Origin: Fidelibacterota bacterium
GTDB lineage: Bacteria; Fidelibacterota; UBA8477; JABMPR01
NCBI GenBank assembly: GCA_024278595.1
Contig: JAJRSW010000068.1
Span: forward strand, 1-64,000
Direction of reading: 5' to 3'
DNA: 64,000 nt
In this document: positions 1 through 64,000 of the stretch, piece by piece
Layout of the letters: each line of letters opens with the position of its first letter
Position numbering within the stretch: the stretch's first letter is position 1
Position numbers and translations under genes: made by a program
The notes under the pieces: model-generated
What the model was told of the DNA's origin: nothing
Database searches by the model: none
Seen by the model: the letters and a program-made list of their open reading frames with translations, nothing else

Positions 1-140
1 AAGTTTTAAAAAATATATGCTTAGCAAAAATTATCACTCACAGATGCAAGTAATTCTGTTTAAAATGAACCTGTTCATAACTTTAATAATCTTCGTGGCT
101 TAGTGTTTTCGTGGCAATAATTCATGAATAATGCAGGCTA
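1..140 (+). repeat. Truncated copy of a dispersed TIR-bearing repeat (family RF1), cut by the window edge
   Basis: Near-identical to 53474-53653 and 57163-57326; ends ..ATTCATGAATAATGCAGGCTA, the inverse of TAGCCTGAATAATTCAT. Confidence 0.8.
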
Positions 141-156
141 ACTCAATACTGTAATA

Positions 157-185
157 AAAGCCTGGATTCGTCCGGGCTTTTTTTA
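157..185 (+). terminator. Rho-independent terminator-like hairpin
   Basis: AAAGCCTGGA-ttcg-TCCGGGCTTT followed by T-run. Confidence 0.7.
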
Positions 186-389
186 CATCGGTCCCGAAAC
201 TAAGAAGCCTATACCTGGCCTACTTTCACAAAACCCTTACTGGCTATGGTAATATATCCAATACACCTTTTTTTCGTCACCAAATCGTCACTATCTGGTG
301 TCCCACTTTGTCCCATTGGATAGATTAAGGATAAAACTGGCAAAAACAAAAAACCCTCGTAAGTCTATGATATACAGGGGAATTAAGTA

Positions 390-433
390 GTGGCCAGGGA
401 CGGAATTGAACCGCCGACACGGGGATTTTCAGT
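390..433 (-). repeat. 44-bp duplication of the tRNA-Phe 3' part (att-like direct repeat)
   Basis: gtggccagggacggaattgaaccgccgacacggggattttcagt is identical to 4005-4048; homology stops within the anticodon loop. Confidence 0.85.
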
Positions 434-512
434 AGTATGCAGACCCTTATACAGTAGGGGCTAGCGGGTTTTAGTTGCTAAAAAGTTGCTATTACAGATA
501 AACAAATATTAA

Positions 513-895
513 TTGGGGATATCAGAAATTGAATTTGAGTTGTCTATAATCTTGGAGGAGGGACAGCTTACCTATCTAGATATAATGCAGGAATTTTGGG
601 CCTTGCTGGAAAAATGGTTGGAAGATTCTTCCAAATCATATAGCAAAATAAAAAAATCTCTACAGCAGGATAGTGGAGAACTCTGTGAAAAATGTGGCAA
701 ACCAATGGTGATTAAATGGAGTAAGAATGGGCAGTTTCTGGCCTGCTCCGGTTTCCCCACCTGTCGCAATGCCCGCCCCCTGGATGGACCCAAACCGGGA
801 GAAGAGAACGAGGGTGAAGAAGCCAAGGACTATGGAAAGTGTGAGAAATGTGAATCACCTCTGATCCTGAGAGACGGTCGTTATGGTAAGTACAC
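513..895 (+). pseudogene. DNA topoisomerase I C-terminal fragment (zinc-ribbon region)
   Basis: LEEGQLTYLDIMQEFW..., CEKCGKPMVIKWSKNGQFLACSGFPTCRN, CEKCESPLILRDGRYGKY; lacks the catalytic body and is interrupted by repeat sequence after RYGKY. Confidence 0.8.
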
Positions 896-1092
896 TTTAT
901 GGGTCATGTCTATCCTAATATTGTTCTCAAGCATCAATGTATCTCCTCATTGTTCTAACACTCTTGGCTTGAATTGCAGATATTCTCCTCAAAAAAATGC
1001 CCCTCACATTGATCGCCGATGATTCCCTCTATCGCTACTATTAATTCTCTTCCTCCAAGATTGATGCAATACTTATGATACAAGAAATGGGA

Positions 1093-2490
1093 TCATCTTA
1101 AATAAATCATCTTGATAACCTGAGAGTAATTATTAGCATGAAGTCGTGCCACATACATTCCACCATTGACTTGTTTACCCGATTCATCAGTTCCGTTCCA
1201 CTTGGTTTCATATCTACCAGCTGGTTTTACCTCATTGATGAGTGTCCTGACGATTCGTCCCTGAATGTCGTAGACGTTTAGTGTCACTGTCGACCACTCG
1301 GGCAGCTCGTACTTAATGAACGTTGATGGGTTAAAAGGGTTCGGGTAAGCTTTATGAACCGTGAATTTTGTTATTGGTTTGTCTTCATGGTGTATTCCAA
1401 CAGTTACGCTTGTAAATATTAGTGAAACTTCGAAGCTATCAATATCCATAAGTTGAATGTCAGTTGAAATGCTATCAAATGGAACTTGAGGGAGCATGCT
1501 TGCCCTATATTCCCCAGATATATTTATAGGATCTGAATCAACGTCAATTGCACTAATGAACCTTTCATCAAGGCAATCTATATATTTGATTGTGTCTAGT
1601 GTCATCGACGTGATAGATGATTGGCTTGGATTAATCCCCCCTCCCCAGATGGTAGTGTTGATGCGATAAATTTCAGATCTTGGAGCTACACTAAATTGAA
1701 TGGCTCCGATTGTGCAACTCGTCCAGTTGTAATCCATTGGGTTGAAAACAAAATCAAAATTAAATCGATTATCGGTTGGGATGATCGTAAATTCAATTTG
1801 ATCTGGGGTAATTGTTACAGTATCTACAGCTGAGATATTGTAATCTCCGGAGAATATTTCTGCACCTATTTTAATTCTCTCCAAAAACTTTCCGTACCCT
1901 TCTGATATGTACTGTACTACTCCAATCCCAGGCGCGTATGCCTCTGTCCAGTACAAATAGTTTTCTAAGCGATATTGAATCCTTTTTGTATTCTCCTCAT
2001 AATACATTAGTGGAGGGATAAAATAGCGGTAGTAGTTTGAAAACAGATACCCATAAATGGAATCTGGAATATCTGGATAATAGCTAACCACCCATTCTCT
2101 ACTATCTGGCAGTAAATCCCAATTAAAAATGCAGAGTGTATCCTCTGCAAGCGTGTTCAAGTTTAAGTACAAAATATTTTCAACTGAGTCCTCCCGAACA
2201 TATGAACTTTCATATGCAATCAGGTTTACGGTATGCTGTTTTGAATAGACATGATTATTAAATTCAATTGTATCAATAACCCCTTCCCGGACCAATCCCT
2301 GTATCATTCCACCATCAGCATACACTGAATACTCTCTCCAATCACCAGAGATAAGAGGATAATAGGATTCATTGCTAATCTGAGAAAAAAGTACAGCCGG
2401 TAAAACAAGCAGCGTCAATAGGAAGTTTTGAGCAGGAGTTAATTGCATAAAATAATCCTTTTTAAAAGTTGTAGGGATGTAAATATACAC
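1093..2490 (-). CDS. Secreted protein with type IX secretion-like C-terminal sorting domain
   Basis: KAYPNPFNPSTFIKYELPEWSTVTLNVYDIQGRIVRTL...GGMYVARL C-terminus; N-terminal signal-like segment. Confidence 0.8.
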   Translation of the reverse strand: MYIYIPTTFKKDYFMQLTPAQNFLLTLLVLPAVLFSQISNESYYPLISGDWREYSVYADGGMIQGLVREGVIDTIEFNNHVYSKQHTVNLIAYESSYVREDSVENILYLNLNTLAEDTLCIFNWDLLPDSREWVVSYYPDIPDSIYGYLFSNYYRYFIPPLMYYEENTKRIQYRLENYLYWTEAYAPGIGVVQYISEGYGKFLERIKIGAEIFSGDYNISAVDTVTITPDQIEFTIIPTDNRFNFDFVFNPMDYNWTSCTIGAIQFSVAPRSEIYRINTTIWGGGINPSQSSITSMTLDTIKYIDCLDERFISAIDVDSDPINISGEYRASMLPQVPFDSISTDIQLMDIDSFEVSLIFTSVTVGIHHEDKPITKFTVHKAYPNPFNPSTFIKYELPEWSTVTLNVYDIQGRIVRTLINEVKPAGRYETKWNGTDESGKQVNGGMYVARLHANNYSQVIKMIYLR

Positions 2491-2506
2491 CCCTACAACA
2501 TTAAGG

Positions 2507-3560
2507 TCACCTAACTAATAGTACTTTCTGAACTTTTTGATAATGATTAGGTAAATCGTTTCTTAATGACGCTTCTTTCGATGTTATCAATATACGTATT
2601 ATATACAATCCAGAGCATACTCCACTGGAAGGCTGCCACAAATAGTTATGGTACCCAGCCTCAAATATTTTTGGTTCAATTTGTTGAACTAATCTTCCCA
2701 TAATATCGAGTACTTCAATAGATACTTCTGAAACTTGTGGTACAGCTAGGGTTAATTTTGTGGAGGGGTTAAAGGGATTTGGATATGCTTTTCCTACATT
2801 ATAGTTCTCGGGTATGTGAGGATTGTTACCATCAGCAAGCTTCTTCCATGCAAAGCCGGTACCAGTCTTACTTATGGCTGTAGAGTATGGGGATTCGTTA
2901 TTTGAATCGTCAACCGCCTTTACTTTGTAATAAATACGTAATGTTTTCCCAGGAGTGTCAATATAAGTATCAGTGTATGAGTTGGTATAAACATCTATTG
3001 TCCTGGTATAAGTACCTCCAGGAGGGCTTAACTCTGTGTATCTAGCATATAATACATAATGATCTAAATCAGTCTCGGTATTAGCTGTCCAAGATAGATA
3101 TGGGTGTCCACCGGAAGTACTATAATCAAAGTTTTGGGGTGTTTGTGGAGGAGAATCAACTAATAGATCTACTACTATCACTCCATTTGTTTCGCTTTGC
3201 ACGATAACTGAGATATCTGTAAATGATCCGGAGTCATTTTTTGTGTTTGGATTTGAGGAGGGAGTAAAATCTGGTGCGGAAGTATTCCAGAAATCCTCCT
3301 GATCTCCTGCCATCCCTGGATGAAATTGATGGAAAATTCTCACTCCATTATCACAAACCGTTTTGTTATATAGATCTAACTCATCTTCCCCATTATCTGG
3401 ATTACTTGAGGTGGTTGCGAATGGCCAACTATAGGTATTTGAGACTCCTTGACATGTTTCCTTTTCCCAATTCCACCTACCTTCAGCACTTTCTAAATCT
3501 GCATTCGAGTTTGTAATTCGGTGCCAAATGAGCAACCCTGTTCCTCTACTTAACCTGCCC
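2507..3560 (-). pseudogene. 5'-truncated M6-like metalloprotease C-terminal part with Fn3-like and T9SS-like C-terminal domains
   Basis: GTGLLIWHRITNSNADLESAEGRW resembles the post-catalytic region of M6-type proteases; YPNPFNPSTKL tail; upstream reading frame abuts a different gene fragment. Confidence 0.6.
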
Positions 3561-3692
3561 ATCCATACCATTAAAACGCTTATGCATCGTTTCAGCATAG
3601 CAGTTTTTACACCCACTAGAAATTTTGTGACAACCAACAACAGGGTTCCAGGTAGTGTCAGTCCACTCTATTTTGGTTTTTCTGGTAGGCAT
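3546..3692 (-). pseudogene. N-terminal fragment of DUF5131 (Gp37/Gp68-like) protein
   Basis: Translation from ATG at 3692: [48 protein letters not shown], matching the family N-terminal signature. Confidence 0.75.
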
Positions 3693-4002
3693 CAACTATA
3701 AGTTCAATTCATTACTCCCAAAATTAGTTAGCAGTGTGCTCTAGAACATAAATTTGTACTAACTGGATAGGTAGCACAATTACGCGGTATCCAAATCACT
3801 ACGATTGTAATGCCAAAATATTTTGAGAGTGTTTATGGGGATTTTGAAAGAAGCGCACGGACTGAAAACGGTTATTAAATGTGGCTAAAAAATGGCTATT
3901 GATGTCCCGATTTGTCCACGATTGTCCATTACTGGATAGAAAACTTGAAAGTGGCCTAGAAACAAAAAACCTCGTAAGTCTAATGATAACAAGGGATTTA
4001 TG

Positions 4003-4078
4003 TGGTGGCCAGGGACGGAATTGAACCGCCGACACGGGGATTTTCAGTCCCCTGCTCTACCGACTGAGCTACCTGGCC
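4003..4078 (-). tRNA. tRNA-Phe (GAA), CCA encoded
   Basis: Reverse complement GGCCAGGTAGCTCAGTCGGTAGAGCAGGGGACTGAAAATCCCCGTGTCGGCGGTTCAATTCCGTCCCTGGCCACCA folds as a cloverleaf with a CTGAAAA anticodon loop. Confidence 0.97.
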
Positions 4079-4172
4079 TAAGTCAATTCATAATTACGAA
4101 TTAGGAATTACGAATGACTCTATCAAAAATTAAGCGCGCAATAATAAGCTACGGGTCACCGTAGCACAATAG

Positions 4173-4946
4173 CTATTTTAGCACCACTCCGTCAATAGCC
4201 TGCCAGGGGATCTCCGCCATCCCGAAGATGTATTGCCAGCCCTGAAGATTCCTTCGGCGACTGATCCAGCTGAAGAGACCGATCAACTCGCCCCTCCCAT
4301 CAAAAATCGGAGCCCCACTGATACCCCTGATAGGGATGGCTCCGGCCCGGGGTGTAAGCGTGTGCCGATTGATCAGATTTTGGCTGCAGACCACCCCCAG
4401 GGGATAGATCTGACCGAATTTTGTCTCCGGAACACGCATGACATTCCCTGCGCTATTGACGCCAAGTGCTCCAGGATATCCCAGCAATAGAGTTTTGTTC
4501 CGGTCATTCACAATGGGTAATGATTCCGCTTTACGGTAGGAGAGCGGTCGGACAGGACGCAAGAGTGCCCAATCATCAACCAGATTCTTCTGCTTGTCGT
4601 ATCTCAGCTCCATGATCTCAACCCTGGATTCGTGACTGGAAGCGTCACGGACCCGAACCTCCAGGATCTTACCATCGTCAATGGCGAATCCGTGCCCAGC
4701 CGTGAGGATGAGCTGCCCCTCCCGGACCATGATCCCACTCTGCTGAGCCTGTTCTCGTTCACCATCATCCCACTCAATGTCGATAAATACCAGCACGACC
4801 TGTTCGCGCCGCTCCAACAACACCTGGTTGAGCACATGGTCTTGCTCAAGCGCCGTTTCAAGCTGTTGTTGTCCGGTCTGAAAAAGATCTGTGATCTCCA
4901 CGATCTGCTTCACTTCTGGAGCAACTGAGATGGCCGCTGAGGGCAT
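4173..4946 (-). CDS. Trypsin-like serine protease domain protein
   Basis: H in TAGHGF, D in DDWALL, S in GISGAPIFDGRGELIGLFSW. Confidence 0.75.
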   Translation of the reverse strand: MPSAAISVAPEVKQIVEITDLFQTGQQQLETALEQDHVLNQVLLERREQVVLVFIDIEWDDGEREQAQQSGIMVREGQLILTAGHGFAIDDGKILEVRVRDASSHESRVEIMELRYDKQKNLVDDWALLRPVRPLSYRKAESLPIVNDRNKTLLLGYPGALGVNSAGNVMRVPETKFGQIYPLGVVCSQNLINRHTLTPRAGAIPIRGISGAPIFDGRGELIGLFSWISRRRNLQGWQYIFGMAEIPWQAIDGVVLK

Positions 4947-5023
4947 ATCACAAGCTATGATGGCTAACGCTAATGCTGTGCTTACAACAATTAATTTGGT
5001 TCTGGTAATGCTAAAACCCGGGT

Positions 5024-5476
5024 TTAGAATTTCTCACCTCGCTGCTCCCGGATCTGACTCCCCACTGGTCTGATCCGGCCCCAGATGCTGTAAATGATCA
5101 GTACTGCAGCAAAAACCTGGAAGACCGAACTCCAGAACCCAATACTATCCGCAATACCCCTGACGTACATGCCTTGAAATATTTCTACTACAAAACGCAC
5201 CAGAGTAGCGCTGGAATACACCCAGAAACTGGCGCGAACAACATCAGGATTGTATTTCTTGTCATCCTTGCTGGCCCGGGGAAAAAACCAGACTCCCACA
5301 CCCAGAATCATCATGAATACACCGCCCATGAGCAGAACATGAAAATGTGCCTGGATCAGGGTGTAGGGAAGATCCCAACCATAAATTTTTGCTCCATATA
5401 TATAAAGCCCGGAAACCAGGCCCAGGATAAAAAAGGCAAACGAAGTTTTTATAAAATAACGAGCCGTGGTGAACAT
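5024..5476 (-). CDS. Small membrane protein resembling part of heme-copper oxidase subunit I
   Basis: Four predicted TM segments; QAHFHVLLMGGVFMMILGVGVWFFPR motif. Confidence 0.6.
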   Translation of the reverse strand: MFTTARYFIKTSFAFFILGLVSGLYIYGAKIYGWDLPYTLIQAHFHVLLMGGVFMMILGVGVWFFPRASKDDKKYNPDVVRASFWVYSSATLVRFVVEIFQGMYVRGIADSIGFWSSVFQVFAAVLIIYSIWGRIRPVGSQIREQRGEKF

Positions 5477-5751
5477 AGTTTAAAACCTCCTGCTGAGTTA
5501 AGTGAAACTGATGGTATAATTCAGATCCTCCAAGGTAACAATCATTTTAGCAGGAGATGAATGAATTACATAAGTTTTTATGACTTTCAGATCAGCCCTA
5601 AACGCATCACCTTTGGCCGCCCCGATATTGTACTTTGTAGTAGAGATAAGGCACGCATTGTCTCTCTCAGAATCACTAAACTGCGCATAATTCGTGGGGA
5701 ATGACAAAAAAGAACCTGTTTCACTCTTCCTAACTGAGCGTATTTTCAAGC

Positions 5752-6804
5752 ATGAGCAATACCCCGGTCCAACTCAAGAACTTTAGCCAGCTCGAACTCG
5801 AGAACTGGGTGCAGACCCGTGGTGAAAAGGCCTTTCGTGGTCGTCAACTCTTCCAATGGATCTGGCAAAAAGGGGTGGAAGAATTCAAAGAAATGACCAA
5901 CCTATCTAAATCCCTGATAACAGAATTAGAGCAAAATTGCAGCTTGAATCTGTCCACGGTCCACCAGGTACAAACTTCCGCTACCCAGGGGACCTCAAAA
6001 TTTCTGATCCGCTTGAATGATGGTAAGTTTGTAGAGACCGTCCTGATCCCAGAAGGTAGCAGGGTCACGGTTTGTTTATCCTCCCAGGTCGGGTGTGCGT
6101 TGGATTGTGATTTTTGTGCCACGGGGAAGATGGGGTTGAATCGGAATCTCACCAGTGGCGAGATAGCTGATCAACTGCTGCATGTCAGACGGTTTAGTGA
6201 TTGTCCAATTACCAATATTGTGTTCATGGGCATGGGAGAACCCTTCCATAATTATGAACCGGTTATCCGGGCAGCTGACATCCTCAATGCTAAACTGGGT
6301 TTTGCCCACGGTGCGCGGAAGATCACCATCTCAACCAGTGGACTGGTTCCGCAGATCAGACAATTTGCAGATGAAGGTCACCGCTACAAATTGGCCGTGA
6401 GTCTCAATGCCAGCGATGATACCTCACGGACCCAGCTTATGCCCGTCAATAAAAAATGGAACATTGCTGATCTGGTGACGGCCTGTCAGGTTTATACCAA
6501 AGCATCCAGCAATATGCTGACCTTTGAATACGTATTGATGGCCGGGATCAACGATAATCTGGGCGATGCCCGGCGTCTCATAAATATTGCCAACAAGGTG
6601 TTTTGTAAGGTGAATGTGATCCCCTATAATGAGGTTGCTGAGGACTACCAGCGTCCCTCAAAAACCAGGATCAATAAATTTCTTGAGGCTCTGGAAGGCG
6701 CCAGATTTGGCGTGACGGTTCGCTGGAGCCAGGGCGATGATATCGACGCGGCCTGTGGACAATTGAGTACGGTCGCCCAGCTTAAAAATGAGAACACAGA
6801 ATGA
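5752..6804 (+). CDS. rlmN: Dual-specificity rRNA/tRNA (adenine-C2)-methyltransferase
   Basis: Radical SAM CDFCATGKMG motif, FMGMGEP, SLNASDD, full-length family pattern. Confidence 0.95.
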   Translation: MSNTPVQLKNFSQLELENWVQTRGEKAFRGRQLFQWIWQKGVEEFKEMTNLSKSLITELEQNCSLNLSTVHQVQTSATQGTSKFLIRLNDGKFVETVLIPEGSRVTVCLSSQVGCALDCDFCATGKMGLNRNLTSGEIADQLLHVRRFSDCPITNIVFMGMGEPFHNYEPVIRAADILNAKLGFAHGARKITISTSGLVPQIRQFADEGHRYKLAVSLNASDDTSRTQLMPVNKKWNIADLVTACQVYTKASSNMLTFEYVLMAGINDNLGDARRLINIANKVFCKVNVIPYNEVAEDYQRPSKTRINKFLEALEGARFGVTVRWSQGDDIDAACGQLSTVAQLKNENTE

Positions 6805-7595
6805 TCAATAAAATGATAACCGATACCATTAACGAGATCCAAAAGCACGGCGATTTTAAAGCTGACATTGCTTTGGTGCTGGGCTCTGGATTGGGTAACT
6901 TTGTTGAGTCTCTGAGCCAAACTTCCCGTCTGTCCTTTTCAGATATCCCCGGGTTTCCAGTGTCAACAGTTGAGGGTCATTCAGGGCAACTGGTCCATGG
7001 TTTTTTGGGTGATGTTCCGGTCCTGGTCAATTCAGGACGGGTCCATTTTTATGAAGGCTATACGCTGGAGCAAGTGGTGTATCCCATCCAGATCCTCCAG
7101 GCGTTAGGAGCCAAAACTATCATCTTGACCAATGCAGCCGGTAGTATCCGCAAGGATTATACCCCAGGTGATCTGATGCTCATCACCCGGTTTTTAAACC
7201 TGACCGGTCATTCTGTCTATTCCCATCAACCCGAACCAGAACAGGTCTTCGATCCCCACATCCTGGAAATTGTTCAGCAGATCGCCAACAAAAAAGATAT
7301 TCCACTAAAGCTTGGATCCTATGCAGGACTAAATGGGCCCAGCTATGAAACCCCGGCCGAGATCCGCTTTCTCAGGTTAAAAAAAGCTGATGCTGTGGGC
7401 ATGTCCACGGTCCATGAAGCAATGGCAGCTTTCCAGGCCGGCATACAGGTCCTGGGAATCAGTTGTCTCACCAATTATGCGGCGGGCATTCTGGATCAAC
7501 CGTTGAACCATGCTGAAGTCATGGAAACCGGGCAGCGGGTTCGTGAGGACTTTGCCAAATTACTCACTGCCCTGGTCCAATCCCTGTCCCGATAA
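6801..7595 (+). CDS. punA: Purine-nucleoside phosphorylase
   Basis: LGSGLG, GHSGQLVHG, LTNAAGSI, AVGMSTVHEAMAA motifs; ATGA overlap with rlmN. Confidence 0.92.
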   Translation: MINKMITDTINEIQKHGDFKADIALVLGSGLGNFVESLSQTSRLSFSDIPGFPVSTVEGHSGQLVHGFLGDVPVLVNSGRVHFYEGYTLEQVVYPIQILQALGAKTIILTNAAGSIRKDYTPGDLMLITRFLNLTGHSVYSHQPEPEQVFDPHILEIVQQIANKKDIPLKLGSYAGLNGPSYETPAEIRFLRLKKADAVGMSTVHEAMAAFQAGIQVLGISCLTNYAAGILDQPLNHAEVMETGQRVREDFAKLLTALVQSLSR

Positions 7596-7775
7596 TCACC
7601 CTGTTCAGCAAGCATAATTATCACGATATTACAAAAAAAATCAGGGCACATATCAATCTGATATGGCGCTATATCGAATTGATGCTAAATTAGGCCGGTT
7701 TTGACCTGTATTTACAGTGAAACGTGAGCATAAAATACTGTATATATAATACGTTATCATCGTTTCCTTTCATTG

Positions 7776-7791
7776 TGGCATGGCAATTGTC
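7776..7791 (+). promoter_or_regulatory. Sigma-54-like promoter (-24/-12)
   Basis: TGGCATGGCAATTGTC with correct GG/GT spacing (consensus has GC at -12). Confidence 0.45.
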
Positions 7792-7805
7792 CTTGTGAAG
7801 AGCAA

Positions 7806-9221
7806 ATGAATTGGACAATAATAATGAAAACGGAAAAAGATAGATCGGAAAGGAAGCAGAAAATGACTAACAAAACAGATCACTCAACGAATTGGAGCAC
7901 AATCTCAGGGGCCATCGTCGTGTTTGCAAACATCGGAGCATTACTTAGTGTAATTGTCCTGATCGTGACGCTATTGATCGCCACTCCTGCATTTGCCCAG
8001 GGGGCAGGTCAGCAGATCAGTATTAATCTTCATGACCTGGCAAATTTCGACCAGGGTCTTACTCAGGATATGAAAGAAGTTGAAAATGAACTCAACCAAG
8101 TAGCCAAAGAAGTTCAAGCAGCCCTGGATGAGGTCGGTATCGAAACGGGTATCAAGATCAATTTTGGTGACGATGAAGGTGGTTCACGTCCCAAACTGGG
8201 TGTGTACCTCAATAATATGGATTTTGAAGACGCCTATAAAATGCGCTACCCCTATGCTTTTGGTGTATTGGTAAATGGCACAGTGAACAATGGTAGTGCC
8301 GACAGAGCCGGGATAATCGAAGATGATATTATCATGTATTTTGATGACACAAAAGTACTGTATGAAGATCATCTGGTCCGGTTGATCCGCAGTAAGCATT
8401 TTGGTGACGTGGTAAAGATTGTTTACTACCGCGATGAAGCCAAGGATTCAACAATGGTGACATTTGTTGAACCGCTAAAAAAGGACCAAGGAACCGCCCT
8501 GTCCATGGTTGATGAAAAGGAAAAAGAGAAGAAAAAGCGTAACTCTCGCGGTTATGGTGGCGGTGGTTTTACCCCTATGCTGGTTGAAGATCAGTTTACT
8601 GATGTAGGCGATTTGATGGAAGAGCTTGGTCTTAATTCCTCACCTTTCAAACCCGCAGGAATCGTTCTCTGGGGTGGCTCTGGTCAGGGATATGTCGGTA
8701 ATGGATGGTTCCTGGGTGGTTTTGGCAATGGTGGTGGTCTTTCCAATACTGTTACGGTGATGGATGGAACGATTCCAGTAGTGCGGAAAATCAACTTTGC
8801 AATGGGATTTGGTGGGTTGACAGTAGAAAAACGTCTGGCACCCTTTTCATGGGCAACCCTGGGTGCCGGTGTCGGTCTTGGCGGTGGTGGAATAGAACTG
8901 GCTGTCTCTCAAGATGACGGTAACTTTTCCTGGACAAACCTGGGAACAGAGTTGCTTAACACCAATAGTACGACCGTAAGGTTTTCGAAAAAATATGCCA
9001 TCGTCCATCCCCGAGCCAGTCTCATGCTTAAGCTCACGAGCTGGATGCGACTAAAGGCAGAGTACGGATATCTTTATGGTTATTCATTCAGTGAAGGCTG
9101 GAACACGACGCTGGGAAATTCTTCCATCGATATGGAACAGGACTCATACGAACTCGTCGGAAGTCCTAATACAGCACTGGAAGCCAGTACGATCTCACTG
9201 GGATTGTGGTTCGGATTCTAA
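7806..9221 (+). CDS. PDZ-domain membrane/secreted protein
   Basis: Hydrophobic N-terminal segment ending ATPAFAQ; PDZ-like GVLVNGTVNNGSADRAGIIEDDIIMYFDD. The track start (TTG at 7773) overlaps the putative -24/-12; ATGs at 7806, 7824 or 7863 are more likely. Confidence 0.75.
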   Translation: MNWTIIMKTEKDRSERKQKMTNKTDHSTNWSTISGAIVVFANIGALLSVIVLIVTLLIATPAFAQGAGQQISINLHDLANFDQGLTQDMKEVENELNQVAKEVQAALDEVGIETGIKINFGDDEGGSRPKLGVYLNNMDFEDAYKMRYPYAFGVLVNGTVNNGSADRAGIIEDDIIMYFDDTKVLYEDHLVRLIRSKHFGDVVKIVYYRDEAKDSTMVTFVEPLKKDQGTALSMVDEKEKEKKKRNSRGYGGGGFTPMLVEDQFTDVGDLMEELGLNSSPFKPAGIVLWGGSGQGYVGNGWFLGGFGNGGGLSNTVTVMDGTIPVVRKINFAMGFGGLTVEKRLAPFSWATLGAGVGLGGGGIELAVSQDDGNFSWTNLGTELLNTNSTTVRFSKKYAIVHPRASLMLKLTSWMRLKAEYGYLYGYSFSEGWNTTLGNSSIDMEQDSYELVGSPNTALEASTISLGLWFGF

Positions 9222-9242
9222 GCTAACACAAACCATCATCAG

Positions 9243-9284
9243 ATCATGATGCCGTTATCAACTCGATATCGGCATCATGATTTT
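9243..9284 (+). terminator. Strong hairpin, terminator-like
   Basis: 12-bp perfect stem ATCATGATGCCG/CGGCATCATGAT followed by TTTT. Confidence 0.7.
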
Positions 9285-9733
9285 AACTAATTGTGGAGGA
9301 AATATGAGCACAATATCAACCAGCTTATTGGTTCTGATCGTCCTTGCCTCTCCACTGTACCCTGCCATGCTGACTCAAGAGCTGCAGGTGATTATGCCCA
9401 CCGGTGAACCAAACTCATCAGATGGGTTATCGGTTCTATGAGAAGCCCTGTCATCTGTCTTCAGGAGTGGCCTGGCACTGGAAGAAGATCTCTGGTGATC
9501 TTGAATATTTCAAACAGTACTCAACACTGGACCTGGATCGATCTGCCCCGGACATTGAACATTAGTACTTCGAGAAATTCCAGGCTAAACCAGAGCTTTT
9601 TTGAGAGCTGAACTTTAAGCAGAAAAAATTAACAATTAACGTGATCCTGGAATAGACAGGGTCCTGTATAGGCGACATCAGACAATGACACTCACGATGC
9701 ACCTAAAGAAAAATAGATCGAAAAGACCAGCCC

Positions 9734-10306
9734 TTGCTGCAGTTTCTTGCTGACAAAGTGGGCGCGGGAGCTCTTTTCATTTCCCAGCTACTTCTCACTG
9801 TAGTTGTCGGGACCGAACCCTATTTCCAGGATGTTGTTCTGGAAGTGAGCGGGGATCGCTTGTTCTGTTCGGGAAGACTTGTGGAAAGTTTCACCCCTGA
9901 TCTGAATCTGTTGCTCCAATCAGGCGATACCGTCATCATTCACTTCGAAGTCGACCTGGTGAGTACCACGAATGACTCAGTCGTTGCCAGAGCGAATTGG
10001 GAGCACCAGTTTCGTTATTCACTTCTGGAGGATAATTATTACGTTTATCGAAGTGAACACGATCGCCAGGAACAATTCTATAACTTTGAACAAGCGAAAC
10101 GGGAGTGGGTCAAGATTGAGAACGCTTTTTTCAGCAGAATGCGAGTCATGGATGATGATAAAGCATACTTTCTGAGAATATCAGCATTTATGGAAGAGAT
10201 GGATATGCCAGGCATTACAAAAAAGATAAATCTCATGTCGTTCTGGAATCGAGTCAGACCGGTCCATGTCTCAGAACCTTTTAAAAAAACACAGTTGATC
10301 CTATGA
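9734..10306 (+). CDS. DUF4390-like protein
   Basis: PYFQDVVLEVSGDRLFCSGRLVESFTPDLNLLLQSGDTVIIHFEVDLV; sits directly upstream of an NtrY-like kinase, as DUF4390 genes often do. Confidence 0.6.
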   Translation: MLQFLADKVGAGALFISQLLLTVVVGTEPYFQDVVLEVSGDRLFCSGRLVESFTPDLNLLLQSGDTVIIHFEVDLVSTTNDSVVARANWEHQFRYSLLEDNYYVYRSEHDRQEQFYNFEQAKREWVKIENAFFSRMRVMDDDKAYFLRISAFMEEMDMPGITKKINLMSFWNRVRPVHVSEPFKKTQLIL

Positions 10307-11499
10307 GATTAGGCATGCCCTCGTTTCGACTGCAAATTATAGTGTTGGTTAGCTTGGTCACGCTCATCGCTGCATTGTTGATGCGTGAATTTTTCATCAG
10401 CAATCTGAGTTCATATCAGGATCAGATCATCGACCTTTCAACCAAGGAAAAGGTCCGCGATCTATATATGAATTACAGCACAGTTTTAGATTCCAATCAG
10501 TCCACAACCTTTAATAGTGAGGTTGAAAGCATTCTTAGAGATCTGCATAAGATCGAGATCGCCGGAGACTTTTATAGTCGTGATATTCGACGCTATTCGG
10601 TGGGAATTGTCATCCTGATGGTCATTTTAACGGGGAGCATCTTTTTACTGCTATTCATGGTCATCACGCGACCCCTGGCACGTCTGCTTTTGGCCACGGA
10701 TCAATTGAAAAGTGGTGATTTTGAGATCCAAATCAGGGAGAGCCGTTTTTCACCCCTGAATGTTCTCATTGTGTCTTTCAATACCATGGTCAATGAATTG
10801 AACCAAAATCGGGAGCGGCTCATCGAGGCTGAAAAACAGACGATCTGGCAGGAAATGGCCAGGGCTATGGCCCATGAGATCAAGAATCCACTTACCCCCA
10901 TTCGCCTGGCTGCCCAGCGCCTGGAGGCAAAATACTACGAAGGCGCCCAAAATCTGCCTGAGGTCTTGGAGAAGTCCATGCGGGTCATCAATGAAGAGGT
11001 GGATAATCTGCAGGCCCTGGTGAACGCCTTCTCCGGTTTCGCAAAAATGCCGGAAGCCCAATTTGAACAGTACGATCTTAATCAACAGTTAAGAGATATC
11101 AGTGACCAATATTCAGATGATGCTCAGATCGAATTAAAACTAGATCCTGAATTGAAAGTGATCCACGCGGATACGATGCAGATGAAGCAGGTGCTGGTCA
11201 ATCTGATCCAGAATGCCATTCAGGCTTGCCCGGGTGAATCACATCTCAAACTGTCAACAAAAGTTCAGGACAGAGCCTGTTTGATCCAGATCACTGATCA
11301 CGGTCAGGGTATCTCTGATGCAGATCTGGTCAAGATATTTGAACCCTATTTTACCACCAAGAAAAAGGGCACGGGTCTGGGGCTGGCCATCGTAAGACGC
11401 ATCATTCGCCAACACGGTGGAGACATCAGGGCTTTTAGTGCCCTGGGGGAAGGATCTACGTTTGAGATAAGTCTTCCCTGTAATCGTGTGACTGAATAA
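10303..11499 (+). CDS. NtrY-like sensor histidine kinase
   Basis: TM segments, HAMP-like region, MAHEIKNPLTPIRLAAQRL, GTGLGLAIVRRIIRQHGG. Confidence 0.92.
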   Translation: MRLGMPSFRLQIIVLVSLVTLIAALLMREFFISNLSSYQDQIIDLSTKEKVRDLYMNYSTVLDSNQSTTFNSEVESILRDLHKIEIAGDFYSRDIRRYSVGIVILMVILTGSIFLLLFMVITRPLARLLLATDQLKSGDFEIQIRESRFSPLNVLIVSFNTMVNELNQNRERLIEAEKQTIWQEMARAMAHEIKNPLTPIRLAAQRLEAKYYEGAQNLPEVLEKSMRVINEEVDNLQALVNAFSGFAKMPEAQFEQYDLNQQLRDISDQYSDDAQIELKLDPELKVIHADTMQMKQVLVNLIQNAIQACPGESHLKLSTKVQDRACLIQITDHGQGISDADLVKIFEPYFTTKKKGTGLGLAIVRRIIRQHGGDIRAFSALGEGSTFEISLPCNRVTE

Positions 11500-11527
11500 T
11501 ATGAACGTAACTGGATAGGATGAGACA

Positions 11528-12898
11528 ATGGCTGACCATAAGATCAAAATACTAATTATTGATGATGAAAAGAATATTCGTCTCACGCTCCGGGATATCC
11601 TGGAGGATGACGGTCACCTGGTATTGGATGCCGCCAGCGGTGAAGCTGGCCTGGAGACCCTTAAACGGGAGAGCGTTGATCTGGTCTTATTAGATGTCCG
11701 TTTACCGGGCATGGATGGTATTGAAGTTTTAAAAGCAATTCGGAAGATCGCAGAAGATCTGGATGTTATTATGATCTCCGGCCATGCCACAGTAGGGACT
11801 GCGGTTGATGCTCTCCGAATTGGTGCGTATGATTTTCTGGAAAAACCATTATCCCTGGCTCGTGTGAAGCTGGCCATCAGGAATCTTTCTGAAAAGCAGT
11901 CCCTTACCAAACGGACTACTCTGATCAAGCAATCCGAGTCGATCAAGTACCGGCTTATCGGGGATTCGCCCCAGATCAATCTGGTCTTGGATACAGCTCG
12001 GCGAGTGGGGCCCACTCAGGCAAAAGTGCTTATTCGCGGTGAGAGCGGTACCGGAAAAGAGCTGGTCGCCCACGCCATTCACGCTGCCAGCTCACGGGGC
12101 GAAGATGCTTTTGTGAAATTCAATGCCGCCGCCATCCCCTCCGAGTTGGTAGAAAGTGAGCTGTTTGGACATGAAAAGGGAGCCTTTACCGGCGCCGTGG
12201 GACAAAAAAAGGGCAAGCTCGAAATGGCCAATGGCGGCACCCTATTCCTGGATGAGATCGGGGATATGAGTCTCTCCGCCCAGGCCAAGATCCTTAGAGT
12301 TCTGGAAGATGGGAAATTTGAACGGGTGGGCGGAACCCAGACCCAATCAGTAGATATTCGTCTGCTGGCTGCTACCAACAAACCGCTGGAGGAAATGGTG
12401 TCTACCGGTTTGTTCCGCGAGGATCTGTTTTATCGCTTGAATGTCGTCCCTATTAATTTACCTCCGCTGAGAGAACGGGAGGGTGACATCAAAATTTTAT
12501 TGAATCATTTTTTAGCCCACTATGCTGCAGAACTTAGTCTCAGCCCAAAACATTTCTCGCGGGATGCCATGACCATGCTGGTGGCTTACCCCTTTCCTGG
12601 GAATATCCGTGAATTACGAAACTTGATCGAGCGTCTTTACATTCTGAGTCCCAATACCGAGATGGATATTCATGAAATCAAACCGCATCTGAATCAGGTC
12701 ATCTCCGCCGAAGGTGATGCTGCGATCTTTACTGAAACCCGTCCTTTTTCCGAGGCCAAACGTATGTTTGAAGAACGATTTCTGGAGTCCCAGTTACGTC
12801 AACATGCCGGCAATATCAGTCGCACGGCTAAAAGTCTTAGCATGCAGCAATCCAATCTATCACGCAAACTGAAGGAACTCGGTCTGGGCAAGCCCTGA
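11528..12898 (+). CDS. NtrC-family sigma-54-dependent response regulator
   Basis: Receiver domain (LVLLDVRLPGMDG), GESGTGKELVA, ELFGHEKGAFTGA, C-terminal Fis-like HTH (GNISRTAKSLSMQQSNLSRKLKELGL). Confidence 0.95.
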   Translation: MADHKIKILIIDDEKNIRLTLRDILEDDGHLVLDAASGEAGLETLKRESVDLVLLDVRLPGMDGIEVLKAIRKIAEDLDVIMISGHATVGTAVDALRIGAYDFLEKPLSLARVKLAIRNLSEKQSLTKRTTLIKQSESIKYRLIGDSPQINLVLDTARRVGPTQAKVLIRGESGTGKELVAHAIHAASSRGEDAFVKFNAAAIPSELVESELFGHEKGAFTGAVGQKKGKLEMANGGTLFLDEIGDMSLSAQAKILRVLEDGKFERVGGTQTQSVDIRLLAATNKPLEEMVSTGLFREDLFYRLNVVPINLPPLREREGDIKILLNHFLAHYAAELSLSPKHFSRDAMTMLVAYPFPGNIRELRNLIERLYILSPNTEMDIHEIKPHLNQVISAEGDAAIFTETRPFSEAKRMFEERFLESQLRQHAGNISRTAKSLSMQQSNLSRKLKELGLGKP

Positions 12899-12931
12899 TA
12901 AGTCTCTCTCTAAATAAAGAAACCACACCCT

Positions 12932-15376
12932 ATGAACATTGCTCGTTTAAGTTTTTTAACACTGCTTTTTTTATCAGTAACCCTCTCTGATACAGCGAAA
13001 AAACAAGTCTTTACAATGAAAACGCCAATCCCGCCAACCATCGATGGTGTCATCGATGAAGATGTTTGGGGTCTGGTTCAACCAGCCACTGAATTTTTTC
13101 GGTTTCAACCGGAGGGTGGGGGTCCTGCTCCAGTAAAGACCGAGATCAAATTTCTTTACGATGATGTGGCCCTCTATGTGGCAGCCATTATGTATGATCC
13201 TGAACCAACTGGTATTCCCACTCAGTTGGGCAAACGAGATAATGACGGTGTCGTCGCTGATTGGATCGGTCTCTGGATCAATCCCTTTAATGATGGTTCC
13301 AATGAGTTGAATTTTGCTGTGACCGTTGCCGGCGCCCAAATAGACCGGAAATTCAGTCCGGAGAATGTTGACGGCAACTGGAACCCCGTTTGGTCCAGCA
13401 GGGTTACCATTCACGAATTGGGGTGGTCCGTAGAAATGGCAATTCCTTTCAGTCAGATCCGTTTTCCGGCGAAAGATGTTCAGACCTGGGGTATGAATAT
13501 GGCACGTAGTCGCGCCGCTGTACAGGAGGTCTATACCTGGACCGACCTGGATAAAGCTGGTGAAAATTTTGCCCAACAGGCAGGTGTGCTGCATGGGATC
13601 CGAAATATTCAAACCCCTTTGAGACTTTCATTCACACCCTATGCCGCAGCCTCACTGGAACACTATCCCTATGATGAAGCAGGCAAAAGCAATTTTTCCA
13701 GTATTTACCGTGGCGGCATGGACCTTAAATATGGTATCAATGAGAGTTTTACGCTTGATATGACCCTGATCCCGGATTTTGGGCAGGTTCAATCCGATAA
13801 CCAGGAGTTAAATCTGACCCCCTTTGAGATCCGTTATGATGAGCATCGACCTTTCTTTACCGAAGGGACTCAACTCCTTCAAAAAGCTGGTCTGTTCTAT
13901 TCACGTCGGGTGGGATCGATGCCTGTGCGGTACTGGCAGGTCGCCAGTGAGGGGCTACTGGAAGCGGGAGAAACAATTCTTCACAACCCGGATGTGGTTC
14001 AATTGATCAATGCCACCAAGGTAACCGGGCAGACAGTAAATGGTATTGGTTTGGGTTTCTTCAACGCCATCACAGCAGAAACCCATGCCATCATCAGTGA
14101 TTCTTTGGGGGTTGAGCGCGAATATATGACAAATCCTCTGTCCAACTACAACCTGCTTGTTGTGGGTCAGAATCTCAGGAATGGATCTGATTTCAGCGTG
14201 GTCAACATCAATGTGCAACGTTTCTCTGGAGCTGACTCCACCGATGATTTTCGAGATGCCAATGTCCTTGGTTTTCAAACCCGCTTGTTGACGAAGGATT
14301 CGAAATGGGTTTTAAATGCCAGTGGCGCCCATGATTGGTTAATGTATTCAGATAGTGTCTCAAAGGGCTATAAATATAATATTGAGATAGCAGAAGCGCT
14401 GGGAATCCTGCAGTATGGTTTGGGCCACTATGTGGAGAGCGAGTTCTATGACCCCAACGATCTGGGTTTTCTCAGGCAGCCCAATGAGATCAGCCAGAAT
14501 GGCTGGATCAGCTTGCGTACACTGAATCCCGTCTGGAGGGTTAACCAGGCGAACATTAAAATAAGAGCTAATTATTCCAGCCGGTTTAACCCCCGGAAAT
14601 ATTCCAGCTTTAACTTGAATCTTAATTACAACATGACATTTAAAAATTATATATCCTGGGGTGGGGGTGGATCCTGGCGACCCAGGGAATCACACGATTA
14701 TTATGAACCCCGCATTGATAACCGTTATTTTGCCATCCCCACAGGCCTCAATTTACACACCTGGTTGTCCTCAAATAAAAATAAAGCCTTTTCCATGAGT
14801 GGATGGACGGGGGCTTCAACAAAAAATATCAGGGACTCCCAATGGCATGGTGGTGGCATCTCACCACGCTGGAGGGTGAATAATCGCTGGTTCATGCGAT
14901 ATAATCTCGAAATGCATTTTAATGATCATGATTATGGATTTGCGAGTTATGATGCTATGGGTGACCCGGTCTTTGGTGAACGTGATCAGGTTACCATTAC
15001 CAACAGTTTCTATTCCAGCTATATTTTCAGTCCTGACCTGGAGTCTGATATCCGGATGCGTTATTACCGGTCAGCTGTGGAATACCTGGACTTCTTTGAC
15101 CTGCGTGAGGATGGCAATCTAGACCCCAGCTCATATAGTGCTGAGCTGAATACCGTGTTTGGTGCCTTTACCATTGATGCAGTCATGACCTGGCGCTTTT
15201 CCCCGGGAAGTGAGTTGAACGTTACCTGGAAGAACGCCATTTTTACCTATGGGGATGATCCTGGGATCTCCTATCTTCAGGATGTCAGGGACTTGCCTGA
15301 CCTGGATCAGAACAATAGTATTTCAGTCAAATTACTGTACTACATAGATACCTGGGATCTGAAACACAAACTCTAG
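12932..15376 (+). CDS. DUF5916-type protein with N-terminal CBM9-like domain
   Basis: PPTIDGVIDEDVWGLV... N-terminal domain followed by beta-rich membrane-protein-like region (IPDFGQVQSDNQELNLTPFEIRYDEHRPFFTEGTQLL). Confidence 0.85.
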   Translation: MNIARLSFLTLLFLSVTLSDTAKKQVFTMKTPIPPTIDGVIDEDVWGLVQPATEFFRFQPEGGGPAPVKTEIKFLYDDVALYVAAIMYDPEPTGIPTQLGKRDNDGVVADWIGLWINPFNDGSNELNFAVTVAGAQIDRKFSPENVDGNWNPVWSSRVTIHELGWSVEMAIPFSQIRFPAKDVQTWGMNMARSRAAVQEVYTWTDLDKAGENFAQQAGVLHGIRNIQTPLRLSFTPYAAASLEHYPYDEAGKSNFSSIYRGGMDLKYGINESFTLDMTLIPDFGQVQSDNQELNLTPFEIRYDEHRPFFTEGTQLLQKAGLFYSRRVGSMPVRYWQVASEGLLEAGETILHNPDVVQLINATKVTGQTVNGIGLGFFNAITAETHAIISDSLGVEREYMTNPLSNYNLLVVGQNLRNGSDFSVVNINVQRFSGADSTDDFRDANVLGFQTRLLTKDSKWVLNASGAHDWLMYSDSVSKGYKYNIEIAEALGILQYGLGHYVESEFYDPNDLGFLRQPNEISQNGWISLRTLNPVWRVNQANIKIRANYSSRFNPRKYSSFNLNLNYNMTFKNYISWGGGGSWRPRESHDYYEPRIDNRYFAIPTGLNLHTWLSSNKNKAFSMSGWTGASTKNIRDSQWHGGGISPRWRVNNRWFMRYNLEMHFNDHDYGFASYDAMGDPVFGERDQVTITNSFYSSYIFSPDLESDIRMRYYRSAVEYLDFFDLREDGNLDPSSYSAELNTVFGAFTIDAVMTWRFSPGSELNVTWKNAIFTYGDDPGISYLQDVRDLPDLDQNNSISVKLLYYIDTWDLKHKL

Positions 15377-15389
15377 AGCTGACTTTCAT

Positions 15390-15425
15390 ACCTTGCGAGG
15401 GTGCTAAACCTTCGCAAGGTCATTT
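15390..15425 (+). terminator. Hairpin terminator
   Basis: ACCTTGCGA...TTCGCAAGGT followed by CATTTTTAA. Confidence 0.65.
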
Positions 15426-15437
15426 TTAATGACTTAT

Positions 15438-15587
15438 CCTCCCACTTTAGTCTCTCTGAACAGAGTGAAGAATCTCCCGAATCAAACCAGCAGATCCTTC
15501 GGTCTACGACCTCCAGGAAGACAAAATATAAGACCCTCCCACTTTAGTCTTTCTGAACAGAGTGAAGAATCTCCCGAATCAAACCAG
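15438..15587. repeat. Two direct copies of a ~53-bp unit, 97 bp apart
   Basis: cctcccactttagtctYtctgaacagagtgaagaatctcccgaatcaaaccag at 15438-15490 and 15535-15587. Confidence 0.85.
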
Positions 15588-15696
15588 GATATCCTGCGAC
15601 CTCTAGCAAGACTTAATCAAAATATTCAGCATGAAAACGGTAATTTCCCACTAGCAACCAATACCCATTTATATCTTCTGAATTTCACCGGCTTTG

Positions 15697-15712
15697 TGGC
15701 ATAGAGATTGCC
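15697..15712 (+). promoter_or_regulatory. Sigma-54 promoter (-24/-12)
   Basis: TGGCATAGAGATTGCC matches TGGCAYRNNNNTTGCW in all but the terminal W; 30 bp upstream of the next ATG. Confidence 0.7.
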
Positions 15713-15741
15713 TCAGGTTTGGCTGAAAACAGGAGAGTTCT

Positions 15742-16608
15742 ATGTATAAAATATTAAAAGCTGAGTTCATTGCCCCCAATGTAAAAAGCTTCATTATTGA
15801 AGCCCCTCATATAGCAAAAAAGCGCCAGGCTGGCCAATTCATCATTCTTCGCGTTCATGATAAAGGTGAGCGAATCCCCATCACCATCGCTGATTCCAAT
15901 CCTGATGAAGGCTGGATCAATATCATTGTTCAAGGCCTGGGTAAAACCAGTGCCCATCTGAATACACTGGAGACCGGTGACCATCTCCAGGATCTGGTGG
16001 GGCCACTGGGACTCCCCACTCACATTGAAAACTGGGGCACCCTGGTCTGTATCAGTGGCGGCGTGGGAACGGCTGAAGCACTGCCCATCGCCGCTGCCGG
16101 AAAAGCAGCTGGAAACCGGGTTATCTCCATTATTGGAGCGCGGAATAAGGATCTGATCATTGCTGAAAACCACATGGCAGAGTTGGTGGATGAAGTCCGT
16201 ATCTCAACTGATGATGGATCTGCCGGACGCCATGGCCTGGTTACTGATGTGCTTCAGGATCTCATGGATGAAGGTGTTAAACCGGATATGATCGTTGCCA
16301 TTGGCCCCCTGCCCATGATGGCAGCTGTTTCCAACCAGACCAAAGCAATCGGAATTCCAACCATGGTGAGCCTGAATGCAATTATGGTAGATGGTACTGG
16401 AATGTGCGGCGCCTGTCGGGCAACTGTGGGCGGTAAAACAGTCTTCGTCTGTGTAGATGGACCTGAGTTTGACGGTCATCAGGTAGATTTTAAGGAACTG
16501 GGAATGCGTCAGAAGATGTACCAGAAACAAGAGGCCGAATCACATAAGTGCTTCCTCGAAAGACAAATGAAAAAGCTTAAAGCTGAACAAGTGCTAGCGG
16601 AGGTTTGA
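15742..16608 (+). CDS. Sulfide dehydrogenase / NfnA-like ferredoxin-NADP reductase subunit
   Basis: FAD/NAD-binding fold, C-terminal GTGMCGACRATVGGKTVFVCVDGPEFDGH 2Fe-2S cysteines. Confidence 0.9.
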   Translation: MYKILKAEFIAPNVKSFIIEAPHIAKKRQAGQFIILRVHDKGERIPITIADSNPDEGWINIIVQGLGKTSAHLNTLETGDHLQDLVGPLGLPTHIENWGTLVCISGGVGTAEALPIAAAGKAAGNRVISIIGARNKDLIIAENHMAELVDEVRISTDDGSAGRHGLVTDVLQDLMDEGVKPDMIVAIGPLPMMAAVSNQTKAIGIPTMVSLNAIMVDGTGMCGACRATVGGKTVFVCVDGPEFDGHQVDFKELGMRQKMYQKQEAESHKCFLERQMKKLKAEQVLAEV

Positions 16609-18068
16609 GCATGAAACGTGAAAGACCTCAGTCATTTAATACAGTGCCCATCAAAGAACGCCTTACCATTCCCCGTCAGGATATGCCGGAACAGGATGCT
16701 TTACAGCGTAGTACAAATTTTCTGGAAGTAAATCTTGGCCTCAATCCGGAACAAGCAGTCATCGAAGCCCAACGTTGCATAGAATGTAAAAACCCAACCT
16801 GCATGGATGGCTGTCCCGTCAATATCAAGATCCCTGATTTTATTCAATTGATCTGCAATGAAGATTTCCTGGGCGCTGCTGACAAGATCAAGGAAGACAA
16901 CTCGCTGCCGGCGGTCTGTGGCCGGGTCTGCCCTCAGGAAACTCAGTGTGAAGAGGTCTGTGTCGTTGGAAAACGTTTTGAAGCTGTAGCAATCGGCCGC
17001 CTGGAACGCTTTGTCGCAGATTATGCCATGATCCACGGAAACGGTTCTACCAAAGTATTTGATAAGCCCGAACCTTCTGGACAAAAAGTTGCCATCGTAG
17101 GATCCGGTCCGGCTGGATTGGCCGTTGCCAGTGATCTCATCAAAGAAGGTCACGAGATTACCGTATTCGAGGCTCTGCACGAATTTGGCGGAGTTCTGGT
17201 TTATGGTATCCCTGAGTTTCGTTTACCCAAAGCCATTTTACGGGAAGAGGTCGCCAATCTGGAAGCAATGGGTGTAAAATTCGTTAAGAATTTCATTGTT
17301 GGACGCACCATGACCATCCAGGAATTAATGGCTGACGAAGGTTTTGATGCAGTCTTTTTGGGATTGGGAGCAGGTTTGCCACGTTTTATGAATATCCCTG
17401 GCGAAAATCTTAACGGTGTCTATTCTGCCAATGAATTCTTAACGCGTTCGAATCTCATGCGTGGCTATGAATTCCCGGAATGGGACACACCGCTCTATCG
17501 GGCGAAACACGCCATTATCGTTGGTGGGGGAAATACAGCCATGGATGCAGTGCGAACTGCCAAACGGCTTGGAGCCGATGAAGCCTCCATCGTCTATCGC
17601 CGTTCTGAAGAAGAAATGCCCGCTCGTAACGAAGAGATCCATCACGCCAAAGAAGAAGGCGTAGCCTTCCTGAACCTGGTAAATCCCATAAAGTTTATTG
17701 GCGATGAGCAAGGCAATGTGATCGCTGCAGAATGCTTACGCATGGAGCTGGGGGAGCCAGATGGATCCGGGCGTCGGCGTCCCATCCCCATGAAAGGCTC
17801 TGAGTTTACCATGAAAGTTGACATGGTGGTCATTGCCGTCGGTAACGGATCCAACCCGCTCATCGCCCAGACCACACCTGAGATCGAGACCAATAAATGG
17901 GGCAATATTGTGGCCGATGAAGATGGAAAAACCTCCATGGAAGGGGTCTACGCCGGGGGGGATATTGTCAGTGGGGGTGCTACTGTCATTCTCGCCATGG
18001 GTGCCGGCCGAAAATCTGCCGCTGCCATCAGTGAGTATTTGAAATCAAAGGTTGGGAGTGTTGTATGA
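16605..18068 (+). CDS. NADPH-dependent glutamate synthase small chain-like / NfnB-like subunit
   Basis: CIECKNPTCMDGCPVNIKIP, VCGRVCPQETQCEEVCV, GSGPAGLAVASDL, VIVGGGNTAMDAVRTAKRLGA. Confidence 0.92.
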   Translation: MSMKRERPQSFNTVPIKERLTIPRQDMPEQDALQRSTNFLEVNLGLNPEQAVIEAQRCIECKNPTCMDGCPVNIKIPDFIQLICNEDFLGAADKIKEDNSLPAVCGRVCPQETQCEEVCVVGKRFEAVAIGRLERFVADYAMIHGNGSTKVFDKPEPSGQKVAIVGSGPAGLAVASDLIKEGHEITVFEALHEFGGVLVYGIPEFRLPKAILREEVANLEAMGVKFVKNFIVGRTMTIQELMADEGFDAVFLGLGAGLPRFMNIPGENLNGVYSANEFLTRSNLMRGYEFPEWDTPLYRAKHAIIVGGGNTAMDAVRTAKRLGADEASIVYRRSEEEMPARNEEIHHAKEEGVAFLNLVNPIKFIGDEQGNVIAAECLRMELGEPDGSGRRRPIPMKGSEFTMKVDMVVIAVGNGSNPLIAQTTPEIETNKWGNIVADEDGKTSMEGVYAGGDIVSGGATVILAMGAGRKSAAAISEYLKSKVGSVV

Positions 18069-18529
18069 GCTTTAAAGAACAGGTCAGCTCCATGAATATG
18101 GAAGCAATTGTGGAAATGTGTATCGATCAGGAGCAGCAGGCTATCGATCTCTACACCATGGCTCGGGATCAAGCCAAAGACAAGAGCGCCCGACAGAAAT
18201 TCCAGGAACTCATTGACATGGAAACAGAGCACAAGGTTGCGCTGAAAGATTTTGAGCTGGAGCGTTATCTTGAACTCCCCCCAGCCGATCTGAAAGTGAC
18301 CGATTATCTTATGGCGCCTAACACGCGGGAAAATATGACAACCCAGCAGATTCTCATTCTGGCAGCCAAGCGAGAGGGTAAAACCGCCCGTATGTATCAG
18401 GAACTCGCTGACCTCTTTGTCCAGGATAAAAAATTGAATACCTTTTTTCAAATGATGGCTGATGAAGAACTGCGTCATAAACACGATCTGGAAACTGAGT
18501 ATGAAAATGAGTTTTTACAGGAAGGATAA
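18065..18529 (+). CDS. Ferritin-like (rubrerythrin-type diiron) protein without rubredoxin domain
   Basis: Four-helix pattern with ExxH-type ligands (MCIDQEQQAIDLY, DMETEHKVAL, KREGKTARMYQEL, DEELRHKHDLE); ATGA overlap with the preceding gene. Confidence 0.8.
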   Translation: MSFKEQVSSMNMEAIVEMCIDQEQQAIDLYTMARDQAKDKSARQKFQELIDMETEHKVALKDFELERYLELPPADLKVTDYLMAPNTRENMTTQQILILAAKREGKTARMYQELADLFVQDKKLNTFFQMMADEELRHKHDLETEYENEFLQEG

Positions 18530-18569
18530 GTCCTTTATCTGGATTAAATTCTTATGAATAAGCAACGAG

Positions 18570-18600
18570 AAGCCTCGGCCAGTCTGGGGCTTTTGTTTTT
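18570..18600 (+). terminator. Rho-independent terminator
   Basis: AAGCCTC-ggccagtct-GGGGCTTTTGTTTTT. Confidence 0.7.
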
Positions 18601-18666
18601 CTTGAATAGATACTTGCAGTGGTTTTGACCCCCCATTGATGATATCTTTCACTCTCAGTTTTTTTA

Positions 18667-19188
18667 GTGAAGGAAATAAGCGTGATCATCGAAAAATTAA
18701 TCTCCCTGCTGGAGAGTCAAGCTGATAGTTTATCAGAAAGTTGGATCCAGCTGTTGAAAGAAAATGAGAATACAGCAGCTTACCAGAATCTGGATGATGA
18801 AAGCCTGTCTCAATATTCACATTTTGTCTACCAGCAGTTGAAACTATGGTTGGATTGGCAGATAACTTCAGCAGAGGTAGCAAAGCTATTCTGGCAGGTA
18901 GGCGTGGAACGCAAGGCCCAACAGGTTCCACTTTCAGATATTTATTATGCAGTTGTGCTGGCCAGACGCAATCTTTTTATCAATATTTTGGAAAAATTAG
19001 GCGCTGATGAAAAAGTTGATATGGTGGAACTCATCGCCTTCACCAGCCGGATCACCTACTTTTTTGATAAGATCGGCTACTATGTGGTCAAAGGCTATGA
19101 AGGGGCTGGAGAACCCTCAGCTGAAGACGAGGAATCTCTGGATAAGATCCTGAAAGCTTTTCGGGCTGGAACCAGCTCCAAGCCTTAA
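18667..19188 (+). CDS. RsbRD N-terminal-like stand-alone sensor domain protein
   Basis: All-alpha domain (WIQLLKENEN...YVVKGYEG) resembling RsbRD_N/histidine-kinase N-terminal domains. Confidence 0.5.
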   Translation: MKEISVIIEKLISLLESQADSLSESWIQLLKENENTAAYQNLDDESLSQYSHFVYQQLKLWLDWQITSAEVAKLFWQVGVERKAQQVPLSDIYYAVVLARRNLFINILEKLGADEKVDMVELIAFTSRITYFFDKIGYYVVKGYEGAGEPSAEDEESLDKILKAFRAGTSSKP

Positions 19189-19206
19189 AAGATACATGTG
19201 GATTTG

Positions 19207-20838
19207 TTACATCTGATCCGGAGCACTGATCCCCAGGATATCCAGGCCATTCCTCAGGGTGATCTGGATTGCTTCCAGTAAGGCCAGTCTGGCCTTGGAA
19301 AGATCCGGTTGATCCAGATCGATGACCTTGTACTCTGTGTAAAACTTATGCAAAGCTGTAGCCAGACCGTATAGAAAAACCGGGAGATGGTGAATCTCTA
19401 AAGCACGCCGGCAATGGTCAATCACCTCCGGAAATTCAAGGGCTTCATTGATCAATGCAATAGTATATTCCTCATTCAGTAGGGACAGATCAGCCTGCCG
19501 GATATCAGTATCCAGACCACGTTCTTTAGCCCGGCGAAAAATGCTGGAAATACGAGCGTGAGCATATTGCAGATAGAATACTGGATTCTCTTCAGTTTGC
19601 CGCTTTGCCAAATCAAGATCGAAATTGAGATGACTCGAAGCACTCCGCATGATATAAAAATAGCGGACTACATCGACCCCGACTTCATCGATCAATTCAT
19701 CCAGGGTCACAAAGTTAGCTTTACGGGTTGACATCTTTACCACTTCCCCGGAGCGTAGCAGGGTGACAAACTGATGGATCACCACATGAATATGCTCATA
19801 CTCTAAGCCCATTACCCGCAGGGCAGTCAATACATCTGGATAGGCATCAATGTGATCCGCCCCAAAAATATCAACCACCAGATCAAAACCCCGAGCGATC
19901 TTTTCTCTATGATAAGCAATATCCGGTAACCGATAGGTGGGCTCACCGCTGGATTTTACCAGGACCCGATCTTGTTCTATGCCCAGTTCAGAGGTCTTAA
20001 ACCAGGTGGCACCGTCCTTTTTATAGAGGAGATCTTGCTCCTTCAGGATGGCCAGAACCTCATCGATCTTGCCGGTTTCATAAAGTGAACGCTCATTGTA
20101 AAAGACATCATGAATGACCCCGATCCGTTTCAAACTGGATCTGATTATGGCAAATATCGATCTTTCAGCATAGTCCTTGAAAATATTTACATCGCTTTCC
20201 ACATCAAGGTCAGGTTGCTCTTCCAACAGACGCTTGGCCACGTCGATAAGATAATGACCCTCATACCCACCATCCGGAAGCGCGATGGACTGTCCCTTGA
20301 GACCCAGATAACGACTTTTCAACGATTCACCCAGGAGCCGCATCTGGCGACCGGCATTATTGAAATAGTATTCGCGGGTCACATCATAGCCGGACCAGGT
20401 CAGAATAGCAGCCAGGGTATCTCCCAGAACGGTCTGACGTCCGTGTCCAACAGTCAGCGGACCAGTGGGATTAGCACTGACAAATTCTACCTGAGCGGTT
20501 TTCCCGGCGCCGATGGCATTTTTGCCATAATTTTCACGAAGTTCTAGAATATGCTTTAGTTGGGTGGTCAAATATGATGCGGATTGGAAGAAATTGATAA
20601 AGCCCGGTTTAACGATCTCATATTTTTCTACGATTTCCGGATCAAGATTGATCTCTGCCAGCAATTCTTCAGCGATCTGCATGGGCGCCCGTTTGAGATC
20701 CCGAGCCAGGGTCATGGCTATGTTGCTGGCCCAATCTCCATTTTCAGCTTTTTTGGGACGGGATAGTTGAATTTGTTTGGCAGGCCAATCCAGTTGAATC
20801 AGACGAGCACGGATCTGTTCTTCTAAATAATCAAGCAT
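19207..20838 (-). CDS. argS: Arginyl-tRNA synthetase
   Basis: VEFVSANPTGPLTVGHGRQTVLGD, KMSTRKANFVTLDELIDE. Confidence 0.97.
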   Translation of the reverse strand: MLDYLEEQIRARLIQLDWPAKQIQLSRPKKAENGDWASNIAMTLARDLKRAPMQIAEELLAEINLDPEIVEKYEIVKPGFINFFQSASYLTTQLKHILELRENYGKNAIGAGKTAQVEFVSANPTGPLTVGHGRQTVLGDTLAAILTWSGYDVTREYYFNNAGRQMRLLGESLKSRYLGLKGQSIALPDGGYEGHYLIDVAKRLLEEQPDLDVESDVNIFKDYAERSIFAIIRSSLKRIGVIHDVFYNERSLYETGKIDEVLAILKEQDLLYKKDGATWFKTSELGIEQDRVLVKSSGEPTYRLPDIAYHREKIARGFDLVVDIFGADHIDAYPDVLTALRVMGLEYEHIHVVIHQFVTLLRSGEVVKMSTRKANFVTLDELIDEVGVDVVRYFYIMRSASSHLNFDLDLAKRQTEENPVFYLQYAHARISSIFRRAKERGLDTDIRQADLSLLNEEYTIALINEALEFPEVIDHCRRALEIHHLPVFLYGLATALHKFYTEYKVIDLDQPDLSKARLALLEAIQITLRNGLDILGISAPDQM

Positions 20839-21047
20839 GTGTGGATTCGATCAATTCTAAAGGATCAGTTAATAAAAAGTCAGGAAATATCATTGAGATC
20901 CATAATATTTCAACTGGTAGAATATGGTATTTCAAGGAGTGGCGCAGTCTATGGTCAGAAATCAGATTATTAAACTGAAGTATGACACTACTATTTTCAC
21001 TCGGTTAACTTCGGCCATACTAATATCTATCCAAATCGCAAACAGTG

Positions 21048-21449
21048 CTATAGATCTTCAAAAAGTGGAGTATCAGCATTGGGGAGCTGATCCTCATCAG
21101 ATAGTTCGGTGATCTTTGCATCAACCCAGAGGCGTTCCAGGTCATAGTAATCACGACTGGCATCGTGAAAAATATGCACGACCACATTAACGTAATCCAG
21201 CAGGATCCATTCACGGGTAGCATAACCTTCCCGACTATAAGGTCGTTCTACCGCAGCGAGTTCATCCACAATATGGTCGGTTATGGCTTTGACCTGCACA
21301 TCTGAGCTCCCGGAGCAGATCACGAAAAAATCAGTCATGGATGTGAGCTTCTGTACATCCAGAATCTTTACTTTATTTGCTTTTTTTTGCTGGGCGAGTT
21401 CACCGATCTCAAAAGCCAGCTTTTTTGAATCCAGGTAGTTATTAGGCAT
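21048..21449 (-). CDS. rsfS: Ribosomal silencing factor RsfS/Iojap
   Basis: MTDFFVICSGSSDVQVKAI, YATREWILLDYVNVVVHIFHDASRDYYDLERLW. Confidence 0.95.
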   Translation of the reverse strand: MPNNYLDSKKLAFEIGELAQQKKANKVKILDVQKLTSMTDFFVICSGSSDVQVKAITDHIVDELAAVERPYSREGYATREWILLDYVNVVVHIFHDASRDYYDLERLWVDAKITELSDEDQLPNADTPLFEDL

Positions 21450-21506
21450 AGATCATTTCATTTTTTAATTGATTGGGGTTGGAACAATTGTGGCAAGCCT
21501 GGCAGC

Positions 21507-22073
21507 CTAAGACTTCTTATCTTTATAGGCTGGAACCGATTTGTAATCATGACCGATGATCATGGTTATATCCACTGCCAGACTGGCATCCACTTCAATA
21601 CTGACCCGATCTCGTTGGATACCCAGTTCCTCAGCCAGCTTAAAGGCAGCATCTGTATTGTTAGTTCGAGCAATAATGATGGTGTTGTCATAACGAAAAT
21701 GAGCAGCGTTCTCAGTATTCAGGACATCAAAGGTCTTTTCATGAACGATATCTTTAAACAGGGCCGCCACTCCGCTCACACCACAGCCATTCAGGATCTC
21801 AATCGTCACATTAGGGTACTTTTTACTGGCAATCAGCGTTTCAGGGGTGACCTCTTCAGGGATCTCTGCATAATAGCGCATTTCCTCCGCCACAGCCCGG
21901 TTATTGGTGTGCCGGTTCCAAAATGACCAGATAAAGGTGAGCACCAACACAGAGAGTGCCAGCATCAGAAAATTCACCAGCATATCAGCTGATTGGGCAG
22001 GTCGTTTTTTACGGTTTTTTTTGGTAGCGCGTCGGGATTGTTTGGAGGTTTTGCTGTTCAGAACTTTTGCCAT
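21507..22073 (-). CDS. LytR C-terminal-domain membrane protein
   Basis: Single TM followed by VTIEILNGCGVSGVAALFKDIV...IIIGHDY. Confidence 0.8.
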   Translation of the reverse strand: MAKVLNSKTSKQSRRATKKNRKKRPAQSADMLVNFLMLALSVLVLTFIWSFWNRHTNNRAVAEEMRYYAEIPEEVTPETLIASKKYPNVTIEILNGCGVSGVAALFKDIVHEKTFDVLNTENAAHFRYDNTIIIARTNNTDAAFKLAEELGIQRDRVSIEVDASLAVDITMIIGHDYKSVPAYKDKKS

Positions 22074-22079
22074 TTAAGA

Positions 22080-22583
22080 TCAGTATCCTCGTGGTCGATA
22101 AATGTTGGGTCTAAAAAATTGGTTATAACTATTAGCCGGTTGCTGACTGAATCCAAAATGAAAATACAGATTTTCTTTTGGTTGATACGTGATCTCACCG
22201 CCATACAGGATATTTTCTTTGTTAAAGCCATTGATAAATGAATACTGCTCATCCACCGGTGTGATCGTTGAGAAGGGGGAGTGCATCAGACCAACAAATC
22301 CCCTAACACTCAGTTGAGGGTTGATCACATAATCAAAACTGGACCTCAGGAGACCCATGGCAACGGCCTCGCCACCGGCAGAGCTCATCTGCATGGAATA
22401 ACTGTTGTGAAAATTGACCCGGGACAGATCGATACCAAGGATACTGGGGGCTCCGTTCGAGCTCTTTATATTGAGACCGGGAATGTTGGGCACATCCTGT
22501 TTGTACTGTGCCTGTAGCAACAGAGGAACCAGCACTAAGATTGCACTCATGATCAAGATATATCTGTTTTTTTCAGCCTTCAT
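22080..22583 (-). CDS. Exported protein of unknown function
   Basis: N-terminal signal peptide; compact gene cluster position. Confidence 0.6.
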   Translation of the reverse strand: MKAEKNRYILIMSAILVLVPLLLQAQYKQDVPNIPGLNIKSSNGAPSILGIDLSRVNFHNSYSMQMSSAGGEAVAMGLLRSSFDYVINPQLSVRGFVGLMHSPFSTITPVDEQYSFINGFNKENILYGGEITYQPKENLYFHFGFSQQPANSYNQFFRPNIYRPRGY

Positions 22584-22586
22584 ATA

Positions 22587-23339
22587 CTACTCCTGCGCGG
22601 TCAAAATCTTTGCTTCCACTGTTTTTAATTCATCCACAGTGTTGATACCCTGAATTTCAGAAAAAGTTTCACAGATTTCAACCCCTACCTTTGCTCCCGT
22701 GTTTTGCATCAAGGGCAGGACATCCGGCAGGTAATATTCACCCTGAGCGTTGCTGTTGCCCACTTTGTTGAGTTCGGCAAAGAGTTTTCTGCTGTCAAAA
22801 ACATAAATACCGGAATTGATCTCATTGATGTTTAGCTGCTCTTTACTGGCATCCTTGTGCTCCACCACCCGATCGAACAGATCTTCCCCGGTGCGCAGGA
22901 CCCGTCCATAACCTTTGGGATTATCAGCTAAGGCAGTGAGCACTGTGGCGGCAAAATTGCCCCTGTGGTGTTTGTCCAGCAAAGCCGCTAAAGTACTGCC
23001 CCGCAGGAGCGGAACATCCCCGGATAATACGATGACATCACCCTCAAAATCTTTGAGTAGTTCCGCCGTTTGCAGAACGGCATGACCCGTACCCAGTTGT
23101 TCCAATTGTTCAGCAAAAAGTACCGCTTCGTTTTTTAGAGAGTCTCTTACAACTTGCTGTTGATGACCAACGATGCAAATGATACGGGTCGCTGAAAGAC
23201 TTTTGGCCTGATCCACCACATATTGGATCAGCGGTTTGCCTAAAACCAGATTGCAGACTTTCGGAATATCGTCACGCTGCATGCGGGTGCCTTTTCCGGC
23301 TGCCATGATCACTACTGCTAATTGTTTACCCATATTCAT
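22587..23339 (-). CDS. UDP-N-acetylglucosamine pyrophosphorylase-like nucleotidyltransferase (N-terminal half of GlmU only)
   Basis: VVIMAAGKGTRMQRDDIPKVCNLVLGKPLIQYV, VLSGDVPLLRGST, NSGIYVFD. Confidence 0.88.
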   Translation of the reverse strand: MNMGKQLAVVIMAAGKGTRMQRDDIPKVCNLVLGKPLIQYVVDQAKSLSATRIICIVGHQQQVVRDSLKNEAVLFAEQLEQLGTGHAVLQTAELLKDFEGDVIVLSGDVPLLRGSTLAALLDKHHRGNFAATVLTALADNPKGYGRVLRTGEDLFDRVVEHKDASKEQLNINEINSGIYVFDSRKLFAELNKVGNSNAQGEYYLPDVLPLMQNTGAKVGVEICETFSEIQGINTVDELKTVEAKILTAQE

Positions 23340-23393
23340 CCCTATTCATCGTCAACTTAACCGCATGAGCTGTAAAGAATACGAAATTATAGT

Positions 23394-24494
23394 TTAGACC
23401 GAACTTATGATCCCGCCACCAACCACATTCCTATCCTGAAAAAAAACAGCTGATTGTCCTGGCGTAATGGCATTTTCCGGTTTTTCAAAGACCACCCTGA
23501 GCTCATCCTCAGAAATGCGGGTGATGGTTGCTGCTGCTGCCGCATGATTATAGCGTATCTGAACATCAACAGGATGATCGATGATGTGATCCTCAGGGAT
23601 CAACCAATTACACGAATTTACCGTAAAAGAAGTGGCGTCAGCATCTGCCCTGTTTCCAATATGAATGATGTTCCGTTCCCTATCGATCTTATTGATGAAT
23701 ACGCGCTCTCCTGTTGCCAGGCCCAGGCCTTTACGCTGTCCCACTGTATAGTTGAAGATACCCAGGTGTTGACCAATCACTTTTCCCTCTGAATCAACAA
23801 AATCGCCTGAAGGAGCAGCCCTGACTATTTCTGGATACTGCTCATTGAGAAAACGCCGATAATCGTTATCCGGTACAAAGCAAATCTCCATGCTTTCCGG
23901 TGTTTCTGCCGTTCTCATATCAGCCTGGGCAGCCAGGTGGCGAACATCTTTTTTTGAAAGATCCCCCAGGGGAAAAAGCGTTCGCTCCAGATCCGCTTGA
24001 CGGATCCCCCAGAGTGCATAGGACTGATCCTTATGTAGGTCTTTTCCACGTTTGATCACCCAGCGTCCGGAGGCTTCATGCTTAACTTTTCGCGCGTAGT
24101 GTCCGGTGGCCAGAAAATCTACTCCCAGGTCGTCCAGCTTATTGAGGAGTGCATGCCACTTGATCTCAGTGTTGCAAATAATACAGGGATTGGGAGTTCT
24201 GCCGACTTTGTATTCCGACACAAAATTTTCAATAACGATCTGTTTGAACTCGGCTGACATATCCAATGTATAGTGAGGGATACCCAAAGCGGCACATTCA
24301 GCTTTGGCATTGTTGATGTCATCCAGGGAACAACAGTTACTGTCATGGGTGGGCCGGCCACCTGTATCAATGTAGCCCCAAAGCTTCATGGTAACTCCCA
24401 TGACGTCATAACCCTGTTCCACCAGGAGCCGGGCTGCCAGAGAGCTGTCTACACCACCACTCATGGCGATGACTACTTTATATTTGGATTCCAT
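23394..24494 (-). CDS. mnmA: tRNA-specific 2-thiouridylase
   Basis: AMSGGVDSSLAARLL, PNPCIICNTEIKW, GHYARKV, DQSYALWGI, GQRKGLGLA. Confidence 0.96.
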   Translation of the reverse strand: MESKYKVVIAMSGGVDSSLAARLLVEQGYDVMGVTMKLWGYIDTGGRPTHDSNCCSLDDINNAKAECAALGIPHYTLDMSAEFKQIVIENFVSEYKVGRTPNPCIICNTEIKWHALLNKLDDLGVDFLATGHYARKVKHEASGRWVIKRGKDLHKDQSYALWGIRQADLERTLFPLGDLSKKDVRHLAAQADMRTAETPESMEICFVPDNDYRRFLNEQYPEIVRAAPSGDFVDSEGKVIGQHLGIFNYTVGQRKGLGLATGERVFINKIDRERNIIHIGNRADADATSFTVNSCNWLIPEDHIIDHPVDVQIRYNHAAAAATITRISEDELRVVFEKPENAITPGQSAVFFQDRNVVGGGIISSV

Positions 24495-25644
24495 CAGGAT
24501 CTCTTTGAATTGAATAAATGATCATTCCCAGTTCATCACAGAAATGATCGATCTCGGCTTTAGTCGTTTGGAGACCCAGAGAGATTCGCAAGCTGGCTTG
24601 AGCCAGGGTGTCTTCCAGACCCATGGCAGTCAGGACATGTGAAGGTGCCTGGGAACCGGAGCTGCAGGCCGAACCATTGGAGACAGCAATTTTGGCCATA
24701 TCCAAACGAATAAATAGGGCCTCTCCATCAACATGGTGAAACGAGCAGTTTAAAATATGCGAACTATAGCTAGCTTGACCCCGATTGATCTGGATCCCGG
24801 GAATGCTCCGTAATCGGACTTGCAGATGCTGAATAAGACTCTCATAATGCTGCTGTGATTCGGCATATTTTTCCAGAATAATCTCTGAAGCCCAGGCAAA
24901 TGATTTAGCTCCCAGGGTATTCTGCGTACCAGCCCGCAGGTTATTTTCCTGGCCTCCCCCAAAGCTGATTCCCTGGAGCGTTGTCCCACTCCGTAGAAAC
25001 AGCACCCCAATACCAGCTGGCGTTCCGATCTTGTGCCCTGATAACGCGAGTGAGTCTACCCCAATTGTGTCCAGCTGGAGCGGGATGTGTCCCAGGGCTT
25101 GCACCCCATCACAATGAAATTTAACACCTTGTTCACCGGCGATCCTGGCTATCTCGGATACGGGATGGATCAAACCAGTTTCGTTGTTGACCCACATGAG
25201 GGCTATCAAGGTGGTGTCAGCGCTGATACTCTTAGCCAGCTCATCCAGATCGATCTGTCCCTGAGCATCGGTGTGCAAATAACTCACCCTGAACCCATCC
25301 TGTTCCAATTGCTGGAAACTTTCCAGAACGGAGCGGTGTTCTGTCCGACAGGTGATAACATGCTTACCTCGCTGGGACTGAGATCGAGCTAAACCGGCGA
25401 TGGCCAGATTATTTGCCTCCGTACCACCAGAAGTAAAGAGGATCTCGCTGGGTTTGCAGGCTAAGCCCTCAGCGATGTTTTGGCGTGCCAGGTCCAGCTC
25501 TGCGGCTGCTGCCCGGCCAAGACTATGGATGCTGGAAGGGTTGGCCGTGGGTCGATCCAACCAGTGGGCAAGCTTGGCTCTCAGCTCTGGCAACAGGAAG
25601 GTCCCGGCTGCATGATCCAGATATATGTTCTCGCCACGCTTCAT
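24478..25644 (-). CDS. Cysteine desulfurase (NifS/IscS family)
   Basis: YLDHAAGTFLLPE, FTSGGTEANNLAI, LSGHKIGTPAGIG, SNGSACSSGS; likely start at 25644. Confidence 0.93.
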   Translation of the reverse strand: MKRGENIYLDHAAGTFLLPELRAKLAHWLDRPTANPSSIHSLGRAAAAELDLARQNIAEGLACKPSEILFTSGGTEANNLAIAGLARSQSQRGKHVITCRTEHRSVLESFQQLEQDGFRVSYLHTDAQGQIDLDELAKSISADTTLIALMWVNNETGLIHPVSEIARIAGEQGVKFHCDGVQALGHIPLQLDTIGVDSLALSGHKIGTPAGIGVLFLRSGTTLQGISFGGGQENNLRAGTQNTLGAKSFAWASEIILEKYAESQQHYESLIQHLQVRLRSIPGIQINRGQASYSSHILNCSFHHVDGEALFIRLDMAKIAVSNGSACSSGSQAPSHVLTAMGLEDTLAQASLRISLGLQTTKAEIDHFCDELGMIIYSIQRDPDGIQI

Positions 25645-26034
25645 CCTCTGAACATAGTCGAAAGCACAGGGAGAGGGAAATATTATTGGAAGTATAAATA
25701 TGAAACTCGAAAGTTTAGACACGATTAATACCAATCAGACACGAGCTGTTCACGAATAAAAAATTGATGTGCCACTATTGACCGGCATACGGCTATTTAC
25801 TTCCACCGGGTTACGCTGGCTCAGAGAAACATATTGATTGGTGTGCAGAAATAATAATCCGTCCTGAGTCTCAGCGCTGAGTGTCGCTTCTGAAACCACG
25901 CGAATTGTTGCCAGAATCCATCAGCGTTCATCTGTGGTCAAAAGAGAACTGCTCCAGCCAGGTATTGGGCCTATTGCCTGGCTCCTTTTCCTCCTTCCTT
26001 ATTTGTGATTCCCGCTTAATTTCAGGGCAAGTTT

Positions 26035-27408
26035 ATGAAAGACCTTCACCTCCATATTGACACCGTAAGACGACTCCTTCGGCGCCACGCCAAGAGCAAT
26101 CTGGAAAATATGTTGGCCAAATTACACGCCGCTGATGTGGCTATGATCTTTCGTCATATCACTACTGAGGAACGTGAAGAAGTCTTTTTAACCATCGCCT
26201 CAGTGGAACATGCTGCTGAAGTTGTCTCCGAAATGGATGAGCATCTCATTGAAGAATTGTTGATCTCGCTCCCCATTGAAAAGATCATGCAGTTGATGAA
26301 AGCCATGTCTCCCGATGATGAGGCTGATATCCTGCAACTACTCCCGGAAGAATTGGCTACCGAGATATTGGACCGTCTCAAGGATAGTGAATCCGAGGAG
26401 ATGGAGAGTCTCATGGCCTACCCGGAAAATTCTGCCGGTGGGTTCATGATTCCGGATGTGTTTGCCCTCCATGAGGACACCACCGTAGGACAGGCAATTG
26501 CATCCATCCAAAATCAGGATGAGCAGGAGATGGTCTTCTACCTTTATGTGGTAGATGATCGTCAGCATCTGGTGGGTGTCATATCTCTACGAGACCTGAT
26601 CACCTCCAAACCCGATAAGAAATTAAGCCAGATGATGATTACTAAGGTGCATGCCGTACAGCCCCTGACCGATCAGGAAGAAGTGGCTCATATCGTTTCG
26701 CAATACAACATTCTGGCAGTTCCTGTAATTGATGGGGGCAATAAACTCATGGGAATCATTACCGTGGATGATGTCATTGACGTGATCCGCGAGGAAGCCA
26801 CAGAAGATTTTCTACAAATGGCTGGTGCTGGGCGAGACCGTGATATCCTCATGAAGAGTGCCTTTTCGAATGCAAAAACTCGCGTGCCCTGGCTTTTTGC
26901 TAGTTGGCTTGGAGGCCTGGTAGTTGCCGGTATTCTCAGTAGCCATGAGAAAACCCTGAGTCAGGTCATGGGTTTGATCGCATTCTTACCGATAGTTCTG
27001 GGTATGGCTGGTAACGTTGGTACACAGACCGCCACCATAATCATACGTGGTATTGCTACGGGTAGAGTCCAAACCAAGGGCACTTTAAGGCTGGTATTTA
27101 AACAACTGCAGGTCGGGTTGTTGCTGGGTATCACGTTTGGCCTACTCCTGGGAGGTGCGGGATATTTTCTAGGCTTTGCTGGATATGTGGATACAGGAGT
27201 TATCAGCACTTTGGAGCTGGGTATTACTATTGGGAGCTCCATTGTTTTGGCCATGTTATTTTCTGCTTCCCTTGGCTCGCTGGTGCCAATAATCTTGAAT
27301 CGTATCAATCTTGATCCCGCCGTTGCAACAGGTCCTTTCGTTACAACGAGTTCCGATATTATCGGAGCCCTGGTCTACCTGCTCGTTGCCGGATTCTTTA
27401 TACTATAA
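26035..27408 (+). CDS. mgtE: Magnesium transporter MgtE
   Basis: MgtE_N, tandem CBS domains, FLPIVLGMAGNVGTQTATIIIRGIATG. Confidence 0.95.
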   Translation: MKDLHLHIDTVRRLLRRHAKSNLENMLAKLHAADVAMIFRHITTEEREEVFLTIASVEHAAEVVSEMDEHLIEELLISLPIEKIMQLMKAMSPDDEADILQLLPEELATEILDRLKDSESEEMESLMAYPENSAGGFMIPDVFALHEDTTVGQAIASIQNQDEQEMVFYLYVVDDRQHLVGVISLRDLITSKPDKKLSQMMITKVHAVQPLTDQEEVAHIVSQYNILAVPVIDGGNKLMGIITVDDVIDVIREEATEDFLQMAGAGRDRDILMKSAFSNAKTRVPWLFASWLGGLVVAGILSSHEKTLSQVMGLIAFLPIVLGMAGNVGTQTATIIIRGIATGRVQTKGTLRLVFKQLQVGLLLGITFGLLLGGAGYFLGFAGYVDTGVISTLELGITIGSSIVLAMLFSASLGSLVPIILNRINLDPAVATGPFVTTSSDIIGALVYLLVAGFFIL

Positions 27409-27411
27409 AAA

Positions 27412-28515
27412 ATGAGTTTCATGATCACCGGACTATTGGTCCTCTCGACGCTCATTTATACTATCTACACACTTGTTATCACCCGGGGACTTCTCTCCAT
27501 TCCATCCAGCTCACCTAGAGTAGATCACCCAACTGTGGCCATTGTGATTGCAGCCCGCAATGAAGAGCAAAATCTGCCCCAATTATTATCAGATCTTGTA
27601 GCCCAAAATTATTTGGGTCCTCTGGATATTTATATCGCTGATGATCGATCAACCGATTCGACCTGGAGTATTTTAGAACAATTTTCCAGAAAACATAACA
27701 ACCTGCACCCCGTGCGGGTTAGCGCTTTAGCCCAACACATGACTCCTAAAAAGAACGCACTGACGGAATGCCTGAAACAGACAACTGCCGAGCTTATTCT
27801 TACTACGGACGCTGATTGCCGGGTGGGTCCTGCCTGGGTAGCCAGTGCAGTTTCCCAGTTGGGTGAAGACGTGGGAATTCTCATCGGTTACTCTCAGGTT
27901 GAAGCCAACACATTCTTTCAGCGGTACCAGGCACTCGATTTCGTCGGCATCATGGCGGCCAATGCGGGCATGATGACCCAGGGGCGGGTTTGGAGTGGGT
28001 CGGGTCAAAATCTGGCCTATCGGCGATCCGCCTTCACAGCCATCGGAGGTTTTAATCCGGTTGCCCACAAGATTTCAGGAGATGATGTCTATCTGGTCCA
28101 GACGATTCCGGCCAAGACGGGGTTACAAGCCAGATTTAATTTTGACCCGGATCATTTTGTACGAACAATGCCCATGAATTCTCTCAAAGAATTTATCAAC
28201 CAGCGGATCCGCTGGTCATCGAATTCCCGGGGGCTGGAGAAAAGTAAACCGTGGTTCTTTGCTTTCCTGGTCAGTGCCTTTTTAACCAACCTGTTACTGT
28301 TGATCTCAGTGGTGAGTGGCTGGTTCATTTTTGCTTTCTGGTTTGCTCTGGTGCTCAAGTTTCTGGCTGAAGGTGTGGTGTTGGTGAGCGGCGCCAGGCG
28401 GTTTGGGTATTGGTCACTGCTACCGATCTACCCGGTTTGGTTTTTCTTGCAGCCACTTTATATCAGCTATGTTGGGCTCAGGGGATTGCAGGGCAAGTTT
28501 AGCTGGAAGCCCTGA
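27412..28515 (+). CDS. Family 2 glycosyltransferase, membrane-associated
   Basis: VAIVIAARNEEQNLPQLLSDL, DDRSTDSTW, TTDADCRVGP, QRIRWSSNSRG. Confidence 0.92.
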   Translation: MSFMITGLLVLSTLIYTIYTLVITRGLLSIPSSSPRVDHPTVAIVIAARNEEQNLPQLLSDLVAQNYLGPLDIYIADDRSTDSTWSILEQFSRKHNNLHPVRVSALAQHMTPKKNALTECLKQTTAELILTTDADCRVGPAWVASAVSQLGEDVGILIGYSQVEANTFFQRYQALDFVGIMAANAGMMTQGRVWSGSGQNLAYRRSAFTAIGGFNPVAHKISGDDVYLVQTIPAKTGLQARFNFDPDHFVRTMPMNSLKEFINQRIRWSSNSRGLEKSKPWFFAFLVSAFLTNLLLLISVVSGWFIFAFWFALVLKFLAEGVVLVSGARRFGYWSLLPIYPVWFFLQPLYISYVGLRGLQGKFSWKP

Positions 28516-28524
28516 GTACTGACC

Positions 28525-29250
28525 ATGAATTATAAAACGCTATTGATCCTGTGGCTGACCTGGAGTACAATTTCTGCGACGCCGACTGATCAAGTGATCC
28601 AATACGAGGTCTCATATATGGGGATTCCTCTGTTGGATATGCAGCTAACCTGGGTAGAAGATGATACCAGTGTCCAAATATCGTATGACAATAGACTGAA
28701 GCCGTGGATCGCCTACTTTCATCCGATACACAATATTTACCGGGTTCATTTCCGACGGACGGATTTTGCACCGATTGATTGGTCCAAAACGATCTCAGAA
28801 GGGAAAATGCAGTTTCAACTTGCTGCTAAATTGGATCCTGATAGAAAAACAGGTCGCTTCTCGAATGGACAGCGCTTTGAATTCCCAGCCGGGGGCTTGA
28901 CTGTTTTTTCAGCAACTCATTATTTAGCTGCCAGAGCGCACGATCCTGATTTTTTCCCGGTGAAACTACCGGTATTCATCGATGGCCAGGTATGGGAAGC
29001 GGCGGCTCGCCGATTTGATGAGCTTCATCCCCACCCAGAATACCGCTCAGCACCCGGGCAGGTCCTGATAGAAGCCAGTTTACATTATCTTTATGGAGCA
29101 AGTGTGGTGGCGCATAACGATATTCTTACCTCGGTGATTGCCACGGAAGGAACCCGGTTTATCCTGTGGGTTGCCCCTGATGGGCATTATACCAAAGCGC
29201 AATTCGGTCGATTTCCCAAAGCCGTGATCATGGATCAGCTGAAAAACTGA
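28525..29250 (+). CDS. DUF3108-like exported protein
   Basis: YEVSYMGIPLLDMQLTW...NRLKPWIAYFHPIHNIYR. Confidence 0.7.
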   Translation: MNYKTLLILWLTWSTISATPTDQVIQYEVSYMGIPLLDMQLTWVEDDTSVQISYDNRLKPWIAYFHPIHNIYRVHFRRTDFAPIDWSKTISEGKMQFQLAAKLDPDRKTGRFSNGQRFEFPAGGLTVFSATHYLAARAHDPDFFPVKLPVFIDGQVWEAAARRFDELHPHPEYRSAPGQVLIEASLHYLYGASVVAHNDILTSVIATEGTRFILWVAPDGHYTKAQFGRFPKAVIMDQLKN

Positions 29251-29287
29251 GTTGATCGGGTGGTCAAGATAATACTGTAATCAGGCA

Positions 29288-29668
29288 ATGTTCCAGCGCA
29301 CAAAAACCATACTTGTTGAACATTGGAAGGCGTTCGCCTTTTTGATCCTGGCTGGTGGTTTTGTTTATATCGGGCTCATTCTTGAATGGGATAAAGAGAT
29401 CATGGCTGGTCTGGTTTTGCTGTTTGGAATTCTCTCACATGCTTTTGCCGGGCTGGTGGCCTTGGTGGCGCTGGTGCCGTTTATCGGTCCCCTTTTGATC
29501 AAAGTTCTGTCCATCCCTATTTTCTGGTTACTCAATGCAGGTGGCTATTTTGTTTCCATCATTTTTGTAAAAAAGGGTTACGGCTCAAGTGTGGTGAAGA
29601 GCCGGGTACTGACCATTGTCCTGCTGGTCGGAGTGGTGATCGGCTTTATTCTGGGTAAGATCATCTAA
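29288..29668 (+). CDS. Hypothetical membrane protein
   Basis: Multiple TM segments. Confidence 0.65.
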   Translation: MFQRTKTILVEHWKAFAFLILAGGFVYIGLILEWDKEIMAGLVLLFGILSHAFAGLVALVALVPFIGPLLIKVLSIPIFWLLNAGGYFVSIIFVKKGYGSSVVKSRVLTIVLLVGVVIGFILGKII

Positions 29669-29800
29669 CCCGCGTATTTCGTTTCAGGGCGCAGGTTTAC
29701 TTGTCAAGCCTACCAGATGTCGTCTATTGGTGCGGACTGGAGTATGACCAGTTTCTCCTCTAAGCTGGCTATCATACCATTTTCAGTTCTATATCAGCCA

Positions 29801-29926
29801 TAACTTGTGCATCTTTTCCATTTTCACGCAACTTCGATGAACTCAGTAGGACACACTTTATATTTTTCCATAATCCGGCTATGTGGAAAATATCAGGTAA
29901 AGAAGAGCTGGAAAAGATGCAAGTTA
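29801..29926. repeat. Nested inverted-repeat (REP-like) intergenic element
   Basis: TAACTTgtGCATCTTTTCC / GGAAAAGATGCAAGTTA outer arms and TTTTTCCATA / TATGTGGAAAAT inner arms; GCATCTTTTCCATTTTCAC recurs at 57041-57059. Confidence 0.55.
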
Positions 29927-30073
29927 GGTCCCAGTTGGAAGTGTAACTGGTATAAATCAGTTTAATCCCAGTTCTCACTTCTGATAACCTTTCGTAATAT
30001 CAATTATTTTGCATCTGGATTATCTACGCTTATTTTAGGTTTTTTAGACTCATATCATTCAAGGAGCATATTC

Positions 30074-31747
30074 ATGTTTATCAGAAAAATAATATTGATT
30101 ACGGTGTTGGCGATCATGGGTAATTTATGGGCCTCAACCACGATCAGAGCCATTGATGAAGCCTTCGCCCGTGGTGAATTAAGCCCTGATGAAATGATCC
30201 TCAATAAGATATATGCCATTTTTGAGCCCCAGAGTATTGATTCCCGTTTCCGGGTTGATAATATTCAGGACCTTAAGTGCGGTACACCGATCTTGATCCA
30301 ATATGAAAATATGCAATCGGATCTGTTGGAATCTACAGTAAGCATCGTTGAAAGTTTCCTGGAAGTAAATCGTGATCTAAGAGATATATATGATAGTCCC
30401 GGTGGTCACTTTCGTTTCAACTATAGCACCACAGGTGGTGATGCTGTTCCCAGTGCCGATGCCGATATGAACGGAGTGCCTGATTTCGTGGAGTGGGCAG
30501 GTGATTATCTTGACTTTACCTGGTCTCGGGAAGTTGATGCAGCCGGATTTGCCGGCCCAGATCATTCCGGAGGAGATGGCTTTTATAATGTGTCCTTTGA
30601 AAATATGGGCCCCTATGGGTATTGTACCACAAGTGGTGTTGATGGTGGAGAATTAACTCGCCTGGTGCTGCATAACAGCTATGTCGGATTTGGTGCGAAT
30701 CAGGATCCTGATGGAAATATTAAAGGTGCCATGAAGGTCACCTGTGCGCATGAATTCAAACATGCCAGTCAACGGGTCCATTCATACTGGTCAGAAGGTG
30801 GGTGGGTCGAGCTGGATGCCACCTGGGCTGAAGAATTTGTGTATGACTATGTGAACGATTCCATGTTGAATTTTATGGGTTATGGCGATCCCTTTTCCCA
30901 TCCGCATTGGGGCCTGGATCATGGTGGAACAGGGTCATACGAAGACTTTGCCTGGGAAGATTTTATGCACCAGCGTTTTGATGATAATTCATATAGTTCA
31001 GCTCCGGTGATCCAGTATTTTTGGACCTGGCGTGAGACCCACACAGGCCAAAACACCATGGACAGTTATGCTCAGGCGCTTACAAATGCCGGGAGTTCCC
31101 TGACCGAGGCTTTCGAAGAATATGTTGTCTGGAATTTTTTCACCGGTGCTCGGGCAGTGATGAGCGGTGGCATTAGTCAGTTTGGCTATGATGAATCAGG
31201 TGTAGCCGGTTTCCCCACAGCAACCCTGGCCGCCACTCACAGTAGCTACCCGGTATCCGCCTCGGTTTCCGGAATAGAGAATTTGGGTGCAAAAATGATC
31301 CGTCTGAACCCGGCTGGTGAAGCTGGTCTGGAGATCATCTTTGATGGTCAGAATAGTGTAGCGATGTCGGCCATGTGGGCCATCCGCTATGTTGACAACA
31401 CCGTTGATTGGGGCAGTATTGAGCTGGACGCCAGCAATGATGGATCTATAGTTTTGGATGTAAGGGAAGCAACTATGGCTGCTCTGATTCCGGTCGTTAC
31501 CCAGATCAATGGGTCGAGCTATAGCGCAAGCTACACCATCGATCCCCACGCCATGACCGTTTGTACTGCTGGTGACCTTAATGATGATGGTGCCTGGGAT
31601 GTCTCAGATCTGGTCCGATTAGTGGCCGTGATCCTGGGAAACGGGGCAGAGCCAAATGATATTGAATTGTGTGCTGGGGATGTAAATGCCGATGATCAAA
31701 CCACTGTTCAGGATGTGGTAACCCTGGTGGGTATTATTCTACAATAA
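30074..31747 (+). CDS. Secreted zinc-metalloprotease-like protein with C-terminal dockerin-like domain
   Basis: Signal peptide; AHEFKHASQ (HExxH); C-terminal CTAGDLNDDGAWDVSDLVRLVAVILG...CAGDVNADDQTTVQDVVTLVGIIL resembles a dockerin I duplication. Confidence 0.75.
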   Translation: MFIRKIILITVLAIMGNLWASTTIRAIDEAFARGELSPDEMILNKIYAIFEPQSIDSRFRVDNIQDLKCGTPILIQYENMQSDLLESTVSIVESFLEVNRDLRDIYDSPGGHFRFNYSTTGGDAVPSADADMNGVPDFVEWAGDYLDFTWSREVDAAGFAGPDHSGGDGFYNVSFENMGPYGYCTTSGVDGGELTRLVLHNSYVGFGANQDPDGNIKGAMKVTCAHEFKHASQRVHSYWSEGGWVELDATWAEEFVYDYVNDSMLNFMGYGDPFSHPHWGLDHGGTGSYEDFAWEDFMHQRFDDNSYSSAPVIQYFWTWRETHTGQNTMDSYAQALTNAGSSLTEAFEEYVVWNFFTGARAVMSGGISQFGYDESGVAGFPTATLAATHSSYPVSASVSGIENLGAKMIRLNPAGEAGLEIIFDGQNSVAMSAMWAIRYVDNTVDWGSIELDASNDGSIVLDVREATMAALIPVVTQINGSSYSASYTIDPHAMTVCTAGDLNDDGAWDVSDLVRLVAVILGNGAEPNDIELCAGDVNADDQTTVQDVVTLVGIILQ

Positions 31748-31905
31748 TTCAATAGCTTTATACCACCACATATTTAAGTTGGAATTCGTTGACATCAGGC
31801 TGGTAACAGCCTGAACAGCTTCCTGTGATGCTTCATGATTACTGAAGAAAACGCATCGGGGGTAAACAAGGTCTGTCAGAGTAAGTATTAATCCGGAAGG
31901 TTCCC

Positions 31906-32460
31906 ATGATCGCTAAGCCCAAAGTATCCTATCCCATGTTTGAGAGTTTTAAGGACAAACTGAAGCCCAAACGCAGTCAGGCCCAGTTGACCCTCTCTCA
32001 GGTTGAAATATTCAGCCGGATGTCCTGGCGGGAGATCAAGATCATTGAGCATGCCATACATATTCGCAACTATGCACCCAACGAGCCGATCTTTAAGCAG
32101 GGTGACCCGGGAAGTGGTATGTATATTATCATAAACGGTCGTGTTGGAATCTTTTTTGAGGTCCCCAACCAGGAACCCACTCAATTGCCGGTACTGGGTG
32201 AAAGTGATTTCTTTGGTGAGATCGCCCTCTTGGATGATTCCCCTCGCACAGCCTCAGCCACGGCCCTTGATAATTGTACTATTATTGGCTTCTATCGTCC
32301 CGATCTCATGCAGATCCTTAAAACCAAACCGACCCTGGGCAGTAAGATCCTCTTGTCACTTTCTGAGGTATTGGCAACCCGCTTGCGTGGTACCAATAGT
32401 GAGCTGCTAAAATTGAATCTATGTCTGGAAGAACAGGCTGCGGCGGGAGATCATGCATAA
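31906..32460 (+). CDS. Cyclic nucleotide-binding domain protein
   Basis: IFKQGDPGSGMYIIINGRVGIFFE...FFGEIALLDDSPRTASATALDN. Confidence 0.88.
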   Translation: MIAKPKVSYPMFESFKDKLKPKRSQAQLTLSQVEIFSRMSWREIKIIEHAIHIRNYAPNEPIFKQGDPGSGMYIIINGRVGIFFEVPNQEPTQLPVLGESDFFGEIALLDDSPRTASATALDNCTIIGFYRPDLMQILKTKPTLGSKILLSLSEVLATRLRGTNSELLKLNLCLEEQAAAGDHA

Positions 32461-33577
32461 CCAGGACCCCATCGAGATCGCCCCGCAATCGGTCCGTTTC
32501 TTTCATCAGAATCTATTCAAAACCCTGGTCTATTTCTTCTTGTTGATCCTGGTGCTGGTAGGAGCATATAAAGCGCTGCCACTGGTCTTAGATGCTATTT
32601 TTCTGCTGGTCATCGCTTCGATCCTCACAGTAGTCCTCAATCCCATGGTTGACCGCATGGAGTCTTCGGGAATTAGTAGAATTATTGGGGCACTCATCGT
32701 TTTTGGCGGCATTTTTTCCACTGTTGGGATTGGGATAGTCAAAGGGATTCCAGCTTTATTGATTGAGATCGGTCGCATCAAAGATGTGATCCAACGCCAC
32801 ACAGCAGCAGACTCTCTGGATTCATTCATGAACGGGATCAATACCACTATTTCTCAATATCTGCCGGATTTTCAATTGGATACGGACATCATTTCCAACT
32901 TGTCTGCCCAATTCTTTGGACAACTCGGATCGATACTGGGGGGCGCTATCAACACACTCACCACCATTATATTTATCCTGATCATCACCATGTTCTTTCT
33001 GGTGGATGGTTCGCGGATGATGAAACGATTGATCGAAGTCGTACCCAATCGTTATTTTGAGATGTCACTGAATATCAGTTATAAAACGAAGAAGCAATTG
33101 ACCAATTTTCTAAGGGGCCAGTTACTGGCAGCTCTGGGCGTAGCTGTTCAGTCAGTTATTGGATTGAGTCTACTGAACTGGATCTTTGATGCCAACATAT
33201 CAGGTGTTTTTCTTATCGCTTCCATCGCCGGCTTGGCCAATATGATTCCTTTTGTGGGACCTTTCATGGGTATGGCACCAGCAATTATTGTGAGTCTTTT
33301 TAACAACCTGGGTGACCCGGTGGCAGCCGCTAATTTTTATTACATCTTTCATATCGTAGTCATGTTCTTTATCGTACAGATGATCGACAATAATGTGATC
33401 TCACCCATCGTGGTTTCCGGATCCATGGAAATGCATCCACTGACTGTGATACTTTTGATCCTTATCGGGTCACAGATCGGAGTTCTGGGTATGTTTTTGG
33501 CAGTACCTGCCTGGGGAATCTCTAAGGTGGTGGTTCAGGAGGTCTATCAGGGTTTAAAGGGGCATCGCCTGATCTGA
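32453..33577 (+). CDS. AI-2E family transporter (PerM-like)
   Basis: Multi-TM; LANMIPFVGPFMGMAPAIIVSLF, QMIDNNVISPIVVSGSMEMHPLTVILLILIGSQIGVLGMFLAVPAWG. Confidence 0.9.
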   Translation: MHNQDPIEIAPQSVRFFHQNLFKTLVYFFLLILVLVGAYKALPLVLDAIFLLVIASILTVVLNPMVDRMESSGISRIIGALIVFGGIFSTVGIGIVKGIPALLIEIGRIKDVIQRHTAADSLDSFMNGINTTISQYLPDFQLDTDIISNLSAQFFGQLGSILGGAINTLTTIIFILIITMFFLVDGSRMMKRLIEVVPNRYFEMSLNISYKTKKQLTNFLRGQLLAALGVAVQSVIGLSLLNWIFDANISGVFLIASIAGLANMIPFVGPFMGMAPAIIVSLFNNLGDPVAAANFYYIFHIVVMFFIVQMIDNNVISPIVVSGSMEMHPLTVILLILIGSQIGVLGMFLAVPAWGISKVVVQEVYQGLKGHRLI

Positions 33578-33584
33578 CCAGTTT

Positions 33585-33861
33585 AGCCCGCATATTTCAT
33601 GAAGCAGCACAATCTGACTTGTTATTTTGATTTCTGACTGCGTTGTTCGGAATAAATCCGTCCTCAGCGGTCATACAGACCGCTTGCGGATGGTCCCTGA
33701 GCCAGGTCGAAGGGTGATTTATCCTCTCGCCTTGTCAGAAATCAAAATTCCAGCGTCAGAACTACCTTGGGTACAAAGTGTATTTTTGATTATCTTATGT
33801 AACTAACGTAAACACATCATGTTATAATCGTTATTGCACTCCCTCATGAAATATGCGGGTT
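33585..33861. mobile_element. MITE-like nested palindromic element
   Basis: 18-bp ends AGCCCGCATATTTCATGA (33585-33602) / TCATGAAATATGCGGGTT (33844-33861); inner 14-bp perfect arms TTTTGATTTCTGAC (33625) / GTCAGAAATCAAAA (33734). Confidence 0.65.
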
Positions 33862-34056
33862 AGAACGGGATGATAAAGATTCCCAATTCCGCCAGCAGGT
33901 CTGCATCAACCTGACCAGCTAATGCTTCCAAAGTTCTACCGCCAGCGCTGACCTCACCAGCCGTACACATATTTCCCGGAAGTATGAAGGACATTGATCT
34001 CCTGGATCATGATTCCATTTCGAATCTACACAGCGCATCTTGAACTGAAATTGGAT

Positions 34057-36504
34057 TTAATCCTGGTACTCAATCCTCTCGATCAAACCATCTCTAAGAT
34101 ACAGCCAAAGCTCTACACTCTCCGGTCGCGGGTAGACCCAAAGCTCATATTCACCCTCTTTGAACCGACGTTCGGGCGGACCAACGTAGCGAGCGATAAT
34201 GGAGCCTTGCATGCCTAGTTGGGGTGTAAATTTTTCAGGATCCAGACCAGCCACATCATCCAATAGATTGTCCAGAGCCAGGCGCTTTAATGGCTCGATC
34301 TGTAGTTCCTCTGCCCGTACCATAGCCTGTTTCAGATCCGAGAGATGTTCATCAACAATATCTGCCAGGACGGGATTGAGCTTTTTTGCATCCCGCATGG
34401 ATTCGTAAACCATTTGCCGGTCTTCTTTTAGAATACCCTCATTGGCATCATCCAGTCGGCCATCACCGATCTTTTGACGCAGCTCTGCCGTTACCATCTT
34501 GTAGCGGTCAGTATTACTGTCGGCTTTCTTTAACCAGAATAGACTGCGTTGAAAAACGCCGGATTGATATAGAATAGTGGCCCGAATGATATAGGATCGA
34601 GCCAGCAGTACCTGCGCGATCTGAAACGAAGTTGGATCACTTTTAAGAGCCAGCAGGATCAGATCCTCAGCACTTTCATAATCAAGATTATTCAGCGCTG
34701 TACCGGCTCTCATCAAGGCCTGATCAGTCAGGCGGATCTTCATCTCACTCACAGCCCTGGCAACTTCCGCCCCTGGTGGCGTCTCACCCTGCTCGATCAA
34801 AGCCAGGGCGTTGGCCAGGTTGCCCCTGGTCAAGATCGTATCCACATCGCGATAGTAGCGGGTCACCAGTGAATCTTCGATCATCTGTTTTTGCAGGAGG
34901 ATCGTTTTTCGGTTGTGATGATCAGGGTACAGCTTCAGCATTTCATGCTGGAGCTCCAATGCCCGGGTATAGTTTTTCTTTTTGAATTCAGAATGAGCTT
35001 TAAATGCTGCATTGGAATTACCGCCAAAAATGAGACCGATGTCCAGGGAGATGATCGGTTGACTCAGGTCAATATATGTGATGGGCAGGATCTCAGCTGG
35101 ATTGACTGCAGACACATTTGAACCAGCCATGTCGATCTTAAAGGCTTGGTGATAATAACCGATATTCAACCCGAGATCGACCTTTGAGCTTCCGTCCCCT
35201 TTAAAGGTATAACCTAATCCGGCGCCAAGTTGCCAGGTCATTCCGCTGGCATCAATCAGTCGGTCATTGTTGCCATTTTCATACAGGGTCATGGTGGCGA
35301 ACCCATTCCCTGCGCTGAATTTGGCATGCAGTTTGGGGCCGAGCGGATAAATGAGTTCATGGTTCAAATATAGGTCAATGATCCTGGGGGAAAACCTCAT
35401 CCCCGGGAATATTGCGCTACCGTCTGTTAACTGGCGCGCCCAACGGTTAGGCAATACAGTTCTCTGAAAGGTCTTCCAGTATCGAATGCCCAGGCCACTC
35501 AGAACATCAATGTTAGCTTGTCGGACAAAATGAAAGGGCCAGTTATATTTAAAAAATTGCAGGTCGAAATCTTGAGAGAGGGTTGCCAGGAAGGGGACGC
35601 TGAGACTGGTGCCCGTGCTATCAAATTGCAGGGATGTTCCAGCCTGATAATTGAGCACTCCTGCACCAAAACTCAGGCTGATGAGCCCCAATCTATAGGG
35701 TTCACGGTAGGGTGTGAAGGCTGCATATAAGGCTTCCCCGAATTCTATGCTAAATTTTAGATCAGGAGTACTGAAGGCAATGGTTTGGATGGGAGAAACT
35801 GCTCCGGCCGACCCATCAGCCAACTTCAGGGCTTCCTCTTGAACAGTCAGATCAAAGCTGCGCAGTGAGTAGCCCAGATCAAGGCCGATGCGAATCCGTT
35901 CTCCAACTCGGCCCAGCAAAGTTGTTTTCCAACCCAGGCCAAAATGCAGCCCCAAACCATTTGACTCAAGCAGGCGAATGCCCGCTGCATTCTTGTAGAG
36001 TGTTAAATGGGTAAGGCCGGCGGCCAGGCTGGCACTTACCGTACCCCGTCTGCTGTAATCATAGCTAAAATGGTTATCCAGGTAGAATTCCCTGATTAAA
36101 GCGTTCATGCTAAACCCATTTATCACGGTGTTATTCAATTCGAAGTTCACAGGATAATTTGGCGAAAGTTCAACGGTGCCCAATTGATTGAATACGGAAT
36201 ATCCCAAACTGGAATAAGCCCCCATTTTTGAAGGGGCGAATAAATGATCCCACCACCGGTATCGAACCAGTTCCAGATCCAGTGTAAGGGCTACTCCGCG
36301 CATGGTATCCTGAATGGTCCATCCAGAGGGACTGGAATTAATTTGAGGGTTTATGGTGGGAATCAAGGAATAATATGAGATTCCTCCGCTTACAGCAGGG
36401 AGGGGGATGAGCCAGGGGTTCTGGATGGGTACTTGCTGGGCGAAACCGAATACTGCCAGGAATAGCCCCGAAATAAACACTTGCTTGAAAACACGGTTAA
36501 CCAT
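34057..36504 (-). CDS. Exported beta-rich protein with C-terminal alpha-helical/TPR-like region
   Basis: Signal peptide; N-terminal outer-membrane-like repeats; C-terminal helical repeats around LELQHEMLKLYPDH. Confidence 0.65.
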   Translation of the reverse strand: MVNRVFKQVFISGLFLAVFGFAQQVPIQNPWLIPLPAVSGGISYYSLIPTINPQINSSPSGWTIQDTMRGVALTLDLELVRYRWWDHLFAPSKMGAYSSLGYSVFNQLGTVELSPNYPVNFELNNTVINGFSMNALIREFYLDNHFSYDYSRRGTVSASLAAGLTHLTLYKNAAGIRLLESNGLGLHFGLGWKTTLLGRVGERIRIGLDLGYSLRSFDLTVQEEALKLADGSAGAVSPIQTIAFSTPDLKFSIEFGEALYAAFTPYREPYRLGLISLSFGAGVLNYQAGTSLQFDSTGTSLSVPFLATLSQDFDLQFFKYNWPFHFVRQANIDVLSGLGIRYWKTFQRTVLPNRWARQLTDGSAIFPGMRFSPRIIDLYLNHELIYPLGPKLHAKFSAGNGFATMTLYENGNNDRLIDASGMTWQLGAGLGYTFKGDGSSKVDLGLNIGYYHQAFKIDMAGSNVSAVNPAEILPITYIDLSQPIISLDIGLIFGGNSNAAFKAHSEFKKKNYTRALELQHEMLKLYPDHHNRKTILLQKQMIEDSLVTRYYRDVDTILTRGNLANALALIEQGETPPGAEVARAVSEMKIRLTDQALMRAGTALNNLDYESAEDLILLALKSDPTSFQIAQVLLARSYIIRATILYQSGVFQRSLFWLKKADSNTDRYKMVTAELRQKIGDGRLDDANEGILKEDRQMVYESMRDAKKLNPVLADIVDEHLSDLKQAMVRAEELQIEPLKRLALDNLLDDVAGLDPEKFTPQLGMQGSIIARYVGPPERRFKEGEYELWVYPRPESVELWLYLRDGLIERIEYQD

Positions 36505-36640
36505 AGCACTGAAAGTAGCGCTGAGCCCTGTTACTCAAAAGCCCAAATTGACAATTGTCGCGCCGTAGCGTATGGAAAATTCCGACTGCAGCGGAACAAC
36601 GGCCCTCCACCATCACATGATGATCTCAGAGAGAGCGGGT

Positions 36641-37213
36641 TTATTTGGTGGCGGGTTTAATCTGGATCGACCGGGTGTAAATATAATCCCCGGTTTTTTT
36701 CCTATTCCCATTGGCTGCGTTAAATGCGAAATAGAACTCAGCAATAGCCGCGCTGCTGTCAGGGGCTTTCCATTGAATTTTCCAGGTCGGAGATTCGCCC
36801 TTTTTTGGACCAGTGATCCCTTTCAGGGTATGAGTAAGATATTGACGATCGGTCTTTGATTTGTAGCGGGCATTGTCCAGGAGTCGGGTTTCATGACCCT
36901 CAACGGTCAGTAAGGTTCCCAGGGCTTTACCCTGAGTGTCAGCCACTGTTGCTTGAAAGCCAAACTTTTTTGCACCGGTCTGTTCCAGGCGTAGGGCTAT
37001 TTCGTAGATTTCGTTGGGGATATAAACCTCAGGGAGTCCCTCAATAAATATTTTGGCCTGATCAGTATTTAGATCATTGGTGGCATGACACTTACTGGTG
37101 TTGCAGGTTCGGTCTCCTGGTGCACCTGAGGCCATGGGTGGAGACCCCTTCTTCTTTGCCTGGAGATTAATTGATAGTATAAGTACCAAACCGAATATAG
37201 CAATAAAACGCAT
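36641..37213 (-). CDS. Secreted protein with Reelin-like / choice-of-anchor V domain
   Basis: GAPGDRTCNTSKCH...YEIALRLEQTGAKKFGFQATV. Confidence 0.7.
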   Translation of the reverse strand: MRFIAIFGLVLILSINLQAKKKGSPPMASGAPGDRTCNTSKCHATNDLNTDQAKIFIEGLPEVYIPNEIYEIALRLEQTGAKKFGFQATVADTQGKALGTLLTVEGHETRLLDNARYKSKTDRQYLTHTLKGITGPKKGESPTWKIQWKAPDSSAAIAEFYFAFNAANGNRKKTGDYIYTRSIQIKPATK

Positions 37214-37277
37214 AATATTTCCTTTCGAACAATTAGTTGTTAAGGGAAAGTAAGCGGGATGTTAGCGGATAAAACAG

Positions 37278-37303
37278 AAAACCCCGCTGGGAGGCGGGGT
37301 TTT
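37278..37303. terminator. Rho-independent terminator hairpin
   Basis: AAAACCCCGC-tgggag-GCGGGGTTTT. Confidence 0.8.
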
Positions 37304-37325
37304 GAAGGTCTGAAAAGGAATCGGT

Positions 37326-38465
37326 TTACTTGAGACTTTTTTCGATCTTTTCCATGGTCTTGAACTTCTCAGATTTGGTACCATGGTTATGATAGTAGGC
37401 CATTTTCAGCTCATGGACCACATCCAGTGATTCTGGCGTCAACTCAAAAGCTAATTCAAGATATTTCTCAGCTTCAGTGAAGTCCTTCATGCGACCATAG
37501 GCCAGACCGGCGTTAAATAGACCATCTACTTCAAGGGGAGAGAGCTCAGTTACTCTAATAAACTCATTGGCGGCATCCTGCCATTTTTCCTGCTGAAAAT
37601 AAAGCACACCTAAATTGTAGTGTAGGTCAGTATTTTCAGGATCAGCTTTGATGGCCTCCAAATAGGCTTCAGATGCTCTGTCTTTTTCACCTTTGGCATC
37701 GTAAACAAAGGCGATCTGCTTAATTGCATTGAGGTTGGTGGGGTCTACTTCCAAGGCCTTGTTCAAGTACACAAGTGCGTCATCATATTCACTATCGCGG
37801 AAAAAGATGTTACCTAGATTTACCAGGGAAGTGATGTCTGTCGGGTTTTTTTCAGTTGCCAGGATCATGAATTCTTTACCCTTGGCAAAATCTTCTTTGA
37901 ATAGATAGACCTGAGCCATGGTGCTGTAAGCCTCAGGTTTTGCAGGGTTGAGCAGGATACAATTTTCGAAAGCCTGGATCGTGCTGTTGAAAACTTTTTC
38001 GGCATCTATTGCGGTTCCATTGATCAGCCCGTTATAGCCATTGGCACCCTGGTTAAAGTTATCAACCCAGTATTTTTCACGAGCCTGTTTGATCTTATCA
38101 GCGAATTTTGGGCCAATAGCTTCGGACATGCTCAGGTATTGGGCCACTTTATCCCAGGACTTGTTCCTGGAATAGATCTCAACAGCCAGCAAATAGGAAG
38201 GCTCAGGATTGATCGACTCTTTCTCAGCAGCCAGGAGTAGCATCTCTTCAGCTTTAGCATAATTTTTCTGCTGCAGGTATACTTTGGCAGAGGTCATGTC
38301 GGTGGAATCACATCCCAGGATTGAGAGCAGCAAGAGCCCCACAACCCAGACCAACAGATTTCTTGACAGTTTCATTGAATCTCCTTTTACGAATTTAGCG
38401 GTATTTCTGACAGTCATTCTCATGCAGCCGCAAATATATCCGACCAGCCTGCCCAAGGCAACCAT
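37326..38465 (-). CDS. TPR-repeat lipoprotein-like protein
   Basis: Multiple TPRs; LLLLSILGCDS lipobox; actual start probably ~38375. Confidence 0.85.
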   Translation of the reverse strand: MVALGRLVGYICGCMRMTVRNTAKFVKGDSMKLSRNLLVWVVGLLLLSILGCDSTDMTSAKVYLQQKNYAKAEEMLLLAAEKESINPEPSYLLAVEIYSRNKSWDKVAQYLSMSEAIGPKFADKIKQAREKYWVDNFNQGANGYNGLINGTAIDAEKVFNSTIQAFENCILLNPAKPEAYSTMAQVYLFKEDFAKGKEFMILATEKNPTDITSLVNLGNIFFRDSEYDDALVYLNKALEVDPTNLNAIKQIAFVYDAKGEKDRASEAYLEAIKADPENTDLHYNLGVLYFQQEKWQDAANEFIRVTELSPLEVDGLFNAGLAYGRMKDFTEAEKYLELAFELTPESLDVVHELKMAYYHNHGTKSEKFKTMEKIEKSLK

Positions 38466-38614
38466 TTCACAGGCTTCCTTACAAGATTATGACATAGATC
38501 CGCCAGCTTTTAAAAGGATTGGATTTTGGGGTAGAAATGAGATATTTATGCCCTGGTGTCATGATACAATGCAACGAATAACTATATATTAATTACAATT
38601 CGGGAATCTGATGC

Positions 38615-39415
38615 ATGCCAAAAGTTGATGGCCAATCTGTGACATTTGCGATTCTTACAGATATTCATGGGAATATATTTGCTCTGGATAAAGCGTTAGA
38701 AATTATTGAACGGCATAAAAATGTGGATCGCATCATTTGTCTTGGCGATAATTTCTCACTGGGGTCATCACCGATGGCCGTCTTAAAGAAATTGCAGCAG
38801 TTGAAAAAGAATACGGTGTTTATTCGTGGCAATCATGATCGCTACCTGGTGGAAGGTATCTGGAACTATGATCGACCCACCATTGAGGGCATGGATCCCG
38901 ATGATCCGGTTTGCATTGATATTATTGCCAATGAGAAATGGACCGCCGAACAGTTGGGTGATGCAGGACTGAAATTCATTCGAAATATGAAAATGTCCTA
39001 TTTTGTGAGTATCCATGGTACCTATATAGATTTTACACATGCCTGGTTTGGTCGTGATGAGCTGCCACCGACCCTGGAAGAAGCCAAGAAATGGCGGGAT
39101 CATGAGCAGAAAAAGCATTCTCAGGCCAGTCGTTTCATCTTTGTCCATGGTCACACTCACATTCCCCGGAATGAATATTTTGGAAATTTACAGGTTTTCT
39201 GCCAAGGTTCCACTGGTCTACCCTTTGATGAAGATCAACATGGTGCAGTAGCTTTTCTAAAGATCCGAGGCGATTCCATCGATCTGGACGTGAATCGTTT
39301 TGTATATGATCACCAGGCAGCCATGAACCACCTGGAAGAAGTAAAACCACCGTTTTATCGGAATTTATGCTCCACCATCAAATATGCTGGTATCCGCAAC
39401 GACCTGGTAGAATAA
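38615..39415 (+). CDS. Calcineurin-like metallophosphoesterase
   Basis: ILTDIHGN, CLGDNFSLGS, RGNHDR, VHGHTHIPR. Confidence 0.9.
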   Translation: MPKVDGQSVTFAILTDIHGNIFALDKALEIIERHKNVDRIICLGDNFSLGSSPMAVLKKLQQLKKNTVFIRGNHDRYLVEGIWNYDRPTIEGMDPDDPVCIDIIANEKWTAEQLGDAGLKFIRNMKMSYFVSIHGTYIDFTHAWFGRDELPPTLEEAKKWRDHEQKKHSQASRFIFVHGHTHIPRNEYFGNLQVFCQGSTGLPFDEDQHGAVAFLKIRGDSIDLDVNRFVYDHQAAMNHLEEVKPPFYRNLCSTIKYAGIRNDLVE

Positions 39416-39490
39416 CTTTTTAGCCCACTCCTGGAATTACTTCGATTTTGCTGATCATTTTTTAGCGACTACGCTGCTTTTTCATATATT

Positions 39491-39527
39491 GTCTTCGTGA
39501 CTTAGTGGCTATTAATTATTCAGGTTA
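39491..39527 (-). repeat. Terminal fragment of repeat family RF1 (reverse orientation)
   Basis: Reverse complement TAACCTGAATAATTAATAGCCACTAAGTCACGAAGAC matches RF1 left end. Confidence 0.75.
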
Positions 39528-40363
39528 GCTTCAGTCTGTAGTCGGTCCCGGTACTGGTTCTGCTTGTCCAGATAACGTTCAGCAAGTTCTGGATTGTCAC
39601 GTTTGCGGGCACCCTCGGCAACGATACCACATTTGAAAACCAGTTCCTCGATGAGGGATTTCTTCCAGTCGGAGTTGAGCTTACTCTCCAGGTGCTTTTC
39701 CATGGCAGTAATGCGAAAGCGATCCATACCCCAGTATTTTTTGCTTAATTGATCTTCGTGACCGCCATAGCGCGTTACTAATTTTTTGTCCAGGAATCCA
39801 ATTTCATAAAAAGGCGCGATTCTAAGCCAGAGATCATAATCTTCGCAAGCCATAAGGTGCGGATCAAAAGCACCAACTTTTTGGAACACCCCTTTATGAA
39901 TAATAACCGCGCTGGGGCTTATGATACACCTGGGTAAACAAGCTTCAAAGATCCACCCGCCCTGTTTGGCGTGCTTTACCATGGGATTTACCCGGACACC
40001 GTTGCGCAGCCAGATCTCATCGCATTGGCTGAGAGCCAGATCTGGATTGGCAGAGTGGAATAGCTTTTGGGTCTCCAGCTTGTGTTTATCCCAACGGTCA
40101 TCCGAATCCAGAAATGCGAGCCACTCGCCGGTGGCCGCTTCGATCCCCACGTTTCGGGAAAAAGAGACGCCTCGATTACTTTCATTGGTGAGAATCTTGA
40201 TCCGGTCCTCGTATTCCAGCAGAATCTCGGCCGTGGCATCATCAGAGCAATCGTCAACCACGATAATTTCCAGCGCCGGCAGCGTTTGACGCATAACTGA
40301 GATCATAGCCCGTTCAATGGTGCGGGCCCGATTGTAAGTGGGGATGATCACTGAAATGTTCAT
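39512..40363 (-). CDS. Family 2 glycosyltransferase
   Basis: ISVIIPTYNRARTIERAMISV, VDDCSDD, FLDSDDRW. Confidence 0.93.
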   Translation of the reverse strand: MNISVIIPTYNRARTIERAMISVMRQTLPALEIIVVDDCSDDATAEILLEYEDRIKILTNESNRGVSFSRNVGIEAATGEWLAFLDSDDRWDKHKLETQKLFHSANPDLALSQCDEIWLRNGVRVNPMVKHAKQGGWIFEACLPRCIISPSAVIIHKGVFQKVGAFDPHLMACEDYDLWLRIAPFYEIGFLDKKLVTRYGGHEDQLSKKYWGMDRFRITAMEKHLESKLNSDWKKSLIEELVFKCGIVAEGARKRDNPELAERYLDKQNQYRDRLQTEANLNN

Positions 40364-40980
40364 GCCTTTATTTTCGGCCGTTTAAGCAAGTTATTCAATA
40401 AATAATTCTGCAGCTTGTGTGATGCCTGAAGGTAATTGCGGCGGAAATCCTTAGCTGCTGATATACCCGCCCGATCAGAAATACAACGCAAGGCTAGCAG
40501 GGGTAGCTGATGGATCAGACAGAACTCAGCTACGGCATACGATTCCATATCAACCGCTCCAGCACCACTCCCCATGATCAAATTCCGGGAGCTCTCATCA
40601 GTCACCGCCTCGGCACTACTAAAAAATGGCGTAATTTTCACTTCAGGCAGGGCTGGATCACTAAAAAGTTCCAACACGATGGGCTCCTTATCCCGGGCCA
40701 GAAACCTGTGGCACTGAACCAGGGATTGGACGGCGAGTCCATCGTCCAGAGAGCCACTAACACCCCAATGAATTACCCGGTTATAGATGGATACATCTGT
40801 GAGCTTATTCAGAATGGTTCGGGTGTTTTTCAACCCGATACCGGTCCTGAGGAGATCGTGATCATGATTAAGTTCGACCTGATCCAGCTCAGGTTGGCGG
40901 GGAATTTTAGCTGGCGGTGGAAAATGTTGTTTCACAATTCCCGCTTCTGACCTCAAGGCATGAATAAGTAGGGTTTTCAC
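40360..40980 (-). CDS. Nucleoside phosphorylase superfamily protein (MTA/SAH nucleosidase-like)
   Basis: HWGVSGSLDDGL, GAVDMESYAVAEFC, ALRCISDRAG. Confidence 0.75.
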   Translation of the reverse strand: MKTLLIHALRSEAGIVKQHFPPPAKIPRQPELDQVELNHDHDLLRTGIGLKNTRTILNKLTDVSIYNRVIHWGVSGSLDDGLAVQSLVQCHRFLARDKEPIVLELFSDPALPEVKITPFFSSAEAVTDESSRNLIMGSGAGAVDMESYAVAEFCLIHQLPLLALRCISDRAGISAAKDFRRNYLQASHKLQNYLLNNLLKRPKIKA

Positions 40981-41223
40981 GTTGAAATCTAGACCTGCGG
41001 CAACAAAATCCTCATATTAATTCACTTTCCATAGTTTTCTTGCTTGTGTTCTGAAGGCTTTACGTCTATTTGTGACCCATTGAAAATTCGAGTATGAGTC
41101 GCTTGAAATTACTGGTAAGTAGGGTAGAGAAATATTTAATTCAACGCATGGACATTCGTCACTCAGACGTGAGACACGATTCAATAAAATTTATATATAG
41201 TGATGTGAAAGGATGATTTGATC

Positions 41224-43932
41224 ATGGCAAAGCATGTATACGCATTTGGCGGGGGCCAGGCTGAAGGAGATGCCTCCTATCGGAACCTGCTCGGTGGTAA
41301 AGGGGCAAACCTGGCTGAGATGAGCGGTCTGGGGATTCCGGTTCCGGCCGGATTCACCATTACAACTGAAGTATGTACTGAATATAATAAAACTGGCCAG
41401 GATCAGACGGTCGCTTTGATCAAGTCCGAAGTGGAAGAAGCCATCCGGAAAACTGAGACTATCATGGGTGCCAAATTTGGTGACCCGGAGAATCCCCTAC
41501 TGATCTCCGTTCGTTCCGGGTCCCGAGTCTCCATGCCAGGTATGATGGACACCGTTCTGAACCTGGGACTAAATGATACTGCCGTGGAAGCTCTGGCGAA
41601 AAAAGCCGGTAATGATCGCTTTGCCTGGGATTCATACCGTCGTTTTGTCCAGATGTATGGTGATGTTGTGCTGGGTATGAAACCAGAGTCCAAAGAAGAT
41701 ATTGATCCCTTTGAAGCCATCATGGAAGCGCTTAAAGAAACCCGTGGTCTTGAACTGGATACGGAGTTCACTGTTGAAGATCTTAAAAGTCTCGTAATAA
41801 AATTCAAAACTGCCGTTACCCAAAAAACAGGCAAAGAATTTCCGGATGATCCCTGGGACCAACTCTGGGGAGCAGTTATGGCTGTGTTTGATTCATGGGA
41901 AACCCCGCGGGCTATTTATTACCGTAAAATGAATAAGATCCCTGGTGACTGGGGCACCGCAGTCAATGTCCAGGCCATGGTCTTTGGGAACATGGGTGAC
42001 AATTCGGGAACAGGTGTTGCTTTTACCCGTGATGCTGGAACGGGCGAGGATGTTTTTAATGGTGAATACTTGATCAATGCCCAGGGTGAGGATGTGGTTG
42101 CTGGTATTCGGACACCGCAGCAGATCACCAAATTAGGCTCAGAACGCTGGGCGGTTCTAGCTGATGTGAGTGAGGCGGATCGGGTTAAACTCTATCCCTC
42201 GCTGGAAGAACTAATGCCTGAGATCTATGCTGAACTGGACGCCATTCAAACCAAGCTTGAAGATCATTACAAAGATATGCAGGACGTTGAGTTCACCATG
42301 CAGGATGGTAAGCTCTGGATGCTCCATACCCGCAGCGGAAAACGAACAGGCGCCGCCATGGTGCGCATTGCCATGGAGATGCTGGACAACGATGAGATCG
42401 ATGAAAAAGACGCCCTGATGCGCGTTGAACCAAACAAATTGGATGAATTGTTACACCCGGTTTTTGATAAGGCGGCCATGGCTTCAGCCAGGTTGCTGAC
42501 CAAAGGTTTGCCGGCCTCTCCTGGGGCAGCAACCGGCCAGTTGGTCTTTTTTGCTGATGAGGCTGACAAGTTTGAAAATACCATCCTCACCAGAATGGAA
42601 ACTTCTCCTGAAGATCTGGAAGGCATGAATATCGCCAACGGAATTCTGACCGCCCGTGGTGGTATGACCTCGCATGCCGCAGTTGTGGCTCGTGGAATGG
42701 GTAAATGTTGTGTGTCCGGTGCCGGCGAATTAAAAATAAACTACAAAACCCGCACCCTTACCACTAATGGTGAGGTCTTTAACGAAGGTGATTGGGTCTC
42801 ACTTAATGGCTCAACCGGTGAAGTATTCCTGGACAAGATCAAGACTATCGATCCTGAGGTCAGTGGTGATTTTGGTAAACTGATGAGCATCACCGACAAA
42901 TATGCCAGGATGTATGTCCGTACCAATGCTGATACCCCACGCGAAAGTCGTATCGCTCGTGAATTCGGGGCAAAGGGTATCGGTCTGTGTCGTACAGAAC
43001 ACATGTTTTTCGAAGGTGACAAGATCGTAGCCATGCGTGAAATGATCCTGGCCAAGGATGTCGCAGGTAGAGAAGCTGCCCTGGAACGACTTTTACCCAT
43101 CCAGCAAAAGGATTTTGAAGGCATTTTTGAGGCCATGCAGGATCTGCCGGTTACGGTTCGTCTCCTGGATCCGCCACTGCATGAGTTTGTACCACACGAT
43201 GAAAAGGGTCAGCAGGAAATGGCTGATGTCATGGGCGTCTCAGTGGCTGACATCCAGGCTAAAGTTGAAGATCTTTCTGAATTCAACCCCATGTTGGGTC
43301 ACCGGGGCTGTCGTTTAGGGAATACCTATCCTGAGATCACAGTTATGCAGACCCGGGCTATTATGGGTGCCGCCTTGGTACTTAAAGCCAAAGGAATTGT
43401 TGCCAAACCGGAGATCATGATCCCGCTCACCGGAACCTTGACTGAGATGAAAATGCAGGAAGATATTGTTAGGGATACCATCAAAACCTTATTCGCTGAA
43501 ATGGGTGATTCCATCGACCACCTGGTTGGTACCATGATCGAAATTCCCAGAGCTGCGTTAACAGCTGATAAGATTGCTACCAGTGCTGAATTTTTCTCAT
43601 TTGGCACGAATGATCTGACCCAGATGACCTTTGGTTATTCTCGAGATGATGCCGGTAAATTTCTGCCGGTATATCTCGAAAAAGGCATCCTGAAGAATGA
43701 TCCCTTCGAAGTCCTTGATCAGGAAGGTGTGGGTCAGTTAGTAGAGATGGCCTGTGAAAAAGGCAAGCAGACACGTCCAGATATCAAATTGGGAATTTGC
43801 GGTGAACATGGTGGTGAACCAAGTTCAATTGAGTTCTGTCATCGGGTTGGCCTGGATTATGTAAGTTGCTCACCTTACAGAGTGCCCATCGCCCGTCTCG
43901 CAGCAGCTCAGGCAGTTATTCGCGAGAATTGA
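41224..43932 (+). CDS. ppdK: Pyruvate, phosphate dikinase
   Basis: YAFGGGQAEGDASYRNLLGGKGANLAEM, GGMTSHAAVVARGMGKCCV, GLCRTEHMFF, GICGEHGGEPSSIEFCHRVGLDYVSCSPYRVPIARLAAAQA. Confidence 0.97.
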   Translation: MAKHVYAFGGGQAEGDASYRNLLGGKGANLAEMSGLGIPVPAGFTITTEVCTEYNKTGQDQTVALIKSEVEEAIRKTETIMGAKFGDPENPLLISVRSGSRVSMPGMMDTVLNLGLNDTAVEALAKKAGNDRFAWDSYRRFVQMYGDVVLGMKPESKEDIDPFEAIMEALKETRGLELDTEFTVEDLKSLVIKFKTAVTQKTGKEFPDDPWDQLWGAVMAVFDSWETPRAIYYRKMNKIPGDWGTAVNVQAMVFGNMGDNSGTGVAFTRDAGTGEDVFNGEYLINAQGEDVVAGIRTPQQITKLGSERWAVLADVSEADRVKLYPSLEELMPEIYAELDAIQTKLEDHYKDMQDVEFTMQDGKLWMLHTRSGKRTGAAMVRIAMEMLDNDEIDEKDALMRVEPNKLDELLHPVFDKAAMASARLLTKGLPASPGAATGQLVFFADEADKFENTILTRMETSPEDLEGMNIANGILTARGGMTSHAAVVARGMGKCCVSGAGELKINYKTRTLTTNGEVFNEGDWVSLNGSTGEVFLDKIKTIDPEVSGDFGKLMSITDKYARMYVRTNADTPRESRIAREFGAKGIGLCRTEHMFFEGDKIVAMREMILAKDVAGREAALERLLPIQQKDFEGIFEAMQDLPVTVRLLDPPLHEFVPHDEKGQQEMADVMGVSVADIQAKVEDLSEFNPMLGHRGCRLGNTYPEITVMQTRAIMGAALVLKAKGIVAKPEIMIPLTGTLTEMKMQEDIVRDTIKTLFAEMGDSIDHLVGTMIEIPRAALTADKIATSAEFFSFGTNDLTQMTFGYSRDDAGKFLPVYLEKGILKNDPFEVLDQEGVGQLVEMACEKGKQTRPDIKLGICGEHGGEPSSIEFCHRVGLDYVSCSPYRVPIARLAAAQAVIREN

Positions 43933-43956
43933 GCCCAGAGCTTTAAAGCTGAAGAT

Positions 43957-44002
43957 CCAACCAAAAGCCCCCTCAGTATTTTCCGAGGGGGCTTTTGGTT
44001 GG
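43957..44002. terminator. Very strong bidirectional terminator hairpin
   Basis: 18-bp perfect stem CCAACCAAAAGCCCCCTC / GAGGGGGCTTTTGGTTGG with 10-nt loop. Confidence 0.88.
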
Positions 44003-44302
44003 AAGTCCAATTGGTATAACTGGTATAACTCGTGCCAGTTTAGCAGCCTTCCTGCGTGAGGGAATACCCGGATACCGAAGGCTAATGATGGTTTGAAAGT
44101 TGTCATTCAGGATTACTTTAGGACGTATTAGTGAGGGATCCAAAACGGCAACTTTTATCAATGATCACAAGGTGTTTTCTACCGGCCTTTGGTGGGAGTT
44201 CCACTGAACGGAAACAGGTTTGTTTTGGCATCAGAAGGCTCCACAACAAACCGGCTTAATTTTACCATGATCACGAATTTGTCTAATAAGAGCGGATAGC
44301 AT

Positions 44303-45541
44303 ATGAAGCTGTTAGAGAAGCCCCCTTTTGAAGAGCTTGAAAATTGGAAAATCTTTGAGCACATCCCAGAGTCTGAGTTACACAACATTTTAAACAAACT
44401 GGAATACCGTCATTACAATCATGATGAGTCTATTATTCGAGAGGATACTTTAGGGGATCACCTCTTTATCCTTGCATCCGGTAAAGTCAGAATAGAAAAG
44501 AAAGTCAGTAGCAACAGATCGGAATTGCTTGGCTTCTATGATAAGGTAGGTGGTCTTTTCGGTGAGATGGCGCTTCTGGAGGATAAGCCGCGTAGTGCTG
44601 GGATGATCGCAGATACTGATTGTGAAGTGTTGGCCGTTTCCAAAGATGATTTCCTGGAATTGGTGAACTCTGTTCCCCTCTTTACCCTGTCTGTTGCAAA
44701 GAATATTGCTCAATTTCTCAGAGAAACAGATGATCGACTCATCAATAAATTAAAAAAAGAGAATGATGACCTGCGACATATGAATTATTTATTGCAGGAG
44801 ACTCAGGAAGAACTCATCGGCAAAGAACGTCTCTCTCTCATCGGTCGGATGGCGTCCACGATCCTGCATGATATGAAAAACCCCATGTCGACCATTGGCG
44901 GATATGCCCAGCTGATCAAAATGAAAAAACATAGTAGTGAACAACTGGCAAAATATGCTGACATTATTGCCAAACAAGTGATCCAGTTTACCAGCATGAC
45001 CCAGGATCTGTTGTCTTTTGCCCAGGGCGGTGAGCAAATGCGCTTAAAATCCGTTCAGATGGCCGACTATCTTCAAGAGTGTTGTGATTCACTGGTCCTC
45101 CGGTTTGATGAGCAAGGCATTGCTTTTGAGCGGGATCTTGCCTTTAAAGGTGAAGCTCGGATCGATAATGGTCGATTTTTCAGAGTCCTGGAAAATATTG
45201 CCATCAATGCACTTGATATTCTGAACGGGGAAGGAACTTTCACCGTACGCAGCCAGGAAGTTGAGACCGGAGTCCGGATCATCCTGGAGGACAATGGTAT
45301 CGGGATGTCTGAAGAGGTGAAGGAGAATGCCTTTAAAGAGTTCTACACTTTTGGAAAACGCAAAGGTACTGGTCTGGGACTGGCAATCGTTAAACGAATC
45401 ATTGACGAGCATGACGGAATTATCTCAATCGAGACAGAAGAGGGGGTCGGGAGTAAATTTATCATTGATCTTCCAGCAGTAGGTTACAACCTGTTGCCCA
45501 AATCCAAACACCAGATCCCCATACCATTTGATAACCATTAA
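44303..45541 (+). CDS. cNMP-binding-domain histidine kinase (copy 1)
   Basis: CNBD (LFGEMALLEDKPRSAGMIA), HDMKNPMSTIGGYAQLI phosphoacceptor, GTGLGLAIVKRI. Confidence 0.9.
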   Translation: MKLLEKPPFEELENWKIFEHIPESELHNILNKLEYRHYNHDESIIREDTLGDHLFILASGKVRIEKKVSSNRSELLGFYDKVGGLFGEMALLEDKPRSAGMIADTDCEVLAVSKDDFLELVNSVPLFTLSVAKNIAQFLRETDDRLINKLKKENDDLRHMNYLLQETQEELIGKERLSLIGRMASTILHDMKNPMSTIGGYAQLIKMKKHSSEQLAKYADIIAKQVIQFTSMTQDLLSFAQGGEQMRLKSVQMADYLQECCDSLVLRFDEQGIAFERDLAFKGEARIDNGRFFRVLENIAINALDILNGEGTFTVRSQEVETGVRIILEDNGIGMSEEVKENAFKEFYTFGKRKGTGLGLAIVKRIIDEHDGIISIETEEGVGSKFIIDLPAVGYNLLPKSKHQIPIPFDNH

Positions 45542-45574
45542 TGCATTTCTATTAGCTGATATTAGATTATCCCC

Positions 45575-46762
45575 ATGCGTACTTTAGCACCCCCGCCCAT
45601 TGAGCTGTTAGAGCAGTTAGAACCCCTAAAGGGGATTCATCGGCATGAGCTTGAAAAGATGGGCAACCTCATGGAAAGGCAGCTCTACGAGCCTGGTGAA
45701 ATACTTATTCGCGAGGCTGCCATTGCATCTCAGTTCTTTGTCCTGATCAAGGGTCGTCTGGAAGTAATAAAAGCGATTGAAGGAAATACAGTTGAAGTCC
45801 TGAATGTGATTGACCAGGCCGGTGAACTTTTCGGCGAGATGGCTTTGGTTGAGGACATACTACGTAGTGCCAGTATCGTTGCCCGCGAGGAAAGTGAAGT
45901 TCTGGTGGTTCAGAAGGAAGGTTTTCTGGAACTGGTAAACCACTTTCCCCAATTTACCCTGGAAGTTGCCAAAAGTATCTCCACCTATCTGCGTCGTACT
46001 GATAGTACCCTGATCGGGGCTCTTGAATTAAAGAATCGAAAACTGTTGGAGACGATCCAGGAATTGCATGAAACCCAGGAAGCTCTGGTAGAAAATGAAC
46101 GCCTATCGATCATAGGGCGGATGGCTTCCACCATTCTGCATGATTTGAAAAACCCCATGACCACCATCGCCGGGTTTGCCCAGTTGATCGGGTTAAAAGA
46201 GCTACCCTACCCGGAAGTGGTCAAGTACACCAATATCATTGCCCAACAGGTAAAGCAGTTTAATACCCTGGCTCAGGAACTATTGGCTTTTGCCCGGGGA
46301 AATACCTCACTTCAGCTGCACACCCTGGATTTCCCCAGTTGCATACATGAAGCCCTGGCAGGAATCCACTTTAATCTATCTCAGCAAAAGATGAGCCTTG
46401 TCACAGACATTCAGGGGCAGGCCAAGATCAGTATCGATCCCAATCGATTTTACCGAGTCTATGAGAATCTGGCGAATAATGCCATTGAGGCCATGGATGA
46501 GGGTGGTGTTCTGAACATCAGCACCTTAGTTGAAAAGAATCATTTGCTGATGAAAATCTCAGATACGGGACATGGTATGGAACCCGCCATCATGGATAAA
46601 ATCTTTGATGAATTTTTCACCTATGAAAAGCATGGCGGAACCGGTTTGGGGCTGGCTATTGTTAGGAATATTGTGACGGATCATCAAGGTAAAATTAGCG
46701 TGATCAGCACCGTTGGCAAAGGAACAACCTTCACCATCAAGCTGCCCCTGGTGCAGGATTGA
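45575..46762 (+). CDS. cNMP-binding-domain histidine kinase (copy 2, paralog)
   Basis: CNBD (LFGEMALVEDILRSASIVA), HDLKNPMTTIAGFAQLI, GTGLGLAIVRNI. Confidence 0.9.
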   Translation: MRTLAPPPIELLEQLEPLKGIHRHELEKMGNLMERQLYEPGEILIREAAIASQFFVLIKGRLEVIKAIEGNTVEVLNVIDQAGELFGEMALVEDILRSASIVAREESEVLVVQKEGFLELVNHFPQFTLEVAKSISTYLRRTDSTLIGALELKNRKLLETIQELHETQEALVENERLSIIGRMASTILHDLKNPMTTIAGFAQLIGLKELPYPEVVKYTNIIAQQVKQFNTLAQELLAFARGNTSLQLHTLDFPSCIHEALAGIHFNLSQQKMSLVTDIQGQAKISIDPNRFYRVYENLANNAIEAMDEGGVLNISTLVEKNHLLMKISDTGHGMEPAIMDKIFDEFFTYEKHGGTGLGLAIVRNIVTDHQGKISVISTVGKGTTFTIKLPLVQD

Positions 46763-46766
46763 AATT

Positions 46767-47543
46767 CTACTCAGGCTGCGGTCGGGTAAAGACCCAGTTT
46801 GACGGGCTGGAATCAGCCTTCGAATATTTATAATCTGCTAGATCAAACGCTTTAATATCCTCAGGTTCGGTTAGCTGGTTTTGGATGATATGGTCAGCCA
46901 GCATCCCGCGGGCCCATTTTGCAAAAATGGCAATTACTCTGGCTTTACCCTGGTCTACTTCCTTGAAAACGATGGTGATAACGGGTGCTTTAACCTTATT
47001 GAAATCAATAACTCTGGCATACTCCATTGAGGCCAAATTGATCAAAGCCGGGTTGGGGGCTGCTTTTAGATCCCGATTCAGTGCCTGTGTGATCCGGTTC
47101 CCCCAGAACTGATAGAGATCTTTTCCGCGGGCATTTTCCAGTTGGGTTTTCATCTCCAGCCGATAAGCCTGGATCAGGTCCAGGGGTCTTAAATATCCGT
47201 AGAGCCCAGAGAGAATACGCAGGTTTCCCTGAGCAAACGCCAGAGTTTCAGCAGCATAAGTGCGCATGCGCATGTGCCGGTAAACATCTCCCGTAAATGC
47301 AAAAAGGGCCTGCTTTGAGTTTTCAAGATCGAAGGGTGGCTTAAAGGCTTGATAACGTGCTACATTCAGCTCGGCAAGTCGCTCACTAATTGACATGAGT
47401 TCCTGCAACTCGGTTTGATCATAGCGTTTTAGAAGTTTGACCAGTTGTTTGCTCTGATTGAGCAGTCTGGGAATGCTGTAAGATTCCGTCGGCGCCAGTT
47501 CAGTAAAGTTGACACTTTTGGCAGGGGAGAGTATGGTGATCAT
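46767..47543 (-). CDS. yaaA: Peroxide stress protein YaaA (DUF328)
   Basis: MITILSPAKSVNF...FTGDVYRHM...LRILSGLYGYLRPLDLIQAYRLEMKT...FAKWARGMLADHIIQNQL. Confidence 0.92.
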   Translation of the reverse strand: MITILSPAKSVNFTELAPTESYSIPRLLNQSKQLVKLLKRYDQTELQELMSISERLAELNVARYQAFKPPFDLENSKQALFAFTGDVYRHMRMRTYAAETLAFAQGNLRILSGLYGYLRPLDLIQAYRLEMKTQLENARGKDLYQFWGNRITQALNRDLKAAPNPALINLASMEYARVIDFNKVKAPVITIVFKEVDQGKARVIAIFAKWARGMLADHIIQNQLTEPEDIKAFDLADYKYSKADSSPSNWVFTRPQPE

Positions 47544-47576
47544 TATTTATCCAGTTATTATCTATGTTGAATACCG

Positions 47577-48218
47577 TTATAAGTTATAGAAACTCCTGAC
47601 CAGTTCAACTGCCAGCGGTGCTGAGGGAGCATAAGCATCTGCTCCTATGGACTGGGAAAACTGCTGACTCACAGAGGCTCCCCCAATCATGATCCGGGTA
47701 TTATTAAGCTGACCAGAGCTTCGAAATAATTGCACCACTTCGCGCATATTGTTCATGGTTGATGACAATAAAGCTGAAAGACAGACAACAGCAGCCTGGT
47801 GCTCAGCAGTGGCATCCAGGAAGTGTTGAGCTGGAACATTGACCCCCAGATCGATCACTTCAAAACCGGCCCCTACCAACATGATGCGCACCAGGTTCTT
47901 GCCAATATCGTGCATGTCACCTTTTACAGTGCCAATGATAATAGTTTTCCTGCTAGAGCTGTCTGCATTTTGGATGAGAATGGGTTTCAGGATATCAATG
48001 GCTGTCTGCATGGCTTGAGCAGACATAAGGATCTGGGGCAGGAACATCTCATTGCGTTTAAACCGTTCACCGACCACTTCCATGCCGGGCAGGAGCTGAT
48101 CATCAAGGATTTGTTGTGCGGTGTGTCTCTGCTCCAGCAGGTGCTTAACAATTTTGGTGATTGACCCCACATTCCCCTGGATCACGGCCTGTTGGATGCT
48201 CTGATTTGTCTTGATCAT
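47577..48218 (-). CDS. Corrinoid (B12)-binding methyltransferase subunit
   Basis: GTVKGDMHDIGKNLVRIMLVGAGFEVIDLGVNV (DxHxxG). Confidence 0.92.
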   Translation of the reverse strand: MIKTNQSIQQAVIQGNVGSITKIVKHLLEQRHTAQQILDDQLLPGMEVVGERFKRNEMFLPQILMSAQAMQTAIDILKPILIQNADSSSRKTIIIGTVKGDMHDIGKNLVRIMLVGAGFEVIDLGVNVPAQHFLDATAEHQAAVVCLSALLSSTMNNMREVVQLFRSSGQLNNTRIMIGGASVSQQFSQSIGADAYAPSAPLAVELVRSFYNL

Positions 48219-49274
48219 TTATAGTAATTCCTCGTGGGCAACAGCATACATGGCTTTTACATTCTCAGGTTTACAATAGGAAGCGACAACATTGCTGGTG
48301 CTCAAAATAAAACCACCACCCGTTCTGGCCTCCCGGATCAAATTACGGGTTGTTCCCTGCACCTCCTCCACGCTTCCATTGGCCAACAGGTCTACATCCA
48401 TATTACCCATGAATACCAGGTCGTTTCCATATTCCCGCTTCAGGCTGGGGATATCCATATTGGCGTTAGGGTCACATGATTGGAGGACATCAATACCGCA
48501 ATTGATCAGGTCAGGGATCAGGGAACGGAGATCACCATCTGAGTGAAAGAAGACCGGCAGACCGGTTTTTTTGATCGCTGTGATCATATTTTTCAGCAGC
48601 GGGAAATAGTCCTGACGCAAGTAGACCGGATCCACAAAAGGTCCGGTGTTGAAAGCCAGATCATCTGCGATCAGGACGGCATCGACACCCGCTTTTGCGC
48701 TCATCAAGGCCAGCTCCAAATTGGTCTGGATCAGTTTTTCATAGTAACCCTGCATGACGTCCGGGGCCTGAATGGTCCACATCATAAAGCGCTCAAATCC
48801 AAGCAGCTCATAACCAAGATCAAATCCAGCATTCAGGGTGGCCATCACAAAGAGATCTGTTTCCATTTTCCAGCGTTTCAGCAGGGAGTTATCAAAGTTA
48901 TGGACCAGGGGTGCTTGCCATTGATCAAGGGTTACAGGTGTGTCGGCGATCGGTTCTACCAGTTGAACCGTAGCATCGGGCGGCTGGGTGTAGGTGGCAC
49001 CCCAGAAATCGCGAAATAGTGGCGTTCCCCAATCGTCATGCGTACCCAGAAGCTCATTCGCTGGTCCGGTTACCCGGGCACCAACGATATCCGCTCCCAG
49101 CTTTTGCCGGATCCTCAGATGGTTTTGAAAACTGGCATCTCCACCGGTTTCATAAGTATTGCCCAGGATCGCCTGGACAATGCTATCGGTATAACCCCCG
49201 CCGATCTCACCGATGGGAACTCGGGAAGTTTCCTGCCGAGACAGGGCGGCCAAAACACGTTCTCTACCAGTCAT
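48219..49274 (-). CDS. Uroporphyrinogen decarboxylase-family (MtaA/CmuA-like) methyltransferase
   Basis: MTGRERVLAALSRQETSRVPIGE..., PVFFHSDGDLRSLIPDLINCGIDVLQSCDPNANMD. Confidence 0.88.
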   Translation of the reverse strand: MTGRERVLAALSRQETSRVPIGEIGGGYTDSIVQAILGNTYETGGDASFQNHLRIRQKLGADIVGARVTGPANELLGTHDDWGTPLFRDFWGATYTQPPDATVQLVEPIADTPVTLDQWQAPLVHNFDNSLLKRWKMETDLFVMATLNAGFDLGYELLGFERFMMWTIQAPDVMQGYYEKLIQTNLELALMSAKAGVDAVLIADDLAFNTGPFVDPVYLRQDYFPLLKNMITAIKKTGLPVFFHSDGDLRSLIPDLINCGIDVLQSCDPNANMDIPSLKREYGNDLVFMGNMDVDLLANGSVEEVQGTTRNLIREARTGGGFILSTSNVVASYCKPENVKAMYAVAHEELL

Positions 49275-49748
49275 GGAAGCAAACTAATCAGTGTCTGTCT
49301 TTAAAATCATTAAATCTCTATAAATTCTTTACCATCAAGCGATTCTGCCCATTGAATTCTGTGTTCCTGATTAAGATGGTACCGGTGTCCTCAAAAAACG
49401 AAATTTCAGCATCCTGCTGAGCACTAGGCTGATCTAAGCACGTGATAAAAATAGACTCACCGACTAGCTTAAGCCACGAAAACCAACAACCAGGCTAACT
49501 CGAAATGGAACCATCAATACAGGAGTTTTCAGCTTATGCGGAACCGTATAAATCCTCCTGATAAAATGACAATTACTGGTAAAGTGTTAGTTTCAGAGGG
49601 ATTAGGGAGATTTAAAAATATTGCTTATGCGCCAAAAACGCCGCCTATCCAAAATCAGGCGGAACCGTATATATATTGTTATAGAGAAAATCAAGCTTGA
49701 TAGTAAATAAAAGGTTATGTTGTGAGTATAAGTGAGCATTAGCAGAGT

Positions 49749-50972
49749 ATGCTGAAACAATCTAAACTATCGAATTATTATTCGGGTACCCACATGACAA
49801 TTATCGTTCGTCTTATTCTCATTTGCTCTTTATCTGGATATTCACAACATTTTGACAGAATACCGAATATTAGTAGGCAGATTGTGCATTTTGAAGATAA
49901 TGCATATGAAATATTTGCTTCGGATTTAATATTTGGCTCTCCAGATAAGTCAGGGTTGCAGCAACCAATATATAGAATTGAGTCATTTCAAGATTATTCG
50001 AATCGAGTAGTTGATATCGAATCAGGATTTGTGTTGAATTCCTATCGGTCTGATGGATTTATTCTCTATTCAAGATTTGCGAAATATTGGGCATCAAATC
50101 ATCCTGAGACCCCTGAATACAGCATCATTTCGGGTGTTGGTAAAGAGGGACCAATAGATTTTCACAAATCTGATATTTTAGTTGAAGGTGAATTATTCTT
50201 CATAAGTGAAATGGGAGAACAGTATCTCACCATCTATTCTAGTCAAACACTTAACTGTTTTTCACTCTCCGGGCAGCTATTGTGGTCTTTCAGGTATTCT
50301 TATGGTGACATTAGCTCTGATGAAATGTTTCTAAGTTCTGATGAATCGATACTTGTTATCAACAATCCAGGGAAAAGAGTGATAGCAATTGATATGAACA
50401 CTGGAAGGAAGAAATGGCAACGAGATGGGCGATATAGTGCAACGTCCGTTCCTTTTCAATTGAGTCCACTAACGGTTCTCTTTGACCAGCTATTTGAAAG
50501 TGCATTAATTTTGGATCGGAATGGTCAACAACTATTTGACTTAAATAAATGGCAGAATATCCAGAGGGAATTTTTCATAAATGATAAACAGCTAGTGACT
50601 GATAACTTAGTTATTCCAAATCTGCGTTATGAAGAGAATAGAGTAATTCTGCCAAAAAGATTAGCATCAAATCGATCATTCAAACCTGTAACACCAACAA
50701 GATGGTCAACAAAAGGAAAATATTCCGCCAGTGTCTTTGCATATTTAAAAAATGTTGAGCCACCGGACTCAGTTGCCTTAGAGGAGTACAGGATAGATAT
50801 TGTTTCAGCTGATGGAAAATCTATGGGGTTTTTCTATCCACGAATAAGATCAAAATTGGATCACTCAAAAATCAACGTCCAGGTATCCGATGATGGAACA
50901 AAGATTCTGTTTATCGGGAAGCAGGAAAATGGTGTTCAGTTTATTTGTAGAGAATACGAGATTTCGCTCTAA
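49749..50972 (+). CDS. Exported beta-propeller-like protein of unknown function
   Basis: Signal-like MTIIVRLILICSLSGYSQ (likely start 49794); PQQ/WD-like IAIDMNTGRKKWQRDGRY. Confidence 0.6.
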   Translation: MLKQSKLSNYYSGTHMTIIVRLILICSLSGYSQHFDRIPNISRQIVHFEDNAYEIFASDLIFGSPDKSGLQQPIYRIESFQDYSNRVVDIESGFVLNSYRSDGFILYSRFAKYWASNHPETPEYSIISGVGKEGPIDFHKSDILVEGELFFISEMGEQYLTIYSSQTLNCFSLSGQLLWSFRYSYGDISSDEMFLSSDESILVINNPGKRVIAIDMNTGRKKWQRDGRYSATSVPFQLSPLTVLFDQLFESALILDRNGQQLFDLNKWQNIQREFFINDKQLVTDNLVIPNLRYEENRVILPKRLASNRSFKPVTPTRWSTKGKYSASVFAYLKNVEPPDSVALEEYRIDIVSADGKSMGFFYPRIRSKLDHSKINVQVSDDGTKILFIGKQENGVQFICREYEISL

Positions 50973-51063
50973 CACCTTTTAAAAGTTATAAGTCAATAGT
51001 TAAAAAGAGTCTTACTCAATAAGAATCATTGATCCGTTTTTCTCAATTTTAGAACAACTACTA
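50971..51063 (+). repeat. Repeat family RF2, copy R1
   Basis: taacaccttttaaaagttataagtcaatagttaaaaagagtc...tctcaattttagaacaactact; matches 54275-54303 + 54520-54587 and 55736-55814. Confidence 0.8.
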
Positions 51064-51094
51064 AACCCCGTCAGCAAGTCGGAGGATAAAACTG

Positions 51095-51368
51095 TGGATC
51101 AAGTATAACCGACATTTGCCTGGGCGTCAGTTTTTCAAAGGGCTTAATGCTCGACTGATCGGGCATTACAACTACTATGGAATAGTTGGTAAATATGGAG
51201 CTATTGTTTTGGGCTATTGAAGGTTCTTTCAAATGGCTTAATCGTAGAGGTGGCCAGAAAAATAGTTTCAATTGGGACAAGTTTATTCGTATTCTCGACT
51301 ATGTTAGAGTTACGCGTCCACGGATCACTGAAGCTTGGCGTAGCAATACCGTTGCTTACCAGAATTGA
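51095..51368 (+). pseudogene. Group II intron maturase C-terminal remnant (frameshifted)
   Basis: WIKYNRHLPGRQFFKGLNARLIGHYNYYGIVGKYGAIVL then, in another frame, AIEGSFKWLNRRGGQKNSFNWDKFIRILDYVRVTRPRITEAW. Confidence 0.88.
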
Positions 51369-51474
51369 CTTGCGCGAAAGCGAGTACGACTGAGCCGTGA
51401 GGAACCGGATCAGGGAAAACTGCACGTCCGGGACTGTGCAGGGGGCGCTGGGTAACCAGCGTTCCTACCGCGAG
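51369..51474 (+). mobile_element. 3' end of a group II intron (domain V/VI region)
   Basis: ACTGAGCCGTGAGGAACCGGATCAGGGAAAACTGCACGTCCGGGACTGTGCAGGGGG follows the maturase remnant and folds as CCGGA.CAG..AAAA..CTG.TCCGG. Confidence 0.75.
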
Positions 51475-51539
51475 ATACGCATAAATAATATAATTATAAT
51501 TAACAGTAGCTGTGCATTAAAATATTGGATATTGTAACA

Positions 51540-51881
51540 ATGGATATTACATTCGCTGATAAGAAATTAAAAAAATATGCAAATGATAATAAGGCGGCGA
51601 TCAAAAAACTAGGCAACAAACGTGCTGGAATTTTCCAAACTAGATTAGAAGATATGGCCGATACGGATAGTTTTGCTGATTTGGAACATTTGCCGGGTCG
51701 TTTTCATCAATTGAAAGAGGATAGAGCAGATCAATGGGCATGCGATTTAGACCATCCCAAGCGACTATTATTTAAGCCTGGCGAGGATCCAATTCCAAAA
51801 AACAAAGATGGACGACAATTGCTTGCTGAAATTAAAACCGTAGAGATATTAGAAATAAACAATTACCACAAAAAGGGATAA
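51540..51881 (+). CDS. HigB/RelE-like toxin
   Basis: MDITFADKKLKKYANDNKAAIKKLGNKRAGIFQTRLEDMADTDSFADLEHLPGRFHQLKEDRADQWACDLDHPKRLLF. Confidence 0.85.
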   Translation: MDITFADKKLKKYANDNKAAIKKLGNKRAGIFQTRLEDMADTDSFADLEHLPGRFHQLKEDRADQWACDLDHPKRLLFKPGEDPIPKNKDGRQLLAEIKTVEILEINNYHKKG

Positions 51882-51884
51882 ACG

Positions 51885-52979
51885 ATGGCCACTTTAAACG
51901 AATATTATCCTGAAGAAGTTCTCCACCCGGGTCACACTTTAAATGAAAAATTAAGTGAGCTTGGAATGAGTAAAAAAGAATTTGCCTTGAGAACCGGTAA
52001 GCCTGAGAAGACGATTATAGCAGTTCTTCAAGGTTCGAGTTCAATAACGCCAGAGATGGCAATATTATTTGAAAATGTGACAAAAATCCCAGCGCACTTT
52101 TGGATTAATAAACAATCTCGGTACAATGAATTCAAGGCAAGAAAGCAGAGAAAACTTGCTGTAGTGGAAGCAGAATCATGGGCAAGAAAGTTTCCCTACC
52201 CAGAGATGGCAAAACATGGTTGGGTACCTCAGACAAGGAAAATTGAAGAGAAAACAATATACTTATTTGAATATTTTGCCATTTCAACGCACCAAGCATG
52301 GGATAGCCTATATATTGAACGGCAACTTAAAGTCGCTGCATATGCTTCTCTAAAGCATACTCTGGAACCTCAAGCAATCTCTGCTTGGCTCCGTCAAGGT
52401 GAGTTACAAGCCCAGGGTTGTTCTTGTCCAGTGTTTGACAAAAAGAAACTTAGATTGATTATCGAACCTCTGAAATCAATAATGGCAACCCACTCTACAG
52501 ATTTTTTCAAGAAAATTCAAAAGCTCTGTTTGGAGTGTGGTGTAAAGGTTTTCTTTACCCCTAAGTTACCAAAGGTCCCGATAAATGGGTCTACCCGTTG
52601 GATTAAAGATACGCCAGTAATTCAAATGACTGCACGGTACAGGCAAAACGACCGTTTTTGGTTTACATTTTTTCATGAGGTTGGTCATATACTTCTTCAC
52701 GGGAAGAAATATATTTCATTAGAAGGGATTGATTTCTCTGAATCAGACCCTCTCAAAGAACAAGAAGCTCATGCGTTTGCTGAAGAGGTTACATTCTCCC
52801 AAAAAGCAGAAAAAGAAATGTTATCAAACAAGCATATTGATGAAAACCTTATCCTCGAATATGCACAAAGGTATAACACGCATCCTGCACTAATAATTGG
52901 AAGGCTACAGCACAAACGTTTAATTCCTTATTCAGTCGGACATCAATTTATTGAACCAATCGACCTATCAGGTAATTGA
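51885..52979 (+). CDS. HigA-like antitoxin fused to ImmA/IrrE metallopeptidase domain
   Basis: HTH: HPGHTLNEKLSELGMSKKEFALRTGKPEKTI; C-terminal FFHEVGHILLHGKK (HExxH). Confidence 0.9.
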   Translation: MATLNEYYPEEVLHPGHTLNEKLSELGMSKKEFALRTGKPEKTIIAVLQGSSSITPEMAILFENVTKIPAHFWINKQSRYNEFKARKQRKLAVVEAESWARKFPYPEMAKHGWVPQTRKIEEKTIYLFEYFAISTHQAWDSLYIERQLKVAAYASLKHTLEPQAISAWLRQGELQAQGCSCPVFDKKKLRLIIEPLKSIMATHSTDFFKKIQKLCLECGVKVFFTPKLPKVPINGSTRWIKDTPVIQMTARYRQNDRFWFTFFHEVGHILLHGKKYISLEGIDFSESDPLKEQEAHAFAEEVTFSQKAEKEMLSNKHIDENLILEYAQRYNTHPALIIGRLQHKRLIPYSVGHQFIEPIDLSGN

Positions 52980-53012
52980 CCTCCCCAGTTTCTGGCAGTG
53001 TATAACAATATT

Positions 53013-53078
53013 AGGATAGACATGACCCCAAGACGAGTCTGAGCATCAAAAAAGCAGGGTTGGGGTCATGTCTATCCT
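53013..53078. repeat. Palindromic REP/IS-end-like element
   Basis: 19-bp perfect inverted repeat AGGATAGACATGACCCCAA (53013-53031) / TTGGGGTCATGTCTATCCT (53060-53078). Confidence 0.85.
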
Positions 53079-53473
53079 GCTGTTCGATAAGGCGCGGTGG
53101 CTATCAGGGGCTTGGTTGTGGGGCTGAGGTTTATAAAGTGGGTTTTTTTAGATTTCAAGCAGCTTTAATCCACCGGTTTAGCTGCTAAACTGCTCAGTTC
53201 AATTATACGTTGGTACCAATACTGAGTGGTTTTTGTCTCTTTTGTCATAATGCGTCTCTTTGGATTGTGTTTTTCCGGCACCATGCGGGAAATGGAAACG
53301 TATATTATTGGATCATGGTCGTCAATCGAAACCGCAGAATTGCTTTTCCGCTGCGGAGCGGCTTACTTGAACAGACACTTCCACCTGACTTGAACGGTGA
53401 TTGTTCTATGAATATGAATAGAAACGACACAAATTTAATAATTTACGGCCACGTAGGTTAAGCAGAGGGGTAT

Positions 53474-53653
53474 TAGCCTGAATAATTCATAGCCACTAAG
53501 TCACGAAGGCACAAAGTTCTAAAATATATATGCTTATCAAAATTTATCACTCACAGATGCAAATAATTCTGTTTATAATGACCTTGTTCATAACTTTAAT
53601 AATATTCGTGGTTTAGGGTCTTTGTGGCAATAACTCATGAATAATGCAGGTTA
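53474..53653 (+). mobile_element. Full-length RF1 element (MITE-like)
   Basis: Ends TAGCCTGAATAATTCATAG / CTCATGAATAATGCAGGTTA form imperfect TIRs; repeated at 1-140 and 57163-57326. Confidence 0.75.
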
Positions 53654-53742
53654 GGTAAACATTAAATATTCTATTGGAATACACAGTGTTCTTTTGTATT
53701 CTTATGTTGTACTTGTGAAGAATCTAATATATGAGGTGAATT

Positions 53743-53981
53743 ATGTCTAAAACTGTAACTCTTCGATTAAAAGAAGACACATATTTAAAATTTCAGAAAC
53801 TAGCAAAACAGGACAATCGACCACTATCAAATTTATTGAAACTGCAGCACTTAGATTCATCGATGATTCAGAATATATCGATAGTTTTGAAATGAGTGAA
53901 ATTCAGCAAAATGAAGAATTAAATGCCAGCATCAATCGTGGTCAGAATGATGCCAAATCTGAAAGAGGTCGTTTTGTCTGA
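53743..53981 (+). pseudogene. RHH/CopG-type antitoxin with a single frameshift
   Basis: MSKTVTLRLKEDTYLKFQKLAKQDNRPLS then, after a -1 shift near 53830, KFIETAALRFIDDSEYIDSFEMSEIQQNEELNASINRGQNDAKSERGRFV*. Confidence 0.8.
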
Positions 53982-54255
53982 GTTTCGAATTTATGAAACA
54001 GATGAATTTATTAAAAAACTTAGTAAAATGTCACCCACCGATGCATCACGCATGCAGAGAAAATTGAAGTCATACGTGTATCCACAATTAAAACAAGATC
54101 CTTTCTGGGGTGCAAATATCAAAAAGTTGAGAGACTACAAACCAAGTACCTGGAGATATAGATTTAATAAGTTCAGGCTCTTTTATACTGTGGATATTGA
54201 CGAGCGTATTGTTTTTATCTTGACCATCGATTTTAGAAAGAATGCATATAGATAG
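53974..54255 (+). CDS. RelE/ParE-family toxin
   Basis: LSEFRIYETDEFIKKLSKM...YVYPQLKQDPFWGANIKKLRDYKPSTWRYRFNKFRLFYTVDIDERIVFILTIDFRKNAY; TTG start overlaps the antitoxin stop. Confidence 0.88.
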   Translation: MSEFRIYETDEFIKKLSKMSPTDASRMQRKLKSYVYPQLKQDPFWGANIKKLRDYKPSTWRYRFNKFRLFYTVDIDERIVFILTIDFRKNAYR

Positions 54256-54303
54256 CTGGTTAAAACTGTTGCCCAACACCTTTTAAAAGTTATAAGTCAA
54301 TAG

Positions 54304-54519
54304 TTGACGCCCCCGCAGAAAGTCCCTCTCGCAGAGCGTTGCATTGAGTCCTTCGACTGAGCTCAGGAACCGCCCTTCGACTGAGCTCAGGAACCGCCCT
54401 TCGAAATGACGCAAAATGGTGTTATTTATTGCTTTACGTGTATTCGTTGTAAGCAGTTGTATTTAAAGGTTATAGGGCATATTATGTGATTTTCTAAATA
54501 CTTTTTGCGAGCTCATCAA
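54304..54519. mobile_element. 216-bp MITE-like insertion with TAG target duplication
   Basis: TIRs TTGACGCCCCCGCAGAAAGT / ACTTTTTGCGAGCTCATCAA; TAG at 54301-54303 and 54520-54522; interrupts RF2 copy R2. Confidence 0.8.
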
Positions 54520-54584
54520 TAGTTAAAAAGAGTCCTGCTCAATAAAAATCGTTGATCCGTTTTTTCTCAATTTCAGAACAACTA

Positions 54585-54729
54585 CTGAAGCTTGGCGTAG
54601 CAATACCGTTGCTTACCAGAATTGACTTGCGCGAAAGCGAGTACAACTGAGCCGTGAGGAACCGGATCAGGGAAAACTGCATGTCCGGGACTGTGCGGGG
54701 GGCGCTGGGTAACCAGCGTTCCTACCGCG
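54585..54729 (+). mobile_element. Second group II intron 3'-end remnant
   Basis: Near-identical to 51328-51473 (ctgaagcttggcgtagcaataccg...gcgttcctaccgcg). Confidence 0.8.
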
Positions 54730-54815
54730 CGAGCCACACTTTACTTCTTGCCGAATCAAATACTTGCCAATCCCTATGAATAGAAGTACATTCAGGCATA
54801 CAGTAGGAGGTAACA

Positions 54816-55091
54816 ATGAATACAATTCCACCCATCATTCCAATCAGCGATCTACGTCAAGATGCAGCGGCAGTCCTGAAAAGTATTAAGAATTCAGATC
54901 AACCCGTGGTTATTACGCAGAGAGGACGTGCAGCTGCAATTATGTTAAGCGTTGAATCGTACGAGCAGAGTTTGCACGAAAAAGAGCTTCTCATGTTACT
55001 CGCAAAGGGCGAAAAGGAAATTGAGGTTGGCGAAGGATATGACCTGGAAACTATTCTCGCGGATGCAGATTCTATTCTATCGGCAAAATAA
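54816..55091 (+). CDS. Phd/YefM-family antitoxin
   Basis: IPISDLRQDAAAVLKSIKNSDQPVVITQRGRAAAIMLSVESYEQ. Confidence 0.92.
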   Translation: MNTIPPIIPISDLRQDAAAVLKSIKNSDQPVVITQRGRAAAIMLSVESYEQSLHEKELLMLLAKGEKEIEVGEGYDLETILADADSILSAK

Positions 55092-55381
55092 TGAAGATAA
55101 AGTTCACACCTTCAGCTAGAAGTATGTTTCTTGATGCGGTTCTTCACATAAAAAAGGAGAATCCTCAAGCAGCTACACGATTTAGGTCGAAAACAGACAG
55201 TGGACTAGTTCGATTAATTGAATTTCCTGAATCAGGTAAACGAGTTCAAGAATTTCCAGCTCTCGCATTTCGTGAAATATTGATTTCGCCTTTTCGCTTT
55301 TTTTATAAACCAAAAGCTGAAACAATTTGGATTATTGCTGTGTGGCACAGCGCACAACTTCCTAAGAGATCAACAAAATAA
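55091..55381 (+). CDS. ParE/RelE-family toxin
   Basis: MKIKFTPSARSMFLDAVLHIKKENPQAATRF...GKRVQEFPALAFREILISPFRFFYKPKAETIWIIAVWHSAQ; 1-bp overlap with antitoxin. Confidence 0.9.
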   Translation: MKIKFTPSARSMFLDAVLHIKKENPQAATRFRSKTDSGLVRLIEFPESGKRVQEFPALAFREILISPFRFFYKPKAETIWIIAVWHSAQLPKRSTK

Positions 55382-55429
55382 TTGGCTGACTTAGTGTCAA
55401 GGACATTCAGGAAAAACGGATCATGTGAT

Positions 55430-55693
55430 ATGTCACATTGGAATACTAGAGTTATCAGGAAGTATGATCAGAAAACGGATACAACTATTTTTGAAATGCA
55501 TGAAGTCCATTACGATGATAATAATCGAATCATAGCTTGGACTGAATCTTCTGTTGGACCCTTTGGTGAGACATTAGCGGAATTGAAAGAGGATATTAAA
55601 CATTTTCTAGAAGCAGTTCAAAAACCGATACTTCAGGAGAATTGTCATGAGGCTGGAGAAATCTTGGTTGAGGTAAAGGAATCTGAGCGATAA
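55430..55693 (+). CDS. Small conserved-looking protein downstream of the Phd/ParE pair
   Basis: MSHWNTRVIRKYDQKTDTTIFEMHEVHYDDNNRIIAWTESSVGPFGETLAELKEDIKHFLEAVQKPIL; internal ATG preferred. Confidence 0.65.
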   Translation: MSHWNTRVIRKYDQKTDTTIFEMHEVHYDDNNRIIAWTESSVGPFGETLAELKEDIKHFLEAVQKPILQENCHEAGEILVEVKESER

Positions 55694-55735
55694 TTTTCTA
55701 TTTTGCTTGTTCAATTGGAAGAAAAACCAGGTGGC

Positions 55736-55814
55736 TAACACCTTTAACAGGTTTCTAGTAATAGCTAAAAATAGTCCTACTCAATAAAAATAATTGCTCC
55801 GCTTTTTCTCAATT
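55736..55814 (+). repeat. Repeat family RF2, copy R3 (diverged)
   Basis: ctaacacctttaacaggtttctagtaatagctaaaaatagtcctactcaataaaaat...tttttctcaatt. Confidence 0.7.
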
Positions 55815-55956
55815 TTGACGCCCCCGCAAAAAGTATTTGGAAAAACACGGAATATACCTATGTGTAATAAATACAGTTATTTATGATAAATACACCTAAA
55901 CCTATAAATAACAACGCTCTGCGCTCTGCGAGAGGGACTTTCTGTGGAGGCGTCAA
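55815..55956. mobile_element. 142-bp MITE-like element, same family as 54304-54519
   Basis: TTGACGCCCCCGCAAAAAGT ... ACTTTCTGTGGAGGCGTCAA; shares CCCTCTCGCAGAGCG and CAAATACTTTTTGCG blocks with the 54304 copy in opposite orientation. Confidence 0.8.
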
Positions 55957-56018
55957 TATTCGTGTGCGAAGCAGCTCAACTCAGTGTGAGAGGCAGGAAA
56001 GAAAGGATTTCAAAATAA

Positions 56019-56879
56019 ATGTGGCTAAAGATATCTATATTGGCACCTATATCGCTCATCGTCCTAATATCGGGAGCAGTCATCTTTGGTGAGTTAAGTT
56101 GGAAAAGAAAAACCAATGCGCTGCAGGCCCAAATGCAGACTTCACGAATACCGATCACCACCACAACCTATGACGCAACCGAGATAGAATCTCTACCAGA
56201 ACCAGTGAAAAGGTACTTTCAGGCAGTGCTCAAAGATGGGCAAAAAATAATCACCTCTGCGCATTTTTCCCATGAGGGAGAATTCCGAATAAATGAATCG
56301 GAGGATCGCTGGATTCCCTTCACTTCTATCCAGACCTCAATCACACATCCTGCTGGCTTTGTTTGGGATGCGCGTATGCGTATGGCACCAGGTATAAATG
56401 CATTTGTGTATGATGCATACGTTGCTGGGGAAGGGCTATTGCATGCGGAAGCCATGGGCCTTATCACCGTTGCTGATGTGCGTGGTACGTCTGCCGCTGC
56501 ACAGGGTGAACTCTCTCGCTATTTCGCAGAAGCAGCGTGGTACCCAACAGCACTGTTACCCAGTCAGGGTGTTGAATGGGAAGAGATTGATGATTCAACT
56601 GCAAGGGCTAGTTTTACCGATGAAGAAACAACTGTTTTGTTAAAGTTCCATTTTGATTCAGCTAATTTAATATCAGAAGTAAAGGCTGAAGCACGTTATC
56701 ATGGGGATATAAATGGTATTCCTGAGTATTTACCGTGGGCCGGACGCTTTTGGGATTATGAGTTTCAATCTGGTATGCAGATTCCCCTGCAAGGTGAGGT
56801 CTCCTGGCAATTGCCTGAGGGACTATTGCCGTATTGGCGAGGGCGTATCAATGAAATTGACTACGAGTTCACTCAATAA
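56019..56879 (+). CDS. DUF6920/DUF6544-like protein
   Basis: LPEPVKRYFQAVLKDGQKIITSAHFSHEGEFRI...MGLITVADVRGTSAAAQGELSRYFAEAAWYPTALLPSQGVEWEEIDD. Confidence 0.75.
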   Translation: MWLKISILAPISLIVLISGAVIFGELSWKRKTNALQAQMQTSRIPITTTTYDATEIESLPEPVKRYFQAVLKDGQKIITSAHFSHEGEFRINESEDRWIPFTSIQTSITHPAGFVWDARMRMAPGINAFVYDAYVAGEGLLHAEAMGLITVADVRGTSAAAQGELSRYFAEAAWYPTALLPSQGVEWEEIDDSTARASFTDEETTVLLKFHFDSANLISEVKAEARYHGDINGIPEYLPWAGRFWDYEFQSGMQIPLQGEVSWQLPEGLLPYWRGRINEIDYEFTQ

Positions 56880-57162
56880 TGCGACTTGTTTAACAGTGAA
56901 ATTTCTGTCTGCCGCTTCGGACTCATCCCGACACTTCGGGTTTCCCTGCGGCGGGATCTACGACAAAAAAGCAGTGACGGGTCATTTCTAGTCTGCTGTT
57001 CGATAATACCCTACTCACTTCCCAATTAGCCCTAACTCCGGCATCTTTTCCATTTTCACTTCATCCCGGACAAGCCCAGATACTCTGGGTTTCTGAGGCG
57101 GGATGGATCTTGCCGGGATTTGTAAACCAGAAAAGTATTTTGAATTTAATATACTTTAGAGC

Positions 57163-57326
57163 TAACCTGAATAATTCATAGCCACTAAGTCACGAAGGCA
57201 CCAAGTTTTAAAAAATAGATGCTTAGCAAAAATTATCACTCACAGATGCCAATAATTCTGTTTAGAATGACCTTGTTAATAACTTTAATAATCTTCGTGG
57301 CAATAATTCATGAATAATGCAGGCTA
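57163..57326 (+). mobile_element. RF1 element copy
   Basis: TAACCTGAATAATTCATAG ... ATTCATGAATAATGCAGGCTA. Confidence 0.75.
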
Positions 57327-57601
57327 AATATGGTATGACTCATCACCAGGACTACCCATTTCAGACAAATCAATACTACATCAGGAGGCTACTCAGGTAC
57401 GGAATTTTCGTGTGTGCTAGACTGTGATTTTGAATCATTTATGAAAGTGGCCGCTCGATAAACAGCCAGGCTTATTCAATGTGGTGACTTCTCATTTAAT
57501 CTTCTTCCTCCCAGTATTCATTATGATTCATTAAATAAAATTGCCTGAAACCTTTCAAGATACTCGGCATTGAAAGGGATATAGAAATTGGAGAGATTTG
57601 C

Positions 57602-59035
57602 ATGAAAAGACATATACTACGATTTATCCCACTGCTAATTATTATCCTGCTTATACCTGCTCAGATACAGGCCTCTGATATCAGCGTGGCCAAAGCAGTG
57701 AGTAATGCCTTCGCAGATATAGCAGAACGCGTTTCCCCTTCCGTGGTCACCATCACCAGCGAGCACGTTTTTAAACATCCCGCAGCGGAACAGTTCAGAA
57801 GCTTTCAGGATATGTTTCCTGACCAGTTCAGACAATTTTTCCCGGAGGGGCAGCGTGAGTTGCGCAGCACTTCGCTGGGATCAGGCATCATTATCAGTCA
57901 AGATGGCTATATCATTACCAACAATCATGTGATTGAAAAAGGTGAAAATATAAAAGTACAATTTTCTGATAATACAGAAATGGATGCTGAGATCATCGGA
58001 AGTGATCCCAAAACTGATGTGGCTTTGATCAAGGTGGATGCTAAAGATCTTAAGCCCATAAAAATGGGCGACTCTGAAAAAATCCGGGTCGGGGAATGGG
58101 TGTTAGCTGTTGGCAGCCCGTTTTCCGGTAGCCTCTCCCAGACTGTAACCCAGGGTATTATCAGCGCTATAGGTCGTTCCGCCGTTGGCTTGGTTGATTA
58201 TGAAGATTTCATTCAAACCGATGCCGCTATTAATCCGGGAAATTCAGGGGGGCCCCTGGTCAATCTGGATGGCAAGTTGATCGGAATGAATTCGGCCATT
58301 GCTTCCCGGAGTGGAGGATCCCAGGGAATTGGATTCGCCATTCCCATCAATCTGATAAATCGCATCATCGAAGATCTGCGCGAAAATGGCCGGGTGACCC
58401 GCGCCTGGCTGGGAGTCTGGGTCCAGGAAGTAGACGGGACCATGGCAAAAACTCTGGGGATGAAAAATGCTCGCGGAGCCCTCGTGGGACAGGTTGTGGA
58501 AGATAGTCCTGCTGATAAAGCCGGTTTACATGAACTTGATGTCATCCTGGAGTTTGATGGCCATGAGGTTGAGAACAACCGCAGATTGCCCATCATCGTT
58601 TCCACCCAGCGCCCGGGAGATAAGAAGAAGATCAAGATATTGCGGGAAGGAAAGTTTAAAACCCTTACTGTAAAATTGGGTGAAATGCCTGAAGAGGCTA
58701 TTGCTGCCGGTCCCTATGAATTTGATGACTCCGATATTGGTATTACTGTGGAAACCGCCAGTGCTGAGAGACTTAAATACTATGGGTATTCCCGGGGGAC
58801 AAAGGGAGTTTTGGTGACCTCCGTGGACAACAACAGTGAGGCCTATAAAAAGAATATCCGGGTTGGGCAGCTGATCCAAAAGATGGGTCCGAATGTCCGC
58901 AACCTTGACAAAGTAGTTTCGCGGCAGGGCTTTGAAGCAGCGCTCAGCGATTATAGTGCTGATGACCCGATCCTACTATTGATCCGACGTGATGCAAACA
59001 GCACCTTCTTTGTGGCCTTGACCATTCCAGAATAA
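57602..59035 (+). CDS. degP: Do/DegP-family periplasmic serine protease with PDZ domains
   Basis: NNHVIEKGENIKVQF, DPKTDVALIKVDA, AAINPGNSGGPLVNLDGKLIGMNSAI, PDZ repeats. Confidence 0.95.
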   Translation: MKRHILRFIPLLIIILLIPAQIQASDISVAKAVSNAFADIAERVSPSVVTITSEHVFKHPAAEQFRSFQDMFPDQFRQFFPEGQRELRSTSLGSGIIISQDGYIITNNHVIEKGENIKVQFSDNTEMDAEIIGSDPKTDVALIKVDAKDLKPIKMGDSEKIRVGEWVLAVGSPFSGSLSQTVTQGIISAIGRSAVGLVDYEDFIQTDAAINPGNSGGPLVNLDGKLIGMNSAIASRSGGSQGIGFAIPINLINRIIEDLRENGRVTRAWLGVWVQEVDGTMAKTLGMKNARGALVGQVVEDSPADKAGLHELDVILEFDGHEVENNRRLPIIVSTQRPGDKKKIKILREGKFKTLTVKLGEMPEEAIAAGPYEFDDSDIGITVETASAERLKYYGYSRGTKGVLVTSVDNNSEAYKKNIRVGQLIQKMGPNVRNLDKVVSRQGFEAALSDYSADDPILLLIRRDANSTFFVALTIPE

Positions 59036-59345
59036 CTGAAAAAGATCTCCCGTGTTTTCACGCGGGGTATGTACATCCCAACCAAGAGACTCCAGGAACA
59101 TCCTGGGGTCTCTTTCTTTAACCCGGAGGCTGAGTACTTCAAGAACCTCAGCAACCATCCACCGAGGCCTTTTGATATTGTAGTATGGACCGGACATTTC
59201 GGCCAGGCTCAATGTCCGGAATCACTTAACTTTTACCGCAACAACATTGGCATGCTGAAAAGTCGGCGATTATATTGCGCGGCTTTTACCGGGCTTGAAC
59301 GGTAGTGAGATTGATTGAAAACATAGTACAGGAACATATAGCACC

Positions 59346-62300
59346 ATGATGAAAGAAGTATCCAGCAAAGTAGATTTTATCGCCCTGGAGCACGACATGC
59401 TCGATTTCTGGAAACAGGCCGATATTTTTAACAAACTCAGAGCTCAAAACGCTGGCAACGAACCTTGGTCTTTTCTCGATGGTCCGATCACTGCCAATAA
59501 TCCCATGGGTGTCCACCACGCCTGGGGTCGAACCTATAAAGATCTTTTTCAGCGCTTTCATGCCATGCTGGGCAAAGAATTGCGTTACCAGAATGGCTTT
59601 GACTGTCAGGGATTATGGGTGGAAGTCGAAGTCGAAAAAGAGTTGGGCTTCAAATCCAAAACTGATATCGAAGCCTACGGCATCGAAGAATTTGTCAATA
59701 AATGCAAAGACCGCGTGCGAAAATATTCAGCGGTCCAGACGGAACAGTCCAAGCGCATGGGCTACTGGATGGATTGGGACAATTCCTACTTTACCATGTC
59801 TGATGAAAACAATTATACCATTTGGGGCTTTCTGAAAAAATGTTTTGACCGGGACCTGATCTACAAGGGCTATGATGTGATGCCCTGGTGTACTCGCTGT
59901 GGCTCAGCGCTCTCCGAACATGAAATTGCTACTGAGGGTTATAAAGAATTGACCCACACATCCATTTATTTAAAATTTCCCCTGAAAGATCGTGAGCAGG
60001 AATCACTGCTGGTCTGGACCACCACCCCCTGGACCCTGTCATCCAATGTTATGGCGGCGGTTCATCCGGATCTTGATTATGTGAAGGTCCGGCAGGGCGC
60101 TGAAATTTACTATCTGGTTGAGGGTCGCCTCTCCATCCTGCAAGGGGATTATGAGCTGCTGGAGACCCTTAAAGGCCGGGATATGCATGGTTGGGAATAT
60201 CATGGTCCGTTTGATGAATTACCCATCCAGCAGGATATCCATCATGCCATCATATTCTGGGAAGAGATCTCGGAAAATGATGGTACCGGAATTGTCCATA
60301 TTGCCCCCGGTTGTGGAAAAGAGGACAACGCCTTAGCCAAGGAAATGGGTTTTCAGGTCATTAAGCCCATTGATGAATTCGGCAATTATCTGGAAGGTTT
60401 TGGAGCATGGACCGGGACCAATGTCATGGGCAACGGTGACCAGGTCATTGACGATCTCTCCCAAAAGGGTCTGCGCTATAAACGTGAACCAATTACTCAC
60501 CGCTATCCCATCTGTTGGCGGCACGGTACCGAATTGGTTTTCCGACCGGTGGATGAATGGTTCATTGCCATGGATGAACTGCGGCCCGAGATCGCCGAAG
60601 TCACGAAACAGGTAAACTGGATTCCTTCCTACGGCAAAGAGCGGGAGCTGGACTGGCTCAAAAATATGCATGATTGGATGATCTCCAAAAAACGCTATTG
60701 GGGCCTGGCTTTACCTATTTGGACATTTGAGGATGGTTCATTTTTCGTGGTGGGTTCAGAAGCTGAATTGAAAGATTTAGCTGTGGAAGGTTGGTCAGAA
60801 TTTGAAGATAAGAGCCCCCATAGACCCTGGATTGATCAGGTTAAAATAAAACATCCAAAAACCGGGCTAATTGGCACCCGGGTCCCTGATGTGGGAAACC
60901 CCTGGTTGGATGCGGGAATTGTGCCCTACTCTACTATGGATTACCGCAAAGACCCGGAATACTGGGAAAAATGGTTTCCGGCTGATTTTATTGTTGAATC
61001 TCTTCCCGGGCAGTTCCGTAACTGGTTCTATGCTATCCTGGCCATGAGTACTGTCATGGAAAACCGTCCACCGATTAAAACCATCATGGGCCATGCTCTG
61101 GTAAAAGATGAAAACGGTGATGATATGCACAAATCCGCCGGTAATGCCATCTGGTTTGATGATGCTGCTGAGGAAATGGGTGTGGATGTTATGCGCTGGA
61201 TGTATGCCGCTCAGGTGCCTGTCAACAATCTGAATTTTGGGTATGGGGTAGCAGATGAGGTTCGGCGCAAGATTCTAACACTCTGGAATACCTACTCCTT
61301 TTTTGTAACCTATGCTCGCTTGGATGAGTTTGAGCCACTGTCAGAACTGGATGAAACCACTTTAACTGAGTTGGATAAATGGGTTCTGGCTCGTTTGAAC
61401 CGTCTGGTGGGGCTGGCTCGTAAGGACTATGATTTATTTCAAACCGATAAGCTCATGCTCAAAATAAACCGTTTTGTTGATGATCTTTCCAACTGGTATG
61501 TTCGTCGTTCCCGGCGACGTTTCTGGAAGAGTGAAAATGATACGGATAAATGGGCGGCTTATCATACCCTTTATCAGGCTTTGGTCACCCTGACCAAATT
61601 GCTGGCACCGGTTGCTCCGTTTTTTACAGAGGCCATCTACCAGAATCTGGTGGCAGCTTCAGACCCTGAAGCCCCTCAGAGCATCCATCTCTGTCGTTTC
61701 CCTGAAGTAGAGGAACAGTGGCTGGATGAGGATCTCCTCCGACGGGTCGATGTGGTGATCAAGGCGGTTGAATTGGGCCGGGCGGCCAGGAATAAGGCCA
61801 ATCTCAAAGTTCGTCAACCCCTGGCCGGTGTATCGGTATATTTCCCGGATGAAACGGATCGCTCTTATGCTCATGATCTACGGGATCAGATTTTGGAAGA
61901 GCTAAATATTAAAACCATGACCGTGGTTGAGACCGCTGATGATCTGGTTCAATACGATATCAAACCAAACCTGGGGTTGCTGGGTCCCAAGTATGGCAAA
62001 GATATGGGAACCATTCGGAGCTTGATCGCTACTGCAGATCCTCAAGAACTGTTGCAGAGATCCAAATCAGGTAAAATTATTCACTTGAGCGATGGTTCGG
62101 TTGCATTTGAATTACTGCCCACCGAATTATTGGTCACCAGTATTGAACCTGAAGGACAGGCTGTGGTCGAGGAAGCCGGGATAGTGGTTGCCGTTGATAC
62201 TGAACTAAGCCCTGCTCTTATCAGTGAGGGTCTGGCGCGAGATTTTATCCGGAATGTGCAGAATATGCGCAAGGATGCTGAATTCGATGTCTCCGATCGG

Positions 62301-62477
62301 ATTCATATTTTTATTGATACCGTTGTTGAACTCCAAAACGTGATTCGTGAGCATCAGGAATATATCGCCAATGAAACTCTGGCAGAGGAAATCAATTTTG
62401 CACCTAATGCAGCCACTTATCAAGCTGATTTCAAATTAGGCGGGAGCATTTGCAAGGTAGGTATCGAACGTCACTAA
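59346..62477 (+). CDS. ileS: Isoleucyl-tRNA synthetase
   Basis: DGPITANNPMGVHHAWGRTYKD (HIGH variant), WTTTPWTLSSN, KSAGNAIWF (KMSKS-like). Confidence 0.95.
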   Translation: MMKEVSSKVDFIALEHDMLDFWKQADIFNKLRAQNAGNEPWSFLDGPITANNPMGVHHAWGRTYKDLFQRFHAMLGKELRYQNGFDCQGLWVEVEVEKELGFKSKTDIEAYGIEEFVNKCKDRVRKYSAVQTEQSKRMGYWMDWDNSYFTMSDENNYTIWGFLKKCFDRDLIYKGYDVMPWCTRCGSALSEHEIATEGYKELTHTSIYLKFPLKDREQESLLVWTTTPWTLSSNVMAAVHPDLDYVKVRQGAEIYYLVEGRLSILQGDYELLETLKGRDMHGWEYHGPFDELPIQQDIHHAIIFWEEISENDGTGIVHIAPGCGKEDNALAKEMGFQVIKPIDEFGNYLEGFGAWTGTNVMGNGDQVIDDLSQKGLRYKREPITHRYPICWRHGTELVFRPVDEWFIAMDELRPEIAEVTKQVNWIPSYGKERELDWLKNMHDWMISKKRYWGLALPIWTFEDGSFFVVGSEAELKDLAVEGWSEFEDKSPHRPWIDQVKIKHPKTGLIGTRVPDVGNPWLDAGIVPYSTMDYRKDPEYWEKWFPADFIVESLPGQFRNWFYAILAMSTVMENRPPIKTIMGHALVKDENGDDMHKSAGNAIWFDDAAEEMGVDVMRWMYAAQVPVNNLNFGYGVADEVRRKILTLWNTYSFFVTYARLDEFEPLSELDETTLTELDKWVLARLNRLVGLARKDYDLFQTDKLMLKINRFVDDLSNWYVRRSRRRFWKSENDTDKWAAYHTLYQALVTLTKLLAPVAPFFTEAIYQNLVAASDPEAPQSIHLCRFPEVEEQWLDEDLLRRVDVVIKAVELGRAARNKANLKVRQPLAGVSVYFPDETDRSYAHDLRDQILEELNIKTMTVVETADDLVQYDIKPNLGLLGPKYGKDMGTIRSLIATADPQELLQRSKSGKIIHLSDGSVAFELLPTELLVTSIEPEGQAVVEEAGIVVAVDTELSPALISEGLARDFIRNVQNMRKDAEFDVSDRIHIFIDTVVELQNVIREHQEYIANETLAEEINFAPNAATYQADFKLGGSICKVGIERH

Positions 62478-62654
62478 ATGTCTCATAACCCCCTTAATAG
62501 TGCTTGCGAATTTGGACTAAATCCCCTCCTGGGAGGGGCAAGGGGTGGGTTTATCAATGGCAAGTCGAAGATATCTTCCACTTGCTTATTCTGAAAAGTG
62601 AATTAGCCTTCACCACATCTGCTATACATCGAAAGGGTTCATAAAATTAAATCA

Positions 62655-63152
62655 ATGTTGAAATATCTGGGGATTTCTGCCATCCTGGTCCTTTTGGATC
62701 ATGGAACCAAGTACTGGGCGATTGTGGCGTTAAAAGGCAAACCGGCCTGGCCACAAGGCTGGACCCTGTTTCGTTTTGATTATGCCGAGAACTACAATAT
62801 GGCTTTTAGCATGACTTTTATTCCCATGCCTCTAGTGAATGTTTTGGCAATTGGGGCCATGGGTTTACTGTTCTATCTACTCTGGGAATACAAAGATAAA
62901 CATATCTTGCCCAGTATCGGTCTGGCTTTCATTCTGGGAGGTGCTTTCGGAAATATTCCAGAGCGCTTGATGCGAGGCTATGTCGTGGACTTTATCAGTG
63001 TGGATTGGCCGGATTGGTTGTTTTTTACCCGCTGGCCTACCTTCAATATTGCTGATAGTGCTGTTAATGTTGGCATGGTTCTTTACCTGGGTTATGTCTT
63101 TTTTGTAGAGGGTAAAAAGAACAAACCAGTGGTTCTTGAGATAGAGCAATAG
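62655..63152 (+). CDS. lspA: Lipoprotein signal peptidase
   Basis: LDHGTKYWA, YAENYNMAFS, GGAFGNIPERLMRGYVVDFI, FNIADSAVNVG. Confidence 0.93.
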   Translation: MLKYLGISAILVLLDHGTKYWAIVALKGKPAWPQGWTLFRFDYAENYNMAFSMTFIPMPLVNVLAIGAMGLLFYLLWEYKDKHILPSIGLAFILGGAFGNIPERLMRGYVVDFISVDWPDWLFFTRWPTFNIADSAVNVGMVLYLGYVFFVEGKKNKPVVLEIEQ

Positions 63153-63231
63153 ATCGACCTGGTTCTATACCAAATATAGATAATCCAAATTCCCTCCCCA
63201 TCTGGATCCTGCTGAGTCTTCGTCTATGTAA

Positions 63232-63266
63232 TAACCTTGCGGTGGCTCTAAGCCTCCGCAAGGTTA
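63232..63266. terminator. Hairpin between convergent genes
   Basis: TAACCTTGCGG / CCGCAAGGTTA 11-bp perfect stem. Confidence 0.65.
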
Positions 63267-63284
63267 CAAGGTTATGTGGTTGGA

Positions 63285-64000
63285 TTATCGCAAGTAAATC
63301 ATTTTTATCGTTTCATTAAACTCACTGGTTTGCAATACACAGAAATAGACCCCACTACTAACAGAGTTACCCATTTCGTTAGTGCCAGCCCATTTGACAC
63401 CATAGGTCCCGGCGGGTTGAGTCCCATCTACAATAGTCAAAACTCTACGACCTGTGAGATCATAGATAGTTAGACTTACATCTGCTCGCTCAGGTAATTC
63501 ATATTGGATTGTTGTACTTGGATTGAATGGATTAGGATAACTTGGTTTAAGGTCAAAAATGACAGGCTTGGGGCTATTATCACTTATGAATGACGGATTG
63601 TATGCCGTACACTGCTGAAAATTGAAATCAACACCCCCCGTGATGCCATCTGCACTTACTACAACGATTGAGGCATCTTCGAAATTATCCGTACCACCAT
63701 TCCATAAGAAGTTGGGATAATTATATCTTCCAGCATAGGATACGCTGATTTTGTATTCTCCAGCCAGTAGATCTACTGAATACGGTCCTGGGGGTGTCTC
63801 CAGACTGGTAACATAATCGTACGCACCACTATTGGAAATCGTCAAGTAGACCAATGCTCCATCTTCAATGTCACCTGAAAAGCTAATTGTGCCACTAACG
63901 GTTCCAGAATCGATGGGAGTCTCAGCAAAGTCTACATTTTGAATCAGGGTGTCCCCAGAGACGATTGAAATTATCTCAGCTACATTCAGGTTGGTAGTTC
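63285..64000 (-). CDS. C-terminal part of T9SS-like secreted protein (continues beyond window)
   Basis: KPSYPNPFNPSTTIQYELPERADVSLTIYDLTGRRVLTI; reverse frame stays open to position 64000. Confidence 0.85.
   Translation of the reverse strand, partial: TTNLNVAEIISIVSGDTLIQNVDFAETPIDSGTVSGTISFSGDIEDGALVYLTISNSGAYDYVTSLETPPGPYSVDLLAGEYKISVSYAGRYNYPNFLWNGGTDNFEDASIVVVSADGITGGVDFNFQQCTAYNPSFISDNSPKPVIFDLKPSYPNPFNPSTTIQYELPERADVSLTIYDLTGRRVLTIVDGTQPAGTYGVKWAGTNEMGNSVSSGVYFCVLQTSEFNETIKMIYLR

Follow-up and report, generated by a model that had tools for sequence, protein, structure and literature searches.

The Insertion Locus

The window, a stretch of 64,000 bp, is contig C49 of the Fidelibacterota assembly G000 (3.26 Mb, 124 contigs), referred to below as the host genome. 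Within the window a geneless 216-bp element splits one copy (R2) of a repeat termed RF2, of which three copies lie within 5 kb and one more is found on contig C15. The locus comprises the following features:

50971-51480, + strand: RF2 copy R1, putative remnant (3' part) of a maturase gene from a group II intron, with the non-coding stretch after it
50986-51011, + strand: empty site within R1 (sequence read directly)
54275-54303, + strand: RF2 copy R2, 5' part, split by the MITE (RF2 search)
54301-54303, + strand: left target duplication TAG (R2 sequence, family comparison)
54304-54519, + strand: MITE copy of 216 bp without a gene of its own (63 matches in the host genome)
54304-54323, + strand: left TIR TTGACGCCCCCGCAGAAAGT of the 216-bp MITE (TIR pattern)
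54350-54404, + strand: 24-bp unit CCTTCGACTGAGCTCAGGAACCGC, 2.3 tandem copies inside the element
54500-54519, - strand: right TIR TTGATGAGCTCGCAAAAAGT of the 216-bp MITE (TIR pattern)
54520-54522, + strand: right target duplication TAG (R2 sequence, family comparison)
54520-54732, + strand: RF2 copy R2, 3' part, putative group II intron remnant with an internal deletion relative to R1
55735-55816, + strand: RF2 copy R3, empty at the studied site
55815-55956, - strand: second, 142-bp MITE of the family, located on the 3' edge of R3

R2 reads TTATAAGTCAA-TAG-(216 bp)-TAG-TTAAAAAGAGTC, and in R1 the identical letters run uninterrupted from 50986 to 51011. The initial annotation had described a 216-bp element with TIRs of about 20 bp between two TAG trinucleotides in R2, which is borne out at 54304-54519, and an uninterrupted reading of R1, which is correct except that the coordinates given for it (50989-51012) were about 3 bp off. 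The ends form imperfect 20-bp TIRs with 15 of 20 matching positions. Since the element is flanked by a 9-bp direct repeat, TCAATAGTT (54297-54305 and 54516-54524), its boundary could be slid if R2 alone were considered. Comparison with the other members of the family settles the ends as TTGA...TCAA with TAG as a 3-bp duplication at R2, and rules out the direct repeat as a 9-bp target duplication.

A search of the host genome with RF2 yielded four relevant copies, namely R1, R2, R3 and C15:2042-2135. The site is continuous in three of the four and the element is present in R2 only. R1 had previously been proposed as the pre-insertion form, with the presence of the 216 bp in further RF2 copies named as the finding that would turn R1 into a deletion; the R3 and C15 copies likewise lack the 216 bp. 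Because RF2 is intact in R1 and in two further copies, the comparison confirms the element at R2 as an insertion into what appears to be an old group II intron remnant, and not as a product of deletion elsewhere. The proposal is further supported by the many copies of the element and by a second repeat family that behaves alike (see below).

The nature of RF2 was deduced from a 57-aa stretch of R1, which resembles a protein whose annotation reads group II intron maturase-specific domain (tblastn, 48.8% over 41 aa, E = 1e-6), and from the DNA after this stretch, which matches beside the same place as the maturase match (blastn). Based on these two matches RF2 is read as a decayed maturase gene of a group II intron, of which the 3' end is left. 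Searches of Pfam, NCBIfam and Rfam gave no match to RF2 or the 57-aa fragment. The R2 insertion lies between genes of toxin-antitoxin type, with a ParE-like gene at 53923-54255 and a Phd/YefM antitoxin together with a ParE-like toxin at 54816-55381.

The MITE Family

The initial annotation had proposed a genome-wide search for the ends of the element, and this search was positive: 135 TIR ends with at most two mismatches were detected in the host genome, compared to six for the reversed control pattern. The 216-bp element itself gave 63 matches. As many copies are situated at contig ends, their number is an estimate and amounts to roughly 60-70. Within the window the TIR pattern occurs at five sites (0.9 expected), of which two belong to the 216-bp element and two to the 142-bp copy at 55815-55956. 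The latter has TT and TA as flanks, which do not make a clean duplication, and no RF2 sequence continues beyond it.

Complete copies are 136 to 408 bp long. The interior 24-bp tandem unit is palindromic with modest folding (z -2.4), and broken BLAST pieces suggest that the number of units differs between copies. An Rfam scan of positions 48000-58000 gave no match. A simple-repeat array, AAGTTAAAAGTTAAAAGTCGAAAGTCGAAAGTC, is present near position 26116 of contig C45, and MITE copies on C23, C37, and C58 have like arrays in their flanks. The elements have TIRs and a target duplication, occur as many dispersed short copies without a transposase gene and have an empty site; an autonomous partner with matching ends was found in relatives, not in the host assembly. 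On these grounds the 216-bp element belongs to a real, multi-copy, non-autonomous MITE family, whose transposition we infer from sequence comparison of incomplete assemblies.

About 14 MITE copies of the host genome are inserted at one and the same position of a second repeat family, TACCAATT...TTCAAAATATTTTTCCGTTTATCAAAC / TTCAAG.... Four copies of this family, on C21, C73, C17, and C37, are empty and were read directly as continuous across that position. These filled and empty sites provide evidence independent of RF2. The second repeat family is itself MITE-like (TACCAATT...ATTGGTA) with inner tandem units GTGTGCCACACTGAGTTCATCGAA, represents a favoured landing site of the MITEs and occurs on C21, C73, C17, C37, C8, C42, C50, C85, and other contigs.

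Target Site and Duplication

For evaluation of the target duplication the flanks of the copies were re-paired at random with 2000 shuffles per set. Among the 44 scorable copies of the host genome 28 agreed in the 2 bp on both sides (5.6 expected), as did 11 of 13 copies in related genomes (1.8 expected) and 43 of 71 copies elsewhere (5.7 expected); none of the 2000 shuffles reached these values in any of the three sets. Agreement over 3 bp was found for two of the 44 host copies, which is not significant alone, and for 10 of 71 copies elsewhere (1.7 expected). The duplication is therefore normally 2 bp, as judged from these flanks, and 3 bp represents a minority class to which R2 belongs. The TAG duplication postulated initially thus holds for R2 and does not hold as a rule for the family.

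The flanks are enriched in AA and TT exactly at a spacer of two, with AA followed by NN on the left and NN followed by TT on the right. The resulting target consensus, TTCAA-NN-TTGAA, resembles the element's own ends placed against each other. As the individual left and right arms pair no better beyond the consensus than shuffled ones, what defines the target is its sequence, not an extended hairpin. A hairpin target of the IS1272 type, in which a stem-loop is replaced without duplication, was also rejected on the basis of the flanks, which are kept between R1 and R2. With TTGA...TCAA as its ends, the element gives filled junctions of TCAA-NN-TTGA, which have the form of the target. Copies abutting with a 2-bp spacer were found at C39:9852/9855, C84:50850/50853, and C41:29686 and also in the public loci L156 and L288.

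An IS1182-Like Candidate Transposase

The potential partner was reached from public loci in which two TIRs face each other at a long distance; one of these loci (L202) carries a broken IS1182-like gene. The N-terminal part of its protein led to an intact relative of 543 aa in G240, a genome of the same genus as the host. The respective IS comprises 1910 bp with the ends TTGACGCCCCCGTAAAAAGT / TTGACGCCCTCGTAAAAAGT and occupies the very position of the second repeat family that is taken by MITEs in the host genome. Searches with the G240 protein detected further representatives within the phylum in G071 and G029 and as a contig-edge piece in G070. Among 50 other genomes reached via TIR matches, complete IS were found in G245 (two), G272, G285, and G288. 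All eight complete relatives (G240, G071, G029, G245 twice, G272, G285, and G288), which come from this phylum and from others, carry these TIRs at both ends. Several are flanked by duplications, namely TT and AG in G245, TT in G285, AA in G029, and ATCC in G288; no clean duplication is present in G240 (flanks TC / AT) or G071. G233 and G234 harbour two more distantly related IS1182-like elements, whose ends are different though related, and these genomes contain at most one TIR match each.

The best NCBIfam match of the transposase is IS1182 (NF033551) with an E-value of 4e-49 over nearly the full model length; its domains are DUF772 and DDE. With 148-168 bits the score lies below the NCBIfam cut-off for IS1182 of 270 bits, so the enzyme is designated IS1182-like and not as an IS1182 member. 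The transposase search proposed initially therefore delivered a candidate in relatives, not in the host assembly: no relative was detected in the incomplete host genome, although closely related queries did match in other genomes, and none in the likewise incomplete assemblies of G238 and G241, both rich in MITE copies. At a threshold of 1e-20 the transposase was present in just seven of the 50 genomes reached through TIR matches. A search of viral contigs found none, and the sole relative on plasmids was a 35% match in Microvirga. Beyond the TIR the IS and the MITE have little in common, and for this reason the MITE is no simple internal deletion of an IS found here.

Distribution in Other Genomes

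Four of 19 genomes of the genus are rich in TIR ends (at most one mismatch), namely G000 with 121, G238 with 182, G240 with 44, and G241 with 103 ends, while the remaining ones have four or fewer each. Outside the genus the exact TIR pattern was detected in G070 alone among 245 genomes of the phylum. This copy is a true MITE of 139 bp with AG on both sides, and G070 also has the IS1182-like transposase described above. In a scan of public genomes the matches listed were mainly from Desulfobacterota and also from Neomarinimicrobiota, Mariprofundaceae, Nitrospirae, SAR324, and others. Among these matches, related MITEs seem to be widespread in Desulfobacterota; scattered single matches may be due to chance. 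Scanning of viral contigs for the TIR pattern yielded 24 stretches.

Proposed Mechanism and Alternatives

Our preferred explanation, to which we assign a probability of about 0.85, is that the MITE was moved in trans by an IS1182-like DDE transposase at TTCAA-N2(N3)-TTGAA targets. The enzyme would recognize the common TIR (TTGAYG...CGYARAAAGT) of its IS and of the non-autonomous element, cut the element ends and join them to the target over a stagger of 2 bp, sometimes 3 bp, and the 2-3 bp of target would then be duplicated by repair. At R2 the target would have been CAA-TAG-TTA within the group II intron remnant. Owing to the element's ends, each insertion rebuilds TCAA-NN-TTGA on its two sides, and sites next to existing copies may thereby become favoured for further insertion. 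The sequences themselves show the polarity of insertion, the many copies, the duplication size, the preferred target, the abutting copies and the IS with matching ends, whereas the role of the IS1182-like enzyme as mover and the chemistry of cutting are deduced from them. The source of the enzyme was presumably lost from the host genome or is unassembled in it.

Another transposase using the same ends could have moved the MITE instead, which we consider improbable. Suitable examples would be two elements enclosed by inverted TIRs and a 2-bp duplication: an HTH plus DDE_Tnp_1 element at L216 (duplication TA) and an IS110 element at L161 (duplication CA). Both were sighted once, and no relatives of them were found at other TIR loci. 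At L216 (98-2535) the HTH and DDE transposase lies between inverted arms of about 90 bp carrying the MITE TIR. This is the arrangement expected if an IS had entered a hairpin-like MITE; the alternative is that the element itself makes use of these ends. L161 (2262-4088) derives from a proteobacterial MAG and has an IS110-family transposase gene between MITE-type ends, an arrangement that suggests insertion into a MITE. IS110 enzymes are not known to generate TIRs of this kind or staggered duplications, which argues against L161 as the mover.

A REP-like or structural RNA element could have spread otherwise, e.g., by TnpA_REP/RAYT or recombination, and the variable 24-bp palindromic tandem unit with its modest folding would be in line with this. 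The clear TIRs, the 2-bp duplications at a fixed target, the empty sites and the full-length IS with the same ends, together with the lack of an Rfam match near the element, render it very unlikely. Scarcely credible, finally, is an ancestral R2 from which R1 arose by precise excision. In principle the 216 bp could have been lost exactly by way of the direct repeats TCAATAGTT, but the diverged RF2 copies R3 and C15 at other loci are also without the 216 bp, so that several independent precise excisions would be needed, and the element family is present at many unrelated sites.

Comparison with Known Systems

The elements resemble bacterial MITEs in general (PMC10969869) in being short, geneless, bounded by TIRs and present in multiple copies with target duplications. 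IS1182 is not mentioned in this review of prokaryotic MITEs. In the literature searched on MITEs with IS1182, on Neomarinimicrobiota and on the TIR letters (subscription literature and ISfinder lay outside its scope), the family is not described and the TIR letters are not printed in the context of mobile elements. We regard this as a new and well-documented family among MITEs of known type, for which the evidence on the empty site, the target and the partner is unusually clear. It is a widespread MITE family of uncultured bacteria tied to a specific transposase group, for which exact ends, a target and built-in pre-insertion controls are now supplied.

With the IS1182 family (NF033551; IS1272, ISPse1) the partner shares the transposase match and an IS length near 1.9 kb. 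Palindromic targets were reported for this family, and IS1272 was described to replace stem-loops without duplication and without sequence preference (PMC5678879, PMC4923244); ISPse1 is listed with a 4-bp duplication (PMC3281130). In contrast to IS1272, the present family has a duplication of 2-3 bp and a sequence-specific TTCAA-NN-TTGAA target, and the flanks are kept. Whether this marks an IS1182-like branch with its MITEs in several phyla is in our view an even call. Such a branch would make 2-3 bp duplications in TTCAA-NN-TTGAA, the palindrome formed by its own end junction, and its insertions would recreate two targets and seed abutting copies, unlike the stem-loop replacement of IS1272. 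The data suggest that short target duplications of the ordinary kind, at a defined sequence, are within reach of an IS1182-like group, and they bring the question of how the IS1182 family chooses its targets into sharper focus.

Members of the IS30 family make duplications of 2-3 bp and insert beside their own ends. IS30 was dropped as a candidate mover, with one sub-threshold HTH_38 match in the host genome and none above the cut-off. The present MITEs are like the IS30 family in both the duplication and the insertion beside own ends and differ from it in that the partner found is IS1182-like.
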